IMG/VR virus record: IMGVR_UViG_3300042450_000471
Span: 1-38,493 of that record
DNA: 38,493 nucleotides
Reading direction: 5' to 3' (one strand)
Source: a virus
A model generated the notes under the pieces. It had not been told where the DNA came from and did no database searches. It saw nothing but the letters and a program-made list of their open reading frames with translations. Positions 1 through 38,493 of this stretch are shown here, piece after piece; position 1 is the first letter of the stretch; each line of letters begins with the position of its first letter. The position numbers and the translations under genes are program-made.

Positions 1-99
1 AGATTGCGGAGGTAGACTTAAAGAAGCACACATATGTCCATTCGTAGATGCTATAGGAATCGAACTAACTACTGATGGATTAAATGTTACTTCATCACT
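1..99 (+). repeat. 99-bp exact repeat of 35737-35835 (window ends overlap)
   Basis: The first 99 bases are identical to 35737-35835 and the first mismatch is at 100/35836. Beyond it the copies diverge. 99 is a standard de Bruijn k-mer size, so this looks like the overlap at an assembly-graph branch. Confidence 0.85.
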
Positions 100-463
100 A
101 TCTAAGAAGTATACTCAAGGTATGTCCTTTGTCTATAATGTAAATTGTGATAGAGAAAGTTGGTTATGTTCAATTGGTGGATTAATGGCTATGCCTTTAG
201 CATATGCTACTGCGGTAGAAATCTTTAACTATGCCTTGACCATCTCACCTAATCAGAGAGTCAATACTGCGGTATCTATTAACAAGGGTCAAAAAATATT
301 TGCAACTGCTGATGCTACTGAAGGATTGGTTGCTGCACGAGATATAGCACAATCAAGATACAATGATGAGTTAAGTGCAATGTTGACCAATATGAGACTG
401 CCTGATGATAGGCATTGTTTCGATTGCAATAAGAATTATAAATACGTAACTGCACTACCCTGA
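2..463 (+). CDS. Head/neck structural protein, C-terminal part (allele A)
   Basis: The reading frame is open from base 2 and matches the C-terminal half of the complete protein at 35153-36166, so the gene is cut by the window edge. Joined in frame to 35153-35736 it would give about 348 residues. It lies directly after the capsid gene on the circular map, so a capsid-associated or head-tail connection role is inferred; I recognise no domain. Cysteines are conserved in both copies (DCGG, HICPF, NCDRESWLC, HCFDCN), which suggests metal binding or disulfides. Against allele B it carries an insertion of about 11 residues near IFATADATEG. Most other differences are silent. Confidence 0.75.
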   Translation, partial: DCGGRLKEAHICPFVDAIGIELTTDGLNVTSSLSKKYTQGMSFVYNVNCDRESWLCSIGGLMAMPLAYATAVEIFNYALTISPNQRVNTAVSINKGQKIFATADATEGLVAARDIAQSRYNDELSAMLTNMRLPDDRHCFDCNKNYKYVTALP

Positions 464-1062
464 TGCCTACGATTAAGGAAATGAACGAACGAATGGATGC
501 ACTCAATAAAGAGTGGTTGACTAAGTTTGTACCTTTATACAAGGCTGGTTCAAACTTAAAGAGGGAAATGTATAAGAGGATATTTGGTGCTGGTAATAAG
601 GGTGGATTTAATACTGCTATGCAAGAATTACCTACCATAGGATATTCTACAAAACCTATATATGTTGACCCTAAGTCAGTTCGAAATGCACCAGCATCAT
701 TTAAGTTTGGTAAATCAACTACTGATTCAAAGGGTAAAAAAAAGAAAGGCAAACCTATCAAGTCATTATACTTTCCTGAAGGATATGCTCAGTTGAAATC
801 TAAGACATCTGCAAAATTACCTCTTCAGTTAAGTGGTAATCTTAAAGGTGGATTTTTTAAATCAGAGGTAGTTAAAGATGGTCTATCAGTTTCCGTAACA
901 TTACCTGATTCTGAAACATTAAAAGTAGAAGGATTACAATATGGTCACGGCACATTTCAAGGATATGGTGATATATTTTTACCCACAGAAATTGAAGAAA
1001 AGGAGTTCTTATTATTACACGGACAATTAGTTGTTGATGCTATAAATGAATATTTAAGATGA
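463..1062 (+). CDS. Putative neck / tail-completion protein (allele A)
   Basis: 199 residues, starting in a TGATG overlap with the upstream stop, so translation is probably coupled. The N-terminus is a short helical, basic stretch. The middle holds a Lys-rich segment (GKKKKGKP), then PLQLSGNLKGG, and a C-terminal part ending near IFLPTEIEEKEFLLL. That pattern (a SG.L segment followed by a proline-led C-terminal helix) recalls gp10-like or virion-morphogenesis tail-completion proteins, and its place between capsid and tail fibre fits. The family assignment is inference. The allele B counterpart is at 36166-36765 with the same length. Confidence 0.5.
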   Translation: MPTIKEMNERMDALNKEWLTKFVPLYKAGSNLKREMYKRIFGAGNKGGFNTAMQELPTIGYSTKPIYVDPKSVRNAPASFKFGKSTTDSKGKKKKGKPIKSLYFPEGYAQLKSKTSAKLPLQLSGNLKGGFFKSEVVKDGLSVSVTLPDSETLKVEGLQYGHGTFQGYGDIFLPTEIEEKEFLLLHGQLVVDAINEYLR

Positions 1063-1604
1063 ACATACTTAAAAGCATAATTGATAGACTTAATGAAAGG
1101 CTTTTAGTCACTAACATATTTGACCAAATCTACCCGATATGTGAAATCAATGCCAATGGATTAGAGAAGGCTTGGGTTCATTACATCGGCAATGGTCAGG
1201 CTGAGGTAGTAACTGATTTCGATGCATACAATGGCACTATCTTTTGGGCAAAGAATGGTAAGGTAAATATGTTCAAGTCAGACAATATTAAAGTTAAAAG
1301 TTGTGATGTTCTATATCAAACATTTATTCCTTTAACTGCTTATGTTGTAGTGAAAAAATCACATCTACCTTGTGACGATGCTTACTCTGAAGACTTCATT
1401 GCATCTCAAGTTATTAATGCACTTGCTGGATTTGATATTGAATTCAAAGAGCAGATGCATCTTATCACATTTGAGGTAGTGCCTAAGTCATATGACAATC
1501 AAGTAAAGACCTTAACATCAAACTATGAATATGCTACATTGACTATTGATTTTGATGTGACATTCCAAATTACAACTAACAATCCTTGTTTTACATACTG
1601 CTAA
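1059..1604 (+). CDS. Neck/tail-terminator-like protein of unknown family (allele A)
   Basis: 181 residues, starting in an ATGA overlap with the preceding gene. I do not recognise the family. The N-terminus is helical, followed by alternating hydrophobic strands (WVHYIGNGQAEVV, GTIFWAKNGKV). It is homologous to the first ~180 residues of the long open frame beginning at 36762, where this domain continues without a stop into a tail fibre. Here the gene stops after a Cys-containing tail (NPCFTYC) and separate adhesin genes follow. A small neck or tail-terminator protein that can serve as fibre attachment domain would explain both arrangements. Confidence 0.5.
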   Translation: MNILKSIIDRLNERLLVTNIFDQIYPICEINANGLEKAWVHYIGNGQAEVVTDFDAYNGTIFWAKNGKVNMFKSDNIKVKSCDVLYQTFIPLTAYVVVKKSHLPCDDAYSEDFIASQVINALAGFDIEFKEQMHLITFEVVPKSYDNQVKTLTSNYEYATLTIDFDVTFQITTNNPCFTYC

Positions 1605-1614
1605 AAACTAACCA

Positions 1615-2418
1615 ATGGCTGGAATAAAAGTTACCGAATTACCATCAATTGATACGCTTTCAAAAACAGATGTTACATATGTCATTGATTCAAATAATGA
1701 CACATCAAAAAAAGCAACCATTCAAAAAGTTGTTGATGCAGTTGACCAAATTCAAGGAGGTGACCCATTAGAAGGAACTCAAAGAAAAGTATCAGCAAAC
1801 TATGGAAATGATTTAATTTTAGTAAGTGGTCAATCGGGTTCGTTTAGTGGATTAGGATACTTAGATGATTACTCACCTAACTACAATGACAATTCTTTGA
1901 TAGCAAGAAAAGATGCACCAAAAGTTATAATTTCTAGTGACACACCTTGCGCTGAACAGGTTACTCCATTAAGAATTGGTGATATTTGGATAGATAAAGG
2001 CACAAATGAATTATATTATTCTGTTAACATTGATGATTGTGGGGGTTGGACTAAACTACCAAGTACACAAGGTTCTACTTGGTCACCTACTATTGTATCA
2101 CAAGCAGGTTCTTGTGGTAATATGGGTATTGTTAGAGCATATTATACAAGAGTAGGAAATATAGTATCTTGTAGTATACAAGGTGCAGGTGAATTCAATT
2201 TTATTAAAGGTATACAAGGATATATTGAAATTGATTACCCAATACCAACAACATCATATCAGCCTATTGGAGTAGGTCAATTGGCTAATACTGCAATTAA
2301 TTGTAATGTTTCAATGTTAGATGGTGAAGGCTTGACTGCTAAAATTCAATTCTTTTCAAATAGTCTAAATTTTGTATCATCATTATTTGCATTTACTTTT
2401 CAATACGAAATAAACTAA
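1615..2418 (+). CDS. Putative tail fibre / receptor-binding protein 1
   Basis: 267 residues. The N-terminal ~45 residues (MAGIKVTELP, then TYVIDSNNDTSKKATI) form a module shared with the next gene and typical of fibre N-termini in Bacteroidota phages. A middle motif (GYLDDYSPNYNDNSLI, then KDAPK) resembles a recurrent fibre segment. The C-terminal ~130 residues are Gly/Ser/Asn-rich and strand-like, as in adhesin tips. It lies between neck and lysozyme genes. Function is inferred from composition, motifs and position. It is absent from allele B as far as that allele extends. Confidence 0.55.
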   Translation: MAGIKVTELPSIDTLSKTDVTYVIDSNNDTSKKATIQKVVDAVDQIQGGDPLEGTQRKVSANYGNDLILVSGQSGSFSGLGYLDDYSPNYNDNSLIARKDAPKVIISSDTPCAEQVTPLRIGDIWIDKGTNELYYSVNIDDCGGWTKLPSTQGSTWSPTIVSQAGSCGNMGIVRAYYTRVGNIVSCSIQGAGEFNFIKGIQGYIEIDYPIPTTSYQPIGVGQLANTAINCNVSMLDGEGLTAKIQFFSNSLNFVSSLFAFTFQYEIN

Positions 2419-2429
2419 TACTAAACATT

Positions 2430-3257
2430 ATGGCAGGAATTAAGATTACAGAATTGCCTCCAATTGGCACTCTTGAAAAAACAGATTTAACGTATGTTGT
2501 AGATGTAACAAATGATACATCTAAACAAGCAGAAATACAAAATATTATTGATGTAGTAGACCAATTAAGTATTACTGATGTAGATGGTCAAGCAATAATA
2601 ATAGCAGAAGATTCAAGTGCTATAAAAGTACAAGGGGGAAATGCTGCATTTAGAGGACTATATTACCGAAACGATTACTCTGCGAATTATTCACCATTAA
2701 GTTTAATTACAAGAGCAGATGCACCGAAGATTTTTGCGCTAAATGACAAGCCGACAAATACGGGTACAATAGCGCAAAATTATGGAGATAGTTACTTGAA
2801 TATAGCAACGGGAGAATACTACTATTCAACGGGAATTACAAACTCTAGTGAATGGCAATTGATAAGTATTAATCCTACTACAGGAAGTTTCTATATACCT
2901 ACAATATTTACTCCTGCACCAGCAGCACCAATATCATTTGGAAAATTCTTTGTAACTAAAAATGGCAAAATTATAAATGCTAAAGGAATAGTATCAATTA
3001 CATTCGGTGGTGCATATGCGCATACACAAACATTTCAATTTTCAATTCCCTATCTTGGTCTTGCAAGTATTAGTGAATTAGTAGGTGGTGTTTCGGGGTT
3101 TGGGTTCACAACTATCAATCATAGAATTAATCATACTGAACTTAAAGGAGGGTTAAATTTTTCAACAACTGAATGCGCTGAATTGAGCATTGAAGTTGAT
3201 AATAATTTAAATGGTGCTTGTTCATTTACTCTTGACTTTACTTACGAATTATCATAA
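2430..3257 (+). CDS. Putative tail fibre / receptor-binding protein 2 (paralogue)
   Basis: 275 residues. It is a tandem paralogue of the gene just upstream: the N-terminus (MAGIKITELPPIGTLEKTD, then YVVDVTNDTSKQA) is nearly superimposable, and the DYSANYSPLSLI segment followed by ADAPK recurs. The C-terminal ~110 residues differ completely between the two, which is expected if they bind different receptors. The stop overlaps the lysozyme ATG (ATAATGA). The duplicated anchor with divergent tips argues for adhesin diversification after duplication. Confidence 0.55.
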   Translation: MAGIKITELPPIGTLEKTDLTYVVDVTNDTSKQAEIQNIIDVVDQLSITDVDGQAIIIAEDSSAIKVQGGNAAFRGLYYRNDYSANYSPLSLITRADAPKIFALNDKPTNTGTIAQNYGDSYLNIATGEYYYSTGITNSSEWQLISINPTTGSFYIPTIFTPAPAAPISFGKFFVTKNGKIINAKGIVSITFGGAYAHTQTFQFSIPYLGLASISELVGGVSGFGFTTINHRINHTELKGGLNFSTTECAELSIEVDNNLNGACSFTLDFTYELS

Positions 3258-3715
3258 TGAATATTAGCAAGAGCGGTATTCAATTAATCAAAGACTTTGA
3301 AGGTCTTAGATTGAATGCATACAGGTGTAGTGCCAATGTGCCTACCATTGGGTATGGTTCGTGCTTTTATCCCGACAAAACCAATGTAAAAATGGGTGAT
3401 GTGTTACGAGATAAGGATGAAGCAGAGGTGCTATTGATAAACACCCTTGAGGACTACGATATCTATGTGAGTAAGTATACCAAATCAGTCAAATTAACCC
3501 AATACCAATTTGATGCTCTTGTATCATTTGCTTATAACGTTGGCTTGGGAAACCTTTCTAAGTCTACCTTGCTGAAGATGGTACTTGCTAACCCAAATGA
3601 CCCTAAGATATCAGCAGAATTCTTAAAATGGAATAAGGCTGGAGGTAAAGCCTTGCAAGGTTTAACCAAAAGAAGAACAAAAGAAGCCGAACATTACTTC
3701 AAGAAGGTCGTATAG
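3257..3715 (+). CDS. Phage lysozyme (endolysin), GH24 / T4-lysozyme family
   Basis: 152 residues, normal for the family. It cleaves the glycan strand of peptidoglycan at lysis. The signature FEGLRLNAY is followed by PTIGYG and later LVSFAYNVG and RRTKEAE. The predicted catalytic Glu is E15 (DFEG); T30 lies 15 residues later as in T4 lysozyme. The intermediate position is C24 where T4 has Asp20, a Cys variant also tolerated in this family. There is no signal peptide or membrane anchor, so export should depend on a holin, and a two-helix holin candidate follows immediately. Confidence 0.93.
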   Translation: MNISKSGIQLIKDFEGLRLNAYRCSANVPTIGYGSCFYPDKTNVKMGDVLRDKDEAEVLLINTLEDYDIYVSKYTKSVKLTQYQFDALVSFAYNVGLGNLSKSTLLKMVLANPNDPKISAEFLKWNKAGGKALQGLTKRRTKEAEHYFKKVV

Positions 3716-3721
3716 TGATGT

Positions 3722-3931
3722 ATGGCTATCGACCCTAAGAAATTCAAACAAATAGCTGACTTACTTATGGTGTATTGGCATTTGACAATAGGCTCTCTTG
3801 TATCTGTAGTTGGATTTTGGCTATTCTTTACCAAGAAGATAGATAAGGAATCATTCGCCTACATAATTGGTGCAGTTATGACTTTAAAGTGGGTGTGGAA
3901 ACCAACTGAGAAGGGAGGTAACAATGGTTGA
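3722..3931 (+). CDS. Putative holin
   Basis: 69 residues with two hydrophobic helices (about residues 19-36, HLTIGSLVSVVGFWLFF, and about 45-58, AYIIGAVMTLKWVW) separated by a short charged loop, plus a charged C-terminus. Size, topology and place immediately 3' of the lysozyme fit a small class II-like holin that would release the endolysin through the inner membrane. There is no sequence signature that proves this. The end overlaps the next gene by 8 bases. Confidence 0.65.
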   Translation: MAIDPKKFKQIADLLMVYWHLTIGSLVSVVGFWLFFTKKIDKESFAYIIGAVMTLKWVWKPTEKGGNNG

Positions 3932-4433
3932 TGGGGTAAGAGACACGATTTACACACACACATTAGACAAAGTATGTGTTATTGGTGCAACTTGTAAGAT
4001 TCATAACCACGTTTTGAAAGAAATTGTGGGTACACCTGAGCCGTTTACCTTTATCAATCACTATATGGGTGACACATCTATGTTTATTTATCAAAATCAA
4101 TGGGGTGAGGTACTATATGTTGATGAATTATTGACTAATTTTGAGGCAAATGATGAGGTAGAAGTTGAACCATCACTATCTATACCATTTCGTGCATCAG
4201 ATACCATTCAACCTTGTGATGCTAAGTGGTTAATTCGTGGTGAAAAGTTGAATCTTAAACCGATTATTTCACATAAAACTGAATTAACTATGAATCAACC
4301 TTACCAATATAGTGATTTATCAAACTCAATTGTTATGATGTTGATGCTATTAGCCACATCAATATGGCTATATAGAAGTACATTCTATTGGCTTGAGATG
4401 ATTCGTAAGATTAACAAGATAGTTAGGAGTTAG
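3924..4433 (+). CDS. Unknown protein with C-terminal membrane segment
   Basis: 169 residues, not recognised. The first ~125 residues are soluble-looking with two Cys near the start (CVIGATC). A single strongly hydrophobic segment follows at about 133-150 (IVMMLMLLATSIWLY) and then a basic tail (RKINKIVRS). This predicts a tail-anchored inner-membrane protein. It sits between the holin candidate and the histidine-kinase-like gene, so it may belong to the lysis or host-envelope module. No function is assigned. Confidence 0.6.
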   Translation: MVDGVRDTIYTHTLDKVCVIGATCKIHNHVLKEIVGTPEPFTFINHYMGDTSMFIYQNQWGEVLYVDELLTNFEANDEVEVEPSLSIPFRASDTIQPCDAKWLIRGEKLNLKPIISHKTELTMNQPYQYSDLSNSIVMMLMLLATSIWLYRSTFYWLEMIRKINKIVRS

Positions 4434-4436
4434 TCT

Positions 4437-5006
4437 ATGTCTACTCAATACATCTTAGCTAACTCTATTGACTTGTTGTATGTGGTATCTGATTATCAAG
4501 GTAGCATAGTTAGTTCTAATGACCTCTTCAAAGAGTATTCCAGCCACATCAAACCTAAGAAGGTAAGTGATATCATTACTGATGATAGTGAACTTGATGA
4601 TTATGTTGAATCAGTTAAGAGAGCAATTGAGATATCACCTAATCCAGTTCGAATCTATGCAAGGACTAAGCAGAAGAATAGTGGGTTAAGATGGGTGTTG
4701 TGGAATTGCTATGCCATACTTGGTAGTCTTCACTTCATAGGATTCCAAATTACTGATGTTACATCAATCACCAGCCACGAACACGAGAAGCAAAAGCAGT
4801 TACTGGAGGAGTTTAGATTTATGCTTAGTCACGAACTAAGGCAGCCTTTAACATCAGTTGCTGGAGTGGTTAAGTTGCTGCTTGATAAAGAGGGTAAGAT
4901 GGATGATTCAGAGCAGACTGAACTACTAAAGATGGTTGATGATTCTATGAAGAGACTTGATGAATCAATTCACTTACTTGTTAAGAAAGCAACAAGGCAG
5001 TTATGA
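4437..5006 (+). CDS. PAS + HisKA (DHp) histidine-kinase fragment without ATPase domain
   Basis: 189 residues. Residues ~5-110 look like a PAS sensory domain (hydrophobic strands, RIYARTKQKNSGLRW, then FIGFQITDVT), followed by a helical linker. Residues ~118-185 form a classic DHp dimerisation/phosphoacceptor domain with an H-box, FMLSHELRQPLTS, where His132 is the expected phosphorylation site. A helical hairpin follows, and the protein ends at RQL with no HATPase (N, G1, F, G2 boxes). The next gene starts in an ATGA overlap and is unrelated, so this is not a frameshifted full kinase. It may act as a phosphoacceptor, a heterodimer partner or a decoy for host two-component signalling; that role is inference. 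Confidence 0.8.
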   Translation: MSTQYILANSIDLLYVVSDYQGSIVSSNDLFKEYSSHIKPKKVSDIITDDSELDDYVESVKRAIEISPNPVRIYARTKQKNSGLRWVLWNCYAILGSLHFIGFQITDVTSITSHEHEKQKQLLEEFRFMLSHELRQPLTSVAGVVKLLLDKEGKMDDSEQTELLKMVDDSMKRLDESIHLLVKKATRQL

Positions 5007-5203
5007 GAGAATGTACTTTACCTATGGATGAGGAGGAGGCTGACGAAAGACTTCTTATTGTGGTAAAGCACTATGTGACTGAGAGACAAATGCCAATATA
5101 CGTGGCTAAGAATGTACTAAGAAGTAATCTAAGAGATAAGTCTTGCTTTGAAATTAAGTGGGAAAAATTCATTAAGTTAATTGGAGGATATGCCACAAGA
5201 TAA
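5003..5203 (+). CDS. Unknown small protein
   Basis: 66 residues, starting in an ATGA overlap with the kinase fragment. The N-terminus is acidic (MDEEEADE) and the remainder basic and helical. No recognised domain and no membrane segment. It overlaps the start of the next gene. Tight coupling suggests co-expression with the kinase fragment and the membrane protein downstream. Confidence 0.55.
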   Translation: MRECTLPMDEEEADERLLIVVKHYVTERQMPIYVAKNVLRSNLRDKSCFEIKWEKFIKLIGGYATR

Positions 5204-5867
5204 GTTTGATTCATTGGATAAGGTTCTTATGATAGTTGGTGGTTTGGTTATGCTGCTTATCTTCATTCATACTTGTGGGTCTAATGGTCAACTTACCATT
5301 GACTATCGTAAGATGAAAGAAGAGGTAGAGAGTTATAAGGTGCAGCACTTAGCAGATTCAAGTCAATTGATAAGTCAGGCAGTCAACTATCAATATGAGA
5401 TTGATTCAAGGGATATGGCAATTAAGTTGTTAGCCATTCGCAATCCTAAAGAGGTAGTCAAGATTAAGTATAAGACCATCGTTAAAACCAAGATTCAACT
5501 TGCTGAACCTATCACAATTGATTCAACCAATTACATTAAGCTACCACTTGAATTCTCAGATTATAATGATTGGTATTCGATTGATGGAAAAATTGACTCC
5601 ATAGGAAGCCTTGTAATAGACTCAATCGTGTCAAGTGGTACTTTGACATATTCTGTGGGGGATACTCTCAGAGATGGTCTTATTAATAGGTTAATGAGGA
5701 AATCAGATATTGTTGTGAGATTGCACATTGATAATCCAACTATGTCAATAAGCAACCTATCAAACATTTACGTTAAGAAGGAAACCAAGTGGTATGAATC
5801 TACTGCATTCAAGGTAGGTGTAGGTGTTCTATTGGGCATTGGATTGACCAGCCAAATAAGTAAGTAG
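5190..5867 (+). CDS. Bitopic membrane protein, spanin-like by layout
   Basis: About 225 residues. I chose the ATG at 5190 (MPQDKFDSLDKV) over an in-frame TTG at 5181. An N-terminal transmembrane helix (VLMIVGGLVMLLIFIHTCG) is followed by a charged, helical periplasmic-type region (about 35-90) and a mixed domain. A second hydrophobic stretch lies at the C-terminus (KVGVGVLLGIGL). This layout, with its place at the end of the lysis region, suggests a spanin-like or envelope-spanning role, but no signature confirms it. It is the last gene before the inverted repeat at 5872-5900. Confidence 0.5.
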   Translation: MPQDKFDSLDKVLMIVGGLVMLLIFIHTCGSNGQLTIDYRKMKEEVESYKVQHLADSSQLISQAVNYQYEIDSRDMAIKLLAIRNPKEVVKIKYKTIVKTKIQLAEPITIDSTNYIKLPLEFSDYNDWYSIDGKIDSIGSLVIDSIVSSGTLTYSVGDTLRDGLINRLMRKSDIVVRLHIDNPTMSISNLSNIYVKKETKWYESTAFKVGVGVLLGIGLTSQISK

Positions 5868-5871
5868 GAAA

Positions 5872-5900
5872 TTAGTAGGAAAAAAATCAATTCCTACTAA
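5872..5900. terminator. Inverted repeat closing the lysis operon
   Basis: A 10-bp perfect stem (TTAGTAGGAA / TTCCTACTAA) with a 9-nt loop lies 4 bases after the last lysis gene. There is no T-run downstream on the + strand, so it is either a weak terminator or an mRNA 3'-end stabiliser. Confidence 0.55.
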
Positions 5901-5962
5901 ACACAAAATCAATCAGTTGCGAAAGGTGACTAAAAATAATTTTGATTTATTTGATTGGAGTA

Positions 5963-5992
5963 TTGCAGATTCAAAATATAAATATACATTTG
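5963..5992 (+). promoter_or_regulatory. Bacteroidota-type promoter for the early gene block
   Basis: TTG at 5963-5965, 19 nt, then TACATTTG at 5985-5992, a perfect match to the TAnnTTTG -7 consensus. The first gene start follows 48 nt later. The block ATTCAAAATATA and the downstream TTTGCCAATCAATCA recur almost unchanged upstream of the gene at 12773. Confidence 0.7.
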
Positions 5993-6040
5993 CCAATCAA
6001 TCAGTCACACATTTTTTACTTACTTTTTTACTTACTTATT

Positions 6041-6235
6041 ATGAAAATCACAAACGCAACACTAAGAACCTACAGATTCAGAGAAACTGCTACAACGTAC
6101 ATCTTCTTTAATACTGCTAACATTAACATTGAACTAAATAAAATTGATGGTTCATTCGTAGATGGTAATGTTATGAATAATGAAGATACTCAGAAGTTAT
6201 TCAGAGCATTGTACAAATGCCTTAAAAGTAAATAA
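6041..6235 (+). CDS. Unknown small early protein
   Basis: 64 residues (MKITNATLRTYRF...). The ATG at 6041 was chosen because it follows a T/A-rich leader after the promoter; in-frame upstream extension would run back through the promoter. Predicted mostly strand-like with a basic C-terminus. No family recognised. First gene of the early block and followed by a hairpin. Confidence 0.6.
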   Translation: MKITNATLRTYRFRETATTYIFFNTANINIELNKIDGSFVDGNVMNNEDTQKLFRALYKCLKSK

Positions 6236-6242
6236 TCAATCA

Positions 6243-6267
6243 GGGAGACTTAGGTCTCCCTATTTTC
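6243..6267 (+). terminator. Intergenic hairpin
   Basis: GGGAGAC / GTCTCCC 7-bp stem (6243-6249, 6254-6260) with a 4-nt loop followed by TATTTTCATTTT. Terminator-like; it precedes the next gene by about 40 nt. Confidence 0.6.
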
Positions 6268-6307
6268 ATTTTAATCAATCAATCTCTTACTTAATCAATC
6301 AATCGTT

Positions 6308-6568
6308 ATGAAACCATTAAAATACACAACTGGACAATGGATTATCAACAAGGATAATTCAATCTCTACAAACTCATTTGATAAGGTATTAATTGCACAA
6401 GTTTGCAGCGCAAATAATAATGAGCAAGAACAGATAGCAAATGCTAAATTGATAGCAGCAGCACCTGAGTTATTAGAGGCTTGTATTAAAGCATATAATT
6501 ATATGGCTACATCACCATTAACTGCAATGGAGTTATTAGAGAAAGCAATTTTAAAAGCAACTAAATAA
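6308..6568 (+). CDS. Small conserved phage protein with AAPELLEAC motif
   Basis: 86 residues. The segment NAKLIAAAPELLEACIKA is a signature I associate with a widespread family of uncharacterised phage accessory proteins. The N-terminus is strand-like with a Trp (GQWIINKDNS) and the C-terminus is helical. The leader contains two AATCAATCAATC tracts instead of a Shine-Dalgarno. Function unknown. Confidence 0.7.
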   Translation: MKPLKYTTGQWIINKDNSISTNSFDKVLIAQVCSANNNEQEQIANAKLIAAAPELLEACIKAYNYMATSPLTAMELLEKAILKATK

Positions 6569-6614
6569 TCATTTTAATCAATCAATCTTTTACTTACATA
6601 CTCAATCAAATTTT

Positions 6615-7160
6615 ATGAAAACTCAAACTTCACAATCAGAAACATCACAATACATCCAATGGACTGCTGAGACCAAAATCTCTAAGCAATTTAAGTCACT
6701 TGATGAATTTGCAAATTCAGACTATCTATCAATCCACGCAGAGAATTTTGGATATAGCCATTTAGTTGAACGTGAAATATCAAGATGGTCAAAGTATAAA
6801 GTTCACAATGTATTTATTGTTGATGCTGATGTTGAATACAACTATGGTCTTGACTTCAAGATGTACATTCACTATACTGCTGATGGTATCAACTTCTTTA
6901 AAGAATTAACTATTGGGTCATCAGCAATTACATCAGCACCACTCATTAGAGTTATGCTTACAAACAAGAGACCAGTTGGATTCGATTTGAGAAACCTTAA
7001 TAATAATTCTGAAGAGTTAATGATTGAGTGGTTTACCAATATGAAAAATGATATCTACGAGTCATTCTGCTTTTCAACTAATGCATTCTACAATAAGGGT
7101 AGAGAGTATCGTCAAGAACTTCGTAAGTTATCTCAGTCAAGTATATTCATTTTTGCCTAA
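6615..7160 (+). CDS. Unknown early protein
   Basis: 181 residues with no recognised domain. Mixed alpha/beta composition: aromatic-rich middle (VDADVEYNYGLDFKMYIHY) and basic C-terminal helix (KGREYRQELRKLSQ). No membrane segments. It is flanked upstream by an AATC tract and downstream by a hairpin, as are its neighbours, so it belongs to the same early cassette series. Confidence 0.6.
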   Translation: MKTQTSQSETSQYIQWTAETKISKQFKSLDEFANSDYLSIHAENFGYSHLVEREISRWSKYKVHNVFIVDADVEYNYGLDFKMYIHYTADGINFFKELTIGSSAITSAPLIRVMLTNKRPVGFDLRNLNNNSEELMIEWFTNMKNDIYESFCFSTNAFYNKGREYRQELRKLSQSSIFIFA

Positions 7161-7168
7161 CCAATAAA

Positions 7169-7196
7169 GGGAGGCTAAGACCTCCCACTTTTTTTA
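7169..7196 (+). terminator. Intergenic hairpin with T-run
   Basis: GGGAGG / CCTCCC stem (7169-7174, 7181-7186) followed by a T-rich tract (CACTTTTTTTAC). Good intrinsic-terminator form. Confidence 0.65.
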
Positions 7197-7218
7197 CTCA
7201 ATCCCTAAAAAAATCACA

Positions 7219-7374
7219 ATGACATTAAGCAGATTTATTCAAAGACTACAATGGATTGCACCTAACTCTCCAAAAGTTAAAAGTTTGGTTTTAGAACTAA
7301 ACCTAATTTTAAAAACTAAAGGCAATATTGAAATTGACCTTGACGATATATACAAAATTTCAAAATCAATTTAA
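7219..7374 (+). CDS. Unknown 51-residue protein
   Basis: A short frame from ATG 7219 to TAA 7374 encoding MTLSRFIQRLQWIAPNSPK onwards, ending DIYKISKSI. It fills the gap between the hairpin at 7169 and the next gene and has coding-like composition (amphipathic helix, acidic LDDIYKI end). The leader is the usual A-rich, SD-less type. No function assigned. Confidence 0.5.
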   Translation: MTLSRFIQRLQWIAPNSPKVKSLVLELNLILKTKGNIEIDLDDIYKISKSI

Positions 7375-7398
7375 TCAAACAATCTAAATTCATATAAT

Positions 7399-7425
7399 AT
7401 GATTACCACAACAACAATTTTTTAA
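7399..7425 (+). other. Micro-ORF / duplicated start region
   Basis: ATG followed by eight sense codons in total (MITTTTIF) and TAA. The preceding AATCTAAATTC block and the encoded N-terminus resemble the leader and start of the next gene (AATCTAAATTC before MNTSTIF at 7466). This may be a leader peptide or the relic of a duplicated gene start. Confidence 0.4.
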
Positions 7426-7465
7426 TCCACTAATCTTCTAATCAATCAATCTAAATTCGTGTACT

Positions 7466-7759
7466 ATGAACACATCAACTATTTTCAAACTTGCAGAAGG
7501 TAACACCTACTTTCACTATGACCATCTTAATGGCTCAATGGTATCAATCGTAACTGAAGGATGCTATAGCGGAATTTTCACAAGATGTGATAACAATTGT
7601 GCGGTGATGGCTCGTCAGTTCCATAAAGAAGAATATCACAATGTGCCTATTATCTATCGTGACTATGTTGCAGTCACATCAGAAGAGTATGTAGATGCAT
7701 TCGACAAGGCAATGGCTAAGTTACAAGATGCTGCTCACATAATGTTTAAATCACTTTAA
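7466..7759 (+). CDS. Unknown early protein
   Basis: 97 residues. Strand-rich N-terminal half with two Cys (EGCYSG, RCDNNC) and a helical C-terminus (AFDKAMAKLQDAAHIMF). No recognised domain. Leader contains AATCAATCAATC. It lies immediately upstream of the SSB-like gene, so an early or DNA-metabolism timing is likely; function is unknown. Confidence 0.6.
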   Translation: MNTSTIFKLAEGNTYFHYDHLNGSMVSIVTEGCYSGIFTRCDNNCAVMARQFHKEEYHNVPIIYRDYVAVTSEEYVDAFDKAMAKLQDAAHIMFKSL

Positions 7760-7797
7760 TCCACTTTTATTTTTTAATCAATAAATCCAAATCAATT

Positions 7798-8496
7798 ATG
7801 TTACCAACACTAAATGCTCCAGTAGGAGGTGAATCAAATTACACGAATAAGATTGCTCCAGTAGGTATGCATCTTGCTCGTATCTATCAAATCATTGACT
7901 TAGGAACTACTGAACAAACTGGTCAGTTTGGCGGTAAGAAGAGAAAGGTTCAGATACTTCTTGAGTTACCACTTGAGACTGCAATCTTTGACCCTAACAA
8001 AGGTGAACAACCTTATTACGTAAGAGGTATGTATACCTTGTCAATGCACGAGAAGTCAACCCTAAGAAAAGATGTTCAGTCTATGCTTGGTAAGACCTTA
8101 ACAGATGAAGAGGCTAAGAAGTTTAACATATTCACATTGATTGGTCAAGAATGTATGGTTAACGTAATTCATCGTCAGAGTGGTGATAAGACTTATGCCA
8201 ATGTTCAAACCATCACACCACTTCCTAAAGGTATGGTATGTCCTCCAGCAGTTAATCCAGCACTTGTATTCTCTACTCAACAACCTGATATGGATGTGTT
8301 CAGAAGTCTACCTGATTTCGTACAAGACAAGATTAAGTTAAGTGATGAGTTCATTGCTTATATGAATGCTGAGATGTCTGCTAAGTATCCTAAGATTGAA
8401 TCATTACCTACATTCACAATTGAGAAAGGTGTTAACCCAAGTGACTTTGACTGGATGCAAGGAGATAGTGAAGACCCAACTAAACTACCATTTTAA
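7798..8496 (+). CDS. Putative phage single-stranded DNA-binding protein
   Basis: 232 residues. The N-terminal ~115 residues have an OB-fold-like strand pattern (MHLARIYQIIDLG, KKRKVQILLELPL, YTLSMHEKSTLRKD, IGQECMVNVIH). The C-terminus is acidic and ends DPTKLPF, closely resembling the D/E-rich xxLPF tips by which SSB proteins recruit partner enzymes. A RecE-like nuclease and a DnaB helicase are encoded nearby, which fits replication/recombination. The fold call is by eye; the acidic LPF tail is the strongest evidence. Confidence 0.65.
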   Translation: MLPTLNAPVGGESNYTNKIAPVGMHLARIYQIIDLGTTEQTGQFGGKKRKVQILLELPLETAIFDPNKGEQPYYVRGMYTLSMHEKSTLRKDVQSMLGKTLTDEEAKKFNIFTLIGQECMVNVIHRQSGDKTYANVQTITPLPKGMVCPPAVNPALVFSTQQPDMDVFRSLPDFVQDKIKLSDEFIAYMNAEMSAKYPKIESLPTFTIEKGVNPSDFDWMQGDSEDPTKLPF

Positions 8497-8505
8497 TTAA
8501 TCAAT

Positions 8506-8524
8506 GGAGGGTTAATAGCCCTCC
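8506..8524 (+). terminator. Intergenic hairpin
   Basis: GGAGGG / CCCTCC stem (8506-8511, 8519-8524) with a 7-nt loop, between the SSB-like gene and the next start at 8539. It is followed by A-rich rather than T-rich sequence, so processing or mRNA stabilisation is as likely as termination. Confidence 0.5.
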
Positions 8525-8538
8525 TTAAAAAACCAGCT

Positions 8539-9189
8539 ATGAAAGCAGAATTATTACTCAAGGTTGATTCACTCTATGAAGTAATCAACCACTCAAATAC
8601 TCTCAAGACTCAACAACTAATCAAAGATGCCCCATCTAAGGTTGAAGATAAACTATCTTATGACATTACTGAGCATACCATCAAATTAGCAAATGAAGTC
8701 GTTAAATCGATTGAATCAAGCCGTAAAACGATTACTGCACCATTAGATGCCTACAAGAAGCAAATAATGGAATTGGAGAAAGAAGCAACTGAACCACTCA
8801 AGATGTACATCGAATCTGCTAAGACTAAGATGTTGGCATACAATGAAGAACTTGAGAGAGTGCAACGTGAGGCAAATGAGAAACTAAGGATTGAATCTGA
8901 GAAAGCATTGTCAGATGTATCTATTGAAGATTTCTCTGCATTAGCTGGTCAGTTAGTTGACCAATCAATCAGCATCAATACTGAGCAACCTAAGAACATA
9001 AGGGTAACTAAGAAGGCTCGTATCTGTGGTGAGGTGAATTGGTCGATGGTACTTAATGTATTGTTTGCTGCTGAGTGCCTTGAATACCAAGATTTGCTTA
9101 CACCACTTGCTAAGGCTATGGATAAATGCGGAGTGGTGAAGATTGATGGTATTGAGATTTACGACCATAAAACACAAGTGATTCGTTAA
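8539..9189 (+). CDS. Coiled-coil protein, DUF1351-like, recombination-associated
   Basis: 216 residues. Residues ~45-125 are a long charged coiled coil (SSRKTITAPLDAYKKQIMELE, then EELERVQREANEKL). A compact C-terminal domain follows (KKARICGEVNWSMVLNVLF, then VKIDGIEIYDHK). The 'RKTITAPLD' start of the coil is typical of DUF1351-like phage proteins that accompany SSB and RecE/RecT genes. I infer an accessory role in phage recombination. Confidence 0.5.
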   Translation: MKAELLLKVDSLYEVINHSNTLKTQQLIKDAPSKVEDKLSYDITEHTIKLANEVVKSIESSRKTITAPLDAYKKQIMELEKEATEPLKMYIESAKTKMLAYNEELERVQREANEKLRIESEKALSDVSIEDFSALAGQLVDQSISINTEQPKNIRVTKKARICGEVNWSMVLNVLFAAECLEYQDLLTPLAKAMDKCGVVKIDGIEIYDHKTQVIR

Positions 9190-9191
9190 TT

Positions 9192-9728
9192 ATGAGACTA
9201 AATGAAATAGTAATATCAGGCACAAGAAAATTAAATCTTTCAAGTATAAATCTTTTTAATCAAAAACCTATGAACACACAACTTACAATAGAAGAAAAGA
9301 AAATGAGAAGAGGTAATGCAATGTATTCTTTTACTAAAGGCAAAGACCATTATCAAGTAATTGAACTCTTTGAAAAATATAGATTGATTCACAATCTTAA
9401 CAAAATACAACTAAGCAAACTTGCTGGATACTCAGGTGACCACTATAGTGGTATATCATCATTCAATTCAAGGTTTAGCAGAAAAGCATACTATAGCTAT
9501 GTAGAAGCCATTAATAAGTTGAATGAAGAGAAAGAGGCTAATGAGAAAAAAGAGAGTGAGCCAAAGACCTTATATGCACCAACACAACCATTACCAGTTT
9601 ATAAACCAACACCAACACCATCGAACAATGTTGGATTGACTGAAGAGGTGTGCATCAACTTTCTCAAGGCTACTGGTAAGTATAAGATAAGCAAGTCAGA
9701 GGTAACTACTAACTGGGTTGAGTTATGA
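9192..9728 (+). CDS. Putative DNA-binding (HTH-like) protein
   Basis: Up to 178 residues. The ATG at 9270 (MNTQLTIEEKK) may be the real start, because it is preceded by the TTTTTAATCAA leader typical of this phage; 9192 is the longest frame. Residues ~65-110 (HNLNKIQLSKLAGYSGDHYSG, SSFNSRFSRKAYYSYV) resemble a helix-turn-helix. A Lys/Glu-rich linker and a Pro/Thr-rich segment follow. The stop overlaps the nuclease ATG (ATGA). It could regulate the replication genes; this is inference. Confidence 0.5.
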   Translation: MRLNEIVISGTRKLNLSSINLFNQKPMNTQLTIEEKKMRRGNAMYSFTKGKDHYQVIELFEKYRLIHNLNKIQLSKLAGYSGDHYSGISSFNSRFSRKAYYSYVEAINKLNEEKEANEKKESEPKTLYAPTQPLPVYKPTPTPSNNVGLTEEVCINFLKATGKYKISKSEVTTNWVEL

Positions 9729-10342
9729 CAAGAGACCAATTCGTTTACTTTCCAGCCTTATCTTGCTCACGAATCAAGAAGCACTATACTGGAGATATAT
9801 CATATGCAAAAGCAGCACTTGAGTTAGGAGTAAGTCTTCATCATCAGTTGTTAGATTTGAACCCTGAACAGATGAACCTTGAGGCATACAATGTCCATAA
9901 GGCAATAGGCAATCATCCAGTAGCAAAGAGGATAATGAATGGTGCAATCAATGAACACCCAATGGTTAAGGAAGTTCAAATTGGCAGACATACTATTGAA
10001 GGCAAAGCAATGTTCGATATCTACAACCAACAACTTAATGTGATTGCCGACATCAAGACCACATCTGCTAAGACCTTAGATGTATTTGCAAGTGATATGG
10101 TTAAGCACTACAATCATATTCAAGCAGTATGGTATTCATTGATTGCTGGTATTGACCCTAAGAACTTCTACTACATTGGTGTGACTGCAAGGTCTAAGAG
10201 AAATGGCAGCACATCAGATAGCATCTTAGTATATCGGCACAATGACCACGAGATTGCAGATGCATACAAACTTATTACTGGTTATCTTGACACGAACATC
10301 AATGAACTCAAATCACATTTTAATTCGTCTTATAAATCTTGA
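9725..10342 (+). CDS. PD-(D/E)XK exonuclease, RecE/DUF3799-like
   Basis: 205 residues. Motifs in order: GVSLHH (about 35-40), HPMVKEVQIG (79-88), EGKAMFDI (92-99) and IADIKTT (107-113), then a helix with Q133 and Y137 (HIQAVWYSL). D98 and the D109-I-K111 pair match the PD-(D/E)XK metal and catalytic positions. It is shorter than many family members but all core motifs are present. The expected role is 5'-3' resection of dsDNA for annealing-type recombination, together with the SSB-like and coiled-coil proteins upstream. Confidence 0.8.
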   Translation: MTRDQFVYFPALSCSRIKKHYTGDISYAKAALELGVSLHHQLLDLNPEQMNLEAYNVHKAIGNHPVAKRIMNGAINEHPMVKEVQIGRHTIEGKAMFDIYNQQLNVIADIKTTSAKTLDVFASDMVKHYNHIQAVWYSLIAGIDPKNFYYIGVTARSKRNGSTSDSILVYRHNDHEIADAYKLITGYLDTNINELKSHFNSSYKS

Positions 10343-10345
10343 AGT

Positions 10346-10603
10346 ATGAAAAGTAAATCAACAATTGAAAGTCTATTATTTATTCTCAGTAGTCATCAAA
10401 GATTAAATAGAGAATGTCCTGAAGTAATTGACATCATTGAAAACTATATCAATATTGAAAAGATGCATATTGCATCTGCTTGGAATGATGGATATTGGTT
10501 AGGTAAGAATGGTTTTATTCTTGAAGACTATAGCAATGGTAATCAGTATTATGAAAAAGTTTATAATGTAATCAATGAAGATAGTATCAAGGAGCAATTA
10601 TGA
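10346..10603 (+). CDS. Unknown small protein
   Basis: 85 residues starting 3 nt after the nuclease stop. Helical N-terminus (IESLLFILSSHQRLN), then a Trp/Gly/Tyr-rich part (AWNDGYWLGKNG). No recognised domain. It overlaps the next gene by 29 bases, which implies co-translation. Confidence 0.55.
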   Translation: MKSKSTIESLLFILSSHQRLNRECPEVIDIIENYINIEKMHIASAWNDGYWLGKNGFILEDYSNGNQYYEKVYNVINEDSIKEQL

Positions 10604-10943
10604 TTTGCTATTTAGTTACAATCCTTGTGAGATATTCACTTACTACAATGTAAATGAGATGCACGGATTGAATCTTAAAGACTGCAACAATTACAATAAC
10701 ACCCAGCAATCATCATACATTGCTGGGTGGTGTAATCTAATCCCAAACTCAGATAAGCATTATGTTTTTATCAATCTTAGCAGATGCAATACAGAGATTG
10801 AGACATTTGGTCTTATAATGCACGAATTGATGCATCTTAGTTTTGATTTGCATACAGATGAAGAGCAACTTATTACTTGGGCAGAAGAAGAATCATACGA
10901 GGTATTTGAACTAATAAAAAACTATAGGAGTAATGAAGGCTGA
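10575..10943 (+). CDS. Putative zinc metallopeptidase (HExxH)
   Basis: 122 residues. IMHELMHLSFDLH contains HExxH (H83, E84, H87), followed by an acidic helix (EEQLITWAEEESYEV) in which E97 or one of E104-E106 could be the third zinc ligand. This is the hallmark of small zincins such as ImmA/IrrE-like peptidases, although no accompanying HTH domain is present. Substrate unknown; cleavage of a host regulator or processing of a phage protein are both possible. It overlaps genes on both sides. Confidence 0.65.
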   Translation: MKIVSRSNYDLLFSYNPCEIFTYYNVNEMHGLNLKDCNNYNNTQQSSYIAGWCNLIPNSDKHYVFINLSRCNTEIETFGLIMHELMHLSFDLHTDEEQLITWAEEESYEVFELIKNYRSNEG

Positions 10944-11370
10944 TATAATACAACACATCGAATACCTGACTGATAAGTCAATGAGATTTAAAGAGATTGA
11001 AGAGAGATACACAATAGCAGTCAATAGATGGTTCTTGTGTGTTGGTGAGTTACCATCTTCACAGATTGCAAACTACCTTGACATCAACCACAATAAGTTA
11101 ACTTTGCTGATTCAGAAACAGATGTCTAAGATAACTGGTGTTGATATTAAAGACCAAGCACCAAAGGTTGAGGTCACCTATTCACAAAAAGAGTTAGAAA
11201 GAATATACCCTAAGTCATACAGATTTGAATGGCAACCAGTATATGAACTGAACTACTATCTTTACCTTGCCAACAATTCAAGAAGTCAACTAATCCACAA
11301 CTACAAACTTTTTCTAAATGAGTCAAGAAGCAGAGATATACAAGGTCATAGCAAGGTATCTAACCATTAA
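10933..11370 (+). CDS. Unknown protein upstream of VRR-NUC
   Basis: 145 residues. An N-terminal helical half contains a possible helix-turn-helix (LPSSQIANYLDINHNKLTLL). A Tyr-rich segment follows (YELNYYLYLANNSRSQL). The gene overlaps the metallopeptidase by 11 bases and the nuclease by 53 bases, a long overlap that suggests the two are translated as a unit. Function unknown. Confidence 0.55.
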   Translation: MKADIIQHIEYLTDKSMRFKEIEERYTIAVNRWFLCVGELPSSQIANYLDINHNKLTLLIQKQMSKITGVDIKDQAPKVEVTYSQKELERIYPKSYRFEWQPVYELNYYLYLANNSRSQLIHNYKLFLNESRSRDIQGHSKVSNH

Positions 11371-11701
11371 GTACCCTAAGTTAATCTTTAGGTTTGATTT
11401 TGCTGCTGGACTCTACCTGAGTCCTTATATGGCAAATAAGCATAGGTCTCAAAATCCAATCAAGGGGTATCCTGATTTGTTCATAGCATATCCTAAAGGT
11501 AACTTTGCTGGACTATTTATTGAGATAAAAACTGACAAGGCTAACCCATTTAAGAAGGATGGTTCACTCAAATCGAATGAGCATTTAGAACGTCAAGCAG
11601 AGGTATTAAAAGCATTAAATGAGGTAGGTTATGCTGCACTATTTTCTACTGGTGCAGATGAAACAATCAAGGTAATTGAGTCATATCTTAATCAAGAATA
11701 A
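11318..11701 (+). CDS. VRR-NUC domain nuclease
   Basis: 127 residues, the size of a stand-alone VRR-NUC protein. Motifs: E4 in the first helix, RFDFAAG (25-31), GYPDLF (50-55) with D53, FIEIKT (67-72) with E69 and K71, and EHLERQ (88-93) with Q93. These match the PD-(D/E)XK core of VRR-NUC enzymes, which are Holliday-junction or flap-type nucleases in phage replication modules. Last gene before the regulated leader at 11702. Confidence 0.88.
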   Translation: MSQEAEIYKVIARYLTIKYPKLIFRFDFAAGLYLSPYMANKHRSQNPIKGYPDLFIAYPKGNFAGLFIEIKTDKANPFKKDGSLKSNEHLERQAEVLKALNEVGYAALFSTGADETIKVIESYLNQE

Positions 11702-11752
11702 AGAAAATGACAATGATTTATCAATTTGTAACAGACTGATTATAAGGCAAAA

Positions 11753-11778
11753 GCATTATCTTTTTAAAAAGGTATTGC
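11753..11778. repeat. 26-bp near-palindrome, copy 1
   Basis: Half sites GCATTATCTTTTT and AAAAAGGTATTGC; 22 of 26 positions are symmetric. The same 26 bases, inside a 30-nt identical block (11750-11779), occur at 33743-33768. It looks like a binding site for a dimeric regulator. Confidence 0.7.
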
Positions 11779-11885
11779 ACTATCAAAAATATATTAAGTT
11801 CGTTAAATCGTCTCTTTAGTGCCTTAAAATTGATTTGATAAAAACAAGTAGTAAGTAAAATAATTTTGTAAATTAGCACCATTCA

Positions 11886-11991
11886 GAGGTAGTATCCTGA
11901 ATGTATTGTAAAACTTTTCACCCTATGGTGACTGAGAGACTAAGAGTAAAATCAAGGTCGATACTACCTCAGTCCTCATAGGGTATTTTTA
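11886..11991 (+). ncRNA. Structured leader with crossing helices (pseudoknot or attenuator)
   Basis: Helix A: GAGGTAGTATC (11886-11896) pairs with GATACTACCTC (11960-11970), 11 bp. Helix B: ACCCTATG plus GACTGAG (11920-11936) pairs with CTCAGTC plus CATAGGGT (11968-11984). The order is A-B-A'-B', and A' and B' share 3 nt. Helix B is followed by ATTTTTA, so it can act as a terminator directly before the start codon at 11994. Confidence 0.65.
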
Positions 11992-11993
11992 TT

Positions 11994-12659
11994 ATGAAGA
12001 AATCATTCCTACTATATTGTGACCTAAAGCACACCATCGATAAGTTACCAAATGAAACTGCTGGTAGGTTACTCAAGTTGATTCTTGACTATGCTAATGG
12101 AGACTTCAATGAGCCTGATGACTTATTACTTCAAGTAGTATTTGAGCCTATCAAACAATCATTGATTAGAGACTTAGATAAGTACGATGCTAAAGTAATT
12201 CGTAATAGAGAAAATGGTAGTAAGGGTGGTAGACCATCTAAAGAAGATAACCCACAAAAACCCACTGGGTTAATTAATAACCCACTCAAAGCCAAAAAAG
12301 CCGATAGTGATAATGATAGTGATAATGATAGTGTAAGTGATAATGGTAATGATATTATTAAAATAGCTAAAGCACCATCATTCAAGTCTTATACCCATCA
12401 AGACCTAATCAATCAGATGAAGCCACTAATAGAGAAGTATGGTAAGGATACTTGTAATGCATTCTATTCTTATTGGAGTGAGCCATTAGCCAATGGTAAG
12501 ATGAGATTGACTAATGAGAAGGCTTGGGATACGATGAGAAGACTATCTACTTGGAAACAGAGAGAGAAGCAACCTAATAACAATTATGTCAAACAAGCAC
12601 CAGTAGTCTTCAATCGTTCATCTCAAGGTCAGAAGTATGTAGGTGATGATGTGATTTAA
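11994..12659 (+). CDS. Replication initiator-like protein (DUF6291 / replisome organiser type)
   Basis: 221 residues. The N-terminal domain (KKSFLLYCDLKHTIDKLP, then AGRLLKLILDYANGD) and the linker hinge NGSKGGRP (74-81) are typical of phage DUF6291-like replication proteins. A low-complexity Asp/Asn/Ser linker (about 104-120) leads to a C-terminal domain with FYSYWSEPLANGKMRL and WDTMRRLSTW, the usual DnaD-like partner for helicase loading. DnaB is encoded ~1.5 kb downstream. It sits alone between the structured leader and another promoter, so it is probably tightly controlled. Confidence 0.75.
   Translation: MKKSFLLYCDLKHTIDKLPNETAGRLLKLILDYANGDFNEPDDLLLQVVFEPIKQSLIRDLDKYDAKVIRNRENGSKGGRPSKEDNPQKPTGLINNPLKAKKADSDNDSDNDSVSDNGNDIIKIAKAPSFKSYTHQDLINQMKPLIEKYGKDTCNAFYSYWSEPLANGKMRLTNEKAWDTMRRLSTWKQREKQPNNNYVKQAPVVFNRSSQGQKYVGDDVI
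12303..12355 (+). repeat. In-frame 12-nt tandem repeat in the initiator linker
   Basis: The unit GATAGTGATAAT is repeated twice exactly and then decays (GATAGTG, AGTGATAATG). It encodes Asp-Ser-Asp-Asn units. Changes in copy number would be in frame and would only alter linker length. Confidence 0.7.
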
Positions 12660-12662
12660 GAT

Positions 12663-12672
12663 TGTACGTACA
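12663..12672. repeat. 10-bp perfect palindrome
   Basis: TGTACGTACA starts 4 nt after the initiator stop and about 45 nt upstream of the next promoter. Possible operator; too short to be certain. Confidence 0.3.
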
Positions 12673-12716
12673 GATATAAAAAATTAATACATACAATAAA
12701 ATAATTGACCGATGTA

Positions 12717-12746
12717 TTGCGTATTCAAAATATAGTTGCATATTTG
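12717..12746 (+). promoter_or_regulatory. Promoter for the second small-gene block
   Basis: TTG at 12717-12719, 19 nt, CATATTTG at 12739-12746 (one mismatch to TAnnTTTG). The ATTCAAAATATA spacer block and the downstream TTTGCCAATCAATCA match the promoter at 5963-5992, so the two blocks are probably co-regulated. Start codon at 12773. Confidence 0.65.
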
Positions 12747-12772
12747 CCAATCAATCAATTAATCAATCAGCT

Positions 12773-12988
12773 ATGAAAATCAAAATTACCTACACGGAAG
12801 TCATTACAAGAGAGCAAGTTATAGAAGTTGAGATGACTAAAAAAGAGTACAAAGAGTACCTGAAAATGTCAGAATTTAACAAGGAGCAGAAGTATGACTT
12901 ATGTGCATCTACAAACGATTTACACCATCTATCAACTGAGTCTCTTCCTATTTGTGCAGACATTATTACTGAACCGATATATTTTTAA
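12773..12988 (+). CDS. Unknown small protein
   Basis: 71 residues: a strand-like N-terminus (KIKITYTEVITREQVIEVEM), a charged helix (KKEYKEYLKMSEFNKEQ) and a C-terminal half with two Cys. No recognised domain. Its leader contains AATCAATCAATTAATCAATCA directly upstream of the ATG. First of three genes separated by near-identical hairpins. Confidence 0.6.
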   Translation: MKIKITYTEVITREQVIEVEMTKKEYKEYLKMSEFNKEQKYDLCASTNDLHHLSTESLPICADIITEPIYF

Positions 12989-13009
12989 AATCAACAACTA
13001 ACCAATCAA

Positions 13010-13028
13010 GGGTGGCAAACTGCCACCC
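13010..13028 (+). terminator. GGGTGGCA hairpin, copy 1
   Basis: Perfect 8-bp stem GGGTGGCA / TGCCACCC with loop AAC. It is followed by CATTCATTTACTC and the AATC tract of the next gene's leader. Copies at 13544 and 13919. Confidence 0.7.
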
Positions 13029-13059
13029 ATTCATTTACTCAATCAATCAATCAAACATT

Positions 13060-13536
13060 ATGACATCTCAAAAAAATTTAGTCAACGAACTTTTCACTAA
13101 TGCTAAAAGAGAAGAGCAAGGTGACAATCGTAGTTACTTTGTTAAGGCACTTAACAAGATTCTTGCAGATGGATTTATTACTATTAGCATTCAAGAGAAG
13201 GGTCGTATTTGGACTAATCCTAAACATAAAGATTCAAAGGGTAACCTTAAAAAATTTGACGTTGAGATTAAAGGATATGGTTTTGTTCTTAGAGCATATT
13301 TAGGCTCTGATTTTGATGCTAAAGATGTTTTGCAAGAAGTTGGTACTTTTATTCAAAATCCATCAGTATCTGAAAAACATATTAAATCATTTGCTATTTC
13401 ATCTTTAGAAGAGTGCGAATGTGAAAGATGTAATGGTAAAGGATTCATTCCACAATTTAACTACTATTGTGGTGGTATATGCTTTGAGTGCTATGGTTCA
13501 AAGTATTCAGTTAAAAAAGTCACATTAGCAGTTTAA
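13060..13536 (+). CDS. Unknown protein with DnaJ-like zinc-finger C-terminus
   Basis: 158 residues from ATG 13060. A GTG inside the upstream hairpin gives a longer frame, but that start would encode the hairpin itself, so I reject it. The N-terminal ~110 residues are helical then mixed. The C-terminus holds C119, C121, C124 (CERCNGKG, the CxxCxGxG knuckle of DnaJ-type zinc fingers) and C137, C141, C144. Two zinc-binding knuckles are likely. Role unknown; binding to nucleic acid or protein is possible. Confidence 0.65.
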   Translation: MTSQKNLVNELFTNAKREEQGDNRSYFVKALNKILADGFITISIQEKGRIWTNPKHKDSKGNLKKFDVEIKGYGFVLRAYLGSDFDAKDVLQEVGTFIQNPSVSEKHIKSFAISSLEECECERCNGKGFIPQFNYYCGGICFECYGSKYSVKKVTLAV

Positions 13537-13543
13537 TAAATCA

Positions 13544-13562
13544 GGGTGGCAAACTGCCACCC
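13544..13562 (+). terminator. GGGTGGCA hairpin, copy 2
   Basis: Identical 19-nt hairpin (8-bp stem, loop AAC), followed by CATTTTACTT and an AATC tract. It starts 8 nt after the upstream stop codon. Confidence 0.7.
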
Positions 13563-13593
13563 ATTTTACTTAATCAATCAAATACATAAAACA

Positions 13594-13905
13594 ATGAACA
13601 TTTTAGAAATGACCCACGAAGAATTAATGAAGTCAAGTATGGAAGTAAGAAGTGCTTATAAAGAAGCTAAATACAATGAACTTTATGATAGATTAAAGAA
13701 TCTTTTTGAATCAGGTTTTAAGCATATTCAACTTGGTAATGGTGGATGCATCATAATGAAAAAAAACAAAAATGAAATCTATTATGTAGTTAGAAATGGC
13801 AAAGGAACTGGTGCTGATTGTGGTAAATATTCAGACCTTCAAGATTGTGTTAACTCTGTAAAAGGGTGTGGATGGTATAATAGAGATACATTGTCAATCA
13901 AATAA
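13594..13905 (+). CDS. Unknown small protein
   Basis: 103 residues from ATG 13594; a longer frame would start in the hairpin and is rejected. N-terminal helices (EELMKSSMEVRSAYKEAKY), then a strand-rich Gly/Cys-containing C-terminus (LGNGGCIIMKK, GTGADCGKY, KGCGWYNRD). Its first helical region and the 'L...GF..I' pattern resemble the gene at 13060 (LADGFITI versus FESGFKHI), so the two may be distant paralogues. Confidence 0.6.
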   Translation: MNILEMTHEELMKSSMEVRSAYKEAKYNELYDRLKNLFESGFKHIQLGNGGCIIMKKNKNEIYYVVRNGKGTGADCGKYSDLQDCVNSVKGCGWYNRDTLSIK

Positions 13906-13918
13906 TCTAACCAATCAA

Positions 13919-13937
13919 GGGTGGCAAAGTGCCACCC
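13919..13937 (+). terminator. GGGTGGCA hairpin, copy 3
   Basis: Same 8-bp stem with loop AAG, followed by CATTTTACTTT. Precedes the start at 13971 by 34 nt. Confidence 0.7.
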
Positions 13938-13970
13938 ATTTTACTTTACTAAATCATTTACTCAATAATT

Positions 13971-14180
13971 ATGGAACTTACAAGAACTCACAGAGAAGCA
14001 TTGCTATTAGAATTAAAAGAAACAATTGAAGCATTAAAAAAATCAAATGAATTAACAGAATTATATTTATCTAAAGGTAAAAATGAATTCTTGCCATTTA
14101 GAGAAATTGAATCTTTTTTACTTGAGCAAAAAATCAAAACCATTGAAACTGCTTTAATGGATAACCAAATAGATTACTAA
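13971..14180 (+). CDS. Small helical protein upstream of DnaB
   Basis: 69 residues, almost entirely helical and charged (EALLLELKETIEALKKSNELTE, then EIESFLLEQKIKTIETALMD). Probably a two-helix or coiled-coil protein. The stop overlaps the helicase ATG (TAATG), so translation is coupled. It might be a helicase accessory, judged only by position. Confidence 0.6.
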   Translation: MELTRTHREALLLELKETIEALKKSNELTELYLSKGKNEFLPFREIESFLLEQKIKTIETALMDNQIDY

Positions 14181-15556
14181 TGACTAATCCACAACAAGCA
14201 CTCATAGGCATACTGATGACTGGTGAGACCCACCAAGAACTAATGCCTCAATTAGGTGAGCATCTCTTCAATGAGGTGCTTACCTCAAGATGTTACCAAG
14301 TAATCAAGAAAGTAATTGACAAAGGTCTTACACCTAACTTGGTCAACTTCTTTATGACATCAAACGAGATTGATAAGTTCACTCCTAAAGAAACATCTGA
14401 GATAGTGATGTGGTCAAACAACCTGACCTATAATGAACCAGTCAATGAATACATTGCCATACTAAAGGATGAACACATCAAGAGGTCAATAGCATCAATC
14501 GTAACTGAGCAATCATTAGGTCTAAGTAATACTGATGGATTCACAACTGCTACATCAATCATCAAGTCATTGACCAGCCTACTTGATACTGGAAGCAATT
14601 CAGATAACATCATTGACCTATCACAATTGACTAACGATGAACGTGAGGCATACTACAGAAGAGCAGCCTTAACTCAATCAGGTAAGACCACTGGACTTGA
14701 GACTGGACTCAATGCACTCAATAAGTTTACTGGTGGATTCCATCCTGAGTTCATCATCATTGCTGGTAGACCAAGTATGGGTAAGACTGCTCTTGCACTC
14801 TTTCACGGAATGAAGAGTGGTGAGGCTGGTATCTATTTCAATCTTGAGATGAACAAGAGTCAACTATGTCAGAGGCTAATACTTCAAGAGGCTGGTGATT
14901 TAATCCACTCATCAAGACTTAGAGATGGTAACCTTAGTCAATCTGAACTCCATTCATTTGAAAGAACTATTGGCAGCATAGAGAAAGCACCATTCTTGAT
15001 TTACGATAAGGCAAGGTGTGGAGTCCACGAGGCAATAAGGGTAATGAAGAGAGAGCATCGTAAAGGCAGATGTAAGTGGGCAATCATCGACTATTTGCAA
15101 TTGATGACCATAGAAGGCTTTAGAGGAGGTAACAGAGAGGCAGAGGTAGCTGAGATTAGCCGAACCCTAAAAGCAGCACAGAAGGAGTTAGGGATACCAA
15201 TTATAGCACTTGCTCAGTTGAGCAGAGAAGTTGAAAAGAGACCTGACAAGAAACCAATCCTATCTGACCTGAGAGAATCAGGTTCATTAGAGCAAGATGC
15301 AGACTCAGTTGCATTCGTTTGGAGACCATCATACTATGGTCTTGAAGATGATAATGGCAATCCATACACCAATCATATCTTCTACTTGTTTGAGAAGCAT
15401 AGGCAAGGAGCAACTGGTGTAGTTGAGTTCAGGCACTCACCCAATATGACCAACTTTACTGATGTACTTACCCACGATATAGGCAGCACATTCTTACCAC
15501 AACCAGCTAAAGACTTACGACACTATGCAGACAAAGATTGGGATAAACCATTCTGA
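14180..15556 (+). CDS. dnaB: Replicative DNA helicase, DnaB family
   Basis: 458 residues, normal for DnaB. The N-terminal helical domain starts at NPQQALIGILM and is joined by a linker (about 100-165) to a RecA-like motor. Walker A is GRPSMGKT (196-203), Walker B lies in AIIDYLQLM, followed by a LAQLSREVEKR segment, DLRESGSLEQDAD and an arginine-containing FEKHRQGATG. All motor motifs are intact. It unwinds the phage replication fork, probably loaded by the initiator-like protein at 11994. The 3' end overlaps the next gene by 32 bases. Confidence 0.95.
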   Translation: MTNPQQALIGILMTGETHQELMPQLGEHLFNEVLTSRCYQVIKKVIDKGLTPNLVNFFMTSNEIDKFTPKETSEIVMWSNNLTYNEPVNEYIAILKDEHIKRSIASIVTEQSLGLSNTDGFTTATSIIKSLTSLLDTGSNSDNIIDLSQLTNDEREAYYRRAALTQSGKTTGLETGLNALNKFTGGFHPEFIIIAGRPSMGKTALALFHGMKSGEAGIYFNLEMNKSQLCQRLILQEAGDLIHSSRLRDGNLSQSELHSFERTIGSIEKAPFLIYDKARCGVHEAIRVMKREHRKGRCKWAIIDYLQLMTIEGFRGGNREAEVAEISRTLKAAQKELGIPIIALAQLSREVEKRPDKKPILSDLRESGSLEQDADSVAFVWRPSYYGLEDDNGNPYTNHIFYLFEKHRQGATGVVEFRHSPNMTNFTDVLTHDIGSTFLPQPAKDLRHYADKDWDKPF

Positions 15557-15785
15557 GTATTTGAACTACTTAGATAAGCACCTTACTGAGCCATTTGTAA
15601 TGCTGGATGAGATGAATCTTACCTATGAGCAGTTTGAAGAACTATTCAATAACTCTTACCCATTTCGTCAGATGTGGTCAATTGAATGTGACTTGACCTA
15701 TTACGAGATAAGAAGTGGTAGGTGTGAGTATGCTAAGGTGTATCACGGCAAGATATTTTGCACCAATAAACGATGCAAAACATAA
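15525..15785 (+). CDS. Unknown small protein
   Basis: 86 residues overlapping the end of the helicase by 32 bases. The N-terminus is helical and acidic; the C-terminus has Cys residues in a short basic tail (GKIFCTNKRCKT), possibly a metal knuckle. A later start at 15570-15600 cannot be excluded. No recognised family. Confidence 0.5.
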   Translation: MQTKIGINHSEYLNYLDKHLTEPFVMLDEMNLTYEQFEELFNNSYPFRQMWSIECDLTYYEIRSGRCEYAKVYHGKIFCTNKRCKT

Positions 15786-15797
15786 TCATAAAATCAC

Positions 15798-15805
15798 TAT
15801 ATTTG
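15798..15805 (+). promoter_or_regulatory. -7 element directly upstream of a start codon
   Basis: TATATTTG, perfect TAnnTTTG, with its last G only 7 nt before the ATG at 15813. The transcription start would fall within 0-3 nt of the ATG, so a leaderless or nearly leaderless mRNA is expected. No convincing -33 TTG at the usual distance. Confidence 0.5.
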
Positions 15806-15812
15806 TGGCACT

Positions 15813-16025
15813 ATGGAAGAAATGAAGAAAGAAAATAGGGGTGGTAAGAGACTTGGTGCTGGTCATCCTTTTAAGTATGGTGAGAAGACAATCAACATTA
15901 CATTTAGAATACCAACTTCGCATAAGGAACTCATCAAGGTAATGGTCAAGCAGTATCTTGATAGGGTGAGTGATGAACATAAATCAAACAAACCAACTAA
16001 ACCTGAACAACATTATGGCTGCTGA
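15813..16025 (+). CDS. Small basic DNA-binding-like protein
   Basis: 70 residues. N-terminal GGKRLGAGHPFKYGEKT is a glycine/basic motif common at the start of small phage and plasmid DNA-binding proteins. It is followed by a strand-helix-helix unit (INITFRIPTSHKELIKVMVKQYL) resembling ribbon-helix-helix repressors. It heads a chain of five overlapping small genes and could regulate that chain. The stop overlaps the next ATG by 11 nt (TAT GG geometry). Confidence 0.6.
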   Translation: MEEMKKENRGGKRLGAGHPFKYGEKTINITFRIPTSHKELIKVMVKQYLDRVSDEHKSNKPTKPEQHYGC

Positions 16026-16236
16026 ACAATCTGTTATTGAACTAATCTTTGAACAACAAAACGAATTGACCATTGATGATTTTAATCTATGGCTAACATC
16101 TAACTATGAAGAGTTAAAGTCTCAGCATAAGTTAGAAGTAATGGGTGCATTTGATTGTGGTCAAGAGGATGCATATAAGAGTGGATTCTCAACTCACGGC
16201 TCATCTGTATTTTATAAAGAGTCATATGGAGAGTAA
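16015..16236 (+). CDS. Small overlapping-array protein, member 1
   Basis: 73 residues from ATG 16015. Acidic helical protein ending SYGE. It shares with the next three genes a C-terminal aromatic-Tyr-Gly-Glu/Lys ending and the pattern 'IE/VD..L' near the N-terminus plus an 'EVMGAFDCGQEDAY' helix at the place of the others' 'QI..A' helix. More diverged than members 2-4. Confidence 0.55.
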   Translation: MAAEQSVIELIFEQQNELTIDDFNLWLTSNYEELKSQHKLEVMGAFDCGQEDAYKSGFSTHGSSVFYKESYGE

Positions 16237-16441
16237 GCAGTTAGCAGTTGATTGGCTGGTTGAAAAGATTAAGGCAGCTAAACCTGATTTCAAATTTGAT
16301 GCATTGATTAGAGAAGCTAAAGAAATGGAGAAGCATCAGATAATGAATGCTATTGGTGTAGGTAGTTACTTCTCACCAGTATTCCCTGACAAATATCATT
16401 ATAGAGCAGAAGACCATTACACATTAACCTATGGAGAATAA
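16226..16441 (+). CDS. Small overlapping-array protein, member 2
   Basis: 71 residues from ATG 16226, inside the SYGE codons of the previous gene (11-nt overlap). MESKQLAVDWLVEKI, then AKEMEKHQIMNAI and a C-terminal LTYGE. Members 3 and 4 share WL, the KA(K/I)..EK.QI(I/M).A helix and the YG ending. Family of unknown function known to me from Bacteroidota phages. Confidence 0.65.
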   Translation: MESKQLAVDWLVEKIKAAKPDFKFDALIREAKEMEKHQIMNAIGVGSYFSPVFPDKYHYRAEDHYTLTYGE

Positions 16442-16688
16442 AAAGCAAACACCTATTGATTGGTTATTAAAAGAACTAACTCCAAAAATAGAATGGATTC
16501 CTTATAAAAAGTTTGATGCAATTGCTGAGATTATAGACAAAGCAAAAGCAATTGAGAAGGAGCAGATAATAGATGCCTATCTACAAAAAAGAGGTAAGGG
16601 TGGAATATCAGAGGCATTAAAATTTTGGGATGAAGCAGAGCAATACTACAACGAAACCTATGGAAAATCAGAATCAATCAGCAGTTGA
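16431..16688 (+). CDS. Small overlapping-array protein, member 3
   Basis: 85 residues from ATG 16431 inside the previous TYGE codons. IDWLLKEL, KAKAIEKEQIIDAY, then AEQYYNETYGK. Unlike the others it has lost the stop just after YGK and runs on for six more residues (SESISS), so its overlap with member 4 is 29 nt instead of 11. Confidence 0.65.
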   Translation: MENKKQTPIDWLLKELTPKIEWIPYKKFDAIAEIIDKAKAIEKEQIIDAYLQKRGKGGISEALKFWDEAEQYYNETYGKSESISS

Positions 16689-16872
16689 GTGGTTAATGGA
16701 TAAACTACCTACCATAGATAAGTATGACCCTTATTATGAAGATATAATCCAACAAGCCAAAGCAATGGAAAAGGAGCAGATAATTGAAGCATATGAACAA
16801 GGAGAATCAGAGTGGACACCATTTGAATTTAAGACTGCACAAGACTACTACACCTCATCCTATGGAAAGTAA
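16660..16872 (+). CDS. Small overlapping-array protein, member 4
   Basis: 70 residues from ATG 16660 inside the TYGK codons of member 3. VEWLMDKL, QAKAMEKEQIIEAYEQG, then QDYYTSSYGK. Clearly paralogous to members 2 and 3. The stop follows YGK and overlaps the next gene by 11 nt. Confidence 0.65.
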   Translation: MENQNQSAVEWLMDKLPTIDKYDPYYEDIIQQAKAMEKEQIIEAYEQGESEWTPFEFKTAQDYYTSSYGK

Positions 16873-17245
16873 TCTACTACTTATACCTTGTGCAATTGAA
16901 TCAGTAGCCACAAGACGAGATAAGACCTTAAAGGTAGTGATAGGTACACAAGAACTATCACCAGCAAAAGCAGCAGAGTTATTCAACCAATGGACATCAG
17001 GTGTAGGTGTAATGGCATTTAAAGGTGAATCATTCAATTACAATGATGAGGAGTTACTCAAGTCAATCAAGATAGATGCAGATGAGATGGGTTCTAAGAC
17101 ACCCAGTCAAAGGTTGAGGTCTTGCCTCTATATTTTGTTTGAACGCAATCCTGAAGGCTTTAATGACTTCAATGCCTACTATGCATCAATGATGGATAAG
17201 TTCATCGATATGGTCAAGAAACGAATTGACACCTACCAGCTATGA
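16862..17245 (+). CDS. Conserved phage protein of unknown function
   Basis: 127 residues from ATG 16862 (MESNLLLIPCAIESVATRR), inside the SYGK codons of member 4. Features: RRDKTLKVVIGTQELSP, then KTPSQRLRSCLYILFE and a helical end with MMDKFIDMVKK. I associate this pattern with a conserved Bacteroidota phage family near replication and terminase genes, function unknown. The stop overlaps the next start (ATGA). Confidence 0.65.
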   Translation: MESNLLLIPCAIESVATRRDKTLKVVIGTQELSPAKAAELFNQWTSGVGVMAFKGESFNYNDEELLKSIKIDADEMGSKTPSQRLRSCLYILFERNPEGFNDFNAYYASMMDKFIDMVKKRIDTYQL

Positions 17246-17628
17246 ACAAGACCCACACCATACAAGATTCAAGTGGTAATAAGTTAATTGCCTCTCATAA
17301 GGATTCAATCATCAATCTATCATTGTTACTTAGTGATGGTAAGAAGAGAGCCATAGGTCAGATTGATAAAGCAACAAGGACATTAAGGTTAATCAGGTCA
17401 AGGTCTAAGCATCTGATGAGAGTAAACAATTCATATGGAATCAACTACTACCTGATTGAGAATGGTCAGACCTTTGACAAGGTTGAGATAGTTGATGAGC
17501 AGAATACTTGGGTAGTGCCTAAAGAATATATCATTGAGCATTGCACCACGATGAACTTCAAGACTCAGGGATTCGAACTACAGAAGTTCATATCACTTGA
17601 TAAACTAAATTCTTATGTAACTTTGTAG
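17242..17628 (+). CDS. Unknown protein upstream of terminase
   Basis: 128 residues, ATGA overlap with the previous gene. Strand-rich and basic (ATRTLRLIRSRSKHLMRV), with a C-terminal KTQGFELQKFISLDKL. No recognised domain. The terminase promoter lies inside its 3' end. Confidence 0.6.
   Translation: MNKTHTIQDSSGNKLIASHKDSIINLSLLLSDGKKRAIGQIDKATRTLRLIRSRSKHLMRVNNSYGINYYLIENGQTFDKVEIVDEQNTWVVPKEYIIEHCTTMNFKTQGFELQKFISLDKLNSYVTL
17597..17625 (+). promoter_or_regulatory. Promoter for the terminase/tail operon, nearly leaderless
   Basis: TTG at 17597-17599, 18 nt, TAACTTTG at 17618-17625 (perfect TAnnTTTG). The ATG at 17631 is only 5 nt further, so transcription should start at or next to the start codon. 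Confidence 0.65.
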
Positions 17629-17630
17629 CT

Positions 17631-18077
17631 ATGGAAGCACAAGACGAACCAAACAAGGGAGGTAGACCAACTAAGTACAAGGAGGCATTCAATGACCAAG
17701 TCTTTGAAATGGCTCTTCTTGGTTTATCAGATAGCCAAATGGCTAACATCTTAGGTATAACTGAACAAACATTAAACAATTGGAAAACCGAACACCCAAT
17801 GTTTTTTGAGTCGTTAACGCAAGGGAAAGAGAATGCTGACGGCAAAGTGGCAAGGGCAATGTACAAGAGAGCATTGGGTCTCACAATCATTGAGGAGGCA
17901 TTGACTAAGGATGGTCAGGTAGTTCAGTTGAGAAAAGAACTTCCTCCTGATACACCAGCAGCAAAGCATTGGTTAGCCAATCGACAAAGAAAACTTTGGG
18001 CAAACAATGGTGAGTCAACATTCAATACGACTGAGCCACTAATCATCATACGAACTGAGGGAGACAAGGATGAATGA
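17631..18077 (+). CDS. terS: Terminase small subunit
   Basis: 148 residues. N-terminal GGRPTKYKEAFNDQVFEMA, then a helix-turn-helix (LGLSDSQMANILGITEQTLNNW, split around residue 40) and a helical oligomerisation region with a C-terminal tail. This matches small terminases that recognise phage DNA and feed TerL, whose gene follows with an ATGA overlap. Slightly shorter than average but complete. Confidence 0.85.
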   Translation: MEAQDEPNKGGRPTKYKEAFNDQVFEMALLGLSDSQMANILGITEQTLNNWKTEHPMFFESLTQGKENADGKVARAMYKRALGLTIIEEALTKDGQVVQLRKELPPDTPAAKHWLANRQRKLWANNGESTFNTTEPLIIIRTEGDKDE

Positions 18078-19354
18078 GTTTCAAACTAACCAAGAGGCAG
18101 ACTACTGCATATGACTTAGCAGTCAATGGAGTCAAGAAGGTTATAGTGTTTGGTGGTGCAATACGTGGTGGTAAGACCTACTGGTTGCTCCTTACCCTAT
18201 CATCACTCTGCTTACTCTATCCCAAGTCAAGATGGGTAATCATTCGTAAGACCTTACCTGACCTCAAGAGAACTACCTTTCCATCATTCTCATCAATACT
18301 CAATGATGGAATGTATGAGTATATCAGTTCTTGGAATCGTGAGACCAATGTGGTTACCTTCACCAATGGCTCAGAGTTAATCTTTATGGCTGAGAGTTAT
18401 GACGATGACAAAGACTTGAATAGGTTCAGAGGACTTGAGGTGAATGGTGCTGGACTTGACGAGGTCAATGAACTTCAAGAAGCAACATTCTATAAGGTTC
18501 AAGAGAGGATTGGCAGTTGGAATAAGGCTATAGGTCAAGTACCCATTGTTTGCCTTGCCACTTGCAATCCAGCCAACAACTGGGTCAAGTCAGTAATCTA
18601 TGATAGATGGAGGAGTGATACACTACCTGACAAGTGGGCATACATCAACTCACGCATCACAGATAACCCATACATCAGTCAAGAGTATCTTGAGTCATTG
18701 AAGGAACTACCACCAATCCAGTATGCAAGATTCGTAGAGGGTGATTGGGATGTGATGGATGAGGTAAGTAATCCATTCTTGTATGCTTGGGATGATGATA
18801 GACACATAGATGATTCATTAAGTCTTAACCCTCACCTACCAGTATTCGTATCTGTGGATTTCAACATCAACCCACTCTCAGCATTAATCATCCAGCAACA
18901 CACCACTAAAGGTTGTTCAGTAGTTGGTGAGATAAACATAGACAAGGGTAGTATAGATGCATTCTGTGATTACGTGGAAGGATTGAATATACCAAGAGGT
19001 ATGCTAAGAATAACTGGTGATGCAATGGGCAATGGTAGGAGCATTCAGCAACGTGATAACTCATCAGCCTATACCCAAATCAAAAGAAGGTTACACCTTG
19101 CAGATTCACAGATAATCATACCAGCGAATCCTACCCACTACAATAGTCGAATAGACTGCAACAATGCACTAACTCGTCTTGAGATAAAGGTGAACTCAGT
19201 TAGGTGTAAATCATTCGTGTATGATTGTAAACAAGTCCAATGCAATGCTGATGGAGGAATCATTAAGAGCAATCGAAAAAACTTATCAGAGAGAGCAGAT
19301 TTTCTTGATTGTTTCCGTTACTTTGTGAATTCAATTTTAAAACGATACCTATGA
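18074..19354 (+). CDS. terL: Terminase large subunit
   Basis: 426 residues, normal size. ATPase half: Walker A GGAIRGGKT (27-35), Walker B region GAGLDEVNEL (near 130), coupling-motif-like ATCNPAN. Nuclease half: FVSVDFNINPLSALI (near 255-270), ITGDAMGNG and a final RADFLDCFRYF segment carrying the expected Asp residues. It pumps DNA into the procapsid and cuts it. Circular closure of the map is consistent with headful packaging, but packaging type cannot be settled from sequence. Confidence 0.95.
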   Translation: MSFKLTKRQTTAYDLAVNGVKKVIVFGGAIRGGKTYWLLLTLSSLCLLYPKSRWVIIRKTLPDLKRTTFPSFSSILNDGMYEYISSWNRETNVVTFTNGSELIFMAESYDDDKDLNRFRGLEVNGAGLDEVNELQEATFYKVQERIGSWNKAIGQVPIVCLATCNPANNWVKSVIYDRWRSDTLPDKWAYINSRITDNPYISQEYLESLKELPPIQYARFVEGDWDVMDEVSNPFLYAWDDDRHIDDSLSLNPHLPVFVSVDFNINPLSALIIQQHTTKGCSVVGEINIDKGSIDAFCDYVEGLNIPRGMLRITGDAMGNGRSIQQRDNSSAYTQIKRRLHLADSQIIIPANPTHYNSRIDCNNALTRLEIKVNSVRCKSFVYDCKQVQCNADGGIIKSNRKNLSERADFLDCFRYFVNSILKRYL

Positions 19355-19698
19355 GCATATGTTCACCTTGTTACGACTCAGGCAGTTATGTTGATGTATG
19401 TGCTACTGGTCTGACCTTTGGGGTAGCAGCACCTGACACCTCTTACCTTGTGTGCATCCAGTATAAGGCTACTGGTCGCATTCAGACCTTTGTAAGCATT
19501 AGTGATGAGTTTGGTAACATTACCATTGAAGGTGTGTTGATAGACCCATTGCAAGGCTATACTCTTTGGATAACAACTGATACACCAAATGGTACAAGGC
19601 AAGACCTGACCATAGGTGAAGTCACCTATACTTGCATTGACTTCAGCATTGCGGTAAGTGATAGTGAACCATCAATAGTTAACCTGACCAATGAGTAA
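19351..19698 (+). CDS. Unknown Cys-containing structural-type protein
   Basis: 115 residues from ATG 19351 (ATGA overlap with TerL). Strand-rich with an N-terminal CSPCYDSGSYVDVC and a Thr/Gly-rich body (LQGYTLWITTDTPNG). The fold looks like a small immunoglobulin-like or jelly-roll domain by strand pattern only. Possible head or tail decoration. No family recognised. Confidence 0.5.
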   Translation: MSICSPCYDSGSYVDVCATGLTFGVAAPDTSYLVCIQYKATGRIQTFVSISDEFGNITIEGVLIDPLQGYTLWITTDTPNGTRQDLTIGEVTYTCIDFSIAVSDSEPSIVNLTNE

Positions 19699-19897
19699 GC
19701 TATCTGCAATCATCAGAGGGTGGTACTACTACCTTACTGCCAACAAGAAGTCAAGGGAACTCAGCAAGGGTCGGACTGCCATATGTAACAACTGCCAACA
19801 TAGGTACAAACCACTTAACGTATGTAATGCTTGTGGTTGCTTTCTTCCAGCTAAGACAAGGGTAGAGGATGCACAATGCCCTCACGAATACTGGTGA
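19691..19897 (+). CDS. Zinc-ribbon protein
   Basis: 68 residues. Cys pairs C32/C35 (ICNNC), C45/C48 plus C50 (CNACGCFLPAKTRV) and C63 (QCPHEYW). The CGCFLPAKTR signature is typical of a small zinc-ribbon family in Bacteroidota phages, often in late tail operons. Function unknown. 8-nt overlap with the preceding gene. Confidence 0.75.
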   Translation: MSKLSAIIRGWYYYLTANKKSRELSKGRTAICNNCQHRYKPLNVCNACGCFLPAKTRVEDAQCPHEYW

Positions 19898-19900
19898 GAT

Positions 19901-20161
19901 ATGGCTAACTTCATAATCTTACAATCGACCCTAATTGAATACAACAAGAGTATAGAAGATGAAGCATTACAAGAACTATCTGCAATTGATTTAGGTGACT
20001 GCAAGGTGCTGGTCAATGTCAATGCAATTATGATGGTGGTAGAGAATCAAGGAACTACAATACTAACTTTGACCAACTTGGATAGGCTGGTCAGCAACAA
20101 TAACATTGATGAAGTTATACAGAAGATTAATGCCTCGCAAGTGGTTGCATCTATTCAATAG
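19901..20161 (+). CDS. Unknown small tail-operon protein
   Basis: 86 residues, strand then helix pattern (CKVLVNVNAIMMVVENQGTT, then IDEVIQKINASQ). No recognised domain. It overlaps the following gene by about 30 nt. Confidence 0.5.
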   Translation: MANFIILQSTLIEYNKSIEDEALQELSAIDLGDCKVLVNVNAIMMVVENQGTTILTLTNLDRLVSNNNIDEVIQKINASQVVASIQ

Positions 20162-20759
20162 ATGGAATAAGAAACAATCAAGTTACAACTTGGTGAAGGT
20201 GTTCACTAAGGATGGTTACAACTACCTACGATTCCCAAAGGAGACCAATATGCCACTTGAAAGGTTTAGTATGTCAATGGCACTACTTGAACGATTGAGT
20301 TCAGGTATAAGTGGTAGTGAGATGGAAGGCATACTGGAAGGAATGGAGAAGGCATTGGCTGCTGGTCTATCCAATCCAAAGAATGCAGCATTGGTTGCTA
20401 CCTACATTCACATCATTCGTGAGAGACAAGACACCATTATCCATCGTGACCTACTGCTGAACATTGCAGCCACTTGGATTATCAGAGACGATGAAGACCC
20501 AGCAATTATCAACAACGATATCCACAAAGAGAAACTTGAAGTATTTGAAAAGATGTGCAAGGAGGGTTCACACGATTTTTTTACACGTTTGGGTATAGAG
20601 CCGCTAATACCCTTAATGTCTATGTCAGCAGAAGACTTCAAGAAGTTATGGGAATACAACCAAGAAGCACAAAAGAATCTATTCAAAGCCTTGACCCACT
20701 TAGTTGGAGTCCAAGATACAGAGCGAGTGAATCGACCAAGAGAATTAAAACTCAAGTGA
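20130..20759 (+). CDS. Tail assembly chaperone (frame-0 product)
   Basis: About 209 residues from ATG 20130 (MPRKWLHLFNRW); an ATG at 20106 gives 217. Predicted helical, soluble, acidic in the middle. It lies directly upstream of the tape measure gene, where lambda-type phages encode the G/GT chaperone pair. It contains T TTT TTT in the -1 slippery phase at 20576-20582 followed by a stem-loop, and the -1 frame stays open to 20869. So this frame is probably the short (G-like) form and the shifted product the long (GT-like) form. Confidence 0.6.
   Translation: MPRKWLHLFNRWNKKQSSYNLVKVFTKDGYNYLRFPKETNMPLERFSMSMALLERLSSGISGSEMEGILEGMEKALAAGLSNPKNAALVATYIHIIRERQDTIIHRDLLLNIAATWIIRDDEDPAIINNDIHKEKLEVFEKMCKEGSHDFFTRLGIEPLIPLMSMSAEDFKKLWEYNQEAQKNLFKALTHLVGVQDTERVNRPRELKLK
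20576..20612 (+). promoter_or_regulatory. Programmed -1 frameshift signal (tail chaperone)
   Basis: Heptamer T TTT TTT (20576-20582) in correct codon phase, 8-nt spacer, then a stem GGGTAT (20591-20596) / ATACCC (20607-20612) with a 10-nt loop. Confidence 0.65.
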
Positions 20760-20869
20760 TGACAATTGTTGAGGGTGATGTGGTATCTTATAATCAACTT
20801 ATGGGTGGTGATGTTGACCTTTTTATTACTAAATTTGAATCGTTCATAAAATCTCAACAACGTGGCTAA
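20582..20869 (+). CDS. -1 frame extension of the tail chaperone (GT-like)
   Basis: After slippage at 20576-20582 the -1 frame reads YTFGYRAANTLNV... for 95 residues to the stop at 20869, which overlaps the tape measure start by 8 nt. The part beyond the frame-0 stop (from the TGATG at 20757-20761) has 36 residues (MTIVEGDVVSYNQLMGGD...). That piece could instead be made as a separate small protein from the ATG at 20759. Both explanations fit; the slippery site and hairpin favour frameshifting. Confidence 0.55.
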   Translation, partial: YTFGYRAANTLNVYVSRRLQEVMGIQPRSTKESIQSLDPLSWSPRYRASESTKRIKTQVMTIVEGDVVSYNQLMGGDVDLFITKFESFIKSQQRG

Positions 20870-23800
20870 AGTATATATTGAGTATGAAGCTAAAGCAGCA
20901 TCACTTAAAGGTGTAACTGATGAGATTATCAATGCCAATAAGCAAATTGGTGACTCAGCAGAGAAGGCTGGTAAGGAAGGTGCTGAGGCATTCAAGAAGA
21001 TGGGTGCATCAATGGCTGGTGCATTTGCTGGTGAGAAGGTCAAGAAGGGATTGAAGGATATTAATGTTGAATCATTAACCTTAGTTAAGACCTTACCAAA
21101 GGTTGTTAATGAAGTGATGAAGTTGGCTAATACTGCTGACGATGTTGCTAAGTTAGAAGACCAACTAAGAGAACTTGCACTTGCTGGTAAAACAACTACA
21201 AAAGAGTTTGATAACATAGCAAAGGCAATAGGTGAATACAAGGCAGCTATAACAACTGCTGATAGAGCAGTTGAGGCTTATGCTAAGTCAACTGATGCAG
21301 CAACCAGTAGGATAGGTATACTTGAGGATAAGCTATATGACTTGGCTATTGCTGGTCAACAAGATACTCAGGAGTTCAAAGACTTGATTGCTGAAACAAC
21401 CAAACTCAAAAGAGCAATCTTTGAAACTGACCAACAAGTAGATTCATTTGTTGAGAAGGGTCGTGGATTCAATTCAGTAGTTCAGAATGTGCAGTTGGTC
21501 GGTGCTGCATTCCAAGCAGTTCAAGGAGCAAGTGCAGCCTTTGGAACTGAGAATGAAGAACTAACTCAGACCTTGACAAGGCTGAATGCAATAATGGCTA
21601 TTACTGGTGCATTAGAACAAGCACGAGCCATACTACTTGAGCAACAAGCAAAGAAGACTGGAGTCTATGCATTGGCTCAGAAAGGGTATAACTTTGTGGT
21701 TGATGCTGGTACTTTAAAATTAAAATTGTTTAGAGCAGCATTACTTGGAACTGGAATAGGAATAGCAATATTCGCAATTGCTAAATTGGTAGAGAGTTTC
21801 GGTGAGTCATCAGAGAAATCAAAGAAGGCAGCAGAAGATGCAAAGGCATTACAAGATGCTTATGATAGCTTGGCAAGTGCTGGTGCTGAGGCACAAAATA
21901 AGTTAGCCAATGCTCAGGTCAAATTGTTAGTAGCCAATGGTAAGCTATCTCAATCTGCTGCTGATAACATCATAGCATTCAATGAGAGAGGTGCAGCCAT
22001 AGGTAAAGCAAATGAAGATTTAAAGAAATCAGAAACTGACCTATACGATAAGTTTCAAGAACTTCAGAAGGAAAGGAAGAAAGATGGTACATTAACATCA
22101 CAAACATTGATTGATGACCAAAAGAATCTTAATGACCAAATCCTTTCATTGAATCTTATTTCCCAAAGTCAAATCAAAACTATAGAAGTAGAAGATGAAG
22201 TAAATAGAAAGAATAGGGCAAAAGAATCTGCTAATACTATAGCAAATGAAAATCTTAAAGTTGCTCAACAAAGTGCAATCAAAAGAAGTGCTATTGATGG
22301 AGATACATTAAATAATAAGATTGAATTACTAAAAGCAAGTGCAGCAGTTGAAAAGCAAGAAGCAAGTGCATCAATTAAGAATGAAGCATTAAAAGGTGCA
22401 ACCATTGCAAGAATCAATGCAGAGTTAAGTAGAGACATCCAGCAAGTAAAACTTGATGAGTCAAAACGATTAGCATCAATTGAGTTAACACGATTGGAGA
22501 CATTAAAAACACAAGGTGATACATCACTTGCCAATGAGTTAGCACTTGTTGATAAGAGAGCAGATGTTGCTAAGAAAGAAGCAGCAGCATCTATCAAAGA
22601 CAAAGTAGAGTTACAAGCAGCATTAGATAGTATTGATGCCAATGCAGTATCTGAAAAGAAAACATTATCAAATGCAGCAATCATTGCTGAGAAAGATTTA
22701 GGTGTTCAGATACTACAACTAAGACAAGCACAAGGTGAGGTATCATTACAACTTACTGAAGAGTTAATTAATGCTGAAGCAGATGCTCGTAAGGAAGCAT
22801 TGATACTTAATGCTAATACTGATATTGAAGCACAAAAGAAATTAAAGAATGACTTAGCATTAATTGATGCTGAGACTGAGACTAAGATAACTCAGGCAAG
22901 AGCATCAGAAACAAACAAACGAATTGATATAGGTAATGCAGAAGCAGAAGCAGCAGTTATATTAGGTAATTCAACATATAGCCAAAGAGTAAAATTAATT
23001 CAAGATGAAGGTCAAAAACAAATCAATTTACTTGATAAGAAACTTTTAGGTGAGGAGGCATACAATGCAGAAGTCTTGAAGATTAATGCTGATACTACTG
23101 CTAAGTTAAATGCTGAACAAGAATCAAGGGTTGATGCAGCATTCGCATATGCTGATGCAATACTTGGAGCATTTAGTGCTATCAATGATTTGAGCCAAGC
23201 TAATACTGAATTGAGAATTGAAGAAATCCAAAGAGTAAGTGATAAAGAATTAGAAGCCATTAATAGTTCCACAGAGACTGAGGGGATGAAACAAAGGCAG
23301 AGAGAAAATTTAGAAAAAAGAACCAATAGAAAGATTGCTCAAGAAAAGGAGAAACAAGCGAAACTTGACAAGGCATTAAGCATCTTTGAGATTGGTATCA
23401 ATACTGCATCTTCAATCATTAAAACTGGAGCGCAGTTAGGTTATCCAGCAGCTATACCTTTTCAGATTGGAGCAGCAATTGTTGGTGCTGCACAGATAGC
23501 AGTTGTGTCTGCACAATCAATACCAAAGTTTGAGAAGGGTGGTGAGGTAGGAGGCAAGAGACATACTCAAGGAGGCACAATGATTGAAGCAGAGCAAGGA
23601 GAGTTCATAGTAAACAGAAAGCAAACAAGTATCCACAGAAGAGAATTGAATGCCTTAAATCAATCGTCAGAGGCATTTAAGAAGCTAATTCAAGATAGAT
23701 ATGTTCGTCCAGCATTGATGGACTACATACTTAAATCTAAGAAAGATTCACAAATTAATGTCAATGCAATGCTTAATAGCAAAGCAATGGAAGATGAGAT

Positions 23801-23888
23801 TAGGGGATTAAGAAAAGATATTAGAAGCAATTCTAAAATATATTACAATAACCAAATTGATTCAAGATACCAATGGCAGCAGAGATAA
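20862..23888 (+). CDS. Tail tape measure protein
   Basis: 1008 residues, the longest gene. Ala/Lys/Glu-rich and largely helical, with long coiled coils from about 330 to 790. A hydrophobic segment lies near residue 290-310 (ALLGTGIGIAIFAIAKLV) and a second near 870-890 (IPFQIGAAIVGAAQIAVVSAQ). The region after it (KFEKGGEVGGKRHTQGGTMIEAEQGEF) is a motif I associate with the C-terminal part of tape measure proteins in Bacteroidota phages. It fixes tail length and helps DNA entry. The length implies a tail well over 100 nm, assuming the usual helical rise. Confidence 0.93.
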   Translation: MAKVYIEYEAKAASLKGVTDEIINANKQIGDSAEKAGKEGAEAFKKMGASMAGAFAGEKVKKGLKDINVESLTLVKTLPKVVNEVMKLANTADDVAKLEDQLRELALAGKTTTKEFDNIAKAIGEYKAAITTADRAVEAYAKSTDAATSRIGILEDKLYDLAIAGQQDTQEFKDLIAETTKLKRAIFETDQQVDSFVEKGRGFNSVVQNVQLVGAAFQAVQGASAAFGTENEELTQTLTRLNAIMAITGALEQARAILLEQQAKKTGVYALAQKGYNFVVDAGTLKLKLFRAALLGTGIGIAIFAIAKLVESFGESSEKSKKAAEDAKALQDAYDSLASAGAEAQNKLANAQVKLLVANGKLSQSAADNIIAFNERGAAIGKANEDLKKSETDLYDKFQELQKERKKDGTLTSQTLIDDQKNLNDQILSLNLISQSQIKTIEVEDEVNRKNRAKESANTIANENLKVAQQSAIKRSAIDGDTLNNKIELLKASAAVEKQEASASIKNEALKGATIARINAELSRDIQQVKLDESKRLASIELTRLETLKTQGDTSLANELALVDKRADVAKKEAAASIKDKVELQAALDSIDANAVSEKKTLSNAAIIAEKDLGVQILQLRQAQGEVSLQLTEELINAEADARKEALILNANTDIEAQKKLKNDLALIDAETETKITQARASETNKRIDIGNAEAEAAVILGNSTYSQRVKLIQDEGQKQINLLDKKLLGEEAYNAEVLKINADTTAKLNAEQESRVDAAFAYADAILGAFSAINDLSQANTELRIEEIQRVSDKELEAINSSTETEGMKQRQRENLEKRTNRKIAQEKEKQAKLDKALSIFEIGINTASSIIKTGAQLGYPAAIPFQIGAAIVGAAQIAVVSAQSIPKFEKGGEVGGKRHTQGGTMIEAEQGEFIVNRKQTSIHRRELNALNQSSEAFKKLIQDRYVRPALMDYILKSKKDSQINVNAMLNSKAMEDEIRGLRKDIRSNSKIYYNNQIDSRYQWQQR

Positions 23889-25846
23889 AATTTCTTATAG
23901 ATGGTCAAGATAGAGGTCAGCCAACAAATGCGATTGATTTTGGATTTACGATATCTGAAGAGCAAGATATTAGAACAAGAATTGTATCATTCAATAATGA
24001 CCTGATATTTAGTGGTCAACTATATAATTATCTTTTTAATTTAATTGCTAATAGTGGTATTTGTAATTTGGTTGATGTTGAAGTTCAATACTACTGCAAT
24101 AATGTTTGGAAGAAATTAGTTGATGGTTATTTGATTGTATCTGAAATAATTTATGATTATGATAAATGCACTTGTAAAACAAAGATGTATGATACATCAT
24201 TTAGTACAAGAATTAATAACAATAAAGACATACCATTCTCATTAAGTAGTTTAGTAACTAAGAATCTTTTCCCTAAACCAGCACCAGCTATAAATCTTAT
24301 CAGGTTCTTCAATTCATCAACTTGTGTACTTGATATGAGTGATGCTAATAGAATTGGTGGTATATCAGTATGGGCAGCATTTAAAAGTTTGATTGAATCA
24401 ATGAGTGATAACTTAATTGATTTCAGGTCAGACTTTTTTAGAATTCAAACATTTGGATTAGCACAAAGAGTAAACTATTGGGTAACTACTGGAAGGAGTA
24501 TAAGACAAAAATCAAATAATACAGATGTTATTATTTCATTTGCTCAATTGTTTCAAGCACTAAATTCAAAACTTAATTTAGGTATTGGCTTTGAACCACA
24601 ATCTAATGGTAGACCATTAATGAGAATTGAACCTATTAGTTATTTCTATCAACAAAACCCATCTGTAAATCTATACGACCAGCCTGATATAACATTGGCA
24701 GTTGATAAGACTCAGTTATATGGCACTATTAGATTAGGTAGTAGCGAATCATTACAATTTGAGGATTGTAATGGGGGTAATTGCACATTTGTACAAACAC
24801 CTATTTATGGATTCCAGCAGCATACATTTGGATTTGTAGGTAATTGTAACAATTCAACATCCTTAGATATAACATCTAAAGAAGTAATTATTGATACAAA
24901 CATTATAGATAATACTTACAGATTAAATGATACATCATATGATGATAATCCATTTATTATTGAAGTAAAATATAGCTTTAATCCTTTCCAACAAATAATT
25001 CAATTTGAGGCAAACAAGCAAGACCCATACAACAATCAAAGATGTTATTATAATATCTCCTTAAACAACTTAGCACAATCATTCAATTGGAGAAATGAGT
25101 TACATAATTCAATCGCAGAATATCAAGCACCTTATCCACCAACATCAACAAATTTTAATGTTAGAAATTCATCTAACTTATCATTTGTAATAACACCTGA
25201 ATCAGCAACTTATTTCGAAACAACTGACCAATACATAAAATATTTAGATGAAGTTTCTGATGTTGGGAATAACTTTTCAGTAGACAAATATGTAGTGCCT
25301 CGTGCTGGTCAATATACATTTGAAGTTGAGTTAGTTACATTTTGTGCAGAAAGTTATTCAATACAAGCAATCATACAAAGATTTAACTCTGATGATATAT
25401 TAGTTGGTCAAGCAATAAGTTCAACGCAAAATAGCACTGGAGGAATATTATCAGTAAATAAAACATTGACTGGTATATTTAATCAAGGTGACATTATAAG
25501 AACTGATTTACAAGCCGTATCAGTAAATGGAGGTAATCAAGTATGTGTACTTCAAAATATCAATAGTGGCAATCCTTGTATCTTCTTTGGTAATGGAACT
25601 CCATTTGAAAATGAATTCCAATTGGTAGACCCTAATGCATCTAAGAAACTATTATACAATTTCAATAGACCATTAACGATGTTTGAAATAGAAAGTATTA
25701 TTGGTAATACATCTAAGCCTATATCATTTGGAAGATATGATGACCCATTAAGAGTTATTAATGGATACATTAAAAAGATAGATGTTAAGAGTGTAGTTCA
25801 GCAAGAAGCAGCAATTCAACTAAAAAGTAATTTGATACTAAGATGA
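23873..25846 (+). CDS. Distal tail / tail-tip protein
   Basis: 657 residues, 16-nt overlap with the tape measure gene. N-terminal domain (IKFLIDGQDRGQPTNAIDFGF, then DLIFSGQLYNYLF) matches a tail-tip protein type seen after the tape measure in phages of this group. The long remainder is Asn/Ser-rich and strand-like. Probably forms the hub of the tail tip, the role of Dit/Tal proteins. Stop overlaps the next start (ATGA). Confidence 0.65.
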   Translation: MAAEIKFLIDGQDRGQPTNAIDFGFTISEEQDIRTRIVSFNNDLIFSGQLYNYLFNLIANSGICNLVDVEVQYYCNNVWKKLVDGYLIVSEIIYDYDKCTCKTKMYDTSFSTRINNNKDIPFSLSSLVTKNLFPKPAPAINLIRFFNSSTCVLDMSDANRIGGISVWAAFKSLIESMSDNLIDFRSDFFRIQTFGLAQRVNYWVTTGRSIRQKSNNTDVIISFAQLFQALNSKLNLGIGFEPQSNGRPLMRIEPISYFYQQNPSVNLYDQPDITLAVDKTQLYGTIRLGSSESLQFEDCNGGNCTFVQTPIYGFQQHTFGFVGNCNNSTSLDITSKEVIIDTNIIDNTYRLNDTSYDDNPFIIEVKYSFNPFQQIIQFEANKQDPYNNQRCYYNISLNNLAQSFNWRNELHNSIAEYQAPYPPTSTNFNVRNSSNLSFVITPESATYFETTDQYIKYLDEVSDVGNNFSVDKYVVPRAGQYTFEVELVTFCAESYSIQAIIQRFNSDDILVGQAISSTQNSTGGILSVNKTLTGIFNQGDIIRTDLQAVSVNGGNQVCVLQNINSGNPCIFFGNGTPFENEFQLVDPNASKKLLYNFNRPLTMFEIESIIGNTSKPISFGRYDDPLRVINGYIKKIDVKSVVQQEAAIQLKSNLILR

Positions 25847-27519
25847 GTTTTAAATCTATACCAAACCAGCCTATTCTCTTTCATACAGAATCAGAATTAG
25901 GAGTTAATTGTAATTGTAATGATGACCAATATGCTCAATTGGTTGACTATGATGACCAATTATTTTTTCAACTAAAGAGTGAGTATTGTGATGAGGCATT
26001 ACTTTCTTTTGAAACATTTGAATTTGGATGGGGTGTACCAAATGAGGAAGGCAATATATGTTCAGTTGTAGATACATCACTTGGTATTCATCTTATTAGT
26101 TTTAGAACATTATACCCTTATCAAACATATCAAATAACATTTAACGTATTGTCACTAAGTAGTGGTGTGTTGAACATATCTTGTGATGGTTCAAATACAT
26201 TTGTTATTTATACTGCTGGGACTTATACATTGAATTTTCAGAATCCAACTATTACACTAAATTCAATAGTATTTAGAATTGAATCGTTTGATGGATTTGT
26301 AGGTTGTATAGATTCTAATGTTGTTGTACACGGAATTCCAACAAGCAATCAATTAAAAGTTGGTTTAGTAGATTCTGTTACTTTAGAACAAGTAGATGTT
26401 ATCAATCCAACTTATATCAATACAGATGATAATGTAACAATTGCTATCAATGTACCAAATCTACAAGTTGGTGATGGATGCTATAGATTAGCAATTGCAG
26501 ACTTTTGTACTAATACTTGCTCCCAATTTTATATTCAAAATAACACATTCTCAGTAGGTCAATTTGGTGTACCTTATTGGAATGTATTCAATGATGCTGG
26601 AGCAATTACATATTTTAATCAAAATCAATTTTGTTTAACAACTAACATTGAAGGTGCAGCAGCATCATTAGTAAATAATAATCAATTCAATCAATTTTGT
26701 GAAGGCAAGTTCTATTACATATCAATTATAGTACAGAATAATGTAAACACTATTATATCTGCAAACATTGGTAATAGTTCAGTAGAATTTCCATATGGAC
26801 AAACTGGATACTTAACAATTGGAATAACTGCTGGGTCTCCTAATCCACTTTATGGAATGAATCTATTTTTCTTTTTTGAGAATGTTAATGGATTAGGTGA
26901 AGTATGTATATCACAAGTTGATGTACAAATTGATGATTCTAACATTCAATGGAACTACTATTCAGATATCATATCAATTGGAGATTATGATGACGATTGT
27001 AAATATTTAAAAGTTGAAGGATGTAATGCTGAAGACCAATTTGGATTTTCATTTGCTGATAGTTCATTCTTACCATCTATAAGATTAGAAGGTATTAGAA
27101 CAAAAGCACAATATGAAAGCAATGCCAATTTGTTTAGGTATTCATCAGGTAAGTGGTACACAAACTATGCAGATATAACTAAGCAATGGACTTATCACTT
27201 TGGCAGACTACCTGAGTATGTACTTGATTTCTTATCTACAATCTTCTATTATGATAACTGCTATGTCAATGGGTTTTTAGTTTCACCAGCAGATGATAAA
27301 TTTCCACAGATTAAGTATGACGATGCTGACCCTAAACTTGGAATGTTTGAAATAGATTTATTGGCAAAAAATAACAAGGTTGTTAAATCGGTTTGTTTCT
27401 CAAGTGATGCACAATGCTTACCATCAATTTTAGATAACCCTGATGAACCATTTTTATTGGCAGAAGATGGTGAAAGATTAATTACTGAAGATGGTGTAAA
27501 TCTGTATCAAGAAAATTAA
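25843..27519 (+). CDS. Tail tip / baseplate-associated protein
   Basis: 558 residues, mostly predicted beta strand, with many Asn, Ser and Cys; probably several jelly-roll-like domains that bind carbohydrate or neighbouring tip proteins (CDGSNTFVIYTAGTYTLNF, GDGCYRLAIADFCTN). The last ~25 residues (EPFLLAEDGERLITEDGVNL) form a short Leu/Glu/Gly motif also present in the -1 frame capsid extension at 35016-35096. Last gene before the tube promoter. Confidence 0.6.
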   Translation: MSFKSIPNQPILFHTESELGVNCNCNDDQYAQLVDYDDQLFFQLKSEYCDEALLSFETFEFGWGVPNEEGNICSVVDTSLGIHLISFRTLYPYQTYQITFNVLSLSSGVLNISCDGSNTFVIYTAGTYTLNFQNPTITLNSIVFRIESFDGFVGCIDSNVVVHGIPTSNQLKVGLVDSVTLEQVDVINPTYINTDDNVTIAINVPNLQVGDGCYRLAIADFCTNTCSQFYIQNNTFSVGQFGVPYWNVFNDAGAITYFNQNQFCLTTNIEGAAASLVNNNQFNQFCEGKFYYISIIVQNNVNTIISANIGNSSVEFPYGQTGYLTIGITAGSPNPLYGMNLFFFFENVNGLGEVCISQVDVQIDDSNIQWNYYSDIISIGDYDDDCKYLKVEGCNAEDQFGFSFADSSFLPSIRLEGIRTKAQYESNANLFRYSSGKWYTNYADITKQWTYHFGRLPEYVLDFLSTIFYYDNCYVNGFLVSPADDKFPQIKYDDADPKLGMFEIDLLAKNNKVVKSVCFSSDAQCLPSILDNPDEPFLLAEDGERLITEDGVNLYQEN

Positions 27520-27520
27520 T

Positions 27521-27528
27521 TATATTTG
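27521..27528 (+). promoter_or_regulatory. -7 element of the tail tube gene
   Basis: TATATTTG (perfect TAnnTTTG), followed by a ~78-nt leader to the ATG at 27607. The leader end (CAACTTAAATCTATTCTAAA) resembles that of the capsid gene. Confidence 0.5.
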
Positions 27529-27606
27529 AATATCTTTTTGCACACCTCGTAGGTTTAACAGAAGCAACCTTAAATAGCGACTGAAACAACTTAAATCTAT
27601 TCTAAA

Positions 27607-28146
27607 ATGGGCTGTGCCTCGTATTGCGAAACTGGTCTCGAAACCCACGATTTAGTGGCTTGTGGAGAGTACAAACTTGGTGGAGTTTCCGCCATTATAA
27701 TTGGTGCTTGTGGAGCGGTCTTAGTAGACCCAACACAACCAGCAGAGATTGAAGAAATGCTAATTAGTGGTGATGCAGTTTTAATTCAAGATATTCGATT
27801 TGCACTACCAGCTGGTTCACCAATTCAGGTGGATTCACCAGTAGGTTGTGGTACACAGATTCGTATCAATGAAGACCGAACTGCTACATTATATGATGCT
27901 AACGTAACTGACCAAAATAATGTATTTTATAACTCATTGAATCAGCAAAAGATTGGATGGATTATGGCATACTTATGTGACTCAGGTAAGGTTATCTACA
28001 TTGACCCACCAGTTGGAATCACAACTTCTGCTAACTTCATTATACCTGAGCAGAATAACGAACTTCAAAGATATGAAGTTACATTCTCTTGGAGACAAAA
28101 GTCTATTCCTACTCAATTCGCAGCACCAGCTGGTATCTTCGGATAA
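27607..28146 (+). CDS. Putative major tail tube protein
   Basis: 179 residues, strand-rich, with a Cys-containing N-terminus (MGCASYCETGLETHDLVACG) and a final RYEVTFSWRQKSIP strand. Size, its own promoter with a long leader like that of the capsid gene, and placement in the tail operon fit the tube subunit. I cannot identify the family from sequence alone. Stop and next start overlap (TAATG). Confidence 0.55.
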   Translation: MGCASYCETGLETHDLVACGEYKLGGVSAIIIGACGAVLVDPTQPAEIEEMLISGDAVLIQDIRFALPAGSPIQVDSPVGCGTQIRINEDRTATLYDANVTDQNNVFYNSLNQQKIGWIMAYLCDSGKVIYIDPPVGITTSANFIIPEQNNELQRYEVTFSWRQKSIPTQFAAPAGIFG

Positions 28147-29099
28147 TGAGTGAGGAGATAACTACTAACGATAATGCCACATCCTCTAATGAGGGTGTGG
28201 TACTATTTGCGTTCGGCAAGGCTGGATACTATCAAGCAGCATATAACCTTGCCTATTCAATCAAGCACTATTCACCATCAGTAAAGATTGCACTCTTTGT
28301 TGATGATATTAACAAGTGCAACAATGCAACATATGACATTGATAAGTATGTTGACTCAATATCACAATTCGAAAATTCAGACCTATACAATGAAGGTAAA
28401 TTTGACCCAGCATTGTTGAAGTCTTCCATATATAAGTATCTGCCATTTAAAAACAATCTATATCTTGATGTAGATGCAGTATGCCTCAAAGACATTCAGC
28501 CACTCATTGATGATTTAGTTAGTACAAAGAGGCACTACATAAGCCATTGCTTGGGATATCATACCATTGATTTGGGTCGTGCTATCCCTTCAATGGTTTG
28601 GGCATATGCTGATGACATTTGGCAGCATTTCAATTTAAACAAAGATTCAATATTACCATCAATCAATAGTAGTCTTCAGTTTATAAAGAAGTGCAAAGAG
28701 TCTTATGATTTATTTGGTGTGATGAGAATACTTTATACCACCAATCAACTGCCATTAAATAGACTAAGAAGTAAATGGGGTGGTGGTCAGCCTGACGAAC
28801 TCTATATGAATGTTGCTTTGGCAATGACTGCTTATGACCCATCATACAAGAATGGAGATAAGGTAGGTGAAAAAGAATCTGAGAGTGGGTTCATTCACTT
28901 CGCACCAGTTCGTGGTTTATCGTTTCAAGAAGTCATAGATAATTATTACTTTCAATCATACTATGGTGGTCGCAATTATACCTCAAGATTCTATACTGAA
29001 TGGCTTGAGAGACTTCTAAAGTTTATGATGAAAGCAGAAAAGAAAGTACATCAGTTTCATATTGATAGAATCATTGGTCATAAATACGTAAACAAATGA
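28146..29099 (+). CDS. Glycosyltransferase (GT-A, DxD)
   Basis: 317 residues from ATG 28146. VVLFAFGKAGYYQAAYNLA at the start, KIALFVDD, and the metal/nucleotide-sugar motif LYLDVDAVC (DVD 108-110), then a C-terminal domain with WGGGQPDELYMN. This is a typical GT-A layout. It lies between tail tube and portal genes and is coupled to a methyltransferase gene (ATGA overlap), so it may decorate virion proteins or host surface glycans. Acceptor unknown. Confidence 0.75.
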   Translation: MSEEITTNDNATSSNEGVVLFAFGKAGYYQAAYNLAYSIKHYSPSVKIALFVDDINKCNNATYDIDKYVDSISQFENSDLYNEGKFDPALLKSSIYKYLPFKNNLYLDVDAVCLKDIQPLIDDLVSTKRHYISHCLGYHTIDLGRAIPSMVWAYADDIWQHFNLNKDSILPSINSSLQFIKKCKESYDLFGVMRILYTTNQLPLNRLRSKWGGGQPDELYMNVALAMTAYDPSYKNGDKVGEKESESGFIHFAPVRGLSFQEVIDNYYFQSYYGGRNYTSRFYTEWLERLLKFMMKAEKKVHQFHIDRIIGHKYVNK

Positions 29100-29704
29100 A
29101 AGATACTACTACCAAAAAACCGAAAGGCAGACCTAAGAAGGTCACTACAGAAGCAGAGGTGAAACCAACTGAAATAGTTACTACTGCAACATTTAAAGAA
29201 GTTGCACGACACGAATGGAACTCTGAGATAGAAGTTGGTGAGTTCTTAGCATCACTTGTTAAGATGAGCAAGTACAAGACCATTCTTGAGATTGGTGTGT
29301 TTGAAGGTGAGACATCACAAGCCTTGATTAAATCATTACCTCAAGGAGGACAATATATTGGTATTGATATTAATGACTATCGTACAGATGCAACCAAGTT
29401 GTATATGAAAGAGGGTGGTAAGTCAATTGACTTTATCTTGGGTAACTCTCACAATGAATTAAAGAATCTACCAACTGCTCACTTTGATTTAATCTTTGTT
29501 GATGGAGACCACTCTTGGGCATCTATCTTACCTGAGTTTAAGTTGGTTGAGAAGTTGGTTAGTAAAGGAGGTATGATTGTATACCACGATACCATCCATC
29601 TTGAAGCACCTAAGAGACTTGTTGCTCATACTGCAAACTATAGATACAAAGCAGTAACTTTGAACACACCTGAAGGTCGGGGGTTATCAATTTTACATAA
29701 ATAA
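29096..29704 (+). CDS. Class I SAM methyltransferase (Methyltransf_24-like)
   Basis: 202 residues. A basic N-terminal extension with KKPKGRPKK (AT-hook-like, 7-15) precedes the Rossmann core: motif I ILEIGVFEGE (63-72), YIGIDIND (87-94), DLIFVDGDHSW (131-141) and GGMIVYHDT. DGDH.W is typical of sugar or small-molecule O-methyltransferases. Coupled to the glycosyltransferase, so methylation of a transferred sugar is the simplest guess. Confidence 0.82.
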   Translation: MKDTTTKKPKGRPKKVTTEAEVKPTEIVTTATFKEVARHEWNSEIEVGEFLASLVKMSKYKTILEIGVFEGETSQALIKSLPQGGQYIGIDINDYRTDATKLYMKEGGKSIDFILGNSHNELKNLPTAHFDLIFVDGDHSWASILPEFKLVEKLVSKGGMIVYHDTIHLEAPKRLVAHTANYRYKAVTLNTPEGRGLSILHK

Positions 29705-29712
29705 AAAATCAT

Positions 29713-29793
29713 ATGAAAACTACATTCTGCCGTTCAAAATCTTGTGGGTCACACATTATCAATTCAACAACATCAACTAAAGTAGTAGCATAA
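29713..29793 (+). CDS. Possible 26-residue peptide
   Basis: ATG 29713 to TAA 29793 encodes MKTTFCRSKSCGSHIIN and a short Ser/Thr tail. The stop is immediately followed by the portal start (TAATATGG), so translation could be coupled. Two Cys six residues apart. Real gene or leader peptide is undecided. Confidence 0.4.
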   Translation: MKTTFCRSKSCGSHIINSTTSTKVVA

Positions 29794-29794
29794 T

Positions 29795-31705
29795 ATGGCA
29801 CTCTCAATTGAGGAGGTAAATAAGATAGTCAGAAAGTTTGCCCATAAACACAAGGCATTCGACAATGACAAGTCAAGGTCTGCAATCAATCCTATATCAA
29901 AACGTAGGGTAGGTATGTACCAGTATCCTGAATATTGGGATGGTTACAATTTCTCTGCTATGATGTATGATAGTATCCTACCTCACGCAAGAGCAGATGT
30001 ATATCCTGAGCATTTACTTTCTGTAAGGTCACCAAATCAGACTGAGGCTCAATACCAATATATCAAGGCTAACTACAAGGCTACTACCCTTAGCATCTTT
30101 GAAGATTTCAAGGCTACAATATCAAGAGCATTTGCAGACCAAAATTGGTCAATCAATGTAAGACCTGAGATTGATGAACGATTTGGTGAAGATACCTTTA
30201 GTAGGTTTATCAATGAGGAGATTGAAAAGTTTGGTAGTGTAGAAACATTTGTCAAGACAATGCTACCTACTCTCAAGTTAATTGACCCTAATGGTATTAT
30301 TGCAATTGAGCCTGAAGACTTTGATATTGAAGATAATGATAATGGTGAAGAGGTATTGATGGGTAACAACCTTGTTAAGCCAATGCCTTCATATTATAAC
30401 TGCAAGAGAATTGTAGGGCAAGAGTATGGTAGATGGTACTTGGTTATAGATGAAGATAAGTCATATGTCAAAGTAGGTAGCAAGGTTGAAGAATCAGGAA
30501 TCATTCTTGAGTTATTTGATGATACCAACATATGGAGAATTGAGCAAGTTGGTAAGAAGTCTGACCTAACATTTGGTGAACCAGTAGTATACTTCCAGCA
30601 CGATTTAGGTTATGTACCTTGTCGTAAGTTGATGGGTACACCATTGCTGGTCAACAATGAATTAGTATTCCAATCTCCATTTATCACAGCAGTTCCACTA
30701 CTTGACCAAGTGGTACTTGATGAGAGTTACTTGCAGATGAGCAAGGCTACCTCTGCATTTCCATTTATGGTGGCACTTGGCGAGATATGTGAGTTCGTAG
30801 ATAGAGAGGGTAACAGATGCGACAATGGTCAGATATTTGACCCTATTGGTGGAGGTTATCGTACTTGTGGAAGTTGTAGTGGTGCTGGTGTAAAGAGCCG
30901 ATTCTCACCTACTGGTATGTTGCTTGTAAAGCCTAAGACATCAATGAGTGAAGGTGACTCAGGATTAACTGGTGACTATATGAAGTTTGTAAGTCCACCA
31001 ATGGATACCTTGACCTTTCTTAGAAATGAGATAAATACTCAGATGGATAAGTCAAGGAGTGTACTTCATCTACCATCAAGTGATGCATCAGGAACTATTG
31101 GTGAGGCATCAACTGCTACTGGTTCACTAAATAAGATGAGAGCATTGTATGCTTTTGTTAAGCCTATCTCTGACCAACTATTTGGTATGTATGAGTTCAT
31201 TCTTCAGACTATTGGTACAATGCGCTATGGTGAATACTTTGGTGGCATTACTCTTGTATATCCTACTTCATTTGATATCAGCACTCCATCAGATTACCTT
31301 GCAGTTATATCAGAGGGTATTGCTGCTGGTGTACCTCCAGCGGTGACCTATGCCAATGTGTATAATTATATCAAAGCAATCAACTATACTGACGATGAAA
31401 GTGCTGCTATGTATGAATTGATTATGAGTGCTGATGAACTTTTATTGATGGGTCAGGCTGATATAGTTGCAAGACTTGGATTGGGTACTATTGAGAAGTG
31501 GCAAGATGTCTTGCATCAATCAGCACCTCAACTTGTTATGGAATTGGTAAGGAACTTCATACCTAATGCAGACTATAATGGATTTCTTGACCAGCCAATG
31601 CAAGAGCAGATAGTTCAATTAAGAGAAGCAGCAGTTAGCAAAGTTCGTGAGGTACTTGACCCTATCCAATTAGCACAACAAAATCTATTGAGTGGCATCG
31701 TTTAG
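29795..31705 (+). CDS. Portal protein
   Basis: 636 residues. N-terminal part with GMYQYPEYWDGYNF and LLSVRSPNQTEAQYQY; middle SINVRPEIDERFG; helical stem and clip region; then VLHLPSSDASGTIGEASTA. A Cys insert (EICEFVDREGNRCDNG, YRTCGSCSGAG) probably binds zinc. Length and gene order (portal, Mu-F-like protein, scaffold, capsid) support the assignment. It forms the dodecameric ring for DNA packaging and tail attachment. 14-nt overlap with the next gene. Confidence 0.8.
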   Translation: MALSIEEVNKIVRKFAHKHKAFDNDKSRSAINPISKRRVGMYQYPEYWDGYNFSAMMYDSILPHARADVYPEHLLSVRSPNQTEAQYQYIKANYKATTLSIFEDFKATISRAFADQNWSINVRPEIDERFGEDTFSRFINEEIEKFGSVETFVKTMLPTLKLIDPNGIIAIEPEDFDIEDNDNGEEVLMGNNLVKPMPSYYNCKRIVGQEYGRWYLVIDEDKSYVKVGSKVEESGIILELFDDTNIWRIEQVGKKSDLTFGEPVVYFQHDLGYVPCRKLMGTPLLVNNELVFQSPFITAVPLLDQVVLDESYLQMSKATSAFPFMVALGEICEFVDREGNRCDNGQIFDPIGGGYRTCGSCSGAGVKSRFSPTGMLLVKPKTSMSEGDSGLTGDYMKFVSPPMDTLTFLRNEINTQMDKSRSVLHLPSSDASGTIGEASTATGSLNKMRALYAFVKPISDQLFGMYEFILQTIGTMRYGEYFGGITLVYPTSFDISTPSDYLAVISEGIAAGVPPAVTYANVYNYIKAINYTDDESAAMYELIMSADELLLMGQADIVARLGLGTIEKWQDVLHQSAPQLVMELVRNFIPNADYNGFLDQPMQEQIVQLREAAVSKVREVLDPIQLAQQNLLSGIV

Positions 31706-32636
31706 TGATTTAATTAAGGAGAAGATAAAACTCTTTGACTCCACACCTGATAGGATGGCTACTGCTACTGATAAGGTGCAGTTAAAGATATGGAAGGAAC
31801 TACTGCCAATTATCAATGAACTTGAGGTAAGTGCAAGTGGTAACATTATTCAAAGTGATAACAATGTTGCAAGGATTGGAATCATTGTAGATAAGTTGAA
31901 TGATGCACTTGGTGGTAAGGAGTATCAGAATGTCATTAAGACTTTCCTAAATTCAATTGATGAAGGTGTAGTATTGACTAATGAAGTTGCTCAAAAATTT
32001 GACCCAGCATTTGAGCCAACTGCTGCTCAGAATAAGTTACTACAAATATCTAAGACCAATGCCATTGATACATTCATTGGTAGTGGTTTAAAGAACAATG
32101 TTACTCAACCATTTGTTGAGCAGTTAGTGACAAACATATCTGCTCGTGCGCCACTCAAAGAAACCATCAATGCACTTGAAGGTGTTATACTTGGTACAGA
32201 GGCAAACGATGGTGCTTTATTAAGACACATCAAGACTACTGCATTGACTGCTCAGGCAGTAGCAGATAGGTCATATTCTGCTGCTATAAATGAAACCATA
32301 GGTGCTATCTACTTTGAATATCTTGGTGGTGAGATTCCAACTACAAGACCATTTTGTCAGCATCGTGAAGGTCAGGTATTCCATAGAGATGAGATAGAGA
32401 ATTGGGGCAGAGGAATTAATAGTGGTGGCATTAATGATATTGAAGATGGTACTTGGACTGGTCGCATAGATGGTACAGATTCTAAGTCAATATTCACATT
32501 TGTTGGTGGGTGGAATTGCAGACACTATCTTGTACCTATACTATCTGAAATGGTTGACCCATCAGTAAAGGCAAGAGCAAAGGCTGAAGGTTTTGATACT
32601 GGAGAAGAACCAACAAGAACAAGAGATACTGCTTAA
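31692..32636 (+). CDS. Minor head protein, phage Mu F / SPP1 gp7-like
   Basis: 314 residues. The helical N-terminal two thirds lead to a conserved C-terminal block: RPFCQHREGQVFHRDEI and GGWNCRHYLVPI, the Cys/His pattern of Mu F-like head morphogenesis proteins. It is probably packaged with the portal and acts in head assembly or DNA ejection. Directly follows the portal as in many phages. Confidence 0.82.
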   Translation: MASFSDLIKEKIKLFDSTPDRMATATDKVQLKIWKELLPIINELEVSASGNIIQSDNNVARIGIIVDKLNDALGGKEYQNVIKTFLNSIDEGVVLTNEVAQKFDPAFEPTAAQNKLLQISKTNAIDTFIGSGLKNNVTQPFVEQLVTNISARAPLKETINALEGVILGTEANDGALLRHIKTTALTAQAVADRSYSAAINETIGAIYFEYLGGEIPTTRPFCQHREGQVFHRDEIENWGRGINSGGINDIEDGTWTGRIDGTDSKSIFTFVGGWNCRHYLVPILSEMVDPSVKARAKAEGFDTGEEPTRTRDTA

Positions 32637-32670
32637 TATAACACAATCAAAAATTCATTATATTTACACA

Positions 32671-32901
32671 ATGAACATAATAGTAATGCCTGAAGGAGAG
32701 ATTAAGAAGGTCTCTAATATGGTTGCTGAACTACTTATACTTAATGGTGGTCGCAGAATTCAACTTAAACCAATTGAACTAAAATCAAATACAAATGAAG
32801 GAAGCAGAAGCATTGGAACTGGTGAAGTTCCTAAACTTAGAAAGCGCAGAATCTATAGAGGAGGCGAAAGAAAAATTTACTCAACAATGGATAAAGTCTG
32901 A
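32671..32901 (+). CDS. Possible small protein before the scaffold
   Basis: 76 residues from ATG 32671 (MNIIVMPEGEIKKVSNMVAE), the first ATG after TATATTTA (32659-32666) and a 4-nt gap, reminiscent of the nearly leaderless starts at 15813 and 17631. Residues 1-42 lie in otherwise empty sequence; the basic C-terminal half overlaps the scaffold gene by 107 nt. A short phage protein here is plausible; the C-terminal half may be fortuitous. Confidence 0.45.
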   Translation: MNIIVMPEGEIKKVSNMVAELLILNGGRRIQLKPIELKSNTNEGSRSIGTGEVPKLRKRRIYRGGERKIYSTMDKV

Positions 32902-33610
32902 AGAGTTATCTTCAAAGATTGGAAGAGTAACTGGTAGCATTACTAATGTTGCACGTAAGGCATTTGAGCCATTTGGCATTGTACTAACAGAAGATGATTT
33001 CAAAGATAAGAAGGTTGAGGAGGTACTTAGGAGTGCATCAGAGAGAGCCAAAGAATCATTTGAGGCACAACGTGAAGAGTGGGAGAAGAGAGCATCAGGC
33101 AATGGCTCTGAGACCTTAATCAAGGAGTGGGAGTCTAAGTACAAGTCACTTGAGAAGAAACATAATGATGTGGATTCTGCAAGGCAAGATGTAATGAATC
33201 AGTTCGAATCATATAAGACTAAAGTCAAAGAAGAGACTAAGGTGTCAACCATCAATAACATCTTTGAGAAAGAACTTACTGCTATCAAGATTGACCCATC
33301 TGTATCTGACATTACTCTTAGAGGGTTCAAATCAGTCATTGCAGAGAAGTATGTTATAGACCTTGAAGACGATGGTAATGCAATTGTGAAGGATAAGAAA
33401 AGTGGAGAGAGATTAAAATCAACTGCTAAGGCTGGTTCATTTTTAGGTATCAATGATGTCTTATTGAAGGAAGCAACTGATGCTGGAATCATACAAAAAA
33501 ATGTTCATCAAGGTAAAATTGTGAATCAAAAAGGTGCATATATTCCAGCACTTGAGACGGCACAAAACAACAAAACTAAATCAGTAAACCCACGTTTTTT
33601 GGGTATGTAA
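32795..33610 (+). CDS. Putative capsid scaffolding protein
   Basis: 271 residues, acidic/basic alternating and mainly coiled coil (about 70-160: SASERAKESFEAQREEWEKR, then SLEKKHNDVDSARQD). The C-terminal domain ends SVNPRFLGM. Placement just upstream of the capsid gene, composition and size match phage scaffolds that template procapsid assembly. No protease domain is visible. A terminator and promoter region separate it from the capsid gene. Confidence 0.7.
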   Translation: MKEAEALELVKFLNLESAESIEEAKEKFTQQWIKSEELSSKIGRVTGSITNVARKAFEPFGIVLTEDDFKDKKVEEVLRSASERAKESFEAQREEWEKRASGNGSETLIKEWESKYKSLEKKHNDVDSARQDVMNQFESYKTKVKEETKVSTINNIFEKELTAIKIDPSVSDITLRGFKSVIAEKYVIDLEDDGNAIVKDKKSGERLKSTAKAGSFLGINDVLLKEATDAGIIQKNVHQGKIVNQKGAYIPALETAQNNKTKSVNPRFLGM

Positions 33611-33684
33611 AAACACTATATTTGGGTGTTCATAGTGGTTTAGTTTTATGCGAAGTTTAACTAAATAATGTTTGATTAAGGAAA

Positions 33685-33711
33685 GGGTAGCAGAAATGTT
33701 ACCCTTTTTTT
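33685..33711 (+). terminator. Intrinsic terminator after the portal/scaffold operon
   Basis: GGGTAGC (33685-33691) pairs with GTTACCC (33698-33704), including one G-T, followed by seven T. Strong terminator shape; isolates the capsid gene. Confidence 0.8.
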
Positions 33712-33742
33712 GTGTTTGTAATAGATTGATTATCAGTCGAAA

Positions 33743-33768
33743 GCATTATCTTTTTAAAAAGGTATTGC
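33743..33768. repeat. 26-bp near-palindrome, copy 2
   Basis: Same 26 bases as 11753-11778, about 80 nt upstream of the expected -7 position in both cases. Confidence 0.7.
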
Positions 33769-33975
33769 AGTATCAAAAACTAATTTAGTGTCTTAAATCG
33801 CTTATTTGAGGCTTTAAAAACGATTTGATAAAAACAAATAATATCTAAAAATTTTTTGTAAATTAGCCACGCAAAAAGACAAAGTAGTCAGTCTTGACTC
33901 TAACAAGACACCAAAAAAGTAGGTCAAATACTCAACCTTTAATGAGTCAAAATCTAACTTTCTAAATCGACTAAA

Positions 33976-35019
33976 ATGTCAATTTCTCGTATACTTTCGG
34001 AATGCCCGAATATCCAAGCACCACTTGGTCAACTCTTCATTGAGGTTGGTCAACGTGAGTCATTACCTTTTCTTGAGTATCTTAACTCCCCTGAAAACGT
34101 AAAATTAATTCGTCAACAAGTTTCTGCTGGAAACGGAAAACTAAGAACCATTGAAGCACGATGGATTCAAAGATTACCTGAATCAGAAGTTATTGCTGCT
34201 GCTGATATCAGTAATTGTAGTGCTACTAATGTGTATGGTGATTCTACTGAGACTTACACCCTTGAGACCACAGATACATACCAAGCATCTCAGTTAATCT
34301 CAGGAGCAGATATTGCTCGTCATTGCCAAGAGAATAGTGTTTACTTCCTTGAGTCAGTAATGAGACTTATGGATGTAATTGACCGCAAGGTTGCATCAGT
34401 TGCTGCTGCACAAGCAGTTGCTGCTATTGGTTCTTGGGGTACAGATGTTGAAGACTTCTATGAAATGGATGGTGACTGCTTAGAGATTACCACTATCAAT
34501 GGTACTAATGAAGTTAACCCATTTGCTCTTGCTGATATCACTCAAGCTACTGCAATGGCTAACTACCCAGCAGCACCAATTGCTTTTGGTGGTGCAGCAA
34601 TGCAACGCTACGCAAATGCAGTTAAGGCTGGATGCTGCTCAACAAGTGGTATTGATTTATTAGCAATCTCTCAACAGAATGGTTTCGGTTTTGCTTACGA
34701 TTCTCGTGTAGCTGCTGCACAAACTGACCAAACTCACGCATTGGTAACTACTGCTGGAGCAATCCAATGGTTATCTTATAACCTTGCTGAGTGGAACTCA
34801 AACTTCACACCATCAGTAGGTGCTGGTTACTCACGTACAATTGCATTCACACCAGCTGGTGTACCAGTTGACCTTACCCTTAAAGATGATTGTGGTAACC
34901 TTTCAGTTATCGTAACTGCTACTGGTAAGATTGTTACTCTACCAACTGACATCTACGAGGCTGGAGATAAGTTTGCTGGTGTTAACTATGTGAATTGCGT
35001 TTCAATTGTAAACCCGTAG
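33976..35019 (+). CDS. Major capsid protein (frame-0 product)
   Basis: 347 residues. N-terminal ISRILSECPNIQAPLGQLF, then EARWIQRLPESEV, a helical segment (VIDRKVASVAAAQAV) and an Ala/Gly-rich body. It sits after the scaffold and has its own promoter, long leader and terminator, as expected for the most abundant protein. I assign it by position, size and composition. The last codons (AAC CCG TAG) form A AAC CCG followed by a stop and a hairpin, and the -1 frame continues for 26 codons, so a longer form is likely. Confidence 0.8.
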   Translation: MSISRILSECPNIQAPLGQLFIEVGQRESLPFLEYLNSPENVKLIRQQVSAGNGKLRTIEARWIQRLPESEVIAAADISNCSATNVYGDSTETYTLETTDTYQASQLISGADIARHCQENSVYFLESVMRLMDVIDRKVASVAAAQAVAAIGSWGTDVEDFYEMDGDCLEITTINGTNEVNPFALADITQATAMANYPAAPIAFGGAAMQRYANAVKAGCCSTSGIDLLAISQQNGFGFAYDSRVAAAQTDQTHALVTTAGAIQWLSYNLAEWNSNFTPSVGAGYSRTIAFTPAGVPVDLTLKDDCGNLSVIVTATGKIVTLPTDIYEAGDKFAGVNYVNCVSIVNP

Positions 35020-35067
35020 CAGACCCGCAATTTCTACTGAGTGAAAACTTAGATGAATTGCTGGGTC
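35010..35067 (+). promoter_or_regulatory. Candidate -1 frameshift signal at the capsid stop
   Basis: A AAC CCG (35010-35016) in slippery phase, the frame-0 TAG next, a 5-nt spacer, then an 11-bp stem (35022-35032 with 35056-35067, one bulged T) and a 23-nt loop. Confidence 0.55.
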
Positions 35068-35096
35068 AGAATGGTGACAATTTACTATCACAATAA
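35016..35096 (+). CDS. -1 frame C-terminal extension of the capsid protein
   Basis: The -1 frame reads 26 residues, VADPQFLLSENLDELLGQ and then NGDNLLSQ, before TAA. The piece FLL.E...ELL.QNGDNL resembles the C-terminal end of the tail protein at 25843 (FLLAEDGERLITEDGVNL), which supports real coding. Either programmed frameshifting makes a minor long capsid protein, or a recent indel truncated a normally longer one. Confidence 0.5.
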   Translation, partial: VADPQFLLSENLDELLGQNGDNLLSQ

Positions 35097-35101
35097 TTGA
35101 G

Positions 35102-35130
35102 GGGAAGGTTATTAATGCCTTCCCTTTTTT
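35102..35130 (+). terminator. Intrinsic terminator after the capsid gene
   Basis: GGGAAGG (35102-35108) pairs with CCTTCCC (35118-35124), followed by six T. 5 nt after the -1 frame stop, not the frame-0 stop, which also fits a longer coding region. Confidence 0.8.
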
Positions 35131-35152
35131 ATAACTTTACAAAAAACAAACT

Positions 35153-36166
35153 ATGTGCTTTGAAAAACTTGTAGGTTTGAAAGGCTGCTCAATCTCTGAA
35201 CCAACTACTGGTTTGTATATAGATGACTTGGGCATTAACACCTCTCTGTTAGGTCAATTAATCACAGACCAATATACAAGTGGTGTAGAACTATTTGAAG
35301 GCAAGAGAGCCTTTGCTTGGAGGAAATTGTCAAGTGATATTCTGACTCGTCTTCAAGCAACAATGAAAGCAGATACTATCATTGAAAATAAACGAATTGG
35401 TCAAGTATTAACTAATGCATCTAATGTTGACCTTGCACTTGGTGCTGGAAGATATGCTGGTATCAGAGTTAAGATAGACCCAAACAATACCTCATTCTTG
35501 AACTTCTATCTGAGTCAATTACAGATAGACATATATACAATGCAGACACCAGTAGAAATATTGGTCTTTGATATGTCAACCCTTAGATTAATTGATTCAT
35601 TCGATTATCAAAGTGAGGCAGTAGAAGAGTTCATTGGTAAGACTTTCAAGGCAAAGAGAAGGAAGTTAGATTTAGCATTCGTCTATGAGTCACTCTATGA
35701 CACCACCAAAATGATTACTAAGAAAGGTGCTTGTACAGATTGCGGAGGTAGACTTAAAGAAGCACACATATGTCCATTCGTAGATGCTATAGGAATCGAA
35801 CTAACTACTGATGGATTAAATGTTACTTCATCACTTTCTAAGAAGTATACTCAAGGTATGTCCTTTGTCTATAACGTAAATTGTGATAGAGAAAGTTGGT
35901 TGTGTTCTATTGGTGGTCTAATGGCTATGCCTTTAGCATATTCAACTGCAATTGAAATATATGATTATGCTCTTACAATTGCACCTAACAAGAGAGTGAA
36001 TACATCTGTATCAATTAATGTTGAAGGAATAACTCAAGCACGAGATATAGCTGCAACAAGATACAATGAAGAGTTAGGTGCAATGCTCACTAATATGAGA
36101 TTGCCTGACGATAGACATTGCTTTGACTGCAATAAGAATTACAAGTATGTAACTGCTCTACCCTGA
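35153..36166 (+). CDS. Head/neck structural protein (complete, allele B 3' part)
   Basis: 337 residues (MCFEKLVGLKGCSISEP...). The first 584 nt are unique in the window. The 3' part from 35836 is a diverged version of 100-463. Cys-rich C-terminal half (CTDCGGRLKEAHICPF, SWLCSIGG, HCFDCNKN). Follows the capsid gene; connector or capsid-associated role inferred. A TAACTTTA at 35132-35139 could be a weak -7 element. Lacks the ~11-residue insertion of allele A. Confidence 0.7.
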   Translation: MCFEKLVGLKGCSISEPTTGLYIDDLGINTSLLGQLITDQYTSGVELFEGKRAFAWRKLSSDILTRLQATMKADTIIENKRIGQVLTNASNVDLALGAGRYAGIRVKIDPNNTSFLNFYLSQLQIDIYTMQTPVEILVFDMSTLRLIDSFDYQSEAVEEFIGKTFKAKRRKLDLAFVYESLYDTTKMITKKGACTDCGGRLKEAHICPFVDAIGIELTTDGLNVTSSLSKKYTQGMSFVYNVNCDRESWLCSIGGLMAMPLAYSTAIEIYDYALTIAPNKRVNTSVSINVEGITQARDIAATRYNEELGAMLTNMRLPDDRHCFDCNKNYKYVTALP

Positions 36167-36765
36167 TGCCTACGATTAAGGAAATGAACGCACGTATGGA
36201 TGCACTCAATAAAGAATGGTTGACTAATTTTAAACCACTTTATCGTGCTGGTAATAACTTAAAGAGGGTAATGTTCAAACGTATATTTGGCAAAGGTAAT
36301 AGTGGTGGATATAATACTGCTATGCAAAGTTTACCAACATTTTCCTATTCAACAACACCTATCTATGTTGACCCTAAATCAGTAAGAAATGCACCAGCAT
36401 CATTCAAGTTTGGTAAATCAACTATTGATAGCAAAGGGAAAACTAAGAAAGGTAAACCAATTAAGTCATTATACTTTGCTGGTGGTTATGCTGAACTAAA
36501 GACTAAGACATCTGCTACTTTACCATTGCAATTAACTGGTAATTTAAAAGGTGGATTCTTACAATCAGAAGTAATTAAAGATGGTCTTTCAGTTAGTGTA
36601 ACATTGCCCGATTCAGAGGTAGATAAAGCAGAAGGGTTAGAGTTAGGTAATAGAAACTTTAAAGGGTATGGTATAATTTTCCAACCTACTGATATGGAAG
36701 AAGAAGAGTTCTTATTACTGCACGGGCAATATGTTGTTGATGTTATAAATGAACTATTGAAATGA
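36166..36765 (+). CDS. Putative neck / tail-completion protein (allele B)
   Basis: 199 residues, aligned end to end with the protein at 463-1062 without length change. Conserved blocks include VDPKSVRNAPASFKFGKST and LPLQLTGNLKGGF. Differences are concentrated at third codon positions and in the middle and near the C-terminus (VDKAEGLELGNRNFKG). Same TGATG start overlap. Function inferred from position, as for the other copy. Confidence 0.5.
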   Translation: MPTIKEMNARMDALNKEWLTNFKPLYRAGNNLKRVMFKRIFGKGNSGGYNTAMQSLPTFSYSTTPIYVDPKSVRNAPASFKFGKSTIDSKGKTKKGKPIKSLYFAGGYAELKTKTSATLPLQLTGNLKGGFLQSEVIKDGLSVSVTLPDSEVDKAEGLELGNRNFKGYGIIFQPTDMEEEEFLLLHGQYVVDVINELLK

Positions 36766-38493
36766 ACCTACTTAAAACGATAATAGAGAGACTGAATCAA
36801 AGGGTAGAGGTAGCTAATATCTTTGACCAAATCTACCCACTATGTGAACTCAATGCAAACGGCAATGACAAAGCATGGGTACATTATATTGGTAATGGTC
36901 AGGCTGAGGTAGTAACTAATTTCGATGCTAAACAAGGAACTCTATTTTGGGCAAAACGTGGTAAGGTATCTGTAACTAAAACTGAATCATTGAAGGTTAG
37001 TGGGTGTAAGTCATTGTACTTAACAACATTTCCTTTAACTGCCTATGCAGTAGTAAGAAAATCACATTTACCTTGTGATTCAGAAGACTCTCAAGACTGG
37101 ATAGCATCACGAATCTATAGATTAATAAGTGGAACTGATACTGATTTCAAAAGTGCAATAGGTGTAATCCAATATGAGGTAATACCTAATGGTTATGTTA
37201 ATGAGATAAAGTCATTGACTGCTAACTATGAGTGGGCTTGTGTTGCAGTAGATGTTGATGTGGCAGTTGTTAGTGCATCTGAAGATGGTTGTTATGATGT
37301 ATGCGCAACTGGTGACATTCCACTACCCGACTTTCAACCATGTACACCATGTCTTACAGAGGTAGCAGTAGATGGTGTGACCATCATTGGTAATGGTACA
37401 ACTGCTGACCCATTGGTTGCAATAGGAGGCGGCGGCGGTGGTGGTATAATGACTGCCATTGCATTCTCAACTGACCATCTTACCTCAACTGGCAATCAGT
37501 ATGTGATAGGCAATGTTGTTTGGTACAATGGAAACATCTACCGATGTATTGCTGCTAATGATTCACTACTACCAACCAACACTACCTATTGGACAAGTCT
37601 TGGAGCAGGATTCCAAACTATTGAAAGGCCTGCCGATTGGACATCATCAAGCGGCAACAATCAGATTCTTAACAAGCCAACAATACCAGCAGCACAAGTT
37701 AACTCAGATTGGAACTCTACAAGCGGAGTAAGTGAGATTTTAAACAAACCTACTATTCCAATTTTACCAGCAACAATAGTTGAAGATGTTACTGCAACTG
37801 CACCAATGTCTTCAACTGGTGGTACAACACCTGACATATCAATTACTCAAGCAGATGGTACTACAGATGGCTATTTAAGTTCTACAGATTGGAATACATT
37901 TGATGGTAAATTTAATGTACCAACGGGTACAATTACAGATTACTTAGATGGTTTAGGAACTCCAACACCATTTCCAACTATACCAACTGGTAGTGTTACA
38001 TCTGTAGATTTAACAATGCCTACTGCATTTTCTGTTACTGGTAATCCAATTACAACAAGTGGTACATTAGCGGTAAGTGCAAATGGTTTATCTACTCAGT
38101 ATATTCGTGGAGATGGTCAACTTGCAACTCTACCAAGCAATGCAAGTGGTGGCTCTGCTGTTAGCTACTACCTCAACGGGGGTACTGCTGCATCGGTAGC
38201 CACATACTTTCAGATGAGCCAAATTGCGGTGGTAGGAACTAACATAGACTTCACTAAGGCAGGGAACGGGCTAATCAGCCAATGGCTGACAGATGTTGGT
38301 GACCCGAATCGATTAGAGATACCAGCAGGGAATTGGAACTTCGAGATATTTATGTCTGCTTCTTCGGCAGGGGGTACGCCAGCGTTCTACGTTGAGTTGT
38401 TAAAATATGATGGTATAACATTCACTACAATCGCTAATAGTTCATTAGTACCTGAGGCGATAACAGGGGGCACAATCATTGACCTTTACTTGA
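36762..38493 (+). CDS. Neck-domain / tail-fibre fusion protein (allele B, runs off the window)
   Basis: Open for 577 codons with no stop at the window edge. Residues 1-~180 match the stand-alone protein at 1059-1604. Then come a Cys-bearing segment (CATGDIPLPDFQPCTPC), a Gly7 hinge (222-228), a carbohydrate-module-like WYNGNIYRC region, two copies of a DW.S.SG...ILNKPTIP repeat and an SVDLTMPTAFSV / ITTSGTLAV segment, all common in tail fibres. Last is a tip module (SYYLNGGTAASVATYF, PAGNWNFEIFMSAS) with visibly higher G+C. Predicted trimeric receptor-binding fibre. Confidence 0.8.
   Translation, partial: MNLLKTIIERLNQRVEVANIFDQIYPLCELNANGNDKAWVHYIGNGQAEVVTNFDAKQGTLFWAKRGKVSVTKTESLKVSGCKSLYLTTFPLTAYAVVRKSHLPCDSEDSQDWIASRIYRLISGTDTDFKSAIGVIQYEVIPNGYVNEIKSLTANYEWACVAVDVDVAVVSASEDGCYDVCATGDIPLPDFQPCTPCLTEVAVDGVTIIGNGTTADPLVAIGGGGGGGIMTAIAFSTDHLTSTGNQYVIGNVVWYNGNIYRCIAANDSLLPTNTTYWTSLGAGFQTIERPADWTSSSGNNQILNKPTIPAAQVNSDWNSTSGVSEILNKPTIPILPATIVEDVTATAPMSSTGGTTPDISITQADGTTDGYLSSTDWNTFDGKFNVPTGTITDYLDGLGTPTPFPTIPTGSVTSVDLTMPTAFSVTGNPITTSGTLAVSANGLSTQYIRGDGQLATLPSNASGGSAVSYYLNGGTAASVATYFQMSQIAVVGTNIDFTKAGNGLISQWLTDVGDPNRLEIPAGNWNFEIFMSASSAGGTPAFYVELLKYDGITFTTIANSSLVPEAITGGTIIDLYL
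37632..37760 (+). repeat. Two DW..SG..ILNKPTIP fibre repeats
   Basis: Two units of about 18 residues, starting at the DW codons near 37635 and 37707, each ending ILNKPTIP. This short repeat recurs in many phage fibres and is a common recombination point between them. Confidence 0.75.

Follow-up and report, generated by a model that had tools for sequence, protein, structure and literature searches.

The probable major capsid gene of this phage very probably ends in a −1 programmed ribosomal frameshift cassette, as predicted from comparison of its sequence with those of relatives. The gene lies in the window, the whole stretch of 38,493 nt of DNA that was analysed. Most ribosomes would terminate at the UAG stop codon to give a protein of 347 residues, and some would pause at a 12-bp hairpin with tRNA-Asn and tRNA-Pro paired to the heptamer A_AAC_CCG. 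The paired tRNAs would then slip back by one base onto AAA_CCC, so that the stop would be bypassed in the −1 frame and 26 residues added. We infer that slipping does occur, that the long form makes up a minority of the virion subunits and that its extra tail is displayed on the surface of the head. The initial annotation had read a −1 frameshift cassette here, and this is supported by a conserved heptamer, its spacing, a covarying stem and selection on the −1 frame. The coordinates it gave for the cassette were exact on re-reading of the sequence.

The probable capsid gene and its 3′ end

The probable major capsid protein gene occupies positions 33976–35019 on the + strand. Its short form is 347 amino acids in length and ends in SIVNP, the DNA reading GTA AAC CCG TAG. 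Upstream are a portal gene (29795, PHROG 7376), a minor head protein gene (31692) and a coiled-coil scaffold-like gene (32795), and a connector-like gene (35153) lies downstream. Head modules of tailed phages are arranged in this way, and on this basis the gene at 33976 is likely to encode the major capsid protein. The identity is inferred from gene order because the product has no family or fold match: none was found in PHROGs, Pfam, PDB or INPHARED, none in GTDB genomes, and none by profile comparison with the virion proteins of phages P12002L and P2559S. An AlphaFold2 model made with 28 relatives in the input had a pLDDT of 34, too poor for fold assignment. The distant matches of the portal are the portal genes of Polaribacter phage P12002L, Croceibacter phage P2559S and Bacteroides phages, and this similarity points to a Bacteroidota host for what is an uncultured phage family.

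Two other features of the window were observed. The start of the window (1–1528) and a section near its end (35737–37231) are mutual repeats with 77.6% identity; this is a self-overlap of the contig with a diverged copy, arising either from two co-assembled strains or from a duplicated connector block. Between the tail and portal genes (28089–29704) there are two genes that by eye are glycosyltransferase-like and methyltransferase-like; their products could be modifiers of virion proteins.

The slip heptamer A_AAC_CCG, of the form X_XXY_YYZ, is located at 35010–35016 (+ strand) and is in phase with the capsid reading frame. The zero-frame stop UAG (35017–35019, + strand) follows it directly. 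The −1 frame extension (35016–35096, + strand) comprises 26 codons and a UAA, VADPQFLLSENLDELLGQNGDNLLSQ, beginning with a valine whose codon is at 35016 and continuing to a glutamine ending at 35093, with the UAA at 35094–35096. The predicted junction peptide reads ...NPVADPQFLLSE.... Beyond it a stem resembling an intrinsic terminator (GGGAAGG/CCTTCCC with a T run; 35102–35127, + strand) was read from the sequence. In all these respects the cassette is as first described, including the phase of the heptamer, the 26 open codons and a −1 stop placed 5 nt ahead of the terminator stem. The heptamer had also been described as not among the strongest, and it is not named among the highly shift-prone Escherichia coli heptamers (PMC5009743).

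The predicted stimulatory stem-loop is at 35022–35067 on the + strand, with arms at 35022–35033 and 35055–35067 that form 12 bp with one bulged U. It has a minimum free energy of −25.8 kcal/mol and z = −3.73 compared with dinucleotide shuffles. The 11-bp stem-loop proposed at first is thus present, and is 1 bp longer than was stated. The stem begins 5 nt past the heptamer, within the range of 5–9 nt for −1 frameshift cassettes. The initial annotation was correct on this distance; its order of stop, 5-nt spacer and stem was not, since the spacer contains the stop and only 2 nt separate stop from stem. When synonymous codons for the same peptide were resampled the natural stem was the stronger (z = −3.1, 1/300), and this was so in all 14 of the representatives compared in the same manner (z from −1.6 to −5.4). 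A stem stronger than these synonymous-codon nulls indicates a constraint on the RNA in addition to that imposed by the encoded peptide.

Other occurrences of the slip sequence in the window were considered. AAACCCR at 12258 and 27641 was rejected as out of phase. The site at 24655 is in phase and was rejected because its −1 frame is short, running 8 codons past the slip. A further site, A_AAC_CCA at 33586 close to the 3′ terminus of the scaffold-like gene, is in phase, is not conserved and is not accompanied by a conserved −1 frame; it can be taken as an internal negative control for the cassette at 35010. Transcriptional slippage was also rejected, there being no long homopolymer at the slip site.

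Conservation, gain and loss, and a probable alternative route to the extension

About 200 relatives were collected in six IMG/VR scans, the first of which gave 77. After removal of duplicates there were 161 distinct 3′ ends, with capsid sequences mostly 61–94% identical. These comprise 120 with a −1 extension of the LLxE type, three with a −1 extension of the FQ type, six in which the motif follows a UGA in frame and 32 that have no extension. The frameshift arrangement is therefore kept in 123 of the 161, and because of this a chance origin of the cassette can be excluded. The heptamer, the stem and the −1 frame are all retained, as the initial annotation would require.

The −1 frame is open in these relatives and is under purifying selection. 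Over the extension dN/dS is 0.21–0.23 in the −1 frame compared with 0.7–2.0 in the other two frames, both of which contain stops in every sequence. The extension of the window is an LLxE-type repeat of 26 residues (25–27 in nearly all relatives) rather than an Ig-like domain. When it and the related motif of the tail protein (see below) were used as tblastn queries against phages no match was found, both queries being short. The −1 frame might be the relic of a C-terminus that was formerly in frame, or the product of a sequencing or assembly indel, and there are indeed relatives that have no extension whatever. Such an origin is extremely improbable given 123 distinct contigs with the same arrangement, a dN/dS of ~0.2 and a covarying stem. 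A sequencing indel in particular is excluded because none of the 123 cassette-bearing relatives has one continuous frame.

The stem is also conserved as a structure. Both sides of the pairing have changed in 109 cells, compared with 34.7 expected from shuffles, and pairing is 82.5%, falling to at most 54.5% when the partner strand is slid. The modal offset between heptamer and stem is 5 nt (47 of 87 distinct relatives), and the stems of two relatives gave z = −8.1 (L023) and −5.2 (L031). In one clade the register is bulged, so that no single consensus stem captures all relatives. The FQ-type relatives have a hairpin at the same position with another sequence, where the evidence is weaker (z from −0.8 to −2.6). 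Their −1 repeat, unrelated to the LLxE type, was observed behind the same A AAC CCG UAA (L151, 2537–2635; L152 and L153, 3542–3640).

At the slip site CCCR is found in all 123 ends that carry the −1 extension compared with 4 of the 32 that have none (Fisher test, 7e-27). The association also holds when the capsid tree is taken into account, with 14 independent pairs drawn from its supported branches (sign test, p ~5e-4). The complete A AAC CCR is present in 117 of the 123. The remaining six lack the A_AA part (five GTC CCG UAA and one GCC CCG UAA), and all retain CCCG with the stop directly 3′ to it. This suggests that tRNA-Pro alone may slip next to a stop codon. It raises the alternative that slippage generally involves a single tRNA, with the P-site tRNA-Pro moving from CCG or CCA to CCC when the A site contains the stop codon; A_AA would then only assist, and the same extension would be made. 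The immediate adjacency of UAA or UAG to the slip site in 115 of the 123 ends is consistent with this. In the other eight a sense codon (TCA, TCT or GCA) follows CCG, so that the stop is displaced by one codon. These eight keep the full A AAC CCG, which fits two-tRNA slipping, and their distance from heptamer to stem is unchanged. The conserved quantity is thus the position of the slip relative to the stem and not to the stop. We regard general one-tRNA slippage as possible though rather unlikely. For the six relatives lacking A_AA, either a one-tRNA slip beside the stop would suffice or the sites are weak. Four ends (L112, L210, L085 and L217) have A AAC CCR and no extension, probably as a result of recent losses.

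The extension has been gained or lost repeatedly, with at least 14 changes of state on supported branches. Sister pairs with and without it, having capsid DNA that is 92–97% identical, differ by one clean block of ~80 nt. The block is bounded by the final codons of the capsid gene and by the terminator, and the sequences on either side of it are almost identical. Phages that lack the block have in most cases an altered slip site as well. The pattern fits exchange by recombination, and the absence of the block from closely related phages shows that the extension is dispensable. Gain and loss as a unit would also be expected of a recombination-prone element, so the hairpin could serve some other purpose as an RNA or DNA element (RNA stability, attenuation or a recombination hotspot) and the open −1 frame be a coincidence. 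That would leave unexplained why the −1 frame is under purifying selection, why CCCR is lost alongside the extension, and why a sister clade carries the motif of the extension in frame downstream of a UGA; it can be given very little weight.

This sister clade lies on a single branch of the tree inside the frameshifting relatives, and its capsids are 84–85% identical to that of the window. In its members (L017, L019–L022, L093 and L163, with six distinct ends) the capsid frame ends in UGA-A and then continues in frame with ITELNLLTEDGSDLTTE..LLV, the extension being 23–24 residues in length. It is likely that these phages make the extension by stop-codon readthrough, a route that is predicted from the reading frame. 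Reassignment of UGA was considered and rejected: in G001, the contig of L019, UGA is an ordinary stop that ends 13 of 31 long open reading frames, counting this gene, and no tRNA genes were detected in that contig. Both predicted modes of recoding and the absence of the extension are therefore found within one capsid family, with 84–95% identity between the modes.

The extension could in principle be a small protein translated separately, if ribosomes reinitiated once past the capsid stop. Reinitiation of this kind is frequent in phage operons, and in L017 an ATG does follow the UGA. In L019–L022, L093 and L163 the corresponding codon is ATA, so reinitiation fails to explain the clade. More generally, there is no start codon at a shared position ahead of the first LL in the extensions listed, and the slip site would be left without explanation. 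We consider reinitiation highly improbable.

A motif shared with a tail protein

The gene at 25843–27519 on the + strand encodes a tail protein of 558 amino acids with β-sandwich domains of the carbohydrate-binding-module type, as judged by AlphaFold2 and Foldseek. The model has a pLDDT of 75.5, falling below 50 for residues 513–558, which are probably a flexible tail. Foldseek matched it to carbohydrate-binding-type β-sandwich proteins and to phage tail and baseplate proteins, with overall TM-scores that were all low; the top viral match was Polaribacter phage P12002S.

The low-confidence C-terminus of this protein carries DEPFLLAEDGERLITEDGVNLYQEN, which is the motif of the capsid extension encoded in the normal frame. 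The resemblance had been noted in the initial annotation, and alignment of the extension profile with the tail-protein C-terminus by hhalign supports it (94.5%, E = 7.6e-8, 23 columns). A C-terminal DEPFLLxxDxxRLxTEDxVNLYQE is present on the tail protein in the relatives read, including phages that lack the capsid extension. The two proteins also correspond within genomes. The G034 phage combines an FQ-type extension on the capsid with a tail protein that terminates in KIFQDTNPFIFQDGEYFGFN, and LLLENGD is found on both the capsid extension and the tail protein of the G035 phage. It was observed separately that the genome of L153, with an FQ-type extension, has a tail protein (L262) that also ends in an FQDG-type motif. 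A partial Mantel test controlled for capsid and tail-body distance gave r = 0.37 (p = 0.001, n = 27) between extension and tail motif. With the odd types removed r was 0.19 (p = 0.02), indicating weak co-variation within a type.

The capsid extension is a three-strand repeat like that at the flexible end of the tail protein, and this makes a surface tag on head and tail its most likely role. Two proteins with a shared, co-varying tag suggest a common binding partner, an idea drawn from the similarity of the motifs; a ligand on the host surface or a component of the virion could be such a partner. We tentatively propose, as one possibility, that the capsid extension and the tail C-terminus are matched display tags for one partner that co-evolve in each genome (LLxE, LLLENGD and FQDG types), the capsid copy being an exchangeable cassette that is expressed by −1 frameshifting or UGA readthrough, or is dropped. 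Gene conversion between the capsid and tail loci is another possible source of the shared motif.

Relation to known recoding systems

Capsid frameshifting itself is of a known kind, by analogy with gene 10 of phages T7 and T3 and with Listeria phages. In T7 and T3 −1 frameshifting at the end of the capsid gene produces the C-terminally extended minor protein 10B beside the major 10A (PMC5009743), in agreement with a remark in the initial annotation that T7 and others make a minor capsid form in this way; the equivalent here is predicted. The T7 site has G_GU as its X_XX and makes use of a distant terminator element (PMC5009743), whereas here A_AAC_CCR abuts the stop and the hairpin is local. 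The T3 extension is Ig-like while the present one is a 26-residue repeat, and no sequence relationship to T7 or T3 gene 10 was found. Frameshifting at the capsid gene is also known from Listeria phages A118, A500 and PSA, and in the Listeria tail shaft gene slipping occurs at a proline codon adjoining a stop, (AAA) CCC_UGA (PMC5009743). The PSA capsid and tail shaft genes shift by +1, in contrast to the −1 shift predicted here on CCG or CCA next to UAA or UAG. The A118, A500 and PSA sequences are unrelated as far as tested. Ig-like domains on phage structural proteins are likewise optional surface modules, added by frameshifting or in frame (PMC5009743), but at 25–27 residues the present extension is too short for an Ig fold and it matches the flexible C-terminus of a tail protein.

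The Qβ A1 protein is a readthrough product of the coat gene. The UGA subgroup (L017–L022, L093 and L163) has the same layout of coat-type gene, UGA and in-frame extension, but in contigs of double-stranded DNA tailed phages, with an extension of 23–24 residues and readthrough that is predicted. Among retroviruses the Gag-Pol products of related viruses are made by either frameshifting or stop readthrough (PMC5009743); in the present case both modes, and absence, occur inside one phage capsid family.

The exact case was not found in literature searches, which covered few subscription journals, and A_AAC_CCR next to a stop is missing as a slip site from the review PMC5009743. New here are the slip site and its adjacency to the stop, an extension made of a short repeat, the predicted switch to UGA readthrough within the family and the match to the tail protein. 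Together they provide a natural example of capsid recoding, replicated in many relatives and well supported by comparison, in an uncultured phage family, where one capsid family has the same extension by two predicted recoding routes and has repeatedly lost it. The purpose of minor capsid forms has been a standing question since T7 10B. It becomes testable by comparing sister phages distinguished by a single 80-nt block, and the resemblance of the extension to the tail-protein C-terminus provides a concrete hypothesis for its function.
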